Source of the DNA: Denitratisoma oestradiolicum
GTDB lineage: Bacteria; Pseudomonadota; Gammaproteobacteria; Burkholderiales; Rhodocyclaceae
Reading direction: 5' to 3'
Assembly (NCBI RefSeq): GCF_902813185.1
Contig: NZ_LR778301.1
Span: 806,001 to 870,000 of the forward strand
DNA length: 64,000 nt
A model generated the notes under the pieces. That model did not search any database. It saw only the letters and a list, made by a program, of their open reading frames with translations, and had not been told where the DNA came from. Shown here in pieces: positions 1 to 64,000 of the stretch (its first letter is position 1; the number at the start of each line of letters is the position of its first letter). A program made the position numbers and the translations under genes.

Positions 1-349
1 TCATCAGGAAGGCTGTGGTCAGGAACACCGTGTTGCGGCCCCCGGCGATGCGGATCATGAAGGACGACGGGATGCGCAGGGTGGCGCCGGAAAGGCCGGC
101 GATGGCGGTCAGGGTGAACAGCTGCTTGGGCTCGAAGGGAAAGCCCAGGTTGAGCATCTGCACGGTGATGATGCCCCACATCAGCCAGACAGCGAAGCCG
201 CAGAGCAGGCTGGGAATGGAAATCCAGAGATTGCGGTTGGCGATGCGCTTGCCGGTGGATTCCCAGAATGTATTGTCTTCCGGGCGCCAGTCGTCGATAT
301 CAATACTGCTGCCGACGCTGCTGCGGGCGGGTAGGGAGGTGGAGGTCAT
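1..349 (-). CDS. narK2: NarK2-type nitrate/nitrite transporter, C-terminus cut off by window edge
   Basis: This is an MFS nitrate/nitrite transporter of the inner membrane; only about the first 116 residues lie in the window. The N-terminus has a cytoplasmic stretch (DWRPEDNTFWESTGK) followed by the first hydrophobic helix (NLWISIPSLLCGFAVWLMWG) and the FPFEPKQLFTLTAIAGLSGATLRIP segment typical of NarK2-like proteins. Two in-frame ATGs exist (355 and 349). An AAAGGA box abuts the first but sits six bases before the second, so 349 is the better start. It lies 31 nt downstream of narK1 and is probably co-transcribed with it, as in the paired narK1-narK2 arrangement of many denitrifiers. Direction of transport (nitrate uptake or nitrite export) is not decided by the sequence. 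Confidence 0.85.
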   Translation of the reverse strand, partial: MTSTSLPARSSVGSSIDIDDWRPEDNTFWESTGKRIANRNLWISIPSLLCGFAVWLMWGIITVQMLNLGFPFEPKQLFTLTAIAGLSGATLRIPSSFMIRIAGGRNTVFLTTAFLM

Positions 350-380
350 GACCATTCCTTTGTTGAGATGGGCGAGGGAT

Positions 381-1637
381 TCATTCGAGGACGTCGATGG
401 CGTGGCGGCGGTGCAGGATGCTGGTGGCACGGACCTCGGTCCAGTACATCCAGATCAGGGAGACCCAGACCACGCCGTACATCAGCATGAAGCAACTGGA
501 GCGGACGCCGGTCAGGTCCACCAGGGCGCCGAACATCACGGGCAGCAGGAAGCCCCCTAGGCCGCCGGCCAGACCGACGATGCCGGAAATGACCCCGATG
601 TTCTTCGGGTAGTCGTCGGAGATGTACTTGAACACCGAGGCCTTGCCGATGGCCCAGGCGATGCCCATGGTGAACATCAGGGCGGTGAAGGTATAGACAT
701 TGAGACCGAGGTGGTAGGTCTGGGGGCCGCTCACTGTCTTGATTGTGAGTTCGGTCTGGGGGTAGGACAGAATGAACAGGCAGATCCAGGACAGCCACAG
801 TACCCACCAGGTCACCTTGTGGGCACCCCACTTGTCGGACATCCAGCCGCCCATGGCCCGCAATACCCCGCCGGGTAGTGAAAAACAGGCGGCCAGCAGG
901 GCGGCTGACTTCAGGTCGAAGCCGTATTCGGTGACGTAGTACTTGGTCATCCACAGGGACAGGCCTACGTAGCCGCCGAAGACGATGGAGTAGTACTGGC
1001 AGTATTTCCAGACCTTGGGGTCCTTCAGGGCGGCCAGTTGCTCCTTGATGGAGACCGTGGCACTGACCTTGTGCTTTGGGTCGTCGTAGGTGAAGAACCA
1101 GAAAGCCAGGGCGGTCACCAGCATGGCGATGGAGAACATCTGGGGCACCATGTCCCAGCCATAGGCCACCACGATGCTCGGCGCCACCAGCTTGGTGACA
1201 GCGGCGCCGGAGTTGCCGGCCCCGAAGATGCCCATGGCGAACCCCTGGTTCTTTTTCTCGAACCAGCGGGCGCAGTAGGCGATGCCCACGGAGAAGGAAC
1301 CACCAGCTACGCCGACGAAGAGGCCGGCCACCAGGAACTGCCAGTACTGGGTGGCCTGGGAAATCATGTAGATGGGGATGACGGCGGAGACCATCAGCAC
1401 GAAGAAGACGATGCGGCCGCCGAATCGATCAGTCAGCATGCCCAGGGGCAGGCGGATCAGGGAGCCGGTGAGTACCGGCATGGCCGTGAGCAGGCCAAAC
1501 TGGGTTTCATTGAGCTGCAGCAGGGCCTTGATCGGAATGCCGATTACCGCGAACATCATCCAGACCATGAAACACACGGTGAAGGCCAGTGTGCTCATGG
1601 TCAGAACGGATACCTGCTTGGTCTTGTGTGATGCCAT
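381..1637 (-). CDS. narK1: NarK1-type nitrate transporter (MFS)
   Basis: A 418-residue MFS permease with about 12 hydrophobic helices. It has the MFS loop motif (LGMLTDRFGGR) after helix 2 and both nitrate-signature glycine-rich segments of the NNP family: GNSGAAVTKLVAPS near residue 140 and GLAGGLGGFLLPVMFG near residue 360. NarK1 proteins are generally nitrate/proton symporters that feed respiratory nitrate reductase. A GGGAG ribosome site precedes the ATG. The nar reductase genes are not in the window and may lie beyond position 1. The roughly 280 bp upstream holds a perfect 22-bp palindrome; no FNR-type box was seen there. Confidence 0.92.
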   Translation of the reverse strand: MASHKTKQVSVLTMSTLAFTVCFMVWMMFAVIGIPIKALLQLNETQFGLLTAMPVLTGSLIRLPLGMLTDRFGGRIVFFVLMVSAVIPIYMISQATQYWQFLVAGLFVGVAGGSFSVGIAYCARWFEKKNQGFAMGIFGAGNSGAAVTKLVAPSIVVAYGWDMVPQMFSIAMLVTALAFWFFTYDDPKHKVSATVSIKEQLAALKDPKVWKYCQYYSIVFGGYVGLSLWMTKYYVTEYGFDLKSAALLAACFSLPGGVLRAMGGWMSDKWGAHKVTWWVLWLSWICLFILSYPQTELTIKTVSGPQTYHLGLNVYTFTALMFTMGIAWAIGKASVFKYISDDYPKNIGVISGIVGLAGGLGGFLLPVMFGALVDLTGVRSSCFMLMYGVVWVSLIWMYWTEVRATSILHRRHAIDVLE

Positions 1638-1804
1638 TGCCGATCTCCCAAAAACTTGCTCTTATGGACTGCCTGGAGCTTCTTTCTTGGGTGGCGGGAG
1701 GATCTTCGAGCACTGCCGGACCTCTGCCACCGTGAGCGCAGCATAAGGGAGGGGCGAGGGCGCGACCATTCTCCTGAAGCAGGGGGGGGTATTGGCCTGA
1801 CTGG

Positions 1805-1826
1805 CCGAAAGAACTAGTTCTTTCGG
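1805..1826. promoter_or_regulatory. Perfect 22-bp palindrome upstream of narK1 (candidate operator)
   Basis: Positions 1805-1815 (CCGAAAGAACT) are followed directly by their exact reverse complement with no loop. A loop-free perfect dyad in the narK1/panD intergenic region is more like a protein-binding site than a terminator. It is about 170 bp upstream of the narK1 start. The binding factor is unknown to me; it does not match the FNR consensus. Confidence 0.5.
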
Positions 1827-1851
1827 GCGGGGCGCCGTGGGCGCGGCGTCA

Positions 1852-1882
1852 ACAAAAAAGGCCCGCCATGGGGCGGGCCTTC
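1852..1882 (-). terminator. Rho-independent terminator after panD
   Basis: A 10-bp perfect stem (AAGGCCCGCC paired with GGCGGGCCTT, loop of 4) is followed, read on the minus strand, by a run of six U. It lies about 40 bp past the panD stop and closes the pan gene group. Confidence 0.85.
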
Positions 1883-1919
1883 AGGGAGCAACCGGGCAAT
1901 AGCTCGGTGCGTCCTAAGC

Positions 1920-2303
1920 TCAGGCGGCAGCCTGGGCGGGAATCTTGTGCTTCTGGTTGATGATGCGATTCTTGGCGTCCACATAGACGAGATCGGGTTC
2001 GAACTTCTGCAACTCGATTTCGTTGTAGGTGGCGTAGGTGGCGATGATCAGAAGGTCGCCGGGAGCGGCCAGACGGGCCGCAGCACCGTTGACCGAGATG
2101 GTGCCGGCACCGCGCTCGGCGCGGATGGCATAGGTGGTGAAACGCTCACCGTTGGTGACGTTGTAGATGTCGATCTGCTGGTATTCCTTGATGTCGGCGG
2201 CATCCAGCAGGTTTTCATCAATGGCGCAGGAACCCTCGTAATGCAGCTCGGACTGGGTCACCGTGACGCGGTGCAGCTTGGACTTCAACATGGTGCGTTG
2301 CAT
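1920..2303 (-). CDS. panD: Aspartate 1-decarboxylase
   Basis: PanD makes beta-alanine from aspartate for pantothenate synthesis in the cytoplasm. The 127-residue protein matches the usual length. It contains the self-processing site HYEGSCAID: Gly24-Ser25 is the bond cleaved to give the pyruvoyl cofactor on the alpha chain. The N-terminus ([12 protein letters not shown]) and the conserved stretch [10 protein letters not shown] are also present. It is followed by a strong terminator and lies 114 bp downstream of panC, so the three pantothenate genes are grouped and may be co-transcribed. Confidence 0.97.
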
Positions 2304-2417
2304 GTTCGTTCCTTCTCAGGCAAAGGATGCGACCAATAATCAGGAAATCCGTCCGTGAACGAATTCCCATCCCGTTTCGCTGCTGGTCCACCGCCGGCCT
2401 GAGCGCATCGCGGTGTC

Positions 2418-3245
2418 CTAAACTTCCAGGTTGTCGATGAGGCGCGTGCTACCTAGACGCGCCGCAGCCAACACCACCAACCCGGATTCGTGAGCGGCCG
2501 GCAATTGTAAATCAATTTTTTTGCGTACTGCAACATAGTCCGGCAACCAATTGTTCGCTTTTAGTAAATCCATGGCGTCCCGCTCCAGCAGCGGGAGATC
2601 GCGATTTCCGGAGCGAAGTTCGACTACTACTTTAGTTAGTAGTTCAAATAATCGGGGGGCTTCCCGGCGCTCCGCCTCGGTCAAATAGCCGTTGCGGGAG
2701 GACAGAGCCAGTCCATCGGCGGCCCGGATGGTCTCGCCGCCGACGATCTCGATGGGCAGGTTCAGGTCCCGCACCATGTTGCGGATGATCATCAACTGCT
2801 GGTAGTCCTTCTTGCCGAAGAGGGCCACCTGGGGCTGGGCGATCTGGAACAGTTTCATCACCACCGTGGCCATGCCGCGGAAGTGGCCGGGGCGGAACTC
2901 GCCATCCAGGATATTGGCCTGCTCGGCAGGGGGATCGATGTGATAACCCTGGGGCTGGGGATACATCTCGGCCTCATCGGGGGCGAACAGGTGGTCCACG
3001 CCGGCCGCCGCCAGGCGGGCACAGTCGGCCTCGAAGGTACGGGGGTACTTCTCGAAATCCTCCCCCGGGCGGAATTGCAGGCGGTTGACGAAGATGGTGG
3101 CCACCACGCTGTCGCCGTGGTTCCGGGCCTGGTCCATCAGGGCGATGTGGCCGTCGTGAAGGTTGCCCATGGTGGGCACCAAGGCGACCCGGCCGGCTGT
3201 CTTCAGGGTGCCGCGTAGCCCGGCGATGGTGGAATGGATTTGCAT
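2418..3245 (-). CDS. panC: Pantothenate synthetase
   Basis: PanC condenses pantoate with beta-alanine using ATP. The 275-residue protein has the nucleotidyl-transferase HIGH-type segment ([14 protein letters not shown]), the [11 protein letters not shown] region and the [16 protein letters not shown] motif that binds ATP and pantoate. The length is typical. It starts 9 nt after panB, which indicates co-transcription. The 3' quarter of the gene is more AT-rich than its surroundings, but the frame is intact. Confidence 0.97.
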
Positions 3246-3254
3246 GGCGGAAAC

Positions 3255-4070
3255 TCAGTAGCAGTGTTCGGGACCGGGGAAGCTGCCGTCCTTGACGGCC
3301 TGCACGTAGGCCGTGACGGCGCCTTCGATGCTCTGGGCCTCGGCCATGAAATCCTTGACGAAGCGGCCCTTCTTGCCCGGGTATACGCCCAGCATGTCGT
3401 GGAGCACCAGTACCTGGCCGTCGCAATCCTTGCCGGCGCCGATGCCGATGGTGGCGCAGGCGGTGAGCAACTGGGTGATTTCCTTGGCAAGCGCCGAGGG
3501 CACCATCTCCAGCACCATCAGCGCCGCTCCGGCCTGCTCCAGGGCCAGGGCATCGTTCTTCATGCGCGCGGCGCCGGCTTCGTCGCGCCCCTGGACGCGG
3601 TAGCCGCCCAGGGCGTGCACCGACTGGGGCGTCAGGCCGATATGGGCGCAGACCGGCACGCCCCGCTCGACCATGAAGTGCACCGTCTCCGCCATCACTT
3701 CGCCGCCTTCGAGTTTGACCATCTCCGCACCGGCGGCCAGCAGCATGCCCGCGTTGCGGATGGCCTGCTCCTTGGACTCGTGGTAGGCGCCGAAGGGAAG
3801 ATCGCCGACCACCATGGGGCGCAAGGCCTGATGGGCGACGCATTCGGTGTGATACACCATGTGCGCCATGGTCACGGGCAGGGTCGAGGTCTTGCCCTGG
3901 ATCACGTTGCCCAGGGAGTCCCCCACCAGGATCATATCCACGCCGCAGCGGTCCTCCAGGGCGGCGAAACTGGCGTCGTAGCCGGTGAGCATGGCGATCT
4001 TGTCGCCTTCCCGCTTCATGCGGGACAGTTCCGGCAGGGTCACTGGTTTGTTGCTGGCGAGATAAGTCAT
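3255..4070 (-). CDS. panB: 3-methyl-2-oxobutanoate hydroxymethyltransferase
   Basis: PanB transfers a hydroxymethyl group from 5,10-methylene-THF to alpha-ketoisovalerate, the first committed step to pantoate. The 271-residue TIM-barrel protein shows [28 protein letters not shown] (metal-binding Asp), [10 protein letters not shown] and the [11 protein letters not shown] segment. It lies 18 nt after the small membrane protein gene and 9 nt before panC. Confidence 0.97.
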
Positions 4071-4088
4071 GAGTGTGCTCCGGACGAT

Positions 4089-4448
4089 TCAGCGGAAAAT
4101 GAAATATACCGCTCCCAGCAGGCAAAGGCCCGCCCAGAGGTAATCCAGTTTCAGGGGCTGCTGCATGTAAACGACCACGAAGGGCACGAACACCGCCAAG
4201 GTGACAACTTCCTGGACGATCTTGAGCTGGGCCAGGGAAAGTTCGGTGTTGCCGATGCGATTGGCCGGCACCTGCACCAGATATTCGAACAGGGCGATGC
4301 CCCAGGACAGCAGGGCCGCGATCCACCAGGGCCGTTCGTTCAGATGCTTGAGGTGGGCATACCAGGCGAAAGTCATGAAGACGTTGGATATCGCCAGCAG
4401 CAGGCCGGTTTGCAGAATCACCGGCAGGCTGGAGAAGAACTGGATCAT
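4089..4448 (-). CDS. DUF486 (DMT-like) small membrane protein
   Basis: This 119-residue protein has four hydrophobic helices (around residues 10-27, 38-57, 73-92 and 98-117) and matches the DUF486 / four-TM DMT-like family, which has no assigned substrate. The start at 4448 is chosen because its ATG shares four bases with the folK stop (ATGA), the coupling used throughout this operon; an upstream extension would encode implausible Arg/Pro-rich sequence. It sits between folK and panB. Confidence 0.8.
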   Translation of the reverse strand: MIQFFSSLPVILQTGLLLAISNVFMTFAWYAHLKHLNERPWWIAALLSWGIALFEYLVQVPANRIGNTELSLAQLKIVQEVVTLAVFVPFVVVYMQQPLKLDYLWAGLCLLGAVYFIFR

Positions 4449-4942
4449 GCCGCCAGGGCGGTGGCGGGCAGGCGCTCGATACCCTGGTCGGCGCAAGCGT
4501 CGAGCAGGCCGGTAATGGGCCCGTGGCCGGGAAGGATGAACGCTGGTGCGATTTCGGCCAGGGGCGCCAGGACGAAGGCACGCTCATGCATGCGGGGGTG
4601 GGGCAGGGTCAGGCGGGGATCGTCCGAGTGACTATCCCCATGGAACAGCAGGTCCAGGTCCAGGGTGCGGGGCGCATTGCGGATGCCCCTCTGACGGCCG
4701 AAACGGGCCTCGATGGCGAACAGCTCCGCCAGCAGGGACTCGGGAAGCAGGGGAGTCTCCAGGGCGACCACGGCGTTGATGAAGTCCGGCTGCCCCAGGA
4801 GTCCCACGGGAGCGGTGCGGTAGAGGCTGGAAACGGCCTTCAGGCGATGGCCTGGCAGGGCGGCAAGGGCCTCGATGGCGGCGCGCACGGTGGCGATGGG
4901 ATCCCCCAGGTTGGCGCCCAGGGCCACGTAGGCCAGCTTCAC
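4445..4942 (-). CDS. folK: 2-amino-4-hydroxy-6-hydroxymethyldihydropteridine pyrophosphokinase
   Basis: HPPK transfers pyrophosphate from ATP to the pterin in folate synthesis. The 165-residue protein has LGANLGDP at the start, the SSLYRTAPVG segment, FINAVVAL, and the signature RTLDLDLLFHGD with the Mg-binding aspartates, then LPHPRMHERAFVL. Its ATG overlaps the pcnB stop and its stop overlaps the next ATG, both by the ATGA arrangement. Confidence 0.97.
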   Translation of the reverse strand: MKLAYVALGANLGDPIATVRAAIEALAALPGHRLKAVSSLYRTAPVGLLGQPDFINAVVALETPLLPESLLAELFAIEARFGRQRGIRNAPRTLDLDLLFHGDSHSDDPRLTLPHPRMHERAFVLAPLAEIAPAFILPGHGPITGLLDACADQGIERLPATALAA

Positions 4943-6279
4943 GACGTCTGCTCCCCTCCCGCATCCTGGGCCTTGGGGCCGCGGCTACGGCGGCGGCGGG
5001 GCTTGCGGGGTGAGGTGTCGGCCATCTGCATGGCTTCGCGCCGTTCCGGATCCGCGTCCTGGAACTCGGTCCACCAGTCGGCCAGTTCCTGGGGCACCTC
5101 GCCGCTGCCGGCCCGCAGCAGCAGGAAATCGTAGGCGGCACGAAAGCGGGGCTGCTCCAGCAGGCGGTAGGGGAATTTGCCGGAGCGCTTCTCGAAGCGG
5201 GGCTGGAGGGCCCAGATTTCCTTGATGTCTCCGGCGATGCGGCGGGTGATCGCGAGCTTCTCGGCCTGAATGTCGAGCACTTCGTCCATGGCCTCGTAGA
5301 GGGCCGGCATGGACACCTGTTTCCGGGCCTTGCGGGCATCCCAGTTGGCCAGCACCTCATGCCAGAGCAGGGTGGCGAAGAGGAAGCCGGGGGAGGTGGG
5401 CTTGCCGGCCTTTACCCGGTCGTCGGTACTGGTCAGGGCCAGGAGAACGAATTTTTCCCCCATGGGCTGCTCCAGGATCACGTCCAGCAGGGGCAGCAGT
5501 CCATGATGCAGGCCGTCGTCGCGCAGGCGCTTCAGGCATTCCACGGCATGGCCGGAGAACAGCAGCTTCAGCATCTCGTCGAAGAGCCGGGCTGCCGGCA
5601 CGTTTTCCATCAGTTCCGCCATTTCGCGGATCGGATTCCGCACCGCCGGGTCCAGGGCCAGACCCAGCTTGGCCGAGAGGCGCACGGCCCGCAGCATGCG
5701 CACCGGGTCTTCCCGGTAGCGGGCGCGGGGCTCGCCGATCATGCGCAGCACCTTTTGCTGAAGGTCGGCCACGCCGTGGTGATAGTCCAGCACGGTCTGG
5801 GTCGCGGGGTCGTAGTACAGGGCGTTGACGGTGAAGTCCCGCCGCGCCGCGTCCTCCTCGATGCTGCCCCAGACGTTGTCCCGCAGTACCCGGCCATGCT
5901 CGTCCTTGATGGTGTCCGCGTCATGGGCGGCGCGGAAGGTGGAGACCTCGATAGTCTCCGGACCGGACATGACATGGACGATCTGGAAGCGGCGGCCGAT
6001 GATGCGGGAGCGGCGGAACAGGGCCCGGACCTGGTCCGGCGTGGCGTCGGTGGCCACGTCGAAGTCCTTGGGTTCGATGCCGGCGATCAGGTCCCGCACC
6101 GCGCCGCCCACCACATAGGCCCGGTGGCCGGCTTCCTGCAAGGTGTCGCAGACTCGCAGGGCGACCCGGGAAACCTGGTCGCGGCGTATGCGATGGCGCT
6201 CCGCCGGTACGATGGCCAGTGCCACGGCAGGCGGAGTCCCGTTGCGCCGGAACACGCGGCGCAGCAGTTTTCGGATCAT
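4939..6279 (-). CDS. pcnB: Poly(A) polymerase I
   Basis: PcnB adds 3' poly(A) tails that promote RNA decay. The 446-residue protein has the class II nucleotidyltransferase core AYVVGGAVRDLIAG...KDFDVATDA (catalytic Asp pair), the RRSRIIGRRFQIVHV segment specific to PAP-type enzymes, a YREDPVRMLRAVR motif and a basic C-terminal tail (RRRRSRGPK), which favour PcnB over a CCA-adding enzyme. It is the first gene of the pcnB-folK-DUF486-panB-panC group. Confidence 0.95.
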   Translation of the reverse strand: MIRKLLRRVFRRNGTPPAVALAIVPAERHRIRRDQVSRVALRVCDTLQEAGHRAYVVGGAVRDLIAGIEPKDFDVATDATPDQVRALFRRSRIIGRRFQIVHVMSGPETIEVSTFRAAHDADTIKDEHGRVLRDNVWGSIEEDAARRDFTVNALYYDPATQTVLDYHHGVADLQQKVLRMIGEPRARYREDPVRMLRAVRLSAKLGLALDPAVRNPIREMAELMENVPAARLFDEMLKLLFSGHAVECLKRLRDDGLHHGLLPLLDVILEQPMGEKFVLLALTSTDDRVKAGKPTSPGFLFATLLWHEVLANWDARKARKQVSMPALYEAMDEVLDIQAEKLAITRRIAGDIKEIWALQPRFEKRSGKFPYRLLEQPRFRAAYDFLLLRAGSGEVPQELADWWTEFQDADPERREAMQMADTSPRKPRRRRSRGPKAQDAGGEQTS

Positions 6280-6451
6280 GAAAACCTTGCCAGTAAGGAG
6301 TTGGAAAAGCCGTCGATCATACCGAATACATCAAATCCAACGAGGGAATTCGAGACTCCGAGCGTAGAATGCCAAGCATGAGTCAGCCCATGGAGTGCAT
6401 CATCCGGCGTGGTTGCAAAGCTCGGGATGAAAAAAAACAGAAGGCCGGAAA

Positions 6452-6480
6452 AGCAAAAGGCCCTGATCAAAACCAGGGCC
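6452..6480 (-). terminator. Terminator after tRNA-Leu
   Basis: Seven-bp stem GGCCCTG/CAGGGCC with an 8-nt loop, followed on the minus strand by UUUUGCUUUU. It begins about 20 nt past the CCA end of the tRNA. Confidence 0.75.
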
Positions 6481-6499
6481 CCTCGCGTCTTCAATTCGG

Positions 6500-6584
<85 letters not shown>

Positions 6585-6629
6585 ACAGGGCGAATCAAAG
6601 AGGCGCGAATTCTAAAGGAAAAAGAACAA

Positions 6630-8888
6630 TTGTCAAACAAGAAAACAGATAAATCTCTCAAGCTTTCCGCCGTGCGTCGCGGGGATCCCGAACTGGCTCG
6701 GGAAATTGCCAAGTACGACTATCCCCTGCCCAGCCGGGAGTACATTCTCCAGATTCTGGGGGACCAGGAAGGCGTGCCGCTCTCCTTCGACGATCTGTGC
6801 GATCGCCTCGATATCAAGGACTTCGAACGGGAGGATTTTCAGCGCCGCCTCGGCGCCATGGCCCGGGATGGGCAGTTGATGCAGAACCGCCGGGGCGACT
6901 GGCTGATTCCGGACAAGGCCGACCTGCTCGGCGGTCGCATCCAGGGCCATCCGGACGGTTACGGTTTCCTGGTGCCGGACGACAAGGCCAAGGGCAATGA
7001 TGTGTTCCTCTCCGCCAAGGAAATGGCCAAGGTGCTCCATGGCGACCGGGCCATTGTGCGCCTGGTGGGAGTGGATCGCCGGGGGCGGCCCGAGGGCAAG
7101 ATCGTCGAGGTTACCGACCGGGTCAACACCCGGGTGGTGGGCCGGGTCATCAACGAACACGGGGTCTGCTTCGTCTCCGCGGAGAACCGCCGCATCAGCC
7201 AGGACATTCTCCTGCCACCGCCTGCCAAAGGCGACAAGAAGGCCCTGCGGCCCACGGCCGGCCAGGTGGTGATGGTGGAAATCATCGAACAGCCCAACGT
7301 CCGTTCCCAGCCCATCGGCCGGGTGGTGGAAATCCTGGGCAATTACGCCGATCCAGGCATGGAAATCGAGATCGCCCTGCGCAAGCATGATCTGCCCTTC
7401 GAGTTTTCCAAGGAAGCCCTGCAACAGACCAAGAAGCTTCCGGACACCGTGCGCAAGTCGGACTGGAAGGGGCGGGAGGATCTGACCGGCCTGCCCCTGG
7501 TGACCATCGACGGCGAGACCGCTCGGGACTTCGACGATGCCGTGTATTGCGAACGCCAGGGCAAGGGCTTCCGTCTGGTGGTGGCCATCGCCGATGTCTC
7601 CCATTATGTGGAGTCGGGGTCGGTGCTGGACCAGGAAGCCTATGACCGGGGCAACTCGGTGTATTTCCCCCGGCGGGTGATTCCCATGCTGCCGGAGAAA
7701 CTCTCCAATGGCCTGTGTTCCCTGAATCCCCAGGTGGAACGCCTGTGCATGGTTTGCGACATGTCGCTCTCCGTCACGGGTGCCATCAAGCGCTATCGCT
7801 TCTATCCGGCGGTGATGTTCTCCCAGGCGCGGCTTACCTATACCGAGGTGGCCGCTGCCCTCTACGATCTTGATCCCGCCACCCGCAAGAAACTGGAGCC
7901 CCTGCTGCCTCACCTGGAGGCTCTGGACGATGTGTTTCGGCTCCTGGCCAAGGCCAGGGAAAAGCGGGGCGCCATCGATTTCGATACCGTCGAGACCCGC
8001 ATGATCTTCGACGACAACGGCAAGATATCCCGCATCGAGCCCTACGAGCGCAACGATGCCCACCGCCTGATCGAAGAGTGCATGCTGGCAGCCAACGTCT
8101 GCGCCTCCGAGTATCTGCACGAGCAGGAGCATCCCACCCTCTATCGAATTCACGAGGGGCCGACGCCGGAAAAACTCACCAAGCTGCGGGAGTTCTTCGC
8201 CACCTTCGGCATGCAGTTGGGGGGCGGCGACAAGCCCAGCGCCAAGGACTATGCCAAGCTGCTGGAAAAGATCCAGGGCCGGCCCGACAAGTTGCTGCTC
8301 CAGACCGTGATGTTGCGTTCCCTCAGTCAGGCGGTCTACAGCCCCGACAACGTGGGCCACTTCGGTCTGGCCTACGAGAGCTACACCCACTTCACTTCCC
8401 CCATCCGCCGCTATCCGGACCTGCTGGTGCATCGGGCCATCAAAGCGGCCTTGAATCGGGAAAAATACCGTCCGGGCAACTGGGACGAGATCGGCATCCA
8501 CTGCTCCGCCACTGAGCGCCGGGCCGACGAGGCCACCCGTGACGTGGAGTCCTGGCTCAAGTGCTTCTACATGAAGGACCGGGTCGGCGAAGAGTTCACC
8601 GGCAGCATTTCCGCCGTGGTGCCCTTCGGTATTTTCGTCGCCCTGGACGATGTCTTCGTCGAGGGCCTGGTCCATGTCTCGGACCTGGGTCGGGACTACT
8701 TCCATTTCGACGAAGCCGCCCACACCATGGTGGGCGAGCGCAGCGGCGCCCGTTACCGACTGTCCGACCGGGTGAAAATCCAGGTGGCGCGGGTGGATAT
8801 GGAGCAGAACAAGATCGACTTCCGTCTGGTGGATGAGGCCTCGGGAACGTCCCAAGAAGCTGTCAAAAGCAATCGAAAGCGGCGTTAG
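6630..8888 (+). CDS. rnr: Ribonuclease R
   Basis: A 752-residue RNB-family 3'-5' exoribonuclease. An N-terminal winged-helix/cold-shock region (residues 1-230) precedes the RNB domain, which begins around DGETARDFDDAVYCE with the catalytic aspartates and includes the TSPIRRYPDLLVHRAI segment. A C-terminal S1 domain follows (GEEFTGSISAVVPFGIFVALDDVFVEG is its beginning). The start is a TTG at 6630, with TAAAGGAA about 10 nt upstream; no ATG precedes the conserved YDYPLPSREYIL segment. The gene diverges from tRNA-Leu. No convincing terminator was seen after it. Confidence 0.95.
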   Translation: MSNKKTDKSLKLSAVRRGDPELAREIAKYDYPLPSREYILQILGDQEGVPLSFDDLCDRLDIKDFEREDFQRRLGAMARDGQLMQNRRGDWLIPDKADLLGGRIQGHPDGYGFLVPDDKAKGNDVFLSAKEMAKVLHGDRAIVRLVGVDRRGRPEGKIVEVTDRVNTRVVGRVINEHGVCFVSAENRRISQDILLPPPAKGDKKALRPTAGQVVMVEIIEQPNVRSQPIGRVVEILGNYADPGMEIEIALRKHDLPFEFSKEALQQTKKLPDTVRKSDWKGREDLTGLPLVTIDGETARDFDDAVYCERQGKGFRLVVAIADVSHYVESGSVLDQEAYDRGNSVYFPRRVIPMLPEKLSNGLCSLNPQVERLCMVCDMSLSVTGAIKRYRFYPAVMFSQARLTYTEVAAALYDLDPATRKKLEPLLPHLEALDDVFRLLAKAREKRGAIDFDTVETRMIFDDNGKISRIEPYERNDAHRLIEECMLAANVCASEYLHEQEHPTLYRIHEGPTPEKLTKLREFFATFGMQLGGGDKPSAKDYAKLLEKIQGRPDKLLLQTVMLRSLSQAVYSPDNVGHFGLAYESYTHFTSPIRRYPDLLVHRAIKAALNREKYRPGNWDEIGIHCSATERRADEATRDVESWLKCFYMKDRVGEEFTGSISAVVPFGIFVALDDVFVEGLVHVSDLGRDYFHFDEAAHTMVGERSGARYRLSDRVKIQVARVDMEQNKIDFRLVDEASGTSQEAVKSNRKRR

Positions 8889-8944
8889 GCAATGGAGCGG
8901 TTAGCACGGTAGCCCTGCTGACGCCCTTGTCTGGGTGTGTGTAA

Positions 8945-8958
8945 TTGATGCAGATCAA
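8945..8958. promoter_or_regulatory. Perfect FNR/ANR/DNR-type box
   Basis: TTGAT-GCAG-ATCAA is a full match to the palindromic FNR consensus TTGAT-N4-ATCAA. It lies in the 230-bp gap between rnr and the TpsB gene, 160 bp before the latter. A weak -10-like AATCAT at 8983-8988 would place the box near -43, the usual activating position for Crp/FNR regulators. The promoter position is inference; the box itself is plain in the sequence. Confidence 0.75.
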
Positions 8959-9118
8959 TGGCAGTTAGTTCTAATCATCCTGAATCATGGGGTGCGTAGG
9001 ACAATATGCGGTCCGTTCTTGTCGGTGTTGGGGATGCATAAAGTCGGATGGTAGGTGACTTGGTCTTGATGGGTGGTATGGTCGTATCCAGACTTGAGAT
9101 GGCAAGTGGAGTGAACTC

Positions 9119-10708
9119 ATGAGGGGGAAAAGCGTGAAGCGTAATCATCGCAGTGTGCTGCTGGGCACCGTGGTACAGGTATTGACGGGGCTGGCCTGGG
9201 CGCAGCCGGTGGCGTTCGACATCTCCGGGTTTAAGGTGGAAGGTGGGTCTCTTTTGACCGAGGAGGTGGTGCAGCGGGCATTGGTACCCCATGCTGGCGC
9301 CGGTCGTACCATGGACGATGTCAAGCGGGCTGCTGGCGCATTGAAGGATGCCTACGCGCAAGCGGGCTATCCGGTGGTCCAGGTTTTCCCCCCGGAGCAG
9401 ACGGCGGCGGGAGGCGTGATCACCCTCCGCGTCATTGAGGGGAGGGTCGCCAAGGTCACCGTAGCCGGCAACAAGGTCTACGACGAAGCCAATATCCGGG
9501 CCAGTCTGCCGGCCCTCAAGGAAGGCAAGGCTCCCCATTCGGGTGAGATCGTTGCCGATATCGTCCTGGCCAACGAGAATCCGGCCAAGCAGGTCGCGGT
9601 GAATTTCCAGGCCAGTGGGGCACCGGGCGATATCGATGCCCGGGTCGATGTCGTCGAGGACCGTACTGAAAAATATACGGTCACGGTCGATAACGCGGGT
9701 TCCCGTTCCACGGGCATGGAGCGCATCGGCATCGCCTATCAGAATGCGAACCTGATGAATCGGGATCACATGCTGACCCTGCAGTACATGACGACTTACC
9801 AGAATCCGGACAAGGTGGGCAATCTCACCGTCGGTTATCGCATACCCTTCTATGCCCAGGGTCTGTCCCTGGACCTGATCGCGGCCTACTCGGATACCAA
9901 GAGCACCTCCAGTTCCCCCGCTGGAGCGCTGTTCTTCTCCGGTAAGGGTTCCTATTTTGGCACCCGCCTCAATCAGGCTCTTCCCAGCCAGGGTGAATAC
10001 CGGCATAAGCTGGTCTATGGCCTGGACTACAAAGACTTCAACAACGATTGCAGTCTGGGTGGTACCGCGCTGAATGCCTGTGGCACCATCACCAGCATGC
10101 CGGCGAGCCTCAGCTATGTTGCCCAACTCGCCACGCCGGCCTTCCAGGCGGGCGGCAACATCGGTTATTACGTCAATATCGTGGGCGGTCCCCATGGCAG
10201 CAGCACTGCTTATGGCACCCGTTCCCGGCAATGGGATGCCTGGCGCGCCAGCGGTTTTGTGGCCGTTCCCCTCAAGGACTGGCAAGCCCGGGCCACGCTG
10301 AATTTCCAGGAATCCTCCAAGGCCCTGATTGCCAGCGAACAGTTCGGCATTGGTGGTGCATCCTCGGTGCGGGGTTATGACGAGCGTACTGCCTCCGGCG
10401 ACTACGGCGCCTCGGCCAACCTGGAGATATATACCCCGGACCTGGCCTCATCCCTGGGCCTGTCTGCGGAGACCAAGCTGAGAGCCTTGGCTTTCCATGA
10501 TTTGGGCTACGTACACAACATCACTCCGGGCATGATCGGCGAGACCAAGCTCTCCAGCATTGGCCTGGGCATGCGGCTGAACTACGGCAAGGATCTGGCG
10601 GTACGTCTGGATGTCGGTTTTGTCCAGTCGCCCACCCATCCCACGGTGCCCGTGCAGCGCGACCGCAACAAGAGTTTTGGCCACCTGGCCGTGTCCTACT
10701 CGTTCTGA
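9119..10708 (+). CDS. ShlB/FhaC-family two-partner secretion outer-membrane transporter (TpsB)
   Basis: A 529-residue TpsB pore that would export the exoprotein encoded 26 nt downstream. A signal peptide covers roughly residues 1-29 (hydrophobic VLLGTVVQVLTGLAWAQ). A POTRA_2 domain follows (FDISGFKVEGGSLLTEEVVQ...), with a second POTRA-like ShlB segment (VTVAGNKVYDEANIRASLPAL). Beta-barrel strands run from about residue 180 to the end. The loop-6 motif typical of the Omp85/TpsB superfamily is visible as GGASSVRGYDE near residue 420, and the protein ends in an aromatic strand (VSYSF) as barrel proteins do. The start is an ATG with GTGGAG upstream. It lies behind a perfect FNR-type box, so anaerobic induction is likely. 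Confidence 0.93.
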   Translation: MRGKSVKRNHRSVLLGTVVQVLTGLAWAQPVAFDISGFKVEGGSLLTEEVVQRALVPHAGAGRTMDDVKRAAGALKDAYAQAGYPVVQVFPPEQTAAGGVITLRVIEGRVAKVTVAGNKVYDEANIRASLPALKEGKAPHSGEIVADIVLANENPAKQVAVNFQASGAPGDIDARVDVVEDRTEKYTVTVDNAGSRSTGMERIGIAYQNANLMNRDHMLTLQYMTTYQNPDKVGNLTVGYRIPFYAQGLSLDLIAAYSDTKSTSSSPAGALFFSGKGSYFGTRLNQALPSQGEYRHKLVYGLDYKDFNNDCSLGGTALNACGTITSMPASLSYVAQLATPAFQAGGNIGYYVNIVGGPHGSSTAYGTRSRQWDAWRASGFVAVPLKDWQARATLNFQESSKALIASEQFGIGGASSVRGYDERTASGDYGASANLEIYTPDLASSLGLSAETKLRALAFHDLGYVHNITPGMIGETKLSSIGLGMRLNYGKDLAVRLDVGFVQSPTHPTVPVQRDRNKSFGHLAVSYSF

Positions 10709-10734
10709 ACTTACGTATTCCCGGAGACAACGCC

Positions 10735-13700
10735 ATGCGTTCCCTCAATACCTCCACCCACCAGCGCTTCCGCAAGACGGCGCTCAGTCTGGCTATTTCT
10801 CTTGCCATTTCCCCCATCGCTCTGGCCAATCCCATTGGTCCCACGGTGGCCAATGGCGCGGCAAGCTTCGCGACCAATGGCAATACCTTCACGGTAACCA
10901 ACAGCCCCGGCGCCATCATCAACTGGCAGCAGTTCAACATCGGCCAGAATGAGATCACGAAGTTCGTCCAGCAGAATGCCCAGTCCGCGGTGCTGAACCG
11001 CATCGGCGGCCAGGACCCGAGCCAGATTCTGGGTACCTTGCAATCCAATGGCCGGGTTTTCCTGGTCAACCCCAACGGCGTAATGTTCGGTTCTGGTGCC
11101 ATCATTGACGTGGCCGGGCTTATCGCCTCCTCCCTCAATATCTCCAATGCCGATTTCCTGGCCGACAAGCTGAGCTTTGCCGGCCATGGCGGCAGCGTCA
11201 GTAACCTGGGCAAGATCACCACACCGGTGGGCGGCAGCGTCTATCTGATTGGTGGCAACGTCAGCAACGAAGGCATCGTCACCACGCCTCAGGGCCAGGT
11301 GCTGCTGGCTGCCGGCAATAGCGTCAGCCTCACCGATACCGGCACTCCGAACATGACGGTGACCCTCAACGCTACCGATAACCGGGCCGTCAACCTGGGT
11401 CAGATTACGGCCCAGGGCGGGCGTATCGATATCTACGGTGCCCTGATCGATCAGCAGGGCAGTCTTGTGGCCGATGCTGCCGCCCTGGATGCCCAGGGGC
11501 GAATCGTTCTCAAGGCCAGCGGAACTACCAATGTTTCCGGCAGCATCAGCGCCACTCATGCCAATAGCCAGGGTGGTTCGGTCCAGGTACTCGGCGATGA
11601 GGTGACGCTGGCGGCCATGGCTAGCATCGATGCATCGGGCGCCACGGGCGGTGGGACGGTACTGGTCGGCGGCGATCGGCAGGGAAACAACCCGGCAGTA
11701 CAGAATGCAACCAAAACCAATATTGCCGCCGGCGCCAACATCAAGGCCGATGCCACCCAAGCGGGCAATGGTGGCAAGGTGATTGTCTGGTCCAACGACA
11801 AGACCTTTTACGATGGCTTCATTTCGGTGAGGGGTGGTGCCCAGGGCGGCGACGGCGGTTTTGCCGAGACTTCCGGACACACTTTGATGGCTAATGGTCT
11901 CGTCGATGCCAGGGCCCCCCTCGGCAAGAACGGCACCTGGCTGCTGGATCCAGCCCTGGCCTGTATCTCCGATGGTTCATCCTGTACGGTGCCCGGCTTG
12001 TCTGCCCCCATTCCAGCGACCTATTCCGTTTCTTCCCTGGGCCAGGCCCTAGCCCTGGCCGACGTGATCGTTGATGTGACCGATGTGGCGGCCTATCAGA
12101 CCAGTAGCACCTATGTGTTGCCTGCGATTTCCGGTCTGGGTAGTGGAGGGCGCCTGCTGAGCCTGACCTCGCCTTATATCTATCTCAACGGCTCTCTGGA
12201 TGCCCTGACCAACAACGTCACGCTCAATGCCAAGTTCGATGCCTGGGGAAGCTCTGCCAGTCTGCCCAGCAAGTCCGGTGTCATCGACATCGCCAGTGGT
12301 GGTCACAGTCTGCGTACTGTCGGAGGCGTTTACTTCGATGCCGACAGGACCGTCAATATCGCCCCTGATGCGGACTTTCGGGCCAACTACATTTCCATCT
12401 ATGCCAAAGACTATTTCAGTTACTCCCCTGCGGGCGGTGCCGCAGGTTTCTGGGGGGCAACCAGCAGTACGGTTTATGGTTCGATTCACGCCCCCTACGT
12501 TGCCCTGGGCGGAACCTACAATCTTCCTGCCAGCCAGATATCGGGAACCGGCACCTATATGATCGGCATTTCCGCCTACGGCGGGGGTAGCACCGGAATC
12601 ACCTCCGCTACCTATCCCACCAAGTCGGGTGTGCTGGAACTGCTTCCGGGCATGGCCTGGACCCTGCCCAACGCTTCCGGCTGGAAGGGCGAACTGATGC
12701 TCCAGGGATCGCAAAGCCTGGTATTGGGGGCAGGAGCCAAGGTCATCAATGGCTCTCCGTCTACGCCTACCGTCATAGAGTTGGATCAACAAGAATCCAT
12801 CATCGAACTGGATGCCCCGCTGATCGTCAATAACGGGGCTTCCTTCGAGGGGCAGGTGGTCGATGTATCGCTGAATAGCCTGAGTGGTTCGCCTATAAGC
12901 GTCAATGCCTACGCTGTCGGGCTCAATCCCTCCTTCTATTCCAGCAGCAAGAATGTTCTCCTGGGTACCGACTCCTGTCCGGGAGACTGGTGTCTCAGTG
13001 ATGCGGGAACATATCTCTCCGGAAGCTGGACAACTCTGGGCGTTTTTTCCTATCTGACATACGCCGCGAATGCCAGTGCCACGGCAAGCAACCTGGAGGT
13101 TGTGGGCTCGTTCAATTCACGTTCCACCAATCTGTGGCTTGGTGCGGGAGGCAATGTAAAGATTTCCAGCCCGATTACGCAGACTGGAGCCATTGCCCTG
13201 CTGGGGGGCGATGAATGGGGGTCCGCTTACACATCGAGCCTACAGCGCGGGATCACCATCAATCAACCAATCAAGAGCGACACCGGGGTTCTGCTGGCGA
13301 CTTCCGGCGGCACCATCCAGCTCAATAGCACCGTTACAGCACCTGGCGTTTCGATCTATCTGGAACCCAATTGCAGCGACGGCAGTGTGAACTGCGCTTC
13401 GCCGGTTCAGGCGAGCTTTGTGAATAATGGCGGCGCCCAGGCGCTGCAAACCACCAAGGGATGGTTCATCGAGAACGTCGCGGGCGCGGGCACTGTCAGT
13501 TTGGGTGGCTTGGGGGGGCAGGGCCCTGTTTCCCGGGCCGAGACAGAGGCCCAGGGGATTACACCGCAAACCGAAGCCATAACCGCTTCCGACACCTATT
13601 ACTTCGCCAAGGGAACCGGGACCACATCCACACCTTCGACCCCTACTGAAACCTCTGGAACTTCGACGGCGGATACGGTGACGACGGATGTCTGCGTGAA

Positions 13701-15885
13701 CAACCCCGCCCTGTGCTCCACCACCAGCAGCCAGATGACATCCCAGTCCGCCCAGGTGGTGGAGGCTGCTGTTGCGGAGGGTACGGAAACCAAAGGGGTG
13801 GTGACCTACGATAGCAAGGCGGCCAAGGAGGACAAGAAGACAGCCAAGGCTGAAGAAGCCAAGAAGGACGACAAGGGAAGTGCCGCCAAGTCTGCGACCC
13901 GCCCGAAAGACGAGACCAAGGAGGCCGATCAGCGCAAATCATCTGCGGAACTGAAGCAGGAATCCAAACAGGCGACTGTGGCTGCCAAGAAGGTGGAGGC
14001 CGAGGCGAAGAAGACCGAAGCTGAAGCGAAGAGGATGGAGGCTGAAGCCAAGAAGGCGGAAGGAGAAGCCAAGAAGGTGGAAGGTGAGGCCAGGAAGGCC
14101 GAGGTGGTCGCCCGGAAGGCCGAGGACGATGGCAAGAAGGCCGCCACTGAAGCCAAACAGGCGGAGACGGAAGCCAAGGGGGCCAAGAATCCCGAGCACA
14201 AGGCGGTCGCCGAGAGCAAGAAGGCCGAGGCCGAGTCCCGCAAGGCGGAAGCAGATGCCAAGCAGGCCGAAGCCGGAGCGAAGAAGTCCGAGGTGAGCGC
14301 CAAGCGGGCCGAGGCGGATGCCAAGCATGCCGAAGCCGAAGGGAAACGAGTCGAGGCCAGTGCCAAGAAGTCGGAGGCGGATGCCAGAAAGGCCGAGGCC
14401 GAATACAAGCAGGCGGCTGCCGAAGCCAAGGAGGCCAAGACTCCGGAACAGAAGATCGCGGCTCAGAAGCGTGCCGAGGAAAAACGTATCGAGTCGGTGC
14501 AGAAGCAGGCCGAAGCCAAGGTCAAGCTGGCCAAGGCCGAAGAGCGCAAGTCCGAGTCCGAGCAGAAGAAGGTCGAGGCCTCCGCCCACAAGGTTGAAGC
14601 CGAGGCCAAACAGACCGAAGCCGAGGCTAAACGCGACGAGTCCAGTGCCCACAAGGCCGAGGCTGCCGCCAAGCAAGACGAGTCCCGGGAGGTAAGAGCC
14701 AAGACCGAAGGCAAGGCCGAGGATGCCAAGCGGGCCGAGAATCGCAAGGTCGAGTCCGAGCAGAAGCGGTCCACGGAAGAGAAGAAGGCCGAGACCAAGC
14801 ATGCCGAAGCTGAAGGGCGCAAAGCCGAGGCCAGCAAGCTGAAGGCCGAGGCCGAGACCAAGCGGGCCGAGCACGCCAAAAAGGCGGACGCTCAGCGGGT
14901 CGAGACCCTGAAGGCGTTCCAGAAGGCGGCAATTGCCTCCATGACGCCGGAGCGGCTGGCTGAAATGTCCGCCCTGCGCCACGAATTCAAGACCGAGCTG
15001 CTCAAGCCGGCCTTGACTATCCTCCAGGCCAACCCGAACGTCGCCAACCTACCGGCTTGCGGTGGTGGTTCCGATGTCTGTATGCCGGCAAGGCAGGAAA
15101 TTGCTGCCCAGTCCGCCGCGCAGATGCCGCTGCCGGTACCGACGCTTTCTTTCCTTCCTCAGATCCAGCGCAAGGTGGCCGTGATGGTGGGCATCAACAG
15201 CTATCAAGACAACAGGATTCCGGCACTGGAGTCCGCCGTTCCCGATGTGGAGGCTGTGGGCAAGGTGTTGCAGGAGAAGATGGGCTACGACGTGCGCGTG
15301 ATCCGCAACGGTACCCGGGCAGAGATCGTCAAGACCCTGAATACCCTGGGCAAGGAAATGGGGGCCAACGACAGCGTCACCGTCTATTACGCGGGTCATG
15401 GCTACCAGATGGAAACTGCCAAGGGGGGTAACCAGGGCTACTGGCTGCCGGCGGATGCCTCTGTTTCCGATCCGTCCAACTGGGTTTCCAATAGCGACGT
15501 TGCCAAGCTGTTGGGCAACATTCCTGCGAAGCAGGTGATGCTGGTTTCGGACAGCTGTTACTCCGGAGCCTTCACCAAGGAGCAGAAGGTTGCTCCCAGC
15601 GCCGATGCCCAGCAGATCCTGTCCAAGCGTTCGGTGGTTGTGATGTCTTCGGGTGGCGAGGAACCGGTCTCGGATGAAGGAAATGATGGCCATTCCATCT
15701 TTGCCTGGAGCCTGATGAACTCTCTCAAGAACGTGGGCAAGTTCGATTCGGGTACCAAGGTCTTCGAGGACACCAAGGCCAGCGTCATTGAGACCTTCCC
15801 CCAGGTGCCCCAATATGGGGCCGCCACCTCGGCGGGTCATACCAGCGGCGGCGACTACCTCTTCGAGGTGCGCAGCTTCAAGTAA
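10735..15885 (+). CDS. Giant TPS exoprotein with haemagglutinin N-terminus, Lys/Ala/Glu helix and C-terminal caspase-like (C14) domain
   Basis: A 1716-residue secreted protein. A signal peptide ends near Ala31 (SLAISPIALA-N). The TPS/haemagglutination domain (about 32-290) carries NPNG at residues 112-115 and the usual VFLVNPNGVMFGSGA context. A beta-helix-like region follows, with an ETSGHTL...GTWLLDP motif near residue 400 seen in many FHA-type adhesins. Residues 1028-1400 are almost only Lys, Ala and Glu in seven-residue periods. The last 235 residues form a caspase/metacaspase-like domain: VAVMVGINSY, YYAGHG with His1555 and SDSCYSG with Cys1608, the expected catalytic dyad. Five close cysteine pairs are scattered through it, unusual for TpsA proteins. 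It follows its TpsB by 26 nt and ends in a strong terminator. The fusion makes a surface or released protease plausible; the substrate is unknown. Confidence 0.9.
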   Translation: MRSLNTSTHQRFRKTALSLAISLAISPIALANPIGPTVANGAASFATNGNTFTVTNSPGAIINWQQFNIGQNEITKFVQQNAQSAVLNRIGGQDPSQILGTLQSNGRVFLVNPNGVMFGSGAIIDVAGLIASSLNISNADFLADKLSFAGHGGSVSNLGKITTPVGGSVYLIGGNVSNEGIVTTPQGQVLLAAGNSVSLTDTGTPNMTVTLNATDNRAVNLGQITAQGGRIDIYGALIDQQGSLVADAAALDAQGRIVLKASGTTNVSGSISATHANSQGGSVQVLGDEVTLAAMASIDASGATGGGTVLVGGDRQGNNPAVQNATKTNIAAGANIKADATQAGNGGKVIVWSNDKTFYDGFISVRGGAQGGDGGFAETSGHTLMANGLVDARAPLGKNGTWLLDPALACISDGSSCTVPGLSAPIPATYSVSSLGQALALADVIVDVTDVAAYQTSSTYVLPAISGLGSGGRLLSLTSPYIYLNGSLDALTNNVTLNAKFDAWGSSASLPSKSGVIDIASGGHSLRTVGGVYFDADRTVNIAPDADFRANYISIYAKDYFSYSPAGGAAGFWGATSSTVYGSIHAPYVALGGTYNLPASQISGTGTYMIGISAYGGGSTGITSATYPTKSGVLELLPGMAWTLPNASGWKGELMLQGSQSLVLGAGAKVINGSPSTPTVIELDQQESIIELDAPLIVNNGASFEGQVVDVSLNSLSGSPISVNAYAVGLNPSFYSSSKNVLLGTDSCPGDWCLSDAGTYLSGSWTTLGVFSYLTYAANASATASNLEVVGSFNSRSTNLWLGAGGNVKISSPITQTGAIALLGGDEWGSAYTSSLQRGITINQPIKSDTGVLLATSGGTIQLNSTVTAPGVSIYLEPNCSDGSVNCASPVQASFVNNGGAQALQTTKGWFIENVAGAGTVSLGGLGGQGPVSRAETEAQGITPQTEAITASDTYYFAKGTGTTSTPSTPTETSGTSTADTVTTDVCVNNPALCSTTSSQMTSQSAQVVEAAVAEGTETKGVVTYDSKAAKEDKKTAKAEEAKKDDKGSAAKSATRPKDETKEADQRKSSAELKQESKQATVAAKKVEAEAKKTEAEAKRMEAEAKKAEGEAKKVEGEARKAEVVARKAEDDGKKAATEAKQAETEAKGAKNPEHKAVAESKKAEAESRKAEADAKQAEAGAKKSEVSAKRAEADAKHAEAEGKRVEASAKKSEADARKAEAEYKQAAAEAKEAKTPEQKIAAQKRAEEKRIESVQKQAEAKVKLAKAEERKSESEQKKVEASAHKVEAEAKQTEAEAKRDESSAHKAEAAAKQDESREVRAKTEGKAEDAKRAENRKVESEQKRSTEEKKAETKHAEAEGRKAEASKLKAEAETKRAEHAKKADAQRVETLKAFQKAAIASMTPERLAEMSALRHEFKTELLKPALTILQANPNVANLPACGGGSDVCMPARQEIAAQSAAQMPLPVPTLSFLPQIQRKVAVMVGINSYQDNRIPALESAVPDVEAVGKVLQEKMGYDVRVIRNGTRAEIVKTLNTLGKEMGANDSVTVYYAGHGYQMETAKGGNQGYWLPADASVSDPSNWVSNSDVAKLLGNIPAKQVMLVSDSCYSGAFTKEQKVAPSADAQQILSKRSVVVMSSGGEEPVSDEGNDGHSIFAWSLMNSLKNVGKFDSGTKVFEDTKASVIETFPQVPQYGAATSAGHTSGGDYLFEVRSFK
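13820..14930 (+). repeat. Degenerate 21-bp coding repeat (heptad AEAKKxE) in the exoprotein gene
   Basis: About 370 codons encode a near-continuous series of seven-residue units such as AEAKKTE, AEAKRME and GEAKKVE, interrupted by two similar spacers (AKNPEH and AKTPEQ). Such sequence forms a TolA-like or single charged alpha helix and would act as a long rigid stalk between the beta-helix and the protease. Low complexity makes copy number prone to change. Confidence 0.85.
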
Positions 15886-15905
15886 GAATCTGTTTGGTTG
15901 AAGAT

Positions 15906-15936
15906 GCGAAGGCCCCCTTGCGGGGCCTTCGCTTTT

Positions 15937-15937
<1 letters not shown>
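15906..15937 (+). terminator. Rho-independent terminator after the exoprotein gene
   Basis: Stem GCGAAGGCCCC/GGGGCCTTCGC with a small loop and five T. It starts 20 nt past the stop and touches the stop codon of the convergent amrS gene. Confidence 0.9.
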
Positions 15938-17148
<1,211 letters not shown>

Positions 17149-17677
17149 TTTTGCACCTCATAGTGGTAAAGCCGGATTTCCGGCGACCAGAAGTCGGCGG
17201 GCAGCCCCGCCTTCTGCTTCAGGTGGGCGAGGAAAAGTCGAGGGTTCGGCAGGTCTTCCCATACCTGAGGCAGGAAGGTGGCGCGATGGTTCCGGAATGC
17301 GAGGATCACGCCATCGATGCCGGGGCGCAGCCGGCCCAGGGCATCGGCTTCGTCCTCGAAGTCCATGGGGCTGGCCGGCGAGAGCAGGGAGACCTCCACC
17401 CGGGTCGTGGGCAGTTCGGCGAGGGCGAGGGGCGGAAAACGCGGATCACGAAAGGCCGCAGCCTGGGCATTGGCCTCCACGTCGGTTCCCAGGGGGCGAT
17501 GGGCCTCCAGGGAGCCGATACAGCCTCGCAGGCGTCCGTCCCGGGTCAGGGTGACAAAACAGGCGCCGGGCTGGTGCAGGGTCGGATGATCGGGGGCAGG
17601 CGCGCTGATCTGCCCCAGCTCTGTGGCGATGGCGTTTCTTGCCCGGATCAGGAGCGTGGAGCCGAGTTCGTCCATCA

Positions 17678-18472
17678 TCAGGCCTCGAAGGCGAAGGCGC
17701 CGTAGCCCACCACACGGGACTTGTCCCCGGCGGTGTCACCGGAATTGCGCAGGTCCAGCAAAGTGGGTCGCAACCCCCGCAGCCGGGCGGCTTCCAGCAG
17801 ACCGTTGATCGGCGTGGCGCCGCAGGCCTGCTCATGACTGGAAAGGGGATGCAGATGCAGGATGTCGTCGGCGGTCTGGCGGTCCAGGCGCTGGGCTTCC
17901 TGGTAGCCGTGGTAGTGGGAAAGGTCGGAACTCACCACGATCAGAGTTTCCTCCCCGCCCCAGAGCAGGTCCAGCACCTGGGCCACCTCGGTGGCCGAGG
18001 CCATGCCCACGGCGAAGGGCACCAGGCTGAAATCGTCGAGGACGGTTTGCAGAAAAGGCAGATGCACTTCCAGGGAATGCTCCGGACCATGGGCGCCATC
18101 GTGAATGGCCACCTGGGGCAGCTTGCAGGCTTCCATCACGGCCCGGCCGTCGATGGGTACATCCCCCAGGGGGGTGCGGAAATAGTCCGCTCCCGTGGTG
18201 GCCAGACCATGGATCGGTACCCGATGCACCGGCCCCAGCAACAACACCCGCTGCACGATGGCACGCAGCGGGGTGAGCAGGGCATAGGCCTGGGCCGCTA
18301 CCGGACCCGAATAGATATAGCCTGCATGGGGGGCGATCAGGGCTTTGGGATGCAGCAACGGCGGATGGCATTCCGCCAGCAGGGCGGAGACCTCCACCGC
18401 CAGTTGCTGGCTGTCGCCGGGATAGAACAGGCCGGCCACGGCGGGGGGGCGGAAGTGGGTGGAGACGGACAT
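17678..18472 (-). CDS. amrB: MEMO1-family protein of the AmmeMemoRadiSam system
   Basis: A 264-residue MEMO1-like protein related in fold to extradiol dioxygenases. Characteristic segments are RPPAVAGLFYPGD at the N-terminus, APHAGYIYSGPVAAQAY with the first metal-ligand-type His, LLGPVHRVPIHG, EHSLEVHLPFLQ and VSSDLSHYHGYQEA. It is the first gene of amrB-amrA-amrS, and its stop overlaps the amrA start. Confidence 0.94.
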   Translation of the reverse strand: MSVSTHFRPPAVAGLFYPGDSQQLAVEVSALLAECHPPLLHPKALIAPHAGYIYSGPVAAQAYALLTPLRAIVQRVLLLGPVHRVPIHGLATTGADYFRTPLGDVPIDGRAVMEACKLPQVAIHDGAHGPEHSLEVHLPFLQTVLDDFSLVPFAVGMASATEVAQVLDLLWGGEETLIVVSSDLSHYHGYQEAQRLDRQTADDILHLHPLSSHEQACGATPINGLLEAARLRGLRPTLLDLRNSGDTAGDKSRVVGYGAFAFEA

Positions 18473-18496
18473 GATCGACTCCTTGGCAAAAGATTG

Positions 18497-19744
18497 TCAG
18501 ACAGTGAACAGCAAGGCTCCGCCGATGCCGGCGCCGATGGCGGCCAGGCCGGGCAGGGCACGGGCCGCCAGGGGGCGGCCGCCGATGGTGAGCACCAGCC
18601 CGGTCTTGAAAGCCAGGTTGGCCAGGACGGCCAGGGCCACGGCGATCACGGCCTGACCCGTTCCCAGCTTGTCCAGGTTGAAGAGCTTGAGGCTGGAGAG
18701 CGCGATGGCATCCACGTCGGTCAGGCCCGAGGCCAGACTGACGGCATAGAGTCCCTGGTTGCCGGCGATCTCCTGGATCCAGGCCGCCAGCAGCAGTATC
18801 ACGGCATAGAGGGCGCCGAAGGAGAGGGCGGCGCGTAGTTCGGTGGGGTTGGCGATCTCCGGCATGGGCATGATCTCCTGGTGGCCCAGACGCAGCCAGG
18901 TGCCCAGGGCGAACACCAGGCCGGCGCCCAGGCCGCAGCCCAGCACCAGCAGCAGGGGAACGAACAGGGGCGGGGCCACCACTAGGGCCACCAGGGCCAG
19001 ACGCACCAGCACCGTCAGGTTGGCCAGCAGTATCACCAGGGCTGCCATGGCGGTAAGTTCGGCCCGAGCCCGTGCGTGGCGGGCATAGATCATGGTGGTG
19101 GCGGTGCTGGAGGCCAGGCCGCCGAAGATGCCGATCACCGCCGCGCCGTGGCGGGCGCCGATCAGTCGCAGGGCCACGTAGCCGGCCAGGGACAGGCCCG
19201 AAATCAGCACCACCAGCCACCAGATCTGGTGGGGATTGAAGGCGGCGAAGGGGCCGAAGTCCTGGTTGGGCAGGATGGGCAGGATGATGAAGGAGAGCAC
19301 CCCGAATTGCAGCACCGAGATCAGGTCCTTGGGAGTGATCCGGCTGCTGAAACCGTGAAGCTCGCTCTTGAAGTAGAGCAGGATGGTGGTGGCGATACCC
19401 AGCATCACCGCCAGGGTGTCGTGGCCCAGCCAGACGGCGGCTCCCAGGCCGTAGGCGATCATCAGGGCCACCACCGAGGTGGTGCCGGGATCACCGTCGT
19501 CGTGGGGGTCCTGGGCGATGGCCGCCATCATCATGCCCCCCACGGCCACCAAACCCAGGGCCACCACCCAGCCACTGCCCACTTCCCGGGCCAGCAGGGC
19601 GCTAAGGGTGCCGAGCAGGGCGGTCAGGGCGTAGGTGCGCACCCCGGCCTTGGCATCGGGCTTGCGTTCCCGCTCCAGACCGATCAGCAGACCGATGGCT
19701 AGACTGGTGGCAAAAAGCTGCACCTGGGCGGCGGTATTTTCCAT
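18497..19744 (-). CDS. MgtC/DUF4010-family membrane protein
   Basis: A 415-residue, highly hydrophobic protein with about 12 predicted helices. The N-terminal part (LATSLAIGLLIGLERERK...RTYALTALLGTLSAL) is the MgtC/SapB-type domain; the C-terminal half fits DUF4010. Substrate and role are unknown. The ATG at 19744 is preferred to a TTG at 19759. It precedes amrB by 24 nt on the same strand, so it may be co-transcribed with the amr genes, although no functional link is known. Confidence 0.85.
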   Translation of the reverse strand: MENTAAQVQLFATSLAIGLLIGLERERKPDAKAGVRTYALTALLGTLSALLAREVGSGWVVALGLVAVGGMMMAAIAQDPHDDGDPGTTSVVALMIAYGLGAAVWLGHDTLAVMLGIATTILLYFKSELHGFSSRITPKDLISVLQFGVLSFIILPILPNQDFGPFAAFNPHQIWWLVVLISGLSLAGYVALRLIGARHGAAVIGIFGGLASSTATTMIYARHARARAELTAMAALVILLANLTVLVRLALVALVVAPPLFVPLLLVLGCGLGAGLVFALGTWLRLGHQEIMPMPEIANPTELRAALSFGALYAVILLLAAWIQEIAGNQGLYAVSLASGLTDVDAIALSSLKLFNLDKLGTGQAVIAVALAVLANLAFKTGLVLTIGGRPLAARALPGLAAIGAGIGGALLFTV

Positions 19745-19935
19745 GGGGGTTCCGGGCAATTATGAAAAAGCTGCGTCGAAGCCGAGTGTAATCATCAAGC
19801 GTAATGAGCCGATAAGTAGCCCCGCCCCGGGGCGGGGATGGGCGGCGTTACTTTGGCGCATTTTTATCCTCGGGGGTGGTGTTGGCGACCATGCGCGTTA
19901 ACTGAATCCGATTGTAGTCTCTTACAATTCGATTC

Positions 19936-20628
19936 ATGAGCTACTACGCACTCGTTCCCGCTGCCGGCAGCGGTGCCCGCATGGGGGGCGAAGTCCCCAA
20001 GCAGTACCTGCCTTTGCTGGGGCGCCCGCTGATCCATCACACCCTCGCCACCCTCTGCGCCGTGCCGGCCATCGCCCATGTGTTCGTGGTGATCGCCGCC
20101 GATGACGGTGAATGGGATCGTCATGACTGGTCCGCCCTGGCGCCGCGCCTGACGGTGCTGCGCCAGGGCGGCGCGACCCGGGCCGGCAGCGTCGCCAATG
20201 GCTTGCGGGCCGTGGCCGGCCGGGTGGCGGCGGAGGACTGGATGCTGGTCCACGACGCGGCCCGGGCCTGCCTCGCCGTGTCTCAGGTGGAAGCGCTGAT
20301 CCGTGAGCTGGCCGACGATCCGGTGGGAGGGCTGCTGGCCGTGCCTGTGGCCGACACCCTGAAGCGGGTCGGTGATGGCAAGCGCGTCGTGGCCACCGTT
20401 CCCCGGGACCAGCTCTGGCAGGCCCAGACGCCCCAGATGTTCCGCCATGGCCCCTTGCTCCAGGCCCTGGAGCAGTGTCCAGATGCCGTGACCGACGAGG
20501 CCGGCGCCATGGAGGCCCTGGGCTTGGCGCCGAAACTGGTGGCAGCCGATGCCACCAATTTCAAGGTGACCTATCCTTTCGATCTGCAACTGGCGGAGTG
20601 GATACTCCGCAGCCGGAGCGTCCCATGA
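19936..20628 (+). CDS. ispD: 2-C-methyl-D-erythritol 4-phosphate cytidylyltransferase
   Basis: IspD activates MEP with CTP in the non-mevalonate isoprenoid pathway. The 230-residue protein has the nucleotide-binding N-terminus [28 protein letters not shown], the RAGSVANGL segment, LVHDAARAC and the TPQMF motif. Its stop overlaps the ispF start (ATGA), the standard ispD-ispF arrangement. Confidence 0.97.
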
Positions 20629-21128
20629 CATTCGATATCCGCATCGGCCAGGGCTTCGACGTCCATGCCCTGGTGCCCGACCGCCCCCTGATCATCGGTG
20701 GCGTCACCATCCCCTTCGAGCGGGGCCTGCTGGGCCATTCCGACGCCGACGTGCTGCTCCACGCCATCACTGATGCCCTGCTGGGGGCCGCCGGCCTCGG
20801 GGACATCGGCCGCCATTTCCCCGACACCGATCCCCGCTGGCACGGCGCCGACAGCCGCATGTTGCTGCGGGGGGCCGTGGCCCAGGTGCAGGCGGCGGGC
20901 TGGCGGGTGGGTAACGTGGATTGCACCGTGATCTGCCAGGCGCCGAAAATCCTGCCCCATGCCCCGGCCATGGCCGCCAATATCGCCGCCGACCTGGGCA
21001 TCGTCCCGGCGGCGGTGAACATCAAGGGCAAGACCACCGAAAAACTGGGCTTCACCGGCCGGGGCGAGGGCATCGCCGCCCAGGCCGTGGCCCTGCTGCT
21101 GCGCGATGGGACCGGCGGCCAGGCCTGA
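20625..21128 (+). CDS. ispF: 2-C-methyl-D-erythritol 2,4-cyclodiphosphate synthase
   Basis: A 167-residue IspF. It has the metal-binding GQGFDVHAL (Asp-x-His), the [28 protein letters not shown] segment, HFPDTDP, and the C-terminal [22 protein letters not shown] signature. The start at 20625 overlaps the ispD stop; longer in-frame extensions lie inside ispD. Confidence 0.97.
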
Positions 21129-21651
21129 CTCCCGGCGCCTGTTCTTCGCCCTCTGGCCGTCCACCGCACTGGCCGGAGAGTTGCACCGCCTGGCGGCCGA
21201 GGCGCGGCCTGCCTGCGGCGGCCGCCTGATGGCCCGGGACACCCTGCACCTGACCCTGGCCTTCCTCGGCCAGGTGGAGGAAACCCGCCTGCTGGAACTC
21301 CATGACATCGCTGCCGCCATCCGCGTTCCCGCCTTTACCCTGACTCTGGATCGGCTCGGCTACTGGCGTCACAACCGCATACTCTGGGCCGGCTGCGCCA
21401 CGCTGCCGCCAGAACTGGAGGCCCTGGCGGCAGCTCTGCACCAAGCCTTGCGCCACGCGGGGTTTGCCATGGAGGAACGGCCCTTCGCTGCCCATGTGAC
21501 CCTGCTGCGCAATGCCCGCTGCGAGGTGGTGCCAGGGCTTGCGCTGAGCCAGTCCTGGTCGGTGGCTGGGTTCGGGCTGGTGGAGTCCCGACCATCCCCG
21601 GCTGGAGCGGACTATCGGATGCTGGCGTCCTGGCCCCTGGTACCCGGTTGA
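21106..21651 (+). CDS. thpR: RNA 2',3'-cyclic phosphodiesterase (2'-5' RNA ligase family)
   Basis: A 181-residue member of the 2H phosphoesterase family. Both HxTx motifs are present: HLTLAFLG near residue 48 and HVTLLRN near residue 133. The N-terminal RRLFFALWP is typical of ThpR. It overlaps the end of ispF by 23 nt, so the two are translationally linked. Its natural RNA substrate is uncertain in the family. Confidence 0.92.
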
Positions 21652-21670
21652 GGGCTTTTCCAGGGGCTGG

Positions 21671-21690
21671 CGTTTACTTATCGTTTACAT
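21671..21690 (+). promoter_or_regulatory. Direct repeat CGTTTAC with 11-bp period upstream of the kdpD-like gene
   Basis: CGTTTAC occurs at 21671 and again at 21682, one helical turn apart, 55-70 bp before the sensor kinase start. OmpR/PhoB-family regulators, including the one encoded at 23434, typically bind such tandem half-sites, so autoregulation is possible. Confidence 0.4.
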
Positions 21691-21743
21691 CGGAGGTGGT
21701 TACCGGAGCACCGTTTTTACGGGCGGCGGGCTAAGCTGGTCCC

Positions 21744-23282
21744 ATGCTTGAACAAACTCCGTCAGATTCCGGCAATTCCTTCCCCAGGCCGCGCCTGGCC
21801 TATCTCAAGGCGGTGCTGGCCTGCCTGCTGACGGCCTTGCTGGCGGCATTACTGCGGTCCTACGTGGATCTGGCCAACATCGTCATGCTGTTCTTGCTGA
21901 CGGTGTTTCTCTGCGCCGTGCGTCTGGGGCGGGGACCGGCCGTGGTGTCGGCCTTCCTGAGTGTGGGCCTGTTCGATTTCTTTTTCGTGCCGCCCCATCT
22001 GTCCTTTGCCGTGGCCGACGTGCAGTACCTGATCACCTTTGCCGTGATGCTGGCGGTGGGCCTGATCTCGGCCCATCTGACCGCCGGCATGGCGGAGCAG
22101 GCCGAACTGGCGCGGCGGCGGGAGCGGGAAACCCGGGCGCTCTACGAGATGGCCCGGGAACTGGGGGCAGCCCTGGGCACCGAGCAGGTGGCGGAAATCA
22201 CCCAGCGCTTCCTGGCCCAGGCCCGGCGTCTGCATTCGGCCCTGTTTTTCGTTGACGAAGCGGGGCAGCTCGTCGCCGGACCCGCCATCGGACACCCTCC
22301 CGGCCGCATCGAATTCGGCTTCGCCCGGGCTGCCTTCGTCCAGGGCGAGGTGCTGGAAATGGACACTCTGGCCGGCAGTGGCATGGCGGCCATTTATCTG
22401 CCCCTGCGCACGCCGCTGCAAGTGCGCGGCGTCCTCGCCGTATCGCCCCTGGATGTGGGCGAGGAGGCCCTGCGCGCTCAGCGTCCCCTGCTGAATACGG
22501 TGGCCTCCCTGATCGCCATTGCCGTGGAACGCCTGCACTACGTGGAAATTGCCCAGGCCCACAGCCTCCAGATCGAATCGGAAAAGCTGCGTAACTCCAT
22601 TCTCTCGGCCCTTTCCCACGATCTGCGCACACCCCTCACGGCCATGGTGGGCCTGGCCGATTCCCTGGTTTTGTCCCGGGCACCCCTGCCGCCGTCGGCC
22701 CGTGAGACCGCCCAGACCCTGGCTGATCTGGCCCGGGCCATGAGCCGCATGCTGGGCAATCTGCTGGACATGGCCCGGCTCCAGGCTGGCCGGGTGAGCT
22801 TGCGCAAAGAATGGCAACCTTTGGAGGAGGTGGTGGGTTCCGCCCTGCGATTGCTGGAGTCGGCCCTGGCACATCATCGGGTGGAGATACGGCTGGCGCC
22901 GGATCTGCCCCTGGTCTGTTTCGATGCGGTGCTGGTGGAACGGGTGCTGTGCAATCTGCTGGAAAATGCGGCCAAGTTCGCGCCAGCGGAAAGCGCCATC
23001 GAACTGGAGGCCACTGTGGCCCAGGGAATGCTGGTGGTGGCGGTAAACGATCGGGGGCCGGGTTTCCCGCCGGGCATGGAGCAGAAAGTGTTCGAGATGT
23101 TCGCACGGGGCATGCCGGAATCTGCCACCCCCGGCGTTGGTCTTGGTCTTGCCATTTGCAAGTCCATCGTTACCGTTCATGGCGGCTGCATGCAAGTGGA
23201 GCTGCGACCCGGCGGCGGCGCTCGGGTCAGTTTCACCCTGCCCCTGGGTACACCGCCAGCGGTGGAGGAGGAAACTGAATGA
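21744..23282 (+). CDS. KdpD-like sensor histidine kinase lacking the KdpD/Usp N-terminal region
   Basis: A 512-residue protein equal to the C-terminal half of KdpD: four close-spaced membrane helices (DUF4118, residues about 20-115), a GAF-like region (about 140-265), HisKA with His292 in SALSHDLRTPLTAMVG, and HATPase motifs LLENAAKF, DRGPGFP and GVGLGLAICK. The roughly 370-residue cytoplasmic KdpD and Usp domains of full-length KdpD are absent, and no kdpFABC genes are in view. It is followed by a KdpE-like regulator and the K+ transporter kup, which suggests control of K+ uptake. The reading frame and promoter gap look intact, so this is a short form and not a broken gene. Confidence 0.88.
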   Translation: MLEQTPSDSGNSFPRPRLAYLKAVLACLLTALLAALLRSYVDLANIVMLFLLTVFLCAVRLGRGPAVVSAFLSVGLFDFFFVPPHLSFAVADVQYLITFAVMLAVGLISAHLTAGMAEQAELARRRERETRALYEMARELGAALGTEQVAEITQRFLAQARRLHSALFFVDEAGQLVAGPAIGHPPGRIEFGFARAAFVQGEVLEMDTLAGSGMAAIYLPLRTPLQVRGVLAVSPLDVGEEALRAQRPLLNTVASLIAIAVERLHYVEIAQAHSLQIESEKLRNSILSALSHDLRTPLTAMVGLADSLVLSRAPLPPSARETAQTLADLARAMSRMLGNLLDMARLQAGRVSLRKEWQPLEEVVGSALRLLESALAHHRVEIRLAPDLPLVCFDAVLVERVLCNLLENAAKFAPAESAIELEATVAQGMLVVAVNDRGPGFPPGMEQKVFEMFARGMPESATPGVGLGLAICKSIVTVHGGCMQVELRPGGGARVSFTLPLGTPPAVEEETE

Positions 23283-23327
23283 AACACGCCCCGCACGGCC
23301 GCCCGAAGCGGCGAACCATCATCGTCA

Positions 23328-23426
23328 CCCCCTCCCTCGGGGAGGGGGCCGGGGGGAGGGCTTTCCAGTTCCCCACGGGGTTCGCCCCGCGAACCCCCTC
23401 CCTCGGGGAGGGGGCCGGGGGGAGGG
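23328..23426. repeat. Two copies of the 33-bp GC-rich repeat between sensor and regulator genes
   Basis: Units at 23328-23360 and 23394-23426 are identical over 33 bp; each is a C-rich arm, a short centre and G-rich arms. They share their sequence with the unit at 17100. The final GGGGGGAGGG of the second copy ends 7 nt before the regulator ATG and can serve as its ribosome site. Confidence 0.85.
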
Positions 23427-23433
23427 TAGTCCA

Positions 23434-24141
23434 ATGAGCCTATCTCATCCGTCCCAATCCGGCGCCGCGGTGATACTGATCGTCGAGGACGAGCCCCAGA
23501 TCCGCCGCTTTGTGCGTGGCGCCCTGGAAGGGGAGGGCTGGCAGGTGGCAGAGGCCGCCAGCGGTGGCTCGGGCCTCCTGGAGTCGGGGACCCGCCTGCC
23601 CGATCTGGTGATCCTGGACCTGGGCCTGCCCGACATGGACGGCATCGATTTCATCCGCGATTTCCGGGGCTGGTCGGCGGTGCCGGTGCTGGTGCTGTCG
23701 GCCCGGGATGGGGAGAGCGACAAGATCGGCGCCCTGGATGCCGGCGCCGACGACTATCTGAGCAAGCCTTTCGGCGTGGGTGAACTGCTGGCCCGCGCCC
23801 GGGCACTGCTGCGCCGCCGCCCGGCGGGAAGCGATGGCAGTCCGCAACTGGCCTTCGGCGAGGTGGAGGTGGATTTTGTCCGGCGTCGGGTGTTGCGACA
23901 GGGGAATGAGGTGCATCTGACCCCCCTCGAATATCGCCTCCTGGTCCAGCTCGTGAGCCATGCCGGCAAGGTGCTGACCCACCGTCATCTGCTGCGGGAA
24001 GTCTGGGGTCCGGGCTATGCCGAGAGCAGCCACTATCTGCGCATCTACGTCGGCCGCCTGCGCCAGAAGCTCGAAACCGACCCGGCCCGGCCCCGCCACC
24101 TGCTGACCGAGACCGGCGTCGGCTACCGTTTTCAACCCTGA
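23434..24141 (+). CDS. KdpE-like OmpR-family response regulator
   Basis: A 235-residue regulator. The receiver domain has the acidic pair in LIVEDE, phospho-acceptor Asp62 in LVILDLGLPDMDG and Lys in YLSKPFG. A winged-helix DNA-binding domain follows (LTPLEYRLLVQLVSHAGKVLTHRHLLREVWG...SHYLRIYVGRLRQKLE), close to KdpE in this region. The ATG at 23434 is the first one in front of the conserved receiver domain. It is separated from its kinase by 151 bp of repeat DNA and lies 15 nt before kup, so it is probably co-transcribed with kup. Confidence 0.9.
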   Translation: MSLSHPSQSGAAVILIVEDEPQIRRFVRGALEGEGWQVAEAASGGSGLLESGTRLPDLVILDLGLPDMDGIDFIRDFRGWSAVPVLVLSARDGESDKIGALDAGADDYLSKPFGVGELLARARALLRRRPAGSDGSPQLAFGEVEVDFVRRRVLRQGNEVHLTPLEYRLLVQLVSHAGKVLTHRHLLREVWGPGYAESSHYLRIYVGRLRQKLETDPARPRHLLTETGVGYRFQP

Positions 24142-24156
24142 TCAGAGTTCATCATC

Positions 24157-26037
24157 ATGTCTGCAAGCAAAGCCCGTGACGGCACCCTGGCCCTGGCGGC
24201 CCTCGGCGTCGTGTATGGCGACATCGGCACCAGCCCCCTCTACACCATGAAGGAAATCTTCGCCGGTGCCCATCATCCCGTGCCCATCACGCCGGACAAC
24301 GTGCTGGGCATCCTGTCCCTGATCGTCTGGTCCCTGATCCTGGTGGTGACGGTGAAGTACGTGTACTTCATCATGAAGGCGGACAACAAGGGCGAGGGCG
24401 GCATCATGGCCCTGATGGCCCTGGCCCTGCGCCCCATGGCGGAAGGCGGGCGGCGCCAGGCCCTGGTGCTGGTGCTGGGCCTGTTCGGCGCGGCGCTGTT
24501 CTACGGCGACGGCGTGATCACCCCGGCCATCTCGGTGCTTTCCGCCGTGGAGGGACTGGAAGTGGCCACGCCGGCTTTCAAGCCCTATGTCCTGCCCATC
24601 GCCTTGGCGGTGCTGACCAGTTTGTTCCTGATCCAGCGCAAGGGCACGGGCAGCGTCGGCGCCCTGTTCGGCCCCATCACCGCCCTCTGGTTCCTGGTCC
24701 TGGCCCTGCTGGGGGGCGTCAATATCGCCGCCCATCCGGGCGTGCTGCTGGCCTTCGATCCGCGCCACAGCCTGGACTTCTTCCTGGCCCAGCCCTCCCT
24801 GGCCTTCCTTGCCCTGGGGGCGGTGGTGCTGGCGGTGACCGGAACCGAGGCGCTCTACGCCGACATGGGCCACTTCGGCCGCAGGCCGGTGCGACTGGCC
24901 TGGCTGGGCCTGGCGCTGCCGGCCCTGGTGCTCAACTATTTCGGCCAGGGCGCCCTGCTGCTTGGCGATGCCAGCGCCATCGAGAATCCCTTCTATCGCC
25001 TGGCCCCGACCTGGGCGCTCTACCCCATGGTGGCCCTGGCCACCATGGCCACGGTGATCGCTTCCCAGGCAGTGATCTCGGGGGCCTTCTCCATCACTCA
25101 GCAGGCCATCCAACTGGGTTACTGCCCCCGGCTGGAAATTCTTCACACCTCGCCCCACGAGATCGGTCAGATCTATCTGCCCGCAGTTAACTGGGTCCTG
25201 TTGTTTTCTGTGGTGGCCCTGGTGCTGGGCTTTGGTTCCTCCACCAAGCTGGCGGCGGCCTACGGCATCGCCGTCACCGGCACCATGGTCATCACCAGCC
25301 TGCTGGCCTTTGTCGTGGCGCGCTGGCTCTGGGGCTGGCCCCTGTGGCGGGCGGCCCTGGGCGCCGCGCCCTTCCTGCTGATCGATCTGGCCTTTTTCTC
25401 CGCCAATGCCGTCAAGATTGCCGATGGGGGCTGGTTCCCCCTGGCCTTCGGCGCTCTGGTGTTCATGCTGCTGATGACATGGAAGCAGGGACGCAGACTG
25501 TTGCAGCAACGTCTTGCCGCGGATGCCATGGACCTGCTGCCCTTCATCGATGGTCTGGAGCTGAATCCGGGCGAATTGGCCCGGGTGCCGGGCACCGCGG
25601 TGTTCCTCACCCCCAACCCCGACGGCGTACCTCACGCCATGCTGCACAGCCTCAAGCACTACAAGACGCTGCACGAGCGGGTGGTGATGACCACGGTCAA
25701 GGTACTGGACATTCCCCGGGTGACGGATAGCCAGCGGGTGGTGGTGGAGCGGTTGTCCGGCGGCTTCTGGCGGGTGCGGGTGTTCTTTGGCTTCATGGAC
25801 GAGCCGGACCTGCCCCTGGCGCTGGAATGGTGCGCCGAGCAAGGCCTGCAACTGGACATGATGGACACCTCGTTCTTCCTCGGCCGGGAGACCCTGATTC
25901 CCAAGCTCCGCTCGGAGATGCCTTTCTGGCGCGAAAAAATCTTCATAGCCCTGTTCCGCAACGCCGGCAGCGCCGCCGCCTATTTCCGCCTGCCTCCCAA
26001 TCGGGTGGTGGAACTGGGGGCTCAGGTGGTGTTGTAG
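24157..26037 (+). CDS. kup: Low-affinity potassium transporter Kup
   Basis: A 626-residue KUP/HAK-family K+:H+ symporter with about 12 helices. Diagnostic segments are ALGVVYGDIGTSPLYTMKEIF at the N-terminus, DNKGEGGIMALMALA, FYGDGVITPAISVLSAVEGL and TGTEALYADMGHFGRRPVRLAW. A cytoplasmic C-terminal domain of about 150 residues follows. It is the last gene downstream of the KdpDE-like pair. Confidence 0.96.
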   Translation: MSASKARDGTLALAALGVVYGDIGTSPLYTMKEIFAGAHHPVPITPDNVLGILSLIVWSLILVVTVKYVYFIMKADNKGEGGIMALMALALRPMAEGGRRQALVLVLGLFGAALFYGDGVITPAISVLSAVEGLEVATPAFKPYVLPIALAVLTSLFLIQRKGTGSVGALFGPITALWFLVLALLGGVNIAAHPGVLLAFDPRHSLDFFLAQPSLAFLALGAVVLAVTGTEALYADMGHFGRRPVRLAWLGLALPALVLNYFGQGALLLGDASAIENPFYRLAPTWALYPMVALATMATVIASQAVISGAFSITQQAIQLGYCPRLEILHTSPHEIGQIYLPAVNWVLLFSVVALVLGFGSSTKLAAAYGIAVTGTMVITSLLAFVVARWLWGWPLWRAALGAAPFLLIDLAFFSANAVKIADGGWFPLAFGALVFMLLMTWKQGRRLLQQRLAADAMDLLPFIDGLELNPGELARVPGTAVFLTPNPDGVPHAMLHSLKHYKTLHERVVMTTVKVLDIPRVTDSQRVVVERLSGGFWRVRVFFGFMDEPDLPLALEWCAEQGLQLDMMDTSFFLGRETLIPKLRSEMPFWREKIFIALFRNAGSAAAYFRLPPNRVVELGAQVVL

Positions 26038-26072
26038 GCGGGGAGCACGCGGCGTATGACATCGCGGGAAGG

Positions 26073-26699
26073 TCAGCGTTCCCGGGGGCCAATGGCTGCA
26101 AGGAATTCCCGGCGCAGGGATTCCGATTGTTCGAAGGCGCCGGCATAGGCCTGGGTAACCACCCGCTCGTCGCCGCGCCGGTCCTCGCCCAGCAGCAGGC
26201 AAAGCTGTTCCGCTTCCACCAGACAGGCGGCGCCCCGGGCCATACCGTGGCTGACCAGGGCATCGGCGATATCCCGGGTCATCCATTCCTGGTAGGTGAA
26301 ACGATGGCCGATGGCATCCACCATGCGGGCGATGCGGCCGAAGCCGTGCAGCCGGCCGCCGGGCAGGTAGGCCACGTGGGCGACCCCCCGGAAGGGCACC
26401 AGATGATGGGGGCAGATCCCATGGACGGCGATGCCGCGGATTACCACCATGTCGCTGCGGCTGTCGGCGAAGCCCTCGCCCAGGGCTTCGGCCGGGTTCA
26501 GATCGTAGCCGCCCAGCAGCCGTTTTTGCCAGAGCTCCCGGACCCGCTGGGCGGTACGGCCCATGTGGGGGGCTTCTGGCTCGATGCCGCAGGCGTCGAG
26601 CAGGGCGATGACCGCCTGTTCAAAGGCGACCGGGTCGAAGTTTCCGGTACGGGGAATGCCGATGCTGGCAGCGCTCGGTATGGGATGGTCGGAATCCAT
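26073..26699 (-). CDS. folE: GTP cyclohydrolase I
   Basis: FolE opens GTP to dihydroneopterin triphosphate, the first step to folate. The 208-residue protein has the zinc and active-site segment HGICPHHLVPFRGVAHVAYLPGG (Cys96, His98/99), GFGRIARMVDAI, and a later cysteine in LVEAEQLCLLLGED, matching the Cys-His-Cys zinc site. CPHH replaces the more common CEHH, so this is a less typical branch of the family. It converges with kup and diverges from maeB. Confidence 0.88.
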   Translation of the reverse strand: MDSDHPIPSAASIGIPRTGNFDPVAFEQAVIALLDACGIEPEAPHMGRTAQRVRELWQKRLLGGYDLNPAEALGEGFADSRSDMVVIRGIAVHGICPHHLVPFRGVAHVAYLPGGRLHGFGRIARMVDAIGHRFTYQEWMTRDIADALVSHGMARGAACLVEAEQLCLLLGEDRRGDERVVTQAYAGAFEQSESLRREFLAAIGPRER

Positions 26700-26861
26700 G
26701 GCGATGGCACTGTGAAGGGGGATTTTTCATCATACACGGGGCTGGATAGGGCGCGTCGGGCCGGCCGGCAAGGCTGTTATTACCTGTGGGGGTAACTCCC
26801 TGGGTTCCCTTGGGGCTAAAATAGCTCCGATCCCACAAGCCAATAAGCCAATAAATTCGCC

Positions 26862-29138
26862 ATGGATGAACAGATTCGCGCTGCCGCCCTCGAATATCAC
26901 CTGAAGCCCAAGCCCGGCAAGATTTCCGTAACCCCCATCAAGCCCCTGGCGACCCAGGGCGACCTTTCCCTGGCCTATTCTCCCGGCGTGGCGGCGGCCT
27001 GCGACGAGATCGTCGCGGACCCGGCCAATTCCTACAAGTACACCTCCCGGGGCAATCTGGTGGCGGTGATCACCAATGGCACCGCGGTGCTGGGCCTGGG
27101 CAACATCGGCGCCCTGGCGGGCAAGCCGGTGATGGAAGGCAAGGGAGTGCTGTTCAAGAAGTTTGCGGGCGTCGATGTGTTCGACATCGAGGTCAATGAG
27201 CTGGATCCGGACAAGCTGGTGGATATCATCGCCTCCCTGGAGCCCACCTTCGGCGGCATCAATCTGGAGGACATCAAGGCGCCGGAATGCTTCTACATCG
27301 AGAAGAAGCTCAAGGAGCGGCTCAAGATTCCCGTCTTCCACGACGATCAGCATGGCACCGCCATCATTGCCAGTGCCGCGGTGATCAACGGTCTGCGTCT
27401 GGTGGGCAAGGACATCAGTCAAGTGAAACTGGTCTGCTCCGGTGCCGGCGCGGCGGCCATCGCCTGCCTGGACCTGATGGTGACCCTGGGGCTCGATCCC
27501 CGCAATGTCTATATCGCCGACAGCAAGGGCGTGGTCTATGTGGGCCGGGACGACAAGCTGGACCCCTCCAAGGCCCGTTATGCCCAGAAGACCGAGGCCC
27601 GTACCCTGGTGGATGTCATGCCCGGCGCCGATGTCTTCCTGGGCCTGTCCGCGGCCGGGGTGCTGAAGCCTGAGATGATCAAGGATATGGCGGCCCATCC
27701 CATCATCCTGGCCATGGCCAACCCGGTGCCGGAGATTCTGCCCGACGTGGCCAAGGCGGTGCGTCCCGACGTGATCATCGGCACGGGCCGGTCCGACTAT
27801 CCCAATCAGGTCAATAACGTCCTCTGCTTCCCCTTCATCTTCCGGGGCGCCCTGGATGTGGGCGCCACCTCCATCACGGACGAAATGAAGGCCGCCTGCG
27901 TGCGCGCCATTGCCGAACTGGCCCACGCCGAGCAGTCGGACATCGTGAGCGCCGCCTATGGCACCGAGGAACTGAAGTTCGGTCCCGAGTACCTCATTCC
28001 CAAGCCCTTCGATCCGCGCCTGATCGTCAAGATCGCCCCTGCGGTGGCCGAGGCGGCCATGGCGTCCGGTGTCGCCACCCGGCCCATCGCCGACATGGAC
28101 GCCTATCGTCAGCAGTTGAACGAGTTCGTCTACCACTCGGGCCTGGTGATGAAGCCGGTGTTCGCCTCCGCCAAGAAAAATCCCGCCCGCATCGTCTATT
28201 GCGAAGGCGAGGACGAGCGGGTGCTGCGGGCGGTGCAGACCGTGGTGGATGAGGGCCTGGCCACGCCCATCCTGATCGGTCGTCCCGATGTGGTGGACAT
28301 GCGTATCGCCAAGGCTGGCCTGCGCATTCGCCCGGGCCAGCATTTCGGCCTGGTGAATCCCGACTCCGACTCCCGCTACAAGGAGTTGTGGCAGGACTAT
28401 TACGAGATCATGCAGCGCAAGGGCGTCGGCCTGGAATACGCCAAGCGCGAGATGCGGCGTCGTACCACCCTGATTGGCTCCATGCTGGTCAAGCACGGCT
28501 ACGCCGATGGCCTGATCTGCGGCACCTTCGGCAAGCATTCCCAGCACCTGCGCTACATCGACAGCGTGATCGGCCAGCAACCCGGCGTGGGCAGCTACTA
28601 CACATTGAACATGCTGATCATGCCCAATCGCACCCTGTTCATCGGCGACACCTACGTCAATTACGATCCCACGGCCGAGCAACTGGCGGAAATGACCCTG
28701 CTGGCTGCCGAGGAAGTGCGCCGCTTCGGCATCGTGCCCCGAGTGGCCCTGCTGTCCCATTCCAGCTTCGGCACCGAGGACACGCCCACTGCGGTGAAAA
28801 TGCGCCGTGCCCTGGAAATCGTCCAGCAAAGCGCTCCGCAACTGGAGGTGGAAGGGGAAATGCATGGCGACGCGGCTCTGTCCGAGACCATCCGGAATCA
28901 GGTTTTCCCCAATTCCCGCCTCAAAGGGCCGGCCAATCTGTTGATCATGCCCACCCTGGACGCCGCCAACATTGCCTTCAACCTGCTCAAGACCGTGGCG
29001 GGCGATGGCCTGACGGTGGGTCCCATGCTGTTGGGCACGGCCCTGCCGGCCCATGTGTTGACACCAACCGCCACGGTGCGGCGCATCGTCAATATGTCGG
29101 CCCTGATCTCGGTCGAGGCAGCCCACAAGCGCGGCTGA
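26862..29138 (+). CDS. maeB: NADP-dependent malic enzyme with phosphotransacetylase-like domain
   Basis: A 758-residue MaeB that decarboxylates malate to pyruvate. The malic enzyme half (1-about 420) has [14 protein letters not shown], the [11 protein letters not shown] segment and the NAD(P)-binding [12 protein letters not shown]. The C-terminal half (about 430-758) is a PTA-like regulatory domain ([16 protein letters not shown]...). No clear Shine-Dalgarno precedes the ATG; a tandem AAGCCAAT repeat (26836-26851) occupies the leader instead. Confidence 0.96.
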
Positions 29139-29142
29139 AGGG

Positions 29143-30171
29143 ATGGGGACATCCGCCAGAATCGCGTTGGTCCTGGGCGGCGGTGGCGCCCGCGCAGCCT
29201 ATCAGGCAGGGGTGCTCAAGGCCTTGCGGGAATTGCTGCCTACCGCTGGACCGAGTCCCTTTTCCATCATCTGCGCCGTATCTGGCGGGGCCGTCAACGG
29301 GGCGCTGCTGGCTGCCGGAGCGGCCGATTTCGGCTCGGCGGTGGAGCGCCTGCTGGCCTTCTGGGATGGCATTGTTCCCGCGCAGGTCTGGCGTTCCCAC
29401 AGCCTCTGGCGTCGTTGGCTGTCAGGAGACGGCGCCTTGCTCGACACTGCGCCCCTGGCCCGGAATCTGGCGGAAAGAATCGATTTCGATGCCATTGCCG
29501 CTGCCATCGAACAACGTCATCTGATTGCCCTCAGCCTGGACTGCTTTGGTCACGCCTCCGGACAGACGGTCAGTTTCTTCCAAGGCCGGGGCGACATGGA
29601 CCCCTGGCAGGCTGGCGGCAATGCCGGCGCCCATGTTCGGCTTGGGCTGGAGCATGTCCTGGCTTCCTCTGCACTGCCCCTGTTTTTCCCGCCCCAACGC
29701 CTGCATCGGGAATTCTTCGGCGATGGCGTCCTGGGCGGTGGAGGATCACCCATCCGGACGGCCCAGCATCTGGGAGCTGCTCGCATTCTGCGCATCGAGA
29801 CGGATTTTCCTGTGCCTGCATCGGGGCGCACGGGGGAGGCCAATTCCCCCGGCTTTCCCTGCATGGCAGGCCACGTCCTGAATCGGCTCTACCGGGGTAG
29901 CGGAGCCGGGGCCTGTCCGCTGCCACTCCTGACCCTCGCGCCTTCCCAGGACCCCGCCTATCTGGCAGCCCAGCATCTCGCCGCCATGCCTTCCTTTTCT
30001 GGCTGGAGCATGGGCAATAATCCGGCCACAGGGGCGCTGCTGGCGAGTTACCTGCTGTTCGACAAGGGCTATGGAAAGGCCCTGACGGATCTGGGCTACC
30101 GGGATGCCATGGAGCGAGGAACTGAATTGACCGGTCTTTTTGGTTATTCTTCAGCTTTGGCTTTAGGTTGA
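29143..30171 (+). CDS. Patatin-like phospholipase family protein
   Basis: A 342-residue patatin-fold hydrolase. The oxyanion loop LGGGGARAAYQAGVL is at residues 11-25, and the nucleophile is probably Ser47 in CAVSGGAVNGALL, where Ala replaces the usual first Gly of GxSxG. An Asp-Gly pair in FFGDGVLGGGG near residue 190 would complete the dyad. It would hydrolyse lipid acyl esters. It starts 4 nt after maeB and is probably in the same transcript. Confidence 0.85.
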   Translation: MGTSARIALVLGGGGARAAYQAGVLKALRELLPTAGPSPFSIICAVSGGAVNGALLAAGAADFGSAVERLLAFWDGIVPAQVWRSHSLWRRWLSGDGALLDTAPLARNLAERIDFDAIAAAIEQRHLIALSLDCFGHASGQTVSFFQGRGDMDPWQAGGNAGAHVRLGLEHVLASSALPLFFPPQRLHREFFGDGVLGGGGSPIRTAQHLGAARILRIETDFPVPASGRTGEANSPGFPCMAGHVLNRLYRGSGAGACPLPLLTLAPSQDPAYLAAQHLAAMPSFSGWSMGNNPATGALLASYLLFDKGYGKALTDLGYRDAMERGTELTGLFGYSSALALG

Positions 30172-30273
30172 AATGCTATCTACCTAATTTACCGCTGAAT
30201 TTTGCCGTTACTCTGTTTGTGATTCAGGAGCGGGGCTGATAGACTTGGCCCCGATGCGTTGAGGAGTTGGTGG

Positions 30274-31224
30274 ATGAAAAAAGCCGTGATTTCCTTGGTG
30301 GTCATTGTGGGCCTGATCATGGGTCTGGCCCACAGTGATGCCCAGGCCGCTACCCAGAAGAAAAAAACGGTGGCGGCAAAGAAACATGTGCGCGCCCTGG
30401 CTGTGAAAAAGGGGACCCGCGTCCATCGGGCCTATAGTGCCGTGTCACCTGAGGATGCTCGGAATCTGGTGCTGGACTCTGCCTCGGCCCTGGTCCAGGA
30501 TCAGACCACCGGCGCGGTGCTGTTCGAGAAGAATGCCGGCGCCGTGCTGCCCATCGCCTCCATCACCAAGTTGATGACTGCCATGGTGGCTCTGGATGTC
30601 AAGCCCAGCCTGGAAGAAACCCTATCCATCGGCGAGGATGACGTGGATATCCTGAAGGGCACTCATTCCCGCCTGCGGGTCGGCACCCAGTTGAGCCGGG
30701 AAAACATGCTGCGTCTGGCCCTGATGTCCTCCGAGAACCGGGCGGCCTCGGCCTTGTCACGGCATTATCCGGGGGGGCGCCCGGCCTTCATCGCCGCCAT
30801 GAATCGCAAGGCCCAGTCCCTGGGACTGACGGACACCCACTTCGAGGATCCCACGGGCCTGACCGCAGCCAATGTCTCCAGTGCACGGGATCTCACGCGG
30901 ATGGTGGCGGCGGCCCATCAATATCCTCTGATCCGGGAGTTCTCCACCACCGCCGAATATGAAGTGCCCCTGGCTCGTCGCAACGAGATCTTCCGCAATA
31001 CCAACCTGCTGGTGCGCACGGGCAACTGGGAGATCGGCCTGTCCAAGACCGGCTTCATCAGCGAAGCGGGGCGCTGCCTGGTGATGCAGGCCTGGCTCAA
31101 CAACAAGCCCACCATCATCGTACTGCTCGATTCCTGGGGCAAGCTGACCCGGATCGGCGACGCCAACCGTATCAAGCGCTGGATCGAGAGCGCTTCTCTG
31201 AACAGTCGGCCGACGGCGGGTTGA
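30274..31224 (+). CDS. pbpG: D-alanyl-D-alanine endopeptidase (PBP7 type)
   Basis: A 316-residue periplasmic serine peptidase of the S11 family acting on peptidoglycan cross-links. A signal peptide covers residues 1-26 and is followed by a Lys-rich linker. Active-site motifs are SITK with Ser96 and Lys99, SSEN as the SxN motif, and SKTG as the KTG motif. The ATG at 30274 has GAGGAG seven bases upstream. The protein lacks the C-terminal beta domain of PBP5, which fits PBP7. A terminator follows directly. Confidence 0.9.
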   Translation: MKKAVISLVVIVGLIMGLAHSDAQAATQKKKTVAAKKHVRALAVKKGTRVHRAYSAVSPEDARNLVLDSASALVQDQTTGAVLFEKNAGAVLPIASITKLMTAMVALDVKPSLEETLSIGEDDVDILKGTHSRLRVGTQLSRENMLRLALMSSENRAASALSRHYPGGRPAFIAAMNRKAQSLGLTDTHFEDPTGLTAANVSSARDLTRMVAAAHQYPLIREFSTTAEYEVPLARRNEIFRNTNLLVRTGNWEIGLSKTGFISEAGRCLVMQAWLNNKPTIIVLLDSWGKLTRIGDANRIKRWIESASLNSRPTAG

Positions 31225-31246
31225 GGGGTTTTTCGCAGGGAGGAAG

Positions 31247-31269
31247 AGCCGGCGTCATGCCGGTTTTTT
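31247..31269 (+). terminator. Rho-independent terminator after pbpG
   Basis: Stem CCGGC/GCCGG with loop GTCAT, followed by six T. It overlaps the stop region of the convergent iclR-type gene. Confidence 0.8.
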
Positions 31270-32053
31270 ATTTGTCCGGCGCAACGTAGCCGATGGCGTT
31301 GGAGAGGGCATCGGCGGTTTCCCTCACGATGGGAATCCAGTCGTCGCTGTAGCGATCCGCCGGGGCGGAGACGGACAGGCCTGCCACCAGATGTCCGGCG
31401 TCGTCCCGCACCGGGGCCGCCACGCAGCGCAGGCCCAGCTCGATTTCCTCATTGTCGAAGGCCACCCCGTGGCGGCGCACCCGGGCCAGTTCTTTTTCCA
31501 GGGCCACGATGTTGGTGATGGAACCGGGCGTGCGGCCGGGCAGGCCGGTGCGGCGGGCGTAGTCCCGCACCGATTCGGCATTGCCCTCGGCCAGATAGAG
31601 CTTGCCCACCGCCGTGACATGGAGGGGCGCGCGCGCGCCCACCAGATGCACCACCCGCACCGAGGAGCGGCCGCTGGAGGTGCGCTCCACATAGACGATC
31701 TCGTCCCCCTGGCGTACCCCCAGATTGATGCTCTCCCCCAGGCGTTGGTGCAACTGCTGCATCAGGGGCATGGCGGAATCCCGGATGTTGATGCGGGACT
31801 TGACGATATTGCCCAGCTCCAGCAGGCGTATGCCCAGCCGGTAGGTGCCGGGTTCGGCCCGTTCCACGAAGTCGGCGCTGGCCATGGCGGCCAGGATACG
31901 GTGGGCCGTCGACGGGTGGAGCCCGGTTTCCAGGGCAAGCTGCTTCAGACTGATGGGATCGTGATGGTAGGACAAAGTATCGAGCAGTTTCATCATGCGC
32001 TCGATGACTTGAATCCCGCCCCTGGGTTCTGCTTCGACTGACTTGGGTGACAT
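31268..32053 (-). CDS. IclR-family transcriptional regulator
   Basis: A 261-residue IclR regulator. The N-terminal winged helix (about residues 14-75) includes PISLKQLALETGLHPSTAHRILAAM; the effector-binding domain (about 90-255) has YVERTSSGRSSVRVVHLVGARAPLHVTAVGKLYLA and a GVAFDNEEIELGLRCVAAPV segment. The ATG at 32053 is the first before the conserved region. No neighbouring catabolic gene reveals its target. Confidence 0.92.
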   Translation of the reverse strand: MSPKSVEAEPRGGIQVIERMMKLLDTLSYHHDPISLKQLALETGLHPSTAHRILAAMASADFVERAEPGTYRLGIRLLELGNIVKSRINIRDSAMPLMQQLHQRLGESINLGVRQGDEIVYVERTSSGRSSVRVVHLVGARAPLHVTAVGKLYLAEGNAESVRDYARRTGLPGRTPGSITNIVALEKELARVRRHGVAFDNEEIELGLRCVAAPVRDDAGHLVAGLSVSAPADRYSDDWIPIVRETADALSNAIGYVAPDK

Positions 32054-32085
32054 ATTCGTCCCTGGCCTCTGGAGCGAGGATAGTA

Positions 32086-32598
32086 CTACAGGCCCTGGCG
32101 GGGTTTGACCGGACGGGCCGAGGTGATGAAGACCACGGCGCGGGAACTGCGGATATCCGCGTGCAGGGCCTCGATCAGGGGCGGGTTGACCAGCGTTTCC
32201 GCGCTCCAGGCAATGACGAAACTGGCCCCCGAGCCCCCGGCCGTGTCCTCGTGGGGCACGAACAGCTCGTGGCTGCCCAGGGGTGGGATGGTCTGGGGGC
32301 TGGTCAGGTATTCCTTCAGTAGACGGCCCCGGGTGTCGAAGTAACGGGCCGAATGGATGCGGATGGCGCTGGCGCCATCGGTGTTGCGGATGCTGATATG
32401 GGCAGAGGTCAGCGCACGGGAGGGTTGCCCCTGGCTGTCCCGGCTGCCGTGGTAGATATGGGAATAGATCGGCAGGTAGAGCGTCTGCCCGCTGGAAAGG
32501 GGGAGCGTTTCCTGAGCCTGCGCGGATACCGCGAGGAGAAGCAGGAAGGGGAGCAGAAGGGCAACGATGCCTGATCGGTGCAGCGCAGGGTGTCTCAT
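32086..32598 (-). CDS. Secreted DUF3124-type protein
   Basis: A 170-residue protein with a signal peptide of about 28 residues (GIVALLLPFLLLLAVSAQAQ). The mature part contains the segments YLPIYSHIYHG, TSAHISIRNTD and PLGSHELFVPHEDTAGGSGASFVIAW, matching DUF3124, a periplasmic family of unknown role. Its ATG overlaps the stop of the upstream antiporter gene (ATGA), so the two are translationally coupled and may work together. Confidence 0.78.
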   Translation of the reverse strand: MRHPALHRSGIVALLLPFLLLLAVSAQAQETLPLSSGQTLYLPIYSHIYHGSRDSQGQPSRALTSAHISIRNTDGASAIRIHSARYFDTRGRLLKEYLTSPQTIPPLGSHELFVPHEDTAGGSGASFVIAWSAETLVNPPLIEALHADIRSSRAVVFITSARPVKPRQGL

Positions 32599-34343
32599 GG
32601 CTGGGGCTCCTGGGGTGCGGGGGCGGCGGGCTGGGTCTTGCCATAGTAGCCCCGCAGGGAAGCATAGCGTCCGGCCCTCACTGCACGGACACGGGTGATC
32701 GTCTGTTCCATGGGCACTCCCAGTTGGGACAGGATTTCCGTCGCCAGCATCAGGCTGCCTTCCAGCACCTCCGGTATGGCTTCGGTGGCCCCGGCATGCT
32801 TCAGTCGTATCACCCCCGGCTCGTCCAGGGCACGCACCACTACCGGCATATCGGGCCGGCTGCGCCTGACCAGGCGCAGCACTCGCTCTGCCGAGCCCAG
32901 GTCCGGGTAGGTGATCACCAGTCCCCGTGCCCGCTCCAGACCTGCGGCCTTGAGTACTTCCGGCCGGTCGGCGTTGCCGAAGGCGGTACGTCCCAAGGCT
33001 GGTAGATGGCGCTTGTTCACGCACTGGAGATCCAGATCCAGTGCCAGGAAGGGAATATTCTCGGCGGAGAGGAATTCGCCGATATTTTTTCCTGTGCGGC
33101 CGTAACCGCAAAGAATGACATGGCCCGAAAGCTCACTGCCTTCGGTGGCGACGGCCTCCACGACTTTTTCGCCCCGGGCGCGGTTGCTTGCGATATGGGC
33201 TCCCAGGCGGGCCGTTCGTTCGATCAGGAAGGGGGCGATGAACATGGACGCCAGCATGGCCGATATGGTGAGCTGGAACACATCTCCTTCCACCAGGCCG
33301 AGACTATGGGCCAGTTCGATCAATACCAGGCCGAACTCTCCTCCCTGGGCCAGTTGCGCCGCAGTACGCAGGCTGACCTCCAATGGCGCACGGGTACTCA
33401 GCGCTGCCAGCAGAGCCACCAGCCCCTTGCCCCCTACCAGCAGCAGTACCGCCAGCAGCAGCAGCCCCAGATTCGACAGAACGTAGCCGATGTCCAGCAT
33501 CATGCCCACAGTGACGAAGAACAGGCCCAGCAGGATGTCCCGGAAGGGGCGGATGTCCGCTTCCACCTGGTGACGATAGGCGGTTTCGGAGATCAGCATG
33601 CCGCCTACAAAAGCGCCCAGGGCCAGAGACAGCCCGGCCTGCTCGGTGGCGTAGGACAGACCCACGACGATCCACAGGGTAGTCAGCACGAACAGTTCGC
33701 TGGATCGATGGTGAGCCACCCGCTCGAAGATGGGGGGCATCAGCCGCTTGCCGATGTTGATCAGCAGGATCAGCACCAGCGCCGCCTCGACCATGGCCAG
33801 ACCCATGGCCTGGGTGAGATTCTCGCCGGGGGCAGCCAGGGCCGGGAACAGGATCAGAGCCGGCACCACCGCCAGATCCTGGAACAGCAGCACCCCCATG
33901 GTCTGGCGTCCGGAGCGGGAGTGAAGCTCCAGTCGTTCGGAGAGCATTTTCGCCACAATGGCGGTGGATGACATGGCGACCGCCAGGCCCACGACCAGCG
34001 AGGTGCGCCAGCCCTGGTCATAGATGAGACCGGTGAGCAGTGCGGTTCCCGCCACCGTCAGCAGTACCTGGCTCAAACCCAGGCCGAATACCAGGGAGCG
34101 CATTGCCATCAGGCGCGCCAGACTGAATTCCAGACCGATGGAAAACATCAGGAATACCACGCCGAACTCGGCGAAGGCATCCACCTGTTTGCTTTCTGCC
34201 ATCAGGGCCAGACCATGGGGCCCCAGGGCAATGCCGATGGACAGATAGCCCAGCATCGCCGGCAGCCGGAAGCGGCGGGTGATGGCCAGGGCGGTGACTG
34301 CGGCGGTCAGCAGGAGCAAGAGATAGGGCAGGGTGGAATGCAT
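32595..34343 (-). CDS. CPA2-family cation/proton antiporter with TrkA-N (RCK) domain, Kef-like
   Basis: A 582-residue inner-membrane protein. About 12 helices cover residues 1-385 with the CPA2 pattern (MLGYLSIGIALGPHGLAL, LGAFVGGMLISETAYRHQVEADI). An NAD-binding RCK domain follows at about 405-525 (VILCGYGRTGKNIGEFL). This is the layout of KefB/KefC glutathione-gated K+ efflux systems and YbaL; no KefF/KefG partner is adjacent. The coupled DUF3124 gene follows. Confidence 0.9.
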   Translation of the reverse strand: MHSTLPYLLLLLTAAVTALAITRRFRLPAMLGYLSIGIALGPHGLALMAESKQVDAFAEFGVVFLMFSIGLEFSLARLMAMRSLVFGLGLSQVLLTVAGTALLTGLIYDQGWRTSLVVGLAVAMSSTAIVAKMLSERLELHSRSGRQTMGVLLFQDLAVVPALILFPALAAPGENLTQAMGLAMVEAALVLILLINIGKRLMPPIFERVAHHRSSELFVLTTLWIVVGLSYATEQAGLSLALGAFVGGMLISETAYRHQVEADIRPFRDILLGLFFVTVGMMLDIGYVLSNLGLLLLAVLLLVGGKGLVALLAALSTRAPLEVSLRTAAQLAQGGEFGLVLIELAHSLGLVEGDVFQLTISAMLASMFIAPFLIERTARLGAHIASNRARGEKVVEAVATEGSELSGHVILCGYGRTGKNIGEFLSAENIPFLALDLDLQCVNKRHLPALGRTAFGNADRPEVLKAAGLERARGLVITYPDLGSAERVLRLVRRSRPDMPVVVRALDEPGVIRLKHAGATEAIPEVLEGSLMLATEILSQLGVPMEQTITRVRAVRAGRYASLRGYYGKTQPAAPAPQEPQP

Positions 34344-34434
34344 GGGTCAGTAATGGAATCGGGGGCAATGACGCCCTTGATAGAATGGCCCGGAATGCCG
34401 ACCCGCAAGTCTACCAAGAGACCTTCGTATAACC

Positions 34435-35652
34435 ATGACGATTATTGGAATCCCCCTGGAATTCGTACTGTTTGCCGCCACGCTGCTGGGTGTGGCGCTG
34501 TTTCACCACCATACCCTGTACGTGGGGCTGGGTGGGCTGGCGGCGGTTTCCCTCTACAAGATACTGGTTGCAGGTTTTGCCACCGGCGTCGGCTTCGTCG
34601 GTTTTGCCGCGCATCTGGATCACGAGTTGGTTACCCTGGCCAACCTGCTTTGCCTGCTGCTGGGGTTCGCCCTGCTGTCCCGGCATTTCGAAAAAAGCCA
34701 CATCCCGGTCATCCTTCCCCGTTACCTGCCCGATGACTGGAAAGGAGGCTTTCTGCTGTTGGTCATGGTCTTCATCCTCTCGGCCTTTCTCGACAATATC
34801 GCGGCGGCCCTGATCGGCGGTGCCATGGCCCACCAGTTGTTTCGCGCACGGGTTCATATCGGCTACCTGGCGGCCCTTGTGGCGGCTTCCAATGGCGGCG
34901 GCGCCGGCTCCGTGGTGGGGGACACCACCACCACCATGCTCTGGATCGCCGGTGCCGCGCCATTGCAAGTGATGGAGGCATTCGTCGGCAGCAGCGTCGC
35001 CCTGGTGGTGTTCGGCATTCCGGCCGCCCTGGCCCAGCATCGCTATTCGCCCATACTCAAACATAGTCATGAGCACACCCATGTGGACTGGGTACGGGTG
35101 GGCATTGTCGCCACCATCCTGGTCTGCGCGGTCGCCACCAATATCTTCGTGAACTTTCACTATCCGGCGGAGGCTGGCCATTTCCCCTTCATCGGCGTGG
35201 CAGTCTGGGTGGCGATCCTGTTGACCGCCAATGTGCGCCGCCATGACTGGGAGGTTTTGCCGGAGAGCCTCAAGGGTTCGGTCTTCCTGTTGTCCCTGGT
35301 GCTTTGCGCCTCCATGATGCCAGTGGAGCAACTGCCCGTGGCCTCCTGGGCCACCACTCTGGGGCTGGGCTTTGTCTCCGCTGTGTTCGACAACATTCCT
35401 CTGACCGCCCTGGCCATCAAGCAGGGGGGCTACGACTGGGGCTTCCTGGCCTACGCAGTGGGCTTCGGCGGTTCCATGGTCTGGTTCGGTTCCTCCGCCG
35501 GGGTGGCCCTGTCCAACATGTATCCGGAAGCCAAGTCCGTTGGGCTGTGGCTGCGCCATGGCTGGTTCGTGGCGGTGGGCTATGTGGTCGGTTTCATGGT
35601 GTTGTTGGCGGTGGTGGGCTGGCATCCCGAGGTCTTGGGCGGAGGGCGCTAG
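34435..35652 (+). CDS. NhaD/ArsB-like ion transporter (IT superfamily)
   Basis: A 405-residue protein with about 10-12 helices and the internal twofold signature of ion-transporter family carriers: LSAFLDNIAAALIGG plus SVVGDTTTTMLWIAG in the first half, and VSAVFDNIPLTALAIKQGG plus GSSAGVALSNMYPEA in the second. A His-rich loop (HSHEHTHVD) near residue 205 may bind metal or sense pH. Na+/H+ exchange is the best guess; citrate or anion transport is possible. It abuts the next antiporter gene with zero spacing. Confidence 0.82.
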   Translation: MTIIGIPLEFVLFAATLLGVALFHHHTLYVGLGGLAAVSLYKILVAGFATGVGFVGFAAHLDHELVTLANLLCLLLGFALLSRHFEKSHIPVILPRYLPDDWKGGFLLLVMVFILSAFLDNIAAALIGGAMAHQLFRARVHIGYLAALVAASNGGGAGSVVGDTTTTMLWIAGAAPLQVMEAFVGSSVALVVFGIPAALAQHRYSPILKHSHEHTHVDWVRVGIVATILVCAVATNIFVNFHYPAEAGHFPFIGVAVWVAILLTANVRRHDWEVLPESLKGSVFLLSLVLCASMMPVEQLPVASWATTLGLGFVSAVFDNIPLTALAIKQGGYDWGFLAYAVGFGGSMVWFGSSAGVALSNMYPEAKSVGLWLRHGWFVAVGYVVGFMVLLAVVGWHPEVLGGGR

Positions 35653-36990
35653 ATGCGATATCTCGGTCTGCTCCCGCTGCTTTCGCCACTCCCCGCCCTG
35701 GCAGCGGGCGGCAGCGTGGTGGGGGAGAACCTGCTCTGGCTGGCCCTGATCCTGATAGCGGCGCGCCTCTTCGTGCCCCTGGCCCGGCGTATCGGTTTTC
35801 CCGCCGTGCTGGGGGAATTGTTGTTGGGTGTGGTGCTGGGCAATCTCTCACTCTTCGGGCTGCACTATTTCGACAGCATTCCCCGGGACCCCATCATCGC
35901 CTTCATCGCCGAACTGGGGGTGATCGTGCTGCTGTTGCAGATCGGCCTGGAAACCCGGCTGCGGGATCTGATCGACGTGGGTCCCCGGGCCTCCCTGGTG
36001 GGCAGTGTCGGCATTGCCGCCCCTTTCGCCCTGGGTGCCTGGCTGGTGGGGCCGCTGTTGTTGCCGGGCATGGATTCCAATACCTATCTGTTCCTGGGAG
36101 CCACTCTGGCCGCCACCTCGGTGGGCATCACGGGACGGGTGTTCCGCGACCTGGGCAAGCTCGACACGCCCGCAGCCCGCATCGTGCTGGGGGCGGCGGT
36201 GATCGACGACGTGCTGGGCCTGGTGATCCTGGCCGTGGTTTCCAGCCTGGTTACGGCGGGCTCGGTGAGCGGCGGCGAAGTCCTGCTGATCATTGCCAAG
36301 GCGGCCCTGTTCCTGGCGGGCAGCATCGGCATCGGGCGCCTGGTCGCGCCCCATTCCAGTCGCTGGCTGGCCCGGCTCGACGCCGGGCCCAGCATGCTCT
36401 TCGCCCAGGTGCTGGCGGCCGGTCTGTTTTTCGCCTGGCTGGCCCATGCAATGGGTCTGGCGCCCATCATCGGCGCCTTTGCGGCCGGTCTGCTGTTCGA
36501 ACCCATCTTCCTCAAGGATTTCGAGACCCCCGCCATCGTGCGGGAGATCGAACCCCTGCTGCCTGCTGGCGACGGGGCACGGGCCGCCCGGTTACGGGCG
36601 ATCCTGCTGCGCCATACCGGCCATCAGCATGAGCACATGATCGAGCCCATCGGCTATTTCTTCGTCCCGGTGTTCTTCGTCCTCACCGGCATGCAGGTGG
36701 ACCTGAGGGCCTTCGCCGACCCGACGGTGACCGGCATCGCCCTGGGCATCACCGTTGCGGCCATCGCCGGCAAGCTGCTGGCGGGCTTGTGCGCCGGCAA
36801 TGCGGGGCGCTGGCTGGTGGGCTGGGGCATGGTGCCCCGGGGCGAAGTGGGCCTGATCTTCGCCATGGCCGGGCGTCAGCTGGGGGTGATGGGGGATGCC
36901 CTGTTCTCGGCAGTGGTGGTGATGGTGATCCTCACCACCCTGGTGACGCCGCCCATGCTGTCTTGGCTGCTGAAGTCCCCCGGGCGTTGA
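35653..36990 (+). CDS. CPA2-family Na+(K+)/H+ antiporter without RCK domain
   Basis: A 445-residue antiporter with helices across its whole length. It has AVLGELLLGVVLGNLSLFG, an acidic-pair helix (VIDDVLGLVILA) typical of CPA antiporters, and GLAPIIGAFAAGLLFEP. Near residue 320 is a His-containing cytoplasmic loop (HTGHQHEHM). The start codon immediately follows the TAG of the NhaD-like gene, so the two carriers are expressed together. Confidence 0.9.
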   Translation: MRYLGLLPLLSPLPALAAGGSVVGENLLWLALILIAARLFVPLARRIGFPAVLGELLLGVVLGNLSLFGLHYFDSIPRDPIIAFIAELGVIVLLLQIGLETRLRDLIDVGPRASLVGSVGIAAPFALGAWLVGPLLLPGMDSNTYLFLGATLAATSVGITGRVFRDLGKLDTPAARIVLGAAVIDDVLGLVILAVVSSLVTAGSVSGGEVLLIIAKAALFLAGSIGIGRLVAPHSSRWLARLDAGPSMLFAQVLAAGLFFAWLAHAMGLAPIIGAFAAGLLFEPIFLKDFETPAIVREIEPLLPAGDGARAARLRAILLRHTGHQHEHMIEPIGYFFVPVFFVLTGMQVDLRAFADPTVTGIALGITVAAIAGKLLAGLCAGNAGRWLVGWGMVPRGEVGLIFAMAGRQLGVMGDALFSAVVVMVILTTLVTPPMLSWLLKSPGR

Positions 36991-37070
36991 TGTCTGGTGC
37001 TCCCATAGCCTGTTTTTCTTGACTTCGGCATCGCAAGGCTACTTCCCGTCGGAACATGCGTTGCTGGGCA

Positions 37071-37586
37071 TCATAAGTGGTGACTGAGCAGGATAAACAG
37101 CCGGCGGTAGAAGTCGCCGTCGGAAACCGTCTCCTCGCCGACTTTGATCATGTTCTCGCTGCTGGCGACCCAGGGCAGGGAAATGGAGCCCATGCCTGTC
37201 ACGCTTAGGCCGGCACTGGTGTTGCTGGCCTTAAGCTCGAAATAGGTCTGCTTGGCGTTGGCATAAACCACCGCTCCTGGTTCCGCCGCCAGGCAGACCA
37301 GGTTGATCTCCAGCCGGGTATGGTGTTCTTTCGAAGGCTGGAAGGCCTTTTGACCCTGGATCAGGGCCTTGGCCTTCTGCTCCACTTGGTACCCCTGACT
37401 GAGCAAGGCCCGGCGTCCGGCTTCGCAGGCGCTTTCGTTGTCGGCCTCCAGGCGATATTCAAAGGGGGTTTCGACGCCGAAACTCTCCTTGGGATAGACG
37501 GAAAGCGCCGACAAGGGGGGCGAGGGGGCGGCGCAGCCCGCCGCGAGGCAGCCGAGGATCAGGGAGAGACAACGTTGGGTGGGCAT
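37071..37586 (-). CDS. DUF2242-like lipoprotein
   Basis: A 171-residue protein starting MPTQRCLSLILGCLAAGCAAP. The hydrophobic leader and lipobox (LAAGC) mark it as a lipoprotein processed at Cys18. The mature region (ESFGVETPFEYRLEADNESACEAGRRALLSQGY, given here as a family-like stretch near residues 36-68) resembles DUF2242. The ATG at 37586 is chosen because it sets up the signal peptide. It is divergent from the MarR gene, with the shared 93-bp gap carrying dyads. Confidence 0.7.
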   Translation of the reverse strand: MPTQRCLSLILGCLAAGCAAPSPPLSALSVYPKESFGVETPFEYRLEADNESACEAGRRALLSQGYQVEQKAKALIQGQKAFQPSKEHHTRLEINLVCLAAEPGAVVYANAKQTYFELKASNTSAGLSVTGMGSISLPWVASSENMIKVGEETVSDGDFYRRLFILLSHHL

Positions 37587-37604
37587 CAGGCGGGAATATA
37601 TATT

Positions 37605-37636
37605 GATTGCAATATAATTGGTGACAATGCATTGTC
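37605..37636. promoter_or_regulatory. AT-rich divergent operator region with a 14-bp perfect palindrome
   Basis: GACAATGCATTGTC at 37623-37636 is a perfect dyad, and ATTGCAAT at 37606-37613 is a second, shorter one. Both lie in a strikingly AT-rich stretch between the divergent lipoprotein and marR genes. MarR proteins usually bind such dyads between divergent promoters, so autoregulation is likely. Confidence 0.6.
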
Positions 37637-37679
37637 TGGATTCTACTAGACTGCTAACCCACCCCAGCGGAAGGCTGCG

Positions 37680-38159
37680 ATGACAAGGAACCCCGATACC
37701 CAATTGCCGATGGATGTGCTGCGGAAATTCCGCATGATTTTCGGGTCCGTGCGCCAGCACTTCCGGGAGGTCGAACAAAGCTGCGGCGTATCCGGTTCAC
37801 AGCTTTGGATCCTGCAGGAAGTGGCCAGTATGCCGGGCCTCGGGGTTTCCGAGTTGGCGGCTCGCCTGGCCATCCACCAGTCCACCTGTAGCCAACTGGT
37901 CGAGAAGCTCGTTGCGCGGGGCTTGTTGCTCAAGCGGCGTAGCGCCCAGGATCAGCGGCGGGTGGACCTGAGCCTGTCCGCAGAGGCCGAAGGTATCCTG
38001 GGCCGGGCGGCGGGCCCCGCTGCCGGGCTACTGCCCGTCGCCCTGATGGCGCTGTCGGCGGATACCTTGGCGGTGCTCAATGACTCCCTGGCCCGGGTGA
38101 TCGAGCACTTGCCTAGCCGTGACGAGCGCTGGGCCGATCGGCCCCTGGCCGACCTATGA
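37680..38159 (+). CDS. MarR-family transcriptional regulator
   Basis: A 159-residue winged-helix regulator. The core VSGSQLWILQEVASMPGLGVSELAARLAIHQSTCSQLVEKLVARGLLLKRRSAQDQRRVDLSLS-type region (residues 38-105) has the recognition helix and the Asp-Arg beta-wing of MarR proteins. Its stop overlaps the start of the OmpA-like lipoprotein gene (ATGA), so the regulator heads a small operon that includes an antiporter. Confidence 0.93.
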   Translation: MTRNPDTQLPMDVLRKFRMIFGSVRQHFREVEQSCGVSGSQLWILQEVASMPGLGVSELAARLAIHQSTCSQLVEKLVARGLLLKRRSAQDQRRVDLSLSAEAEGILGRAAGPAAGLLPVALMALSADTLAVLNDSLARVIEHLPSRDERWADRPLADL

Positions 38160-38737
38160 TGAGAGGAGCGTTTCCCTTGGCTGTGCTGGCCCTGCTGGTG
38201 GCCGGATGTGCGGCGTCTTTGCTACCAACCAACCCCGTCGCTATGGAGCCGAAGGAGCAGGTTCCCTCTGCTGCTGCAGGCCTTGGGGGTGTCAATCCTG
38301 TTCCTCCGGCTCCAGCGGCAATCCCCGCTGCCCCGCTCGGCGTTTCTGACAAGATACCGGCGGATGAGGCTGACGCGCCGCCCAGCGTGATGTTTCCCAT
38401 GGGTTCGGCCCAGTTGTCTGCCGAAAGCGGGGCCGTGATCCGGACGGTGGTGGAGGCGCTCAAGGCGGAACGGTCTCGTACGGTGCTGCTGGTGGGCTAT
38501 TCCGGCCATCGGGGAAGCCGGGAAATCTCGCTGGCCCTGGCTGTGCGGCGTATTGCCGTGGTGGAAAAGGAACTTTTGCGCCAGGGCGCGCACCGGGGAC
38601 AGATCCGGAAAGTGGCCCGGGGATACCTGAAGTCTGTTTTGGAGCAATGCCGGGGCTCGGCCTGCGACCAGCGACTGCAACGGGTCGAATTGCGCCTGGT
38701 GGACAAGACCGGCCGGGAACTGGAGCAATCGTCATGA
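38156..38737 (+). CDS. OmpA/MotB-domain lipoprotein
   Basis: A 193-residue protein with a lipobox in the leader (LALLVAGCAAS, Cys18) and a Pro/Ala-rich linker to about residue 75. The OmpA-like peptidoglycan-binding domain starts near FPMGSAQLSAESGAVI and includes LLVGYSGHRGSREISLALAVRRIAVV. It probably links the outer membrane to peptidoglycan. Overlaps by ATGA with marR upstream and the antiporter downstream indicate strict co-expression. Confidence 0.85.
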   Translation: MMRGAFPLAVLALLVAGCAASLLPTNPVAMEPKEQVPSAAAGLGGVNPVPPAPAAIPAAPLGVSDKIPADEADAPPSVMFPMGSAQLSAESGAVIRTVVEALKAERSRTVLLVGYSGHRGSREISLALAVRRIAVVEKELLRQGAHRGQIRKVARGYLKSVLEQCRGSACDQRLQRVELRLVDKTGRELEQSS

Positions 38738-39927
38738 TCCCTGACTATCTGTCTTCCATGATCGTACCCCTGGCCTGGCCCTTGGCCTTGCTGGTGGCCT
38801 GGCTGGCGGGGGAGGCGGGCCAACGCTGGCTGGCCTTGCCCAGGGTCAGCAGTTACGGTCTGGTGGGCTTCCTGATGGCCGAACATCAGGTGGGTATCCT
38901 GGGAAAGATCGGTGGTGACCTGCTGTCCCTTGTGGCAGATGTGGCCTTCGGACTGATCCTCTTCGAATTGGGCTACCGCATCAACCTGCGCTGGCTGCGG
39001 AGCAATCCCTGGCTGGGGGTCAGCAGTCTGGCGGAGTCTTTCGGCAGTTTCGTGGTGGTCTTTGTCTTGGCCCAGGGGTTCGGCCTGGCCCTGGTCCCCT
39101 CTCTGCTGCTCGCGGCCCTGGCCATGTCCACGTCGCCGGCCTCCGTGCTTCGGGTGGTCAATGATTTGCGGGCGTCGGGCCAGGTGACGGAACGGGTGCT
39201 GCATCTCTCGGCCTTCAATTGCGTCCTGGCCGTCGTTGCTTTCAAGGCTGTGGTTGGATACTGGGTTCTGGCCACCGCAGGCAGCATATTTCACGCCCTC
39301 TGGAACAGCCTGGCAGTAGTGGTGGTCTCGGCGGGGCTCGGGGTGATGTTTGGTGTCATGGTGCCCGCCCTGTTGCGGCTGACCAGGACAGGTACCAGGG
39401 ATGCCACGGTGCTTTTCGCCCTGGCGGTACTGTTGCTGGTAGTCCTGACCCATGGCCTCAGATTCTCGCCGCTGCTGGCGACCCTGGCGTTCGGACTCGT
39501 GTCGCGACATCGACGGGTAGTTTTTTCCCAGGCCCAGCGAAACTTCGGCACTCTCGGCAATCTGCTTACCCTGTTTCTTTTCGTCTTTGCCGGTGCCACT
39601 CTTGACTGGCGGGATGCCGTGGCTGGGTTTTGGTTGGCTATGGCCCTGGTGGCTGGCCGCCTGGCGGTCAAGGTGACGGCGGTTGCCATGTTTGCCCGGC
39701 TGGCCGGCCTTTCCTGGCGTAAAGGGGTGCTGACCGGCTTTGCCCTGACGCCCCTTTCAGTATTCGCCATCCTGTTGCTGGAACAGACCAAACACTTGGG
39801 GGTCGGTCTGGTGGACGATCTGGCGCCCCTGGCGGCACTGGTATTGCTGCTGGACCTGATTGGTCCCATCGTGACCCAGCGGGCATTGATCTGGGCCGGC
39901 GAGGCTCCATTCGGCAAGGAGTCCTGA
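38734..39927 (+). CDS. CPA-type sodium/proton antiporter
   Basis: A 397-residue membrane protein with about 12 helices. It has the CPA-like first part ([53 protein letters not shown] region, residues 37-88) and [17 protein letters not shown]. The acidic-pair helix of typical CPA2 proteins is replaced by [16 protein letters not shown], so transport may be divergent. It ends 2 nt before ybdK. The ATG at 38734 overlaps the lipoprotein stop. Confidence 0.8.
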
Positions 39928-39929
39928 CC

Positions 39930-41045
39930 ATGCCTCTGGAATCCTTCAAGGTTTCAAAGTCCCTGACCCTGGGCGTCGAACTGGAACTGCAACTGGTGAA
40001 TACCACCGATTTCGACCTCTCCGCCTCGGCGTCCGACATGCTGCACCTGCTGGAGCGACAGCCTTTCCCGGGCGATGTGAAACCTGAAATTACCGAAAGC
40101 ATGATCGAGGTTGCCACCGACGTGCAGCATTGTCATGCGGACCTGCTGGTCCAATTGCGCCAGATGCGCGATGTCCTGATAAAGGCGGGGGATAGCCTCA
40201 ATGTGGCCCTTTGCGGTGGCGGTACCCACCCCTTCCAGCAATGGTTCCACCAGCGAATCTTCGCCAAGCCTCGTTTTCAGGAAGTTTCGGCCCTGTACGG
40301 CTACCTGGCCAAGCAATTCACCGTCTTCGGCCAACATGTGCATGTTGGTTGCAGCTCGGCCGACGAAGCGCTGTTCCTGCTCCATGCCCTGAACCGGTAT
40401 CTGCCCCACTTCATCGCCCTTTCCGCCTCATCGCCCTATTCCCAGGGAGTTGACACCCTGTTCGACTCGGCGCGCCTGAATTCCGTGTTTGCCTTTCCCT
40501 TGAGCGGCCGGGCGCCCTTTATCCTGTCCTGGGATGAGTTCGCCAGTGCGTATTTCGCCAAGATGGAGCAAACCGGCGTGGTGCGGAGCATGAAGGACTT
40601 CTACTGGGACATACGCCCCAAGCCGGAGTACGGCACCATCGAGCTGAGGGTCTGCGATACGCCGCTTTCCGTGGAACGTGCCGCAGCCCTGGCGGGCTAT
40701 CTTCAGGTCCTGTGCGCCTATCTGCTGGAAAGGCAGGAGCCGCCTCCAGTGGAGGATGACTACCTGGTGTACAACTACAACCGCTTCCAGGCCTGCCGCT
40801 TCGGCCTGGACGGTGTGATCGTACATCCCCGGACCCATCAGAGCCTGCCCCTGCGCGAGGATATTCTGACTACTTTGCGCCGTCTTGAGCCAATGGCGTT
40901 GGACCTGCAAGGTCAGGAGGCACTTGATGAGCTTTATGGAGTGATTGCGGCGGGTAACCATTCCAGCTTTCTGCGTCATCGCTACGATAGTGAAAGGACT
41001 CTTCCTGCTGTTGTCGATGCTGCGGTAGCCCGCTTCCGTCAATGA
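39930..41045 (+). CDS. YbdK-family carboxylate-amine ligase (GCS2)
   Basis: A 371-residue member of the GCS2 glutamate-cysteine ligase-like family. Visible motifs are [41 protein letters not shown] and [19 protein letters not shown]. YbdK homologues have weak glutamate-cysteine ligase activity in vitro; the true substrate is often unknown. It is the fourth gene of the marR-lipoprotein-antiporter-ybdK cluster. Confidence 0.9.
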
Positions 41046-41117
41046 TTGTCTGGAGCCTTGTCGAGAAAGGCCTGCTTCAGAGTCCAGGACGATGGTCATC
41101 CGCTAGAATCGCCCCCC

Positions 41118-42205
41118 ATGACTTCGTCCCAACGCCCGTCCCGCGCCAGACGTTCCCTGGGCAAGATTCGCCACAACCAACTGCCGCGCATTCTGGTTCG
41201 CATCAATGTCGCCATCGGGATACTGGCTTTTTTGATCCTGACGGCGACCCTGGGTTTCCGCTATCTGACGGAGCCCGTGGCCGATTGGTCCGACGCGTTG
41301 TACATGACCCTGATCACCATCACCACCGTGGGTTACGGCGAGATGGTGAAGATCGACAGTTTCGGCGAGCGCATCTTCGCCGGTCTGGTGGCCCTGGGTG
41401 GCTTCGGCATCCTCACCTTCCTGTTCACCAGTCTCTCGGTCTTCTTCCTAGAAGGGGACCTGGACTACACCCTGCGGAGACGTCGCATGGAAAAACAGAT
41501 TCGCAAGCTCCATCACCATTACATCGTCTGCGGCTTCGGCCGAGTCGGGCGCAATGTGGCCCACGAACTCTCCCAGACCAACCGTCACTTCGTCGCCATC
41601 GACATTGAGGAAGCCCGGATGGAAGAGAACCTGGACAAGTTTCCCGGGCTGCTCTACCTGAACGGCGACGCCAGCGACGAGGACAAGCTCGATGCTGCCT
41701 ATATCGAGGAAGCCCGGGGCCTGTTGCCGTGACCGGCGACGACAGCCGCAACCTGATGATCACCATCACCGCCAAGCAGCTCAATCCCGAGCTCCGGGTG
41801 GTGGCCCGCAGCAACGATGTGCGCAATGTGGAAAAAATGCGCAAGGCCGGCGCCGACGCGGTGGTGTCGCCGGATTTCACCGGCGGCATGCGTATCGCCT
41901 CGGCCATGATCCGGCCCCATGTGGTTTCCTTCCTTGACGAGATGCTGCGCACTGAGCACAAGTTGCGGGTGGAGGAAATTCCCGTACCGGCGGATTTCAT
42001 CGAGCGGCCCCTGGAGTCCCTGCGCCTGCGCAGCCCCCACTACATCATGCTGGCGGTGCGCACCCGTGGCGACTGGCAGTTCAACCCGCCGGGAAACTTC
42101 ATGCTCAAGGCCGGCTTCACCCTGATCGCCATGGCCTCGCCCCAGGGCCGTCAGGAGATCGAGACCGCCTTGCTGCCGGTGGTGGACGAGGAACCCCGGG
42201 AGTAG
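41118..42205 (+). pseudogene. Kch-like K+ channel with RCK domain, split by a one-base frameshift
   Basis: The first part (41118-41732) encodes a two-helix channel with the selectivity filter in TLITITTVGYGEM and the start of a TrkA-N domain (YIVCGFGRVGRNVAHELS), then stops at TGA (41730-41732). The rest of the RCK and TrkA-C domains continues at once in another frame (41729-42205, [32 protein letters not shown]). Adding one G in TTGCC near 41725 would restore a continuous 362-residue protein reading GLLAVTGDD. The break creates a GTGA overlap, so the second half could still be made as a separate GTG-initiated chain. It may be a real mutation, a sequencing error or a split gene. Confidence 0.8.
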
Positions 42206-42216
42206 GGCGTTCCACC

Positions 42217-42486
42217 ATGAGTCGGTTGGTGGAGGTGCCCATGCCCAGATATCCCGAGTGCTGGGATTCCTGTGGCAATTGTGCCAACGGCGACGTATTC
42301 GTGATCGAGGTCCATGTCAGTCCGGGAGACGTAATTCGTTTCGACGACAATCTGATCACCCTGGAGACCGGCAAGGTCTCCCTGGACATTCCCAGCCCCC
42401 ATGCCGGGCGCATCGTCGAGGTGCGTGTGACGGAGGGGGAGGAACTGGCCGAAGGCCAGATCATTGTGGTGATGGAGCCCGGCTAG
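42217..42486 (+). CDS. Stand-alone lipoyl/biotinyl-domain protein
   Basis: An 89-residue protein that is a single lipoyl domain: the hairpin LITLETGKVSLDIPSPHAGRI puts the modifiable Lys53 at the turn, as in 2-oxoacid dehydrogenase E2 chains. Before it lies an unusual cysteine cluster (CWDSCGNC, Cys15/19/22). No E1, E2 core or E3 gene is nearby. Lipoylation rather than biotinylation is favoured by TGK in place of MK. Its partner is unknown. Confidence 0.82.
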   Translation: MSRLVEVPMPRYPECWDSCGNCANGDVFVIEVHVSPGDVIRFDDNLITLETGKVSLDIPSPHAGRIVEVRVTEGEELAEGQIIVVMEPG

Positions 42487-42563
42487 AGTTGCAGGTCCCG
42501 CCAGATATATGGAACAGCCGCTGATATTTTGGTCAGGCGCGTTGCCTCCGGCTCTGGGCGCAA

Positions 42564-43535
42564 ATGGAAAGGTCATCCATATTTATGCTGCATTTCTCGA
42601 ACGATCTGGCCCTTGTGGTGGTGGCGATTGTCTTGGCTACCCTGGGTGGGGAATTCTTCCTGAAGGGCGTGCTACGTGCAGCGGATGGATTGCGGGTGCC
42701 CAAGCTCCTTGTGGCCACCACCCTGGCGGCCTGCGCCACGTCTGCACCAGAATTGACGGTGTCCACGGTGGCGGCCCTGGCGGGACAGCCAGAGATCGGC
42801 CTGGGGGATGCCTTGGGCAGTAATGTGGTCAACATTGGGCTGATCTTCGGGCTGGCCTTGCTGTTCGGGCCCATCAAGGTGGCTCGGGGGGAACTCGGGC
42901 GAGATTTTCCCCTGGCGCTGTTCGCCCCCCTACTGACCCTTGGGCTGGCGGCCGATGGCGTTCTGTCCCGCGGCGAGGGTGGTCTCCTGCTCGTAATTTT
43001 CGCGGCATGGGTGACAGCTTCGATTCGCGCTGGACTGCATCATCGTGAGGTAATTGGCAACAGCACGGCACCGAGCCGCCTCGGCTGGACCTTGGTTCTG
43101 ACCATGGGCGGCCTGATCGCCCTGGTGACCGCCGGCAGGCTCTTTGTGATGGGCGCGACCGGCATTGCGATGAATCTGGGCGTTGATACTTATGTGATCG
43201 GCGCGACCATTGTTGCGGTAGGTACCTCCCTGCCTGAACTGGTGACTGTTGTGCTGGCCCGTCGGCGCGGCCACGACGAGGTGGGTGTCGGAACCCTGAT
43301 CGGTAGCAACCTGTTCAATGGACTGGCCATAGTCGGTACAGCGGCAAGCATCCATCCGGTCCATGTCTCCCTCGCGGAAATTTCCGTGGCGCTGGTCATG
43401 GGCATGACCGCACTGTCGTTATTGATGCCAAACCATGCCGGAACGATTGGCCGCCTTCGCGGTCTCGTGTTACTTGTGGCCTATTCTGTTTTTGTAATGG
43501 TGACATTGGCGGTAGGTGGCTATACCGGCCCATAA
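42564..43535 (+). CDS. CaCA-family Na+/Ca2+ exchanger-like protein
   Basis: A 323-residue protein with the two inverted alpha repeats of the cation/Ca2+ exchanger superfamily: ATSAPELTVSTVAAL...IGLGDALGSNVVNIGL (about residues 52-95) and GTSLPELVTVVLARRRGHDEVGVGTLIGSNLFN (about 220-252). It resembles YrbG. A second in-frame ATG at 42585 is also possible. Confidence 0.88.
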   Translation: MERSSIFMLHFSNDLALVVVAIVLATLGGEFFLKGVLRAADGLRVPKLLVATTLAACATSAPELTVSTVAALAGQPEIGLGDALGSNVVNIGLIFGLALLFGPIKVARGELGRDFPLALFAPLLTLGLAADGVLSRGEGGLLLVIFAAWVTASIRAGLHHREVIGNSTAPSRLGWTLVLTMGGLIALVTAGRLFVMGATGIAMNLGVDTYVIGATIVAVGTSLPELVTVVLARRRGHDEVGVGTLIGSNLFNGLAIVGTAASIHPVHVSLAEISVALVMGMTALSLLMPNHAGTIGRLRGLVLLVAYSVFVMVTLAVGGYTGP

Positions 43536-43574
43536 ACCGTGTGGTCATGAGAAATTCAACCCGAAGGTACCGTT

Positions 43575-45806
43575 ATGAGACTTTCCTTGCGCTTCGTCCT
43601 GCCCTTGATCCTGATCCTGGCGGCCTTTGCTTATGGGATTGTGCCCCTGGTCGATCAACTGACCTTTCGCTGGTTCGTGCGCGACCTCGACATGCGCTCG
43701 GCCCTGATCGTGAACACCATCCAGGAGCCCTTGCAGGAGCAACTGGCGGCCGGATCGAAGGCGAAGACCGCAGCGCTTTTTACCAAGATCACCCAGGACG
43801 AGCGTATTTTTGCGATCGGCTATTGCGCCACGCCCCAGAGCATGCCGCTGGCAACCCGTACATTGCCTGCTGAGATCCGCTGTGTTGACCTGACGCGCTG
43901 GAGTGTTGGTGTGGATCATGTCCTGGAGAGTGCCCAGGGACCGCTGCATGTGGCGGTGAGCCCGCTGGTGACCGAAGCAGCGCCCGAAGGAAAACTCGTG
44001 CTGGTGCATGACATGAGCTTCATCGTCCGGCGCAGCGACGAGACCAAGCGTTATGTCATCTACTTTTTCATGGGACTGGCAGCGGTGATATCGCTGATCA
44101 CTGTGGTGATCGCCCAGTTGTCCTGGCGCGGTTGGGTGGCGGGTATGCGGGCGCTGCTGCGCGGCGAGGGCCTGCTGCGCCAGCCGGTGGCGATGCCACC
44201 AGCGGCGGAGTTCCGTCCCATCGCCCGCGACCTGCAACGCCTGATCCGGGAGATGGAGTCTGATGTTCGCTCTCGCGACGAGAGCCAGCTCAACTGGTCG
44301 CCGGACACGCTGCGCACCATTCTTCACGCAGAACTTTCCGGCGAGGACGTGATCGTCGTATCGAACCGGGAACCCTACATTCATCAGCGCCGTGGCGAGC
44401 GCATTGAAGTGCAACGGCCGGCTTCCGGCTTGGTGACTGCGCTGGAACCGATTATGCGGGCCTGCTCGGGGGTCTGGATCGCCCACGGCAGTGGCAGCGC
44501 CGACCGCGAGGTGGTGGACAAGCACGACCGTATCGCGGTGCCGCCGGAGAAGACCGCCTACCAGTTGCGCCGCGTCTGGCTCAGCGCCGAGGAGGAGGCC
44601 GGCTACTATTACGGCCTTGCCAATGAGGGCCTCTGGCCTCTGTGTCATATCGCCCACGTGCGGCCTACCTTCCGTTCCGGGGACTGGGCCCATTACGTGG
44701 CGGTTAACCGCAAGTTCGCCGGAGCTGTGATTGCCGAAGCCAAGACCAAAAATCCTATCGTCCTGGTCCAGGACTACCATTTCGCGCTGCTGCCGCGCAT
44801 GATCCGCGACGAACTTCCCGACGCGACAGTAATTACCTTCTGGCACATCCCATGGCCGAATCCGGAGTCCTTCGCCATCTGTCCCTGGGCCGAGGAGATC
44901 GTTGCCGGGCTGCTCGGCAGTAGCATCCTGGGCTTCCATACCCAGTTCCACTGCAACAACTTTGTCGATACGGTGGACCGCTTGCTGGAGGCTCGGGTGG
45001 ACCGGGAGGCTTTCACGGTATCACTGGCGGGCAAGCTCACCGCCGTGCGCCGTTACCCAATCTCCATCGACTGGCCGCCCGCTGCGGAGATGGTCGGCAA
45101 GCCGATCGAGCAATGCCGGGCGGAAATACGGCAGCTCAACAGTTTGCCTGCTGCCCATGCCATCGGTGTCGGGGTGGACCGCCTCGACTACACCAAGGGC
45201 ATCATGGAACGCTTCCGCGCCGTGGAGCGATTGCTGGAGATGAAGCCGGAGTGGATCGGTCGCTTCAGCTTTGTCCAGATCGCGGCACCCACCCGGGCCG
45301 GCATTGACGAGTACCAGAACCACGAGGCCCAAGTGCGTGCTCTGGCCACCCGCATCAACCAACGCTTCAGTCGAACCGGGCCTCCTCCCATTGTGCTCAA
45401 GGTCGAGCATCACGAGCCGCAGCAGGTCTATGAGTATTACCGGGCCGCCGAATTCTGCTTCGTCAGCAGCCTCCACGATGGCATGAATCTGGTGGCCAAG
45501 GAGTTTGTCGCCGCTCGCGACGACGAGCGCGGCGTATTGATCCTGTCGCAATTCACCGGCGCGGCCCGGGAACTGCCCGAGGCGCTGATAGTCAATCCTT
45601 ACGATGCCGACCAGTGCGCCGCAGCGCTGCATCTGGCACTGACGATGGAGCCGTCCGAGCAGCGCGACCGCATGCGCCTGATGCGAGGGCTGGTGGCTGA
45701 ATTCAATGTCTATCGCTGGGCCGGGCGAATGCTGCTGGACGCTGCGGTGATGCGCCGCCGTGGCCGGCTGCTCGGAAAATCGGCTGCGACCGGCCTGGAT
45801 GGATGA
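43575..45806 (+). CDS. otsA: Membrane-anchored trehalose-6-phosphate synthase with sensor-like N-terminus
   Basis: A 743-residue fusion. Residues 1-22 form a membrane helix, about 23-157 look periplasmic (two cysteines, no known motif), a second helix covers about 158-180, and a HAMP-like linker runs to about 235. The GT20 synthase follows (about 255-730): [62 protein letters not shown] and [13 protein letters not shown]. It makes trehalose-6-phosphate from a sugar nucleotide and glucose-6-phosphate. Ordinary OtsA is soluble and about 460-480 residues; the added half looks like an input module. First gene of otsA-otsB-GH15. Confidence 0.9.
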
Positions 45807-45816
45807 TTCAAGGATC

Positions 45817-46578
45817 ATGTACCGGAAGATTCATATTCCCCCGCCTCCCCGAATGGACTGGGCCTATTTTCTGGACGTCGATGGCACGCTGATCGAATTG
45901 GCGATGACACCGGATGCCATTGAGGTCGACCATGCCTTGCCTGTGTTGCTGGAAACCTTGCATCGTCAAACCGGCGGCGCTTTGGCTCTGATCAGTGGCC
46001 GCGCCGTGGCCGATCTGGATCGTCACATCGGTATCTTGCAGGTGCCACGGGCCGGACAGCACGGTCTGGAACGGCGCGATGCCGCCGGCCGTCTCTGGCG
46101 GCATGAGACGCCGGAGCCGGTAAAACGGGCACTGCTCGAAGCTCTGGCACCTCTATTGGCGAGACATGGCGGCTTGCTCCTGGAGGACAAGGGATCGACC
46201 CTGGCGATTCACTACCGCCGCGCCCCCATGCTGGGGGCTTATGTTCATCGCTTCCTGGGCCGGCTGGTGTCCGATATTGGTCAGGGCCTTCAACTCCAGG
46301 CCGGTAAACGGGTGGTCGAAGTCAAGCCGGCCGGCGTCGACAAGGGCATGGCCGTGGCCGAGTATCTGACCGAGGCGCCCTTCCTCGGCCGCCTTCCGGT
46401 GTTCATTGGCGACGACATTACCGATGAAACAGCTTTCGCCCTCGTCAATGAGCGCGGCGGGATTTCCGTCAAGGTCGGGCCTGGCCGCTCCTGTGCCCGT
46501 TACCGCTTGCCCGGGGTAGCCGCAGTGCGCGCCTGGCTGGCTTACCAACCCATGAGCCCCCACCATGAACACCCTTGA
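45817..46578 (+). CDS. otsB: Trehalose-6-phosphate phosphatase
   Basis: A HAD-family phosphatase of about 253 residues. It has the nucleophile motif FLDVDGTLIEL, SGRAVADLD, the Lys of motif III in AGVDKGMAV and GDDITDETAF as motif IV. Two starts are possible, 45799 and 45817; AAGGA lies just before the second. Its 3' end overlaps the GH15 gene by 14 nt. Confidence 0.93.
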   Translation: MYRKIHIPPPPRMDWAYFLDVDGTLIELAMTPDAIEVDHALPVLLETLHRQTGGALALISGRAVADLDRHIGILQVPRAGQHGLERRDAAGRLWRHETPEPVKRALLEALAPLLARHGGLLLEDKGSTLAIHYRRAPMLGAYVHRFLGRLVSDIGQGLQLQAGKRVVEVKPAGVDKGMAVAEYLTEAPFLGRLPVFIGDDITDETAFALVNERGGISVKVGPGRSCARYRLPGVAAVRAWLAYQPMSPHHEHP

Positions 46579-48343
46579 TCTCGCACTGATCGGCAATTGC
46601 AGCATTGGCGCGCTGGTGGACGCCCAGGCGCGCATCGTCTGGGGCTGTTTCCCGCGCTTTGATGGTGACCCAATATTCTGTTCTTTGCTCAAACCGAACG
46701 AGGAGGCCGGTTTTTTCTCCATCGAATTGGTCGACCACGAGCGTGTGGAGCAGCACTACCTGGAGAACACCGCCATCCTTGTCACGCGACTCCACGACCA
46801 CCATGGCGGCGTGGTGGAGATCAACGACTTTGCACCACGCTTCGGTCAGTATGGCCGCATGTTCCGGCCGACCATGCTGGTACGTCGCATCCAGCGCATC
46901 ACCGGAAATCCACGGATTATCGTGCGTCTGCGCCCGGCCTGCGACGACGGCAATGGCCGGCCGACGATCACTTGGGGCAGTCATCATGTCCGCTACGCGA
47001 CCCCATCCCAGGCCTTGCGGCTCACCACCGATGTTTCGATAACGGCCATCCTCCAGGAAACGCCATTCTTCCTTGAAGACACGGCAACCTTGCTGCTTGG
47101 GCCCGATGAAACCGTGCACGAGTCCACGGCCGAAGTGGGTCGCCGCTTTTTCGAAGAGACGGCCCTGTACTGGCGCGAGTGGGTGCGTTTCCTCGGCATC
47201 CCCTTCGAATGGCAGGAGGCGGTGATCCGCGCCGCCATTACCATCAAACTCAATGCCTTCGACGATACCGGCGCCGTCATTGCGGCCATGACCACATCGA
47301 TTCCGGAGGCAGCCGGTAGTGCGCGCAACTGGGATTACCGCTACTGCTGGCTGCGGGACGGCTACTTTGTCGTCAATGCCCTGAACCGCCTGAGTGCAAC
47401 CCGTACCATGGAGCGCTATCTTTCCTACATCGTCAATATCGCCGCCGATGCTGCCGGCGGGCCGCTCCAGCCGGTGTATGGCATCGATGGCCGGGCGAAG
47501 CTGGAGGAACGAATTGTGCCGGGGCTGGCCGGGTACCGGGGCATGGGGCCGGTGCGCGTCGGCAATGAGGCCTATCGCCAAGTGCAGCATGATGTTTATG
47601 GATCGACGATCCTGGCGGCTACCCACATTTTTTTCGATAATCGGCTTACCCGGCACGGCGACAAGACCCTGTTCCAGCGCCTGGAAGCCCTGGGGGAGCA
47701 GGCCGTCCGCTGTTATGACCAGCCGGATGCCGGCCTCTGGGAACTGCGTGGCAGCGCCCGAGTGCACACCTTTTCTGCCGTCATGTGCTGGGTTGCCTGC
47801 GACCGACTGGCACGCATCGCGGAACGGCTCGGCCTGGCCGGGCGTATGGTCTATTGGCGCAGCCATGCGGAACATATCCACAAGACTGTCATCGAGCGCG
47901 CCTGGAGCGAGTCACGGGGTGCCTTCGTCTCTACCTTCGATGGCGATGCAATGGACGCCAGTCTGCTGTTGCTCACCGATGTCGGCTTTCTTGATGCTGC
48001 CGATCCTCGCTTCGCCGCTACTGTCACCGCAGTCGAAAGGGACCTGAAGCGAGGCGATTTCATTTTCCGCTACGTCGAGAAGGACGACTTCGGCACCCCC
48101 GAGAACGCCTTCATCATCTGCACCTTCTGGTACATCAATGCCCTGTCGACCCTCGGCCGCCGCGACGAGGCGCGGGCACTTTTCGAAAAGTTGCTGGCGT
48201 GCCGCAATCGCCATGGCCTTCTGGCCGAACACATCGACACGAACAGCGGCGAGCAGTGGGGCAACTTCGTCCAGACCTACAGCATGGTGGGCCTCATCAA
48301 CTCGGCCATCCGCCTGTCGATTCGCTGGGATCAGGCGTTTTGA
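46565..48343 (+). CDS. Glycoside hydrolase family 15 protein (trehalase- or glucoamylase-like)
   Basis: A 592-residue soluble protein. The N-terminal beta-sandwich begins LIGNCSIGALVDAQARIVWGCFPRFDGDPIFCSLL. The (alpha/alpha)6 barrel holds the family signature SARNWDYRYCWLRDGYFVVNAL near residue 255. In proteobacterial otsAB operons this GH15 member is thought to act on trehalose or a related glucoside. It overlaps otsB by 14 nt. Confidence 0.92.
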   Translation: MNTLDLALIGNCSIGALVDAQARIVWGCFPRFDGDPIFCSLLKPNEEAGFFSIELVDHERVEQHYLENTAILVTRLHDHHGGVVEINDFAPRFGQYGRMFRPTMLVRRIQRITGNPRIIVRLRPACDDGNGRPTITWGSHHVRYATPSQALRLTTDVSITAILQETPFFLEDTATLLLGPDETVHESTAEVGRRFFEETALYWREWVRFLGIPFEWQEAVIRAAITIKLNAFDDTGAVIAAMTTSIPEAAGSARNWDYRYCWLRDGYFVVNALNRLSATRTMERYLSYIVNIAADAAGGPLQPVYGIDGRAKLEERIVPGLAGYRGMGPVRVGNEAYRQVQHDVYGSTILAATHIFFDNRLTRHGDKTLFQRLEALGEQAVRCYDQPDAGLWELRGSARVHTFSAVMCWVACDRLARIAERLGLAGRMVYWRSHAEHIHKTVIERAWSESRGAFVSTFDGDAMDASLLLLTDVGFLDAADPRFAATVTAVERDLKRGDFIFRYVEKDDFGTPENAFIICTFWYINALSTLGRRDEARALFEKLLACRNRHGLLAEHIDTNSGEQWGNFVQTYSMVGLINSAIRLSIRWDQAF

Positions 48344-48625
48344 GTGGTAACCGAGTAGCAGGATTGTGCATGGCCTGACTGGAGAGTCCCAATGATCTAG
48401 GGCATGCCGTGTTCGATGTGGCTGGTTGACTCCGATCGACCAGGCCAATGTCTTGTACAAGCCAGTTGCCCGATCAATAAGTTCAGTTGCTAGCTGCTGC
48501 GCAGCAGGGACAGTAGGTCTTTTGGGCAGGCCGTGAAATACAGCGAGCTCTGGGTTTTAGCGACTCAAGCTGTCCATTTCAGAAGAACAAGGCGGCTTCT
48601 GATGGGGAACTGTGAAAAACAGGTT
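48344..48625. other. Intergenic stretch without a recognised gene
   Basis: About 280 bp between the GH15 stop and the first LuxR-type site. Base composition drops visibly compared with the genes on the left. I see no clear terminator, RNA gene or coding sequence in it. It marks the left edge of the accessory region. Confidence 0.5.
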
Positions 48626-48672
48626 CTTAGTGCATTTGCATCATGCCACCCTGTACCAATCCCGACATACTT
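48626..48672 (+). promoter_or_regulatory. LuxR-type box and promoter A (TonB-receptor gene)
   Basis: CTTAGTGCATTTGCATCATG at 48626-48645, an imperfect 20-bp dyad with TGCA-TT-TGCA at its centre. Exactly 20 nt later is CATACTT (48666-48672), a plausible -10. The dyad centre would then be near -42.5. Three further copies at 51383, 56921 and 61666 have the same spacing. Confidence 0.8.
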
Positions 48673-48732
48673 TTCCGAGAAATAAGAAATCCCGACTGTG
48701 GTGGATGATTTTCGTCAGTCAAAAGGTATCGC

Positions 48733-48761
48733 TTCCCTATGGGTATCCCACCTATAGGGAA
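48733..48761 (+). other. Leader hairpin just before the TonB-receptor ribosome site
   Basis: TTCCCTAT (48733-48740) pairs perfectly with ATAGGGAA (48754-48761) around a 13-nt loop. It ends 6 nt before the strong Shine-Dalgarno GGAGGAGG, so it could modulate translation or mRNA stability. There is no T-run, so it is not a terminator. Confidence 0.45.
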
Positions 48762-48781
48762 ATTCTCGGAGGAGGAAATCG

Positions 48782-51139
48782 ATGTTCAAGAAAAAAATGA
48801 TACACACGATGATTTGCGCTTCGTTCATGACCTGTGCGCCTGCCTGGGCAAGCGGTGGGGCAGCGCTTGAAGAGGTCATCGTGACCGCCCAGAAAAGGGC
48901 GGAGAACGTACAGGATGTGCCGATTTCCATCCATACCCTGGATGCGGCTGCCTTGGAAAAAAATGTCATCGTGAGCCTGACGGACATGCGGGCCCAGGCC
49001 CCTGGCGTCACCATCAACAACTTTCCCCTTGCCCAGGAGTCAACGCTGCTTGTGAACATCCGGGGTAGTCAGCCATTTAGCGCAGCTGTCACATTGGATC
49101 AACCCGTGGCCATACATCTGAATGGCGTTTACTTGGCTCGATCCGATGGCCTCAACTCCGTGACTGCTGCTGACCTGGACCGGGTGGAAATTCTCAAAGG
49201 TCCTCAAGGCACCCTGGTCGGCAGAAATGCTGCCTCCGGCGCCCTCAATATTGTCACTACCAAGCCTAGCTTTGATGGATTTCACTTCAAGCAACAAGTG
49301 ACTGTCGCCACTCGCGATCAGTTGACGACCAAGACAGCCGTCAATCTCCCGATTACCGATGCCCTGGCTGCGCGGATCTCGTACCTGCACAAGTCCATTG
49401 ATGAGCCCGCCAATGGCATCAAGAATTCCGGCCCCGGGCCGGAATTGGGAACCTCACAAACTGATGCCTGGCGCCTGGATTTCCGCTGGAAGCCCGTAGA
49501 TACGGTGACTGTCGACTATGGTTACGATCACACCAAGATGAAGCTGCAGGACCAGCCCTTCGTCTGCCTGGGTGCTACCTCGATCCTGGCCAACAAGGCG
49601 GATTGTTCTGCCGATTACCGGTCCTCCCTGACGGGGGCATCAGGACAGCCGGACAGCGAAGTCGAGGTGGAAGGGCATACCCTCAATGTGGACTGGGTGG
49701 CCAGCGATACCCTGACGGTGCGCTCCATTACGGGCTATCGGAAACTGACCGAGACCTATTACAAGAACATGATTTACTCGCCAGGGAATTACGGGTATAT
49801 CGCCGGGCCGGTTACCAGCCTGCCTCCGGCCAGTTCCGTCACGATGCCAATGCCCGGCTCAAGTGTGCCGAGTATCGTGAATCAGGATCAGATCTCCCAG
49901 GAATTCCAGTTGGTGGGGCAGCCGTCCCAATTCTTCAACTACACCACCGGCATTTATTATTTCGAAGAGAAAGGCTACGAAGCCCCAACGCAATATTCAT
50001 ATCGACCTTCAGCAAATTCGGCGACCCTTATCCGGCAAAAGCAGGCATGGGCTCGTAACGAGTCATGGGCGGTCTTTGGGCAGTTCAGCTGGCGGCCGGA
50101 TGTGCTGTCGAGAAAGTTGGAGATCGTTCCCGGCATCCGCTATACCCGAGATACTCGCGATGTGCGCGTGATTGATAACGGGCTTGTTTCCTACGCCATT
50201 GGCGCCAGTAGCTATACCCAAACCTTCGCTACGGCTGTGCAAAGCGGCAATGGCCATCTGGAGGGAAGCAAGGTCACTCCAGGGCTTTCGGTGCTGTATC
50301 ACTTCGACGATCAGATGATGGGCTATGGAAAGATCGTCAGGGGGTACCGCACGGGAGGATTCAACATGTCCGATGGGAACCTGACCCGTGCGCTTTCAGG
50401 GTTTTCGCCTGAAACACTGACGTCCCAGGAACTCGGTTTCAAGGGACAGTTCTTTGAGAGTCGCTTGCGGACCAATCTTGCTTACTTTGTGATGGACTAC
50501 AAGGATCAGCAGATGCAGATCGCAGATCCATCAATCGTCGGCCGCTATTCCGCGATTATCGCCAACGCCGGAAAGTCCCAGATCAAAGGCTTTGAATTGG
50601 ATGTGGCCTATGCGTTAACCAAGAATCTGCGCCTGGGACTCAATTGGACACGCCTGGACCTGGAATACAAGAAAGTCGTCGCTCCCGGGACCTCCACCAA
50701 CGTGGCTTCCCGCTTCTACCGGAAACTGCCCAAGAACAACTACACGGTCAATGTCGATTACCGGTTTCCGGACCTGGGGCTCCCCGGGAAGCTTGAAGCC
50801 CACTTGGACTATACCCACATGGATGCCCAGTCGGGATCGACGACCGATGGCATCACCCAGGGGGGCGTCTTCGCCGGCTATACGCCGACCCAGTTTGCCG
50901 AACTGGACATGACGCCGGCCTACAGCGTTTGGAACGGTCGTCTGGCTCTGAATGGGATAAGCACTGCCCCCAACAGGCAGGGCGATGTTTCTGTGGGGCT
51001 CTGGACCAAGAACCTAACCGACAAGAAGTATCTCTCCTATGTCATGGCAGGCGCTCCGTTTGGAGGCATCACGGGAACAAGTCTGGGCCTTTGGGCGCCT
51101 CGCCGTACCGTTGGTCTTGATGTGATTTATCGCTTTTGA
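48782..51139 (+). CDS. TonB-dependent outer-membrane receptor
   Basis: A 785-residue receptor. A signal peptide ends near Ala23 (TCAPAWA-S). The TonB box is EEVIVTAQ at residues 30-37, and a plug domain follows (VQDVPISIHTLDAAALEK...). A 22-strand barrel ends in GLDVIYRF with a terminal Phe. It belongs to the group of TonB receptors common in Sphingomonadales and in degraders of steroids or other hydrophobic compounds, not to the classical siderophore receptors. A strong GGAGGAGG precedes the ATG. It stands alone between promoter A and a terminator, and is predicted to import the substrate of the surrounding pathway. Confidence 0.93.
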   Translation: MFKKKMIHTMICASFMTCAPAWASGGAALEEVIVTAQKRAENVQDVPISIHTLDAAALEKNVIVSLTDMRAQAPGVTINNFPLAQESTLLVNIRGSQPFSAAVTLDQPVAIHLNGVYLARSDGLNSVTAADLDRVEILKGPQGTLVGRNAASGALNIVTTKPSFDGFHFKQQVTVATRDQLTTKTAVNLPITDALAARISYLHKSIDEPANGIKNSGPGPELGTSQTDAWRLDFRWKPVDTVTVDYGYDHTKMKLQDQPFVCLGATSILANKADCSADYRSSLTGASGQPDSEVEVEGHTLNVDWVASDTLTVRSITGYRKLTETYYKNMIYSPGNYGYIAGPVTSLPPASSVTMPMPGSSVPSIVNQDQISQEFQLVGQPSQFFNYTTGIYYFEEKGYEAPTQYSYRPSANSATLIRQKQAWARNESWAVFGQFSWRPDVLSRKLEIVPGIRYTRDTRDVRVIDNGLVSYAIGASSYTQTFATAVQSGNGHLEGSKVTPGLSVLYHFDDQMMGYGKIVRGYRTGGFNMSDGNLTRALSGFSPETLTSQELGFKGQFFESRLRTNLAYFVMDYKDQQMQIADPSIVGRYSAIIANAGKSQIKGFELDVAYALTKNLRLGLNWTRLDLEYKKVVAPGTSTNVASRFYRKLPKNNYTVNVDYRFPDLGLPGKLEAHLDYTHMDAQSGSTTDGITQGGVFAGYTPTQFAELDMTPAYSVWNGRLALNGISTAPNRQGDVSVGLWTKNLTDKKYLSYVMAGAPFGGITGTSLGLWAPRRTVGLDVIYRF

Positions 51140-51239
51140 ACCGCATTCCGGTCCGCAACGGATAGGGTTTATGAAATAGGCCCCTGTTATGCGGTATCGA
51201 TCTCCTCTCGGCTAAATTTCTGCTGTCCCGCTGAGTTGG

Positions 51240-51265
51240 CCCGCCCGAGAGGGCGGGATTTTTTT
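51240..51265 (+). terminator. Rho-independent terminator after the TonB-receptor gene
   Basis: Stem CCCGCCC/GGGCGGG with loop GAGA and a run of seven T. It separates the receptor transcript from the next operon. Confidence 0.9.
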
Positions 51266-51382
51266 GATGTGCCCGGCAGGGAGCACTTACTTGTGGCTCG
51301 ATCGGCACCAAGAACTTCGATCGCGACGGAGCCATAGTCCAAGGCTTCCAGTGTGTAGATCGAATTCATCACCATTGCTGGA

Positions 51383-51429
51383 CTTAGTGCGTTTGCATCA
51401 TGTGTCGCCATGCCGATATCCGCATACTT
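51383..51429 (+). promoter_or_regulatory. LuxR-type box and promoter B (KAS III-like operon)
   Basis: CTTAGTGCGTTTGCATCATG at 51383-51402, then 20 nt, then CATACTT at 51423-51429. The ketosynthase start is 67 nt beyond the -10. The box is identical to copy D (61666) and differs from copy A at one base. Confidence 0.8.
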
Positions 51430-51495
51430 CATCCATGGTCAATACATGACGTTTGGCGACTTGTTGATTGTTGGTGATGATTTCGAGCGACTGTA

Positions 51496-52530
51496 ATGAA
51501 ACCCAGCGTAATGGTTAAAGCGTCTATCAAGTCTTATAGCTGCTACTTTCCCGGCGGAAAGCTAACCAACGAGCAGCTTGAGCAGGAGTTGGGGGTATGG
51601 AGTGCGGCGAAGATTTTTGATCGTACCGGAATCGCGGTACGACCGATTGCGGCACCCGATGAATGCGCTTCGGACTTGGGGTTTGCGGCGGCACAGCAGT
51701 TATTTGCAGGCGGAGCATGTGTGTCGTCAGATATCGACTTTCTGCTTTTCTGCTCCCAGAGCCCCGATTACTTTCTGCCCGCGACCGCCTGCCTCCTGCA
51801 ACATCGCCTCGGATTGCGGACGGACTGCGGTGCCTTTGATCTCAATCAGGGATGTTCCGGCTTTGTGTACGGTCTGGCAGTGGCCAAGGGCCTGATAGAG
51901 GCTGGTGCGGCGAAAAACGTACTGCTGATTACTGCGGATACGTACACAAAATACATAAACGCCAAGGATAGTGGCGTGCGTACCCTGTTTGGCGACGCGG
52001 CTGCGGCCACCCTTATAAGCGCGGAGGATGCTGATGAGGGTCTTATCGGGCCCTTCGTCTTCGGCACTGACGGTAGTGGTGCTCCCAATCTGATCGTTCC
52101 CGCGGGCGGAGCCAGACATCTAATATCACCCGAGACAGTGGTGGAACGCAAAGACCCGGATGGAAGTTGTCGCTCACTCCAGAATCTTTACATGAATGGG
52201 CGGGAGGTTCTGGACTTCGTTCTGAGGGAGGTTCCTAAAGCCGTGGACCAGCTCCTCCTTAGATGGGGGCATTCGATCGAGAACGTGGATCACTTCATCT
52301 TCCATCAGGCCAACAAGTTCCTGCTGGAGCAACTGCGCGAAAAACTCAATATCCCCGCAAGCAAGTTCTGGATGCAGTTGGAGACATGCGGCAATACCGT
52401 CTCCGCAACCATTCCGATCGCGTTACAGAATGCATCGAAGCAAGGCGTTATCCGCAGCGGGGACAACGTCATGGTCATCGGGTTCGGCGTTGGCTATTCG
52501 TGGGCCGGCGCCATGATCAGGATTCAATGA
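51496..52530 (+). CDS. Beta-ketoacyl synthase III-like (FabH-family) condensing enzyme
   Basis: A 344-residue thiolase-fold enzyme with the full KAS III triad: Cys120 in DLNQGCSGFVYGL, His270 in FIFHQANKF and Asn300 in CGNTVSATIP. KAS III enzymes join an acyl-CoA to malonyl-ACP or a related extender; in this setting it is beside CoA-transferases and not beside fatty acid synthesis genes, so it may condense or cleave a pathway-specific beta-keto intermediate. An ATG at 51514 is an alternative start. First gene behind promoter B. Confidence 0.88.
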   Translation: MKPSVMVKASIKSYSCYFPGGKLTNEQLEQELGVWSAAKIFDRTGIAVRPIAAPDECASDLGFAAAQQLFAGGACVSSDIDFLLFCSQSPDYFLPATACLLQHRLGLRTDCGAFDLNQGCSGFVYGLAVAKGLIEAGAAKNVLLITADTYTKYINAKDSGVRTLFGDAAAATLISAEDADEGLIGPFVFGTDGSGAPNLIVPAGGARHLISPETVVERKDPDGSCRSLQNLYMNGREVLDFVLREVPKAVDQLLLRWGHSIENVDHFIFHQANKFLLEQLREKLNIPASKFWMQLETCGNTVSATIPIALQNASKQGVIRSGDNVMVIGFGVGYSWAGAMIRIQ

Positions 52531-52623
52531 TGAATGGGCACATACACATAGAAAAATGAGTCATTTGCGATCCGCAACATTGCGGTGAGCTGCCACTGCT
52601 TGTACCTCAAAGGAGCAATGCCA

Positions 52624-53226
52624 ATGTCTGAAAACATGAAAACACCCCGCATTCCGCTGCTTTCCGCAGAAGAGATTGCAAAAATCGGTGTCGAAGCCGG
52701 TATTCCGCCAGAGCTGCACGATCGCAATATTTTTCGCATCCTCTTTCAGAGCCCCCGTGTAGCCAAGGCACTTCAGGGGCTGCTCTACGCACAGCTTTTT
52801 GATTCCGCCTTCGATGGCAGGCTACGCGAGCTGGTCATCATGCGTATCGGTTGGAAAACCAACTGTGAATACGAGTGGGTTCAGCACTGGTACACCGCAT
52901 TGAAAGCCTTCGGCTGTACGGAGCAGGATCTGCTGGAGGTTCGGGATTGGCAAGCCTCGACGCATCTCGGCGCTGCCGAAAAAGCCGTCCTTGCGGCAAC
53001 GGACGAGGTCATATCCACCGGGACAATTTCCGACGAAACGTGGGCACGTTGTGAGCAGAATCTCGAGGGAACAGAGGCGCGCCTGGAGCTTGTATTTGCA
53101 ATCGCCACCTGGCACGCTGTTTCTTTGATGCTGCGCTGCATTAAGGTTCCCGTCGAAGCGGATACGGTTTCCTGGCCACCTGATGGATGCTCTCCGGAAG
53201 ACTTTGCGCGCGGAGTATCGCGATGA
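52624..53226 (+). CDS. Carboxymuconolactone decarboxylase (CMD)-family protein
   Basis: A 200-residue alpha-helical protein. The CMD core is [23 protein letters not shown], with Glu, Cys and His in the family positions. It has one cysteine here and not the redox CxxC of AhpD, so it resembles gamma-CMD-like catabolic members. The ATG at 52624 is chosen: AAAGGAG lies 8 nt upstream, against 2 nt for the ATG at 52618. Its stop overlaps the scoA start (ATGA). Confidence 0.85.
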
Positions 53227-53924
53227 TAAACAAAGTTGTCGCTAGCGCTGCTGAGGCCGTAGCTGACATCGAGGATGGTGCGACGCTTGTCGCCGGCGGC
53301 TTCGGTTTGTGCGGGATTCCTGAAAATCTGATCCGCGCTTTGGTGGACAAAGGTCCAAAGAACCTCACGGTGGTCTCCAACAACTGTGGGGTGGATGACT
53401 TCGGCTTGGGGCTCATGCTCGCGGCTCGACAGATCAAAAAGATGGTCGCGTCCTACGTTGGAGAGAACAAGAACTTCGAAAAACAGTTCATGAGTGGCGA
53501 GCTCGAGGTCGAGCTCAATCCCCAAGGGACATTGGCGGAGAGGCTTCGAGCCGGAGGGGTCGGTGTCCCGGCCTTCTACACGCCGACAGCCTACGGCACG
53601 CAGCTTGCGGAAGGTAAGGAGACTCGAGAATTCAACGGGCGTCCTATGGTGATGGAACACGCCATCGTTGGCGACTTCGCGCTGGTGAAAGCCTACAAGG
53701 CCGATCGCCATGGCAACCTCATCTATCGCAAGGCGGCTCGCAACTTCAATCCGCTCTGTGCGATGGCGGGCAGGATTTGCATTGCCGAGGTGGAGGAACT
53801 GGTCGATTTTGGCGAGCTTGATCCCGATCTCGTGCATACACCTGGGATCTTCGTTGATCGTGTCGTCGTCGGAGACCGATTCGAGAAACGTATCGAACAG
53901 CGTACGACACGTCCGCGCCCTTAA
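53223..53924 (+). CDS. scoA: 3-oxoacid CoA-transferase subunit A
   Basis: A 233-residue alpha subunit of the SCOT class I CoA-transferase. It has [22 protein letters not shown] near the N-terminus, [16 protein letters not shown], and the [12 protein letters not shown] and [18 protein letters not shown] segments. With subunit B it would move CoA from succinyl-CoA to acetoacetate or a similar 3-oxoacid. Its start overlaps the CMD gene stop. Confidence 0.92.
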
Positions 53925-53945
53925 AAACCAATACGGAGATTCTCA

Positions 53946-54602
53946 ATGCCCCTGAATCGTCAAGAAATTGCCATGCGCGCGGCCCAAGAGTTGCGCGACG
54001 GCTACTACGCAAACCTTGGGATCGGCATTCCAACGCTGGTAGCCAACTACATCCCGAAGGAGATGGAGGTCGTCTTTCACTCGGAGAACGGCATTCTTGC
54101 CTACGGGGCATTTCCCTTCGAAGGTGAGGAAGATGCCGATCTCATCAACGCCGGCAAACAAACGGTGACCGAGTTGCCGGGAACGGCCTACTTCGACTCG
54201 TCGCTGTCATTCGGCATGATTCGCGGAGGACACATCGATCTGACCATACTCGGGGCCATGCAGGTGGACGCCCGAGGCAGCATCGCCAATTACATGATCC
54301 CAGGCAAGATGGTCAAAGGGCCGGGCGGAGGGATGGATCTGGTGGCCGGTGTCAAGCGGGTCATCGTCACCATGGAGCACGTCGCCAAGAACGGAGAGAA
54401 AAAAATTCTCAAGAAATGCAACCTGCCGCTCACAGGGGTTGGCGTGGTCACCCGCATCATCACGGACTATGGGGTGATCGATGTTGCCCGTGATGGTCTG
54501 GTTCTGGTAGAGAAGGCGGCAGACCTCACCGTCGAAGAAATTCAGCGCGCCACCGAGGCACCGCTCATCATATCTCCCTGCCTGCGCGACATCACAGTAT
54601 GA
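53946..54602 (+). CDS. scoB: 3-oxoacid CoA-transferase subunit B
   Basis: A 218-residue beta subunit with the catalytic glutamate in FHSENGILAYG (Glu47), the LGIGIPTLVANYIP segment, FDSSLSFGMIRGGHIDLTILGAMQVD and KGPGGGMDLVAG. It begins 21 nt after scoA. Together they give a complete SCOT-type enzyme able to activate acetoacetate, the expected product of the BKACE enzyme encoded at 60613. Confidence 0.94.
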   Translation: MPLNRQEIAMRAAQELRDGYYANLGIGIPTLVANYIPKEMEVVFHSENGILAYGAFPFEGEEDADLINAGKQTVTELPGTAYFDSSLSFGMIRGGHIDLTILGAMQVDARGSIANYMIPGKMVKGPGGGMDLVAGVKRVIVTMEHVAKNGEKKILKKCNLPLTGVGVVTRIITDYGVIDVARDGLVLVEKAADLTVEEIQRATEAPLIISPCLRDITV

Positions 54603-54836
54603 GGGTGGCCAGCGAGTAAAGGTGGGGAAGCCGGGCCGGGTCGCGAAGGAGTGGGATAGCTGGGAGAAATGCGGGGTCTGCTGTCCTCACCATGCAGTCG
54701 CCAATGAGTTCGCCGCACGGCAAGGAATCAATGTGTCCGGATTACAGTTTTTCTTCAATCCTTTCGATAAATCAAAGACGTTGATCCTTGCTCATCGGAT
54801 GTACTAGGATTTCTCGTCAACCGTCACCGTATTCGG
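54603..54836. other. Intergenic gap before the LuxR-type regulator
   Basis: 234 bp with no LuxR-type box of the A-D kind, no clear terminator and no convincing gene. The regulator may be transcribed from its own weak promoter here or by readthrough from promoter B. Confidence 0.45.
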
Positions 54837-55958
54837 ATGGGGCCATCCATGGCGCGTACTCTCGAACAACTGCTTGGCTCGCTCTATGGGAGCATCCTCG
54901 ACGATTTGCCATGGCTTGCCTTTCTGGAAGCGTTGGAGCGGCATCTCCCCTGCCATCACGGCACCATGGTGTTGCGCCGTCCCCGTGACGGGGATGCGGG
55001 GATTTTGGTCGCGAGCCCCAGCAACAATCCGGCACTGGCTGCGTTGCAGCGGGAACACTACCGAGACTCTCCGTTCCTGGATCTGCCGGAAGGCAAGATA
55101 TGTGTTCTCACCGAAAGTGAGCTGAAGAGGCAGCACACCACCTACTATCAGCACTACATCAGGCACTTCAGCTTGGTCACCGAGCTGATCGGCGTGAATA
55201 TGATCGAGCCCCGTACCGGTATGATTTTCAGGTTGCGCGCCGCACGCATCGACGGTGAGCCCGGCTTTGGCGAGCGCGAACGAAAGATCATCGAATCCTT
55301 GCTGCCGCACCTTCGAACTGCAATCGCGCTCTATGCGCGCAATGCGCTGCAGGAGTACCGTTTGAATGTGCTCGACGAGACCGCAGGGCAGGCCGCCATC
55401 GGTTCCGGTGTGCTCGATGATAACGGCCGCATACTGATCAAGAACATGGTATTGGACCGGGTGCTTCTGGCCCAGGATGGATTCTATGCCCGAGACGGTG
55501 TGCTCCACTGTAGCGACCCCAAGGACGATCGTGCGTTGCGTATGTTGTTGAGCCGCTTTGGCGCTGGCGTGCCGCAACCGGCGGGAGACCTGACCATGAA
55601 GGTCCGTCGAGCCGGCGGCGATCGCTTCTGGAGTCTGCTGGCGCATCCTTCGCCGCTCCGGCCCGGCGTGGACGAGAAGACCCGGTCCCCCGTGATTGTG
55701 CTATTGCGTGACGCGAGCCGTACCCCCGATGTGACCGAAAGCGCACTGATCGAACTGCTGGGGCTGACGCGTGCCGAGGCAGCGCTTGCGGTGCGACTCG
55801 TAAAAGGGCAAAGCCTCATAGATTCGGCAGCGGCACTTGGCATTTCGCGCTTCACCGCGCGTACGCAGCTCTACTCGATCTTCGATCGCACCGGAGTGCA
55901 TCGGCAGGCGCAACTGGTAAGCCATATTCTGAGCATGATGAAAACAGTCTGGGGTTGA
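54837..55958 (+). CDS. LuxR-type transcriptional regulator (non-acylhomoserine-lactone N-terminus)
   Basis: A 373-residue regulator with a LuxR/FixJ helix-turn-helix at about residues 304-365 (LLGLTRAEAALAVRLVKGQSLIDSAAALGISRFTARTQLYSIFDRTG region). The roughly 300-residue N-terminus does not look like an autoinducer domain or a receiver; it may be a PAS/GAF-like ligand sensor. This architecture is common near catabolic clusters. It is the only regulator in the accessory region, and the four conserved 20-bp dyads around it are the size and position expected for a LuxR-type activator. ATG 54849 is an alternative start. Confidence 0.9.
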   Translation: MGPSMARTLEQLLGSLYGSILDDLPWLAFLEALERHLPCHHGTMVLRRPRDGDAGILVASPSNNPALAALQREHYRDSPFLDLPEGKICVLTESELKRQHTTYYQHYIRHFSLVTELIGVNMIEPRTGMIFRLRAARIDGEPGFGERERKIIESLLPHLRTAIALYARNALQEYRLNVLDETAGQAAIGSGVLDDNGRILIKNMVLDRVLLAQDGFYARDGVLHCSDPKDDRALRMLLSRFGAGVPQPAGDLTMKVRRAGGDRFWSLLAHPSPLRPGVDEKTRSPVIVLLRDASRTPDVTESALIELLGLTRAEAALAVRLVKGQSLIDSAAALGISRFTARTQLYSIFDRTGVHRQAQLVSHILSMMKTVWG

Positions 55959-56037
55959 GTGGCGCACGCAGGGGAATCGCATGAACGGCTGCAAGAATGG
56001 CGCATTCAAACGTGTACCTTCATCCCCCAAACCCATC

Positions 56038-56078
56038 CCCACCCCGCCCCTCCCCTCCCCTTGAAGGGGAGGGAGCTG
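56038..56078. repeat. C-rich inverted repeat between luxR-type and PLD-like genes
   Basis: CCCCTCCCCTTGAAGGGGAGG forms an inverted repeat resembling, but not identical to, the 33-bp units at 17100 and 23328. It lies between the convergent ends of two genes and has no T-run. Confidence 0.6.
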
Positions 56079-56082
56079 AGTT

Positions 56083-56757
56083 TCATGCAATATGCGCCGC
56101 TGAATCAAAGATGATCGGATTGAAGTTGAAATCGGTCTGGGTATTTTCGGCCGTTAACACTCTTGCAACCATGTCGTCGAGGTAGTCGGCCAGGTTTCGA
56201 AGACCGTTGTCCGGAATCGATGTGATGGTCAGCGGAATGTTCCCATTTTCCCGTTGCAACGAATGGGACAGGTAGTAGCCGGCGATTGGCTTCAGCTGTG
56301 CGTCCCGGATGAGGATCATCCGGTCGTGTAGTTCATCGGGGGGGAGGCCCATGACCTGCAGTCGTGCACCATGGGCGGTATCCGCCCAGCTTCGGCATGC
56401 GGATTTCAGATTGTCGATGCGCGATGGTGGCAGCGATTTCGGTTCCGGTCCCATGCCCCAATCGTGAAGCAGCCGTTCGGGCCAGTCCGAAAGAGGCGCC
56501 TCCGGCGTGTGCTCGGTAAGCACCAGGTAGGTGCTGTCAGGCACACCGTATTGGTTGATCAAATTGATTCCAACATCGTCCATGTATGGATCCACCCAGG
56601 TGATTTGTGCGGATCGATGGTGGGCAAACAACCTCCGGAGCCATTCCACGAACTCCGACTGCGGTAGCCAGAGAGGTCGTGCGCGGGGTTTATCGTGCTC
56701 GCCAATCAGTTGGCCCATCCGGATGTCGGAGGGCACCCCGTCAAGAGTCTGCGCCAT
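56083..56757 (-). CDS. PLD-like protein of unknown function
   Basis: A 224-residue protein. It has ITWVDPYMDDVGINLINQYG (residues 52-71), then ELHDRMILIRD (His144) and GYYLSHSLQ, a pattern seen in diverged phospholipase-D-like nuclease-fold domains where HxD replaces the full HKD. No second HKD half, signal peptide or membrane helix was seen. A clear AAAGGAAG ribosome site precedes the ATG. Promoter C with its LuxR-type box lies upstream, so it belongs to the regulon even though it is not an obvious catabolic enzyme. Confidence 0.65.
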   Translation of the reverse strand: MAQTLDGVPSDIRMGQLIGEHDKPRARPLWLPQSEFVEWLRRLFAHHRSAQITWVDPYMDDVGINLINQYGVPDSTYLVLTEHTPEAPLSDWPERLLHDWGMGPEPKSLPPSRIDNLKSACRSWADTAHGARLQVMGLPPDELHDRMILIRDAQLKPIAGYYLSHSLQRENGNIPLTITSIPDNGLRNLADYLDDMVARVLTAENTQTDFNFNPIIFDSAAHIA

Positions 56758-56893
56758 TGCTCTTCCTTTCTTAAAAACATCACTTCAGCTGCCGAAATGG
56801 ATGTAGTGAAGTCGCCATGCCTTTCAGACGGTCCGTGGCTGTACCCCCTGCCATGCTTGCTTCCGGCTGTGGCGGAACACTCACCCGCGTATG

Positions 56894-56940
56894 AAGTATG
56901 CAGAGGTCGTCGTAATACGACATGATGCAAATGCACCAAG
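56894..56940 (-). promoter_or_regulatory. LuxR-type box and promoter C (PLD-like gene)
   Basis: On the minus strand, CTTGGTGCATTTGCATCATG at 56940-56921 is followed after exactly 20 nt by CATACTT at 56900-56894. The 5' leader to the PLD-like gene would be about 130 nt. One base (G for A at position 4) differs from copy A. Confidence 0.78.
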
Positions 56941-56995
56941 TGTGCCGGGCTATATTTCGCTACACTTCAACGTCTAAACCTTGCGGGAATCGCCG

Positions 56996-57736
56996 TCAGT
57001 ACATGTGCAGGCCACCGTTGATATTGAGGGTGGCGCCGGTCATGTAGCCGGCGATATCCGAGGCCAGGTAGGCGCAAAGCCCACCGATTTCCTCTGGTGT
57101 GCCCATGCGACCGGCGGGGATGGTGGCGATGATGGAATCGCGCACTTCCTGCTTGATGGCCATGACCATCTCGGTGGCGATGTAGCCGGGGGCGATGGCA
57201 TTGACGGTCACGCCCTTCTTCGCCACTTCCTGGGCGATGGCCTTGGTGAAGCCAAGGATGCCGGCCTTGGCCGCAGAATAGTTGGCCTGACCGAACTGGC
57301 CCTTGATGCCATTGAGGGAGGAGATGTTGATCACCCGGCCCCAACCCCGCTCCGCCATGGCTTCCAGCACCTGGCGGGTGACGTTGAACACGGAATCCAG
57401 GTTGATGGTCAGCACCGCATCCCACTGGGCCTTGTCCATCTTGCGGAACACGCCATCCCGAGTGATGCCTGCGTTATTCACCAGCACATCGACCGGACCG
57501 ATCTCGGCCTCGATCTTGCGAACCATGGCAATGCATGAGTCGAAATCCGACACATCGCCCTCGGCAATATGGAAGTCAAAACCCTCCGCCCTGATTTTTG
57601 CCAGCCATTCGTCCTTGGGTGGGAAATTGGGCAGGCAGTTTGCCACCACGGTATGGCCGCTCTGGGCAAGGGCCTTGCAGATCGCGGTACCAAGCCCCCC
57701 CATGCTTCCTGTCACCAATGCGACTCTCTTTGTCAT
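56996..57736 (-). CDS. phaB: Acetoacetyl-CoA reductase (short-chain dehydrogenase)
   Basis: A 246-residue SDR with the cofactor loop VALVTGSMGGLGTAI, VNNAGITRD, catalytic Ser in INISSLNGIKGQ and the YSAAK motif with Tyr and Lys. The ending ATLNINGGLHMY is typical of PhaB. It reduces acetoacetyl-CoA to 3-hydroxybutyryl-CoA with NADPH. It is the last gene of the minus-strand operon that starts at promoter D, next to a decayed copy of itself. Confidence 0.92.
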   Translation of the reverse strand: MTKRVALVTGSMGGLGTAICKALAQSGHTVVANCLPNFPPKDEWLAKIRAEGFDFHIAEGDVSDFDSCIAMVRKIEAEIGPVDVLVNNAGITRDGVFRKMDKAQWDAVLTINLDSVFNVTRQVLEAMAERGWGRVINISSLNGIKGQFGQANYSAAKAGILGFTKAIAQEVAKKGVTVNAIAPGYIATEMVMAIKQEVRDSIIATIPAGRMGTPEEIGGLCAYLASDIAGYMTGATLNINGGLHMY

Positions 57737-57801
57737 TTCTCGTTCCTCATTCCCATAAATAAGTCATTACTTTGCCCAGGGAAGTGGGCTGTCTCAGTCG
57801 A

Positions 57802-58048
57802 TCAGTACATGTGCTGACCGCCGTTGATGGAAATATTGGCCCCGGTCACAAAGGCAGCCTCTTCGGACGCCAGATAGGCACTGAAGCCATAGCCCATGTG
57901 GTTCATGGTTTGCAGCCAGTCCCTGGCCTTGGCATTGGTCGGGCTATGGCTGGTGACTACCCTTGTAGCCCAAGGCTGCCAGCTTGACGCATATCGCCTC
58001 ACCCAGACCTCCCATGCCACCGGTAACCAATGCAACTCTACGCATCAT
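57802..58048 (-). pseudogene. Remnant of a second phaB-like gene
   Basis: The N-terminus is readable from 58045 as RRVALVTGGMGGLGEAICVK but stops at TAG (57946-57944). The next piece, in another frame, is the following PhaB segment SPTNAKARDWLQTMNHMGYGF. This joins directly to the C-terminal SAYLASEEAAFVTGANISINGGQHMY end, so about 165 codons including the catalytic Tyr/Lys are missing. A frameshift plus a large internal deletion make this a dead copy. Confidence 0.88.
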
Positions 58049-58101
58049 CGATTCCTTCGAATTTCAAGATTTCTTTGTGCTCCGGGAGTAGTCCCAGAGA
58101 T

Positions 58102-60525
58102 TCATCCCAATCCTTTCGGGACAGTGCCGATGACCTCTTTGGTGGCAAGCAAAGCAATCTCATCGTCCGAGAGCCCCAAATCGTCGCGCAGAATTTCATG
58201 GTTATGTTCGCCCAGGGTCGGAGCCCTAAATCGGTGCTCTCCATTCGGCCCCATGGACTGGAGCCAAGGCCATCGGGGATAGCGCCGCACGCCTGTCAGC
58301 GGATGGTCGAGTTCCTGAAAGAACTTGCGAGAAATTAGGTGAGGTTCACTGGGGATGTTCGGCTGGGTAAGCACGATCGCTGCCGGAATCTCAACCTCGC
58401 GGAGGGCGGTAATGACCGAGCTTGCCGTAATCCGGCTTGTCCACTGGGAAATCAGTGCATCGACTTCATCGTGGTGCGCCAGCCGCCCCTTCAGGGAGTC
58501 GAAGCGACCATCCAGTGCCCAGGTGTTCACAGGGGACATCTTCCGGAATCGATTCCAGTCGTCGTCGTTTCTGATGGAAAGAGCCACCGATTGCCCACAT
58601 GAGCAACGATAGACGCCTTGAGGGGCCATCGTATCGCTACGGTTTCCCATCCTCCCCACAATCTTGCCCGTTACGGAATAGGTGATTACCTGTTCTGCCG
58701 TCAGGCATGCGCCGACTTCCAACTGCGGTACCTCAACCAACTGGCCTTGACCCGTGCGCTCGCGGTGAATCAATGCCGCCTGTAACGCCACCACAGCATG
58801 CATGCCGACGAATACATCTGCATAACCACCCAGATTGACTGGCGGACCATCGGGGTTTCCGGTCACCCAGGACATCGCACTAACTTGTTCCAATGGCATG
58901 CCAAAGCTAGTGAAATCTCGCCATGGTCCTTCAAGACCAAACCCTGGGACGCGAACAGTAATCAGGTTCGGATTGATCTCTTTGAGGCGCTCGGCGGTGA
59001 GTCCGAAGTTGTCCATTACCCGGGCCGTAAAATTCTCGATCACGACGTCGGCCTTTGCCAACAATTTCTCGAAGAGTCGCATTCCCTCAGGAGCATCAAG
59101 ATTGAGTGTGAGATTGCGTTTACTCAGGTTGGTATGCTGGTAAATGCTGCTTCGTTCGTACCAGTCTGGACCTTCTTCCGGGTAGGCGCATTGAAACCGG
59201 AAAGCGTCTGCGCGCTGGATGGATTCCACCTTGATGACGTCTGCGCCGTAGGCGCCCAGATAGCAGCTGATATAGGGCCCGGCCCAAAATATTCCCAGAT
59301 CTATCACGCGCAATCCTTCGAATGGGAATTCGCCATTACCTAGTCCCTTTGATTGGTACGTGGAGTCCCTTGGGCTCCAGGTCGTCGATCCAGTCACCGG
59401 GTTGTCTGCTCCCAATCGGGGAGCCCCTTTGCGCAAGCTTGGGGGTGTGTGTTCGAGTCGATAAGGGAAGCTGGGGCGGATGAAGTCCTCGTCGGGATCG
59501 CGGATGAAGAATGACCTGGCTTTTAGCTGCGGTAGCTCCAGAATGGTTTTTCCATTGGAAATGGGCACACTGGGAATTCGCATCGCCTGGCAGATATCCA
59601 CGACATCCTCAACGGTCCGCTCCATGAGCCAGGGTTCGATATCGCGGAAGAATCCATCAAAGTCCGGTCCGCCATAGGTGATTTCCATCTGCTTGGGAAT
59701 GTACTGAGGCACATCGAGCAGGTGACAGCAATCGATGAAATGCTGGCCGGTCAACGCATTGATGCTGACCAGACCATCCTTGCAACGGACTACCCCAGGG
59801 AATGGGAAATGTCGTTCTGCAGGAATTCCCCAACCCAGGGAGGTCAGTGTCTCTATATGCAGCCAAACTGCGCCTAGGCAGCACACCAAGCTCTCTTGTT
59901 TGGATACATCAAAGTAAACTGCCTTTCCTGCTACGGACGCCATGGAATAGGCTGTGAGGGCAGCAGCGGCCGCATAGATGCCGACGTTGTAGTCCGGAAT
60001 CCGGCCACCGGCCTGTAGCAACGGGAGCTCCGGAACATGGTGATTATTCACCCATTGCGCACTGGCCTGCACCGTCAGGTCGCTAGCGGGTTGACCAGAA
60101 TAGGGGCCTGTTTGGCCAAAGTCTGAAATTCTGATCAAAGCAATCTTTGAGTTGGCCTTCTCGAATTCATCGAATCCCAGGTTGAACCCTTCGAGTACGC
60201 CAGCCCCCAGATTTTCAATGACCAGATCGGCAGCTTCCACCAGGTCGAGAAGTGTTCTTTTCCCTTCTGCGGAGTTGAGATCACATTCGATGCTTCGCTT
60301 GTTGGCGTTCAGGTAGCGAAACAGCGTGCCCTTGCTCGGGTCATCCTCATCATTGGGAAAGGCGCCTGCCTGGCGCAGTGGATCACCGGTCAGCGGAGGT
60401 TCCACCTTGATCACATCCGCGCCCAGATCGGCAAGCAACTTGCTGCAATACGGGCCCGAGATGCCTTGTCCGATCTCTACAACCCGAAGATGCGCCAGGG
60501 CGTTGGGCATTTGTGTGTTCTCCAT
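58102..60525 (-). CDS. Tandem-fused class III (CaiB/BaiF) CoA-transferase
   Basis: An 807-residue protein made of two full Frc-family domains. The first starts LRVVEIGQGISGPYCSKLLADLGADVIKVEPP, the second (about residue 405) LRVIDLGIFWAGPYISCYLGAYGADVIKVES. Each has the following NKRSIECDL or SKRNLTLNL segment. At the catalytic position (QD in formyl-CoA transferase) both halves appear to carry Glu: FDVSKQES and VEVPQLEV. It would activate a carboxylic acid by CoA exchange. Ordinary family members are about 400 residues and work as interlocked dimers. Second gene of the promoter D operon. Confidence 0.9.
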   Translation of the reverse strand: MENTQMPNALAHLRVVEIGQGISGPYCSKLLADLGADVIKVEPPLTGDPLRQAGAFPNDEDDPSKGTLFRYLNANKRSIECDLNSAEGKRTLLDLVEAADLVIENLGAGVLEGFNLGFDEFEKANSKIALIRISDFGQTGPYSGQPASDLTVQASAQWVNNHHVPELPLLQAGGRIPDYNVGIYAAAAALTAYSMASVAGKAVYFDVSKQESLVCCLGAVWLHIETLTSLGWGIPAERHFPFPGVVRCKDGLVSINALTGQHFIDCCHLLDVPQYIPKQMEITYGGPDFDGFFRDIEPWLMERTVEDVVDICQAMRIPSVPISNGKTILELPQLKARSFFIRDPDEDFIRPSFPYRLEHTPPSLRKGAPRLGADNPVTGSTTWSPRDSTYQSKGLGNGEFPFEGLRVIDLGIFWAGPYISCYLGAYGADVIKVESIQRADAFRFQCAYPEEGPDWYERSSIYQHTNLSKRNLTLNLDAPEGMRLFEKLLAKADVVIENFTARVMDNFGLTAERLKEINPNLITVRVPGFGLEGPWRDFTSFGMPLEQVSAMSWVTGNPDGPPVNLGGYADVFVGMHAVVALQAALIHRERTGQGQLVEVPQLEVGACLTAEQVITYSVTGKIVGRMGNRSDTMAPQGVYRCSCGQSVALSIRNDDDWNRFRKMSPVNTWALDGRFDSLKGRLAHHDEVDALISQWTSRITASSVITALREVEIPAAIVLTQPNIPSEPHLISRKFFQELDHPLTGVRRYPRWPWLQSMGPNGEHRFRAPTLGEHNHEILRDDLGLSDDEIALLATKEVIGTVPKGLG

Positions 60526-60612
60526 GTGCGAATATCAACCTGCGGGGCCGCCGGCCAAAGGCGACCCCGCATCGAGGAAAGGATTTGCCGGGATGGGCCG
60601 AAGGCCCAGTGG

Positions 60613-61578
60613 TCAATCGTAGGTGGTGGGGGTCTGCGAGAAGCCGAGTATTTCCCGGGCCTGCTCGGGGGTGGCGATTTCGCGGCCAAGCTCCCGGGCC
60701 AGCCGCACCACCTTCTCCACGAGCTGGGCATTGCTCTGAACCTGTTGTCCCTTGCCCATATACAGGTTGTCTTCCATCCCGGTCCGCACATTCATGCCCA
60801 TCAGGATGCCCATGGTCATGACCGAGGGTTGCCATGGTCCTACGCCCAGCACGGTCAGGCTGCAAGGCTTGGGTGCCGTTTCCACCAGATGGATGATCTG
60901 CTTGGGTGTCGGATAGCTGCCGCTCTGGAAGCCGAAGACGAGTTGGGTCAGATAGGGGGGCTTGAGAAGCCCCTTGTCGATGAGATTGTGCACAAGTGAC
61001 CAGCAGCCCGGATGGAAGACTTCGACTTCGGGACGCACGCCCTTATCCATCATGGCCTTGGCGTAGGTTTCCGTCATTTCATAGCCAAACGGTGCCACGG
61101 CTTCGAAGTTCACATCCTCCATGCGCCCGGCTTCCGGACGCTTCTTCATGATGAAACGGGTTGCCAGGGGGCCGATGTCGAGGCTCGCCGCTTCGGGGTT
61201 GGCGTCCAATGGTGCCAGGGCCTGGCTCAGGTCGGCGCCATAGCCGCCGCCGCAGGTGTTGTTGATGATGATCTTGGGGCACTTTTCCCGGACCTTGCGG
61301 TTCATGTTCCGGTAAACCGCAGAGTCCGTGCTCGTCTGCCAGGGTTGGCTGGGGACTCGGGCATGGAGGTGAACATAGGTGGCCCCGGCGTTGTAGCAGT
61401 CGTAGGCTTGCTGGGCCTGCTCCTCCGCGGTTTCCGGCAGGTTGGGATTGCTCTCCTTGCCATGCACGCCGCCTGTCATGGCAACGGAAATGACCAAAGG
61501 CGGCAGTTTGCTCTGCGCCACCGCGTTTACCCATTGCTTCTCATTGCTCGGGTCCCAAATGTCCTGGCTATATGTCAT
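60613..61578 (-). CDS. Beta-keto acid cleavage enzyme (BKACE, DUF849)
   Basis: A 321-residue TIM-barrel enzyme of the Kce/BKACE family. LVISVAMTGGVHGKESNPNLP, the zinc-ligand pair in YVHLHARVP (His70, His72), IINNTCGGGYGADL, and a Glu near EVEVFHPGCW fit the family zinc site. BKACEs react a beta-keto acid with acetyl-CoA to give acetoacetate and a new acyl-CoA; the side chain is not predictable from sequence alone. The ATG at 61578 has GAGGAG about 9 nt upstream. First gene behind promoter D. Confidence 0.92.
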   Translation of the reverse strand: MTYSQDIWDPSNEKQWVNAVAQSKLPPLVISVAMTGGVHGKESNPNLPETAEEQAQQAYDCYNAGATYVHLHARVPSQPWQTSTDSAVYRNMNRKVREKCPKIIINNTCGGGYGADLSQALAPLDANPEAASLDIGPLATRFIMKKRPEAGRMEDVNFEAVAPFGYEMTETYAKAMMDKGVRPEVEVFHPGCWSLVHNLIDKGLLKPPYLTQLVFGFQSGSYPTPKQIIHLVETAPKPCSLTVLGVGPWQPSVMTMGILMGMNVRTGMEDNLYMGKGQQVQSNAQLVEKVVRLARELGREIATPEQAREILGFSQTPTTYD

Positions 61579-61638
61579 AACTCGTGCTCCTCTAATGGAA
61601 ATCAAAAATGTCCCGGGGACTCGTAACGCCCGTAGGGA

Positions 61639-61685
61639 AAGTATGAAGAGGCGGGGAGGGCGTGACATGATGCAAACGCACTAAG
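61639..61685 (-). promoter_or_regulatory. LuxR-type box and promoter D (BKACE operon)
   Basis: On the minus strand, CTTAGTGCGTTTGCATCATG at 61685-61666, a 20-nt spacer, and CATACTT at 61645-61639; the BKACE start is 61 nt further. It is the right-hand limit of the regulon. Confidence 0.8.
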
Positions 61686-61812
61686 AATCCGGAACCCGCA
61701 CATCCTGGCTTCCAGCACGGTACTGGTCCTCGCCAATCGATCCAATGGGGAAGTCCCTGGAGCACTCCCGGTATGATGCATATCCATTGATTTCAACTGG
61801 CTCGCCCGCCAT

Positions 61813-63069
61813 ATGTCCTCCGCATCATCCATCCCGTCCCGCTGGCAATCAGTCGGTCTGGTTCTGGCCGTAGCGGCCTATGTGCTGTCCTTCTTCCACC
61901 GGGCGGCGCCGGCGGCCATCGCCGCCGATCTTCAGGGGGCCTTTCAGATCAGTGCGGCCCAGTTGGGCAACCTCGCCGCCACCTACTTCTACGTCTACAC
62001 GGTGATGCAACTGCCCACCGGGGTGCTGGTGGATACCCTGGGCTGTCGCCGGGTGCTGGTCTGGGGCGGTGTGACGGCGGGGCTGGGTTCTCTCCTGCTG
62101 GGGCTGGCCCCCAGCTTCGAGTGGGCCCTGGCGGGCCGCACCCTGGTCGGGCTGGGCGTATCGGTGGCCTTCATCGCCATGTTGAAACTGATTGCCACCG
62201 ACTATGACGAGTCCCGTTTTGCCTCCATGGTGGGCCTGGGCATCCTGCTGGCCAACCTGGGCTCCGTGGCGGCTGGAGCCCCCCTGGCCTGGTTGGCCCA
62301 GGCCATCGGTTGGCGCACGGTGTTCCTGGCCGTGGGGGGCCTTTCCCTGGCACTGGCGCTGCTGAGCCGATTCGGCATCCGTGAAGTACCGAGGGTCCGT
62401 GGCGATCGAACCGTCTGGCTGGGGGGGCTGTGGCGAGTGATGAGCAATCGGGCCACCTGGCCAGGCTTCTTCGCCAACCTGGGTCTGGCAGGGGCTTTCT
62501 TTGCGTTTGCAGGACTCTGGGCCGTGCCCTATCTGACCCAGGTGCATGGCATGGGCCGGGGGCTGGCATCGACCCATGTCAGTGTCTATTTCATCGGCTA
62601 CGCCTGCGGCGCCGCGCTTTGGGGGCAGGTCTCCGACCGCCTGGGCAGGCGCCGGCCAGTGATGATCGGGGTTTCCGGCGCCCATGCCCTGCTCTGGTGG
62701 GTCTGGCTGATGGGATCGCTGCCCCTGTGGGGCAGTCTCCTGTTGTGCTGTGCCCTGGGGCTGTGCTCGGCGGGCTTCACCCTGTCCTGGGCCTGCGCCA
62801 AGGAAGTCAATCCGGTGGCCCTCTCGGGCATGGCCACGGGCCTGGTAAATGTGGGATGCTTCCTGGGGGCCAGTATCCTGCAACCCCTGTTCGGCTGGGT
62901 GATGGACCTGGGCTGGCAGGGGGCCATTCTGAACGGCGCCCGGCTTTACAGCGCCGCCGACTACGCCAACGGCATCCGCCTGCTGGCCTTGGCGGCTCTG
63001 ATGGGTTGGTGCGCCACTTTTTTCATCCGCGAGACCCGCTGTCGCAACATTTCCGGAGAACTGAAATGA
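61813..63069 (+). CDS. MFS transporter
   Basis: A 418-residue permease with 12 helices. The MFS loop 2-3 segment is PTGVLVDTLGCRRVLVWGG and its repeat is WGQVSDRLGRRRPVMIG. It resembles the nitrate/organic-acid MFS group only weakly, so the substrate is open. It diverges from the BKACE operon, but no LuxR-type box faces it. A GC-rich repeat begins at its stop codon. Confidence 0.85.
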   Translation: MSSASSIPSRWQSVGLVLAVAAYVLSFFHRAAPAAIAADLQGAFQISAAQLGNLAATYFYVYTVMQLPTGVLVDTLGCRRVLVWGGVTAGLGSLLLGLAPSFEWALAGRTLVGLGVSVAFIAMLKLIATDYDESRFASMVGLGILLANLGSVAAGAPLAWLAQAIGWRTVFLAVGGLSLALALLSRFGIREVPRVRGDRTVWLGGLWRVMSNRATWPGFFANLGLAGAFFAFAGLWAVPYLTQVHGMGRGLASTHVSVYFIGYACGAALWGQVSDRLGRRRPVMIGVSGAHALLWWVWLMGSLPLWGSLLLCCALGLCSAGFTLSWACAKEVNPVALSGMATGLVNVGCFLGASILQPLFGWVMDLGWQGAILNGARLYSAADYANGIRLLALAALMGWCATFFIRETRCRNISGELK

Positions 63070-63226
63070 AACCACCCCCACGCTCGCTTCGCTCGCTGCC
63101 TCCCGAGGGGGTGTCAGTACGCTTGGGGCGGCCCGGCGCGTACTATGAAACCACCCCCACGCTCGCTCCGCCCGCTGCCCCCCGAGGGGGCGCCAGTACG
63201 CTTGGGACGGCCCGGCGCGTACTGGC
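63066..63226 (+). repeat. Tandem GC-rich repeat, two units of 79 and 82 bp
   Basis: Unit 1 (63066-63144) and unit 2 (63145-63226) both begin ATGAAACCACCCCCACGCTC and end in CGGCCCGGCGCGTACT with few differences between. The first unit starts inside the stop region of the MFS gene and the second runs up to the ATGAAA start of cbiX. No transposase is present. This looks like a dispersed betaproteobacterial intergenic repeat. Confidence 0.88.
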
Positions 63227-63592
63227 ATGAAAGGCATCGTCCTGTTTGGTCACGGCGCCCGTAACGCGGAGTGGGTGGAACCCTTCCATCGCATCCGTGC
63301 CGCCATCCTAGCCCGAGTCCCGGAGGTGCCGGTGGAAATGGGTTTTCTGGAATTGATGCGCCCCACCTTCGCCGAGGCGGTGGATGGTCTGGTGGCACGG
63401 GGTGTGACGGAGATCGTGGTGGTGCCGGTGTTCATGGCGGCAGGTAGCCATGTGAAAAAGGATCTGCCCCTGATGGCAGCAGAAATCATGGAACGGCATC
63501 CGCAACTGGAAATCGCTATCGCTGCCGCCGTGGGGGAGTCGCCCCAGGTGATCGACGCCATGGCGACCTACATCCTCGGTGCGGCGGGGTGA
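63227..63592 (+). CDS. cbiX: Sirohydrochlorin chelatase CbiX, short form
   Basis: A 121-residue single-domain chelatase (CbiX-S/SirB type) that inserts Co or Fe into sirohydrochlorin. The two metal-binding histidines are His9 in LFGHGAR and His75 in AAGSHVKKDLP; the MGFLELMRPTFAEAV segment is also typical. The ATG lies right after the tandem repeat and lacks a clear Shine-Dalgarno. Confidence 0.92.
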   Translation: MKGIVLFGHGARNAEWVEPFHRIRAAILARVPEVPVEMGFLELMRPTFAEAVDGLVARGVTEIVVVPVFMAAGSHVKKDLPLMAAEIMERHPQLEIAIAAAVGESPQVIDAMATYILGAAG

Positions 63593-63599
63593 CAGTCCC

Positions 63600-64000
63600 C
63601 TAGAACAACTCGACGCTGTTGCCTTTGGCCGGTCTGGCTTCCGAGGGATTGTCCGAGAAGACTTCGAGGGCATGGAAGACTTCCTGACTGGCCTTGTCCA
63701 TGGCGTCCAGGATCGAGCTTGCCTGACCGATGTCCCGGTTTTTCAGGGCCGCGAAGAGGCGGCTGCCGCATTCATGAAAGCGGGTGTGGGGTGCTTCGAT
63801 GGCGCGGAAAGCCGAAGAGTGGCCCAGTTCGGCAGTATTGGCGTAGTACCACTGGCCCATTCGGCATTCCGTATGGCTGACGCAGTGTTTGTTCCCGTCT
63901 GCGCTCAGCAACTGGCGATAAATGCCGAGACGGAACATCGCGTGGTCCAGCTTGATCAGCAGGATCCAGGCCTTGTGGGCCGAGCCGGTGATTACGTTGC
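63600..64000 (-). CDS. CZB-domain protein, C-terminus only (chemoreceptor or cyclase)
   Basis: The last 133 residues of a protein that begins beyond the window. KLDHAMFRLGIYRQLL followed by HTECRMGQWYY and a further HxxxH-type His is the chemoreceptor zinc-binding (CZB) domain, with zinc ligands His, Cys and His. CZB domains end many methyl-accepting chemotaxis proteins and some diguanylate cyclases. A short acidic tail of about 30 residues follows. The rest of the protein is needed to choose between these. Confidence 0.82.
   Translation of the reverse strand, partial: NVITGSAHKAWILLIKLDHAMFRLGIYRQLLSADGNKHCVSHTECRMGQWYYANTAELGHSSAFRAIEAPHTRFHECGSRLFAALKNRDIGQASSILDAMDKASQEVFHALEVFSDNPSEARPAKGNSVELF

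What the first reader, a model, noticed from the sequence alone, without database searches (positions are those of the whole stretch)
48626..61685. Four-promoter regulon with an invariant 20-bp dyad, set to class II LuxR-type geometry
Copies at 48626 (+), 51383 (+), 56921 (-) and 61666 (-) match CTTRGTGCRTTTGCATCATG over all 20 bases. In each case exactly 20 nt separate the dyad from CATACTT, while the spacer sequence itself is unrelated. If CATACT is the -10, the dyad is centred at -42.5, the position used by LuxR-type activators that contact RNA polymerase. The halves match as CnTnnTGCA. A solitary LuxR-type regulator (54837-55958) lies in the middle, and all four promoters face genes of the accessory cluster. 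I know of no described regulon with this motif.
Basis: partly seen in the sequence, partly recalled or inferred. Interest (0 to 1): 0.92.

Follow-up and report, generated by a model that had tools for sequence, protein, structure and literature searches.

The report
LuxR-type regulator's matched promoter boxes
An exact 20-base DNA box repeated before four promoters very probably marks the targets of a nearby LuxR-type regulator in a bacterium that is probably an estrogen degrader, and many relatives of that regulator have similar boxes at nearly the same distance from their promoters, which suggests a general and readable control code.

Summary
Four exact copies of the 20-bp dyad lie in the window, each 20 nt from CATACTT. 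The whole genome has nine dyad-N20-NATRCT sites: these four and five in a second, paralogous cluster with its own 80%-identical regulator. A congeneric genome (probably Denitratisoma sp. DHT3) has four, in the matching places of its single cluster. Among 399 genomes of the order, one other has a single 1-mismatch hit.
The geometry goes beyond this regulon. Loci of 42-51% identical regulators carry variants of the dyad before other genes. A 24%-identical paralogue has its own dyad in three species, 20-21 nt from a -10 in 6 of 6 cases. In 40 more regulator loci, -10 hexamers follow GTCC..GGAC-like boxes mainly at 19-21 nt; 20 control stretches show no peak.
Best reading: a GAF/PAS-type LuxR-family regulator without a found LuxI binds a lux-box-like operator centred near -42.5 and activates class II-type promoters of a catabolic cluster. 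Binding, start sites, direction of control and ligand are untested.

The parts
48626..48645 (+). operator 1, CTTAGTGCATTTGCATCATG, before the TonB receptor gene
48666..48671 (+). putative -10 CATACT, 20 nt after operator 1
48782..51139 (+). TonB-dependent outer-membrane receptor
   Evidence: Plug, beta-barrel
51383..51402 (+). operator 2, CTTAGTGCGTTTGCATCATG, before the KAS III-like operon
51423..51428 (+). putative -10 CATACT of operator 2
51496..54602 (+). probable operon: KAS III-like (51496-52530), CMD-family protein (52624-53226), 3-oxoacid CoA-transferase A and B (53223-53924, 53946-54602)
54849..55958 (+). regulator: GAF/AHL-binding-like domain, PAS-like domain, LuxR-type HTH (residues 306-359); ORF can start at 54837
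56083..56757 (-). VPA1262 N-domain-like protein, target of operator 3
56895..56900 (-). putative -10 CATACT of operator 3
56921..56940 (-). operator 3, CTTGGTGCATTTGCATCATG
56996..60525 (-). acetoacetyl-CoA reductase-like SDR (56996-57736), remnant of a second SDR (about 57800-58050), tandem class III CoA-transferase (58102-60525)
60613..61578 (-). beta-keto acid cleavage enzyme (BKACE); the longer ORF to 61668 reaches into the operator and is probably not translated (a ribosome-binding-like sequence precedes 61578, by eye)
61640..61645 (-). putative -10 CATACT of operator 4
61666..61685 (-). operator 4, CTTAGTGCGTTTGCATCATG, before the BKACE operon

Best explanation
The dyad is the operator of the GAF/PAS/LuxR-HTH regulator encoded in the middle of the cluster, and of its 80%-identical paralogue in the second cluster. 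A dimer bound to the 20-bp box, centred at about -42.5 and overlapping a weak -35 region, would contact RNA polymerase and activate a sigma-70-type promoter with the -10 CATACT when the sensory domains bind a pathway-related small molecule. The targets are an outer-membrane receptor, transport and acyl-CoA/beta-keto-acid enzymes. It is one instance of a family design: a regulator has its own box sequence, at a nearly fixed 19-21 nt from the -10. Shown: sites, spacing, co-occurrence with the regulator, spacing peak in other regulator loci. Inferred: binding, activation, ligand, start sites.
For: Nine sites in the own genome, all in two clusters that each hold one regulator; four in G001 around its one orthologue; none in G002; one stray 1-mismatch hit elsewhere among 399 genomes. 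Thirteen of 13 sites have N20 to NATRCT; within the window the 30 nt upstream agree at only 5-12 of 30. Dyad variants lie at three loci of 42-51% homologues before other genes. The 24%-identical paralogue and its presumed orthologues in two other genomes are flanked by their own dyad, 6 of 6 followed by TAGCAT or TAAGAT at N20-21 in the fitting orientation. In 40 regulator loci, 115 box-like hits give -10 counts of 8, 11 and 2 at spacings 19, 20 and 21 and 0-2 at each of 22 other spacings; 20 control stretches give 56 hits and 0, 1 and 0. The HTH matches solved LuxR/GerE-type chains; the fold search lists RhlR and VqmA among its matches. Lux boxes are described as 20 nt at 42.5 nt upstream of the start (PMC7585371, passage).
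Against: No binding, start-site or expression data. The Pfam GerE match is below its cut-off (13.0 against 23.5 bits). The hexamer at a 17-nt spacer matches TTGACA at 2-4 of 6, so a repressor at an ordinary promoter is not excluded. Scans for symmetry plus N20 without the box sequence gave little (part B of 60). In one search, 16 of the 40 loci had no box at N19-N20 within its limits (five of these 16 carry a lower-scoring dyad at N20). At the strictest score few hits remain (19 and 2): -10 at 19, 20, 21 once, twice, once, and once at 20 in controls. For the paralogue's box, raw numbers (4 sites per genome) are no higher than the reversed-pattern controls (4, 0, 3) in two of three genomes by much, and in G001 two distant places tie with the second flanking site; it is mismatch rank and place that single the sites out. 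The second G1034 box has no -10 at N20.
Confidence: 0.8

Rival explanations
1. The regulator binds the box but represses: it sits over the -35 region and is released by a ligand.
For: The promoter-proximal half is the better conserved one and overlaps an xTGxCA-like -35 hexamer at a 17-nt spacer, with 2-4 of 6 matches. A LuxR-type repressor of a steroid gene is reported in Comamonas testosteroni (PMC8700777, passages).
Against: The nearly fixed box-to-(-10) distance across many regulators is expected of activators that touch polymerase and is not needed for repression. The LuxR-type regulator TesR/TeiR is described as a positive regulator (passages).
Confidence: 0.13
2. Another factor, such as an alternative sigma factor or a distant regulator, reads the fixed two-part promoter, and the nearby LuxR-type gene is a bystander.
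For: A strictly spaced two-part signal also fits an ECF-type promoter (recalled); binding is untested. Basis in calls: only the fixed spacing itself.
Against: The upstream part is a dyad; boxes that differ in sequence lie next to different regulators of the family in several gene contexts.
Confidence: 0.05
3. The sites are copies left by duplication of the cluster and carry no function.
For: Both clusters are paralogous (80-99% protein identity for most genes), and the promoters of the two BKACE genes have nearly identical spacers.
Against: Within one cluster the flanks are unrelated while 18-20 of 20 dyad bases agree; variants exist in other genera with other enzymes.
Confidence: 0.02

Closest known systems
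lux box / LuxR-type quorum-sensing activators (LuxR, RhlR)
   Same: 20-bp imperfect dyad, centre at about -42.5 relative to the predicted start, LuxR-type HTH at the C-terminus, GAF/AHL-binding-like N-terminal fold by model (RhlR among the fold matches).
   Different: Box sequence is unrelated to the lux box as recalled; an extra PAS-like domain; no LuxI found (control silent); targets are catabolic and uptake genes.
TesR/TeiR of Comamonas testosteroni and the LuxR-like regulator of the progesterone pdc cluster
   Same: LuxR-type regulators inside steroid catabolic clusters. The pNL2 homologue found here lies next to a luciferase-like monooxygenase, as the paper describes for Saro_3594 and Saro_3595 (PMC12239570, passages).
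   Different: TeiR was not compared by sequence here. It is reported as a membrane protein with kinase activity. No operator for these came up in the passages read. The scan of the pNL2 locus showed no box at N18-21.
VqmA (PAS-LuxR-type receptor of DPO)
   Same: PAS domain joined to a LuxR-type HTH; it is among the fold matches.
   Different: VqmA has no N-terminal GAF-like domain and a different role (recalled).

Membership tests
LuxR/GerE-type HTH regulators | C-terminal GerE-type four-helix HTH | tested here: met
   Pfam GerE is below cut-off, but the profile of 14 relatives matches solved LuxR/GerE-type chains at E down to 3.6e-5 over the HTH, and helices between 297 and 366 are modelled.
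LuxR quorum-sensing receptors | AHL-binding domain (PF03472) in the sequence | tested here: not met
   No Pfam family other than weak HTH matches at E up to 1; RhlR only among fold matches.
LuxR quorum-sensing receptors | cognate LuxI synthase | tested here: inconclusive
   0 of 2 genomes match PF00765, but the positive control rang in 0 of 14.
class II LuxR-type promoter | 20-bp dyad centred at -42.5 from the start | tested here: inconclusive
   Spacing to the putative -10 fits in 13 of 13 sites; start sites are not mapped.
class II LuxR-type promoter | activation through contact with RNA polymerase | not testable with these tools
   No expression or biochemical data.
TesR/TeiR-type steroid regulators | sequence relation to TesR/TeiR | not tested
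   No TeiR sequence was at hand. The pdc-type homologue is related (tblastn 28% identity, E 6e-26), and a paper calls TesR similar to the pdc regulator (passage).

The most novel reading that the evidence does not exclude
A widespread family of GAF/PAS/LuxR-HTH regulators of hydrophobic-compound and steroid catabolism shares one promoter architecture, with a 20-bp box 19-21 nt before the -10. Box specificity would be set largely by the recognition helix: Asn at the place of residue 335 goes mostly with GTCC..GGAC boxes, and Phe, Tyr or His mostly with TGC/CGC-type boxes. The targets and specificity of many orphan regulators could then be read from sequence, and TesR/TeiR would fall under the same rule. 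(Odds lowered from 0.40 to 0.35 on checking: L108, L162 and L082 do not fit the residue-335 rule.)
Probability: 0.35. Interest if true: 0.75.

Novelty: new variant of a known kind. Interest (0 to 1): 0.6.

Why it matters
LuxR-type regulators without a LuxI partner are common, and their targets and ligands are mostly unknown (recalled). A box at a nearly fixed distance from the -10 lets one propose targets from sequence and gives a clean readout (box-reporter) to find ligands. The genome matches in contig sizes that of the estrogen degrader Denitratisoma oestradiolicum DSM 16959, and the second cluster lies 4 kb from genes that fit the estrogen methyltransferase emtAB. The regulon is therefore a candidate for control of uptake or breakdown of steroids or their products; that link is inference.

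Tried and rejected
Loose pattern over 101 genomes: noise, 101 of 101 had hits. Unsupervised pair search with relaxed limits: 30-41 pairs at each spacing in the part of the output that I could see (it was cut), against 17-22 in shuffles; no use. Perfect-dyad histogram over 18 distant loci: 6 at N20 against about 3 on average elsewhere, and another spacing (26) also had 6; not convincing. The pure-palindrome part showed no clear peak either (29, 31 and 13 at 19, 20 and 21; other spacings 16-36). The signal needs the box sequence, not symmetry alone. The generalised box was loosened after looking at the loci (20 and 69 loci, with overlaps). The 40 loci (chosen by me from the list) and the 20 control stretches were fetched afterwards; but the central 4 kb of five of the 40 (L127-L131) had been in the scan, where they gave no hit with a -10. 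The 40 are not independent, since many are orthologous loci: with dyads collapsed at 15 of 20 identity, score 9.5 or more, 11 distinct dyads remain at 19-21 against 7 at the 22 other spacings; control 1 against 5. Q/H at residue 340 as sole determinant of the box was rejected: L078 has Q there and a GTCC box. Residue 335 is a correlation with exceptions (L108: His with a CCC box; L162: Asn with a weak GTGC site; L082: Asn with an ATAC box). Sigma-54 reading of TTTGCA was rejected because the GG element at the right distance is missing (by eye, consensus recalled). Literature: eight answered searches in an open-access library only; no operator for this regulator family showed up in the listings or in the passages that I read, which is no proof that none is published.
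Full report
Observation. Four exact copies of CTTRGTGCRTTTGCATCATG lie at 48626(+), 51383(+), 56921(-) and 61666(-); with three mismatches allowed there is no fifth in the window, and shuffles give 0.05. Each is followed by exactly 20 nt and CATACTT. The dyad and its distance are the constants: within the window the dyads share 18-20 of 20 bases, the 30 nt upstream 5-12 of 30, the spacers 6-10 of 20.

Genome-wide. The window is G000:C1:806001-870000 of a 4,293,412-base genome in two contigs. With up to three mismatches the dyad occurs eight times in it, and the reversed control not at all; a ninth, with four mismatches, came from a local scan. The five others lie in 1149966-1168310, a second cluster whose proteins are 80-99% identical to the window's, apart from about 70% for the VPA1262-like protein and 58% for its extra SDR, with its own regulator (80%). 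There the sites precede BKACE, the VPA1262-like gene, the KAS III-like gene, an MFS gene and the TonB receptor. A stricter pattern (box core, N20, NATRCT, one mismatch) over 399 genomes of the order found 9 hits in G000 and one in G151, nothing in the other 397. In the genus (three genomes) it found 9, 4 and 0. The four of G001 stand before the matching four genes of its single cluster, around its single 80%-identical regulator. G002, whose best regulator homologue is 42-44% identical, has none. G001 is probably Denitratisoma sp. DHT3, by the name given to an 80%-identical protein of the same length (the contig lengths shown differ by 100 bases). G000 matches D. oestradiolicum DSM 16959 in contig sizes (4.17 Mb and 124 kb in PMC7448270, passages). 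Both names are inference.

Anatomy over 13 sites. All 13 have N20. Thirteen of the 20 dyad positions never vary, among them the block TTTGCA and the end CATG; the promoter-proximal half is the more constant. A CYC just before the -10 and a T after the dyad are also favoured. A hexamer at a 17-nt spacer from the -10 matches TTGACA at 2-4 of 6, so the box overlaps a weak -35. If CATACT is the -10, the box is centred at -42.5, the place described for lux boxes (PMC7585371, passage).

The regulator. Pfam gives only a sub-threshold GerE match at 306-359, but a profile of 14 relatives matches solved LuxR/GerE-type domains. The model (mean pLDDT 85.9, pTM 0.61, 48 sequences) suggests a GAF-like domain, a PAS-like domain and the HTH. 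The top fold matches are bacteriophytochrome and LOV-PAS chains; VqmA and RhlR are also listed; TM-scores over the whole chain are low (0.35 or less in the 50 rows shown), so the domain reading is moderate. The genome holds six family members at E up to 0.001.

Does the box follow the regulator? Three loci with 42-51% identical regulators and different enzymes were read: G1057 (C13), G1034 (C67), G002 (C13). They carry CGTAGTGCATTTGCCCGATG-N20-CACGCT; CCTAGTTCATTTGTCGGATG-N20-CATTCT beside CTTAGTGCATTTGGTGGATG, which has no -10 at N20; and TGTAGCGCATTTGTATGATG-N20-TAGCAT with TTTAGTGTATTCGTCTGATG-N20-TAAACT. Best scores with a matrix from the 13 sites were 23.5, 14.6 and 11.3; of 40 shuffles each the best were 15.8, 11.9 and 21.9, so the G002 case is not above chance by score alone. 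Of the 17 other distant loci in that call, L082 (21.6) and L078 (19.1) stood out and the other 15 reached at most 11.0. The G1034 site and one G002 site stand before similar proteins (both with FGIPSQHNL, by eye).

A second pair. A 24%-identical paralogue (G000:C1:1494955-1496058) is flanked by two copies of another dyad with the same geometry. Searching CYRGTACCANNTGGTACYRG in the three genomes gave four places in each; the single 0-mismatch place of each genome, and a second with 1 or 2 mismatches, flank the presumed orthologue, while reversed-pattern controls gave 4, 0 and 3 places, and in G001 two distant places also have 2 mismatches. The six flanking copies are followed by TAGCAT or TAAGAT at N20 (four) or N21 (two); orientation was chosen to fit.

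Family-wide test. A generalised box was set after the earlier loci and applied to 40 regulator loci of the family of G311 (373 kb) and 20 stretches elsewhere in the same genomes (380 kb). At score 9.5, 115 box hits in regulator loci were followed by a -10-like hexamer 8, 11 and 2 times at spacings 19, 20 and 21, and 0-2 times at each of 22 other spacings; controls had 56 box hits and 0, 1 and 0 (0-2 elsewhere). At score 8.5 the counts were 13, 24 and 14 against 0-4 elsewhere (799 hits), and 4, 5 and 3 against 1-8 in controls (720 hits). At score 10.5 only 19 and 2 hits remain, with 1, 2, 1 and 0, 1, 0. Collapsed to distinct dyads the peak at score 8.5 remains: 8, 8 and 9 against 0-4, controls 4, 5 and 3 against 1-8. 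Sixteen of the 40 loci had no box at N19-N20 within the limits; five of them (L128-L131, L133) carry CGTCRTCCGATCGGACTGCG-N20-TAGCAT. Of six short loci from the family of G067, three showed a box at N20; of six plasmid loci, one did (L194, with a second box at N21), and L197 had one at N18; the other eight of the twelve, L197 among them, showed no fitting box at N19-21.

Specificity. In the loci read, recognition helices with Asn at the place of residue 335 go mostly with GTCC..GGAC-like boxes, and those of the close relatives with Phe, Tyr or His with TGC/CGC boxes. L082 (Asn, ATAC box), L108 (His, CCC box) and L162 (Asn, a weak GTGC site) do not fit. This is a lead, not a result.

Biology. 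The targets (TonB receptor, MFS, KAS III-like, CoA-transferases, BKACE, reductase) suggest uptake and breakdown of a hydrophobic acyl or keto compound. Cluster 2 ends 4 kb from an MtmB-like methyltransferase and a B12-binding protein that fit emtAB; the emtABCD products are reported as more abundant in estradiol-grown cells (PMC7448270, section 11). In G001 the best match to that methyltransferase is only 29% identical and lies elsewhere, so linkage is not conserved. Some plasmid-borne relatives sit among steroid-type genes (3-oxosteroid 1-dehydrogenase; steroid delta-isomerase); the one on pNL2 fits the LuxR-like gene Saro_3594 that a paper on the progesterone pdc cluster describes (PMC12239570, passages), though its locus showed no box.

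Verdict. The new content is that the box is a regulator-specific member of a wider design with a nearly fixed distance to the -10. No binding or expression evidence exists here.

Noticed in passing
G000:C1:1172246-1174348 (L010:14246-16348): MtmB-like methyltransferase and B12-binding protein 4 kb beyond cluster 2, fitting the estrogen methyltransferase emtAB; a 26%-identical relative lies at 1186516.
   Followed up: partly
G000:C1:1494782-1496906: A second regulator-operator pair (GGTACCA..TGGTACC dyads, N20-TAGCAT) before an FAD-dependent oxidoreductase-like and an MFS-like gene (by eye); the dyads, not the genes, were checked in three species.
   Followed up: partly
window 57700-58060 (-): Remnant of a second SDR gene with an internal stop; the matching ORF is open in cluster 2 and in G001.
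   Followed up: no
G001:C1:242591-246064: The TonB receptor gene of this cluster is split by a transposase-like ORF (by eye), while its operator is kept.
   Followed up: no
window 56083-56757 (-): A cluster gene under operator 3 resembles the N-domain of VPA1262-family proteins; its role here is unknown and its cluster 2 copy sits in a 619-aa ORF without a Pfam match.
   Followed up: no
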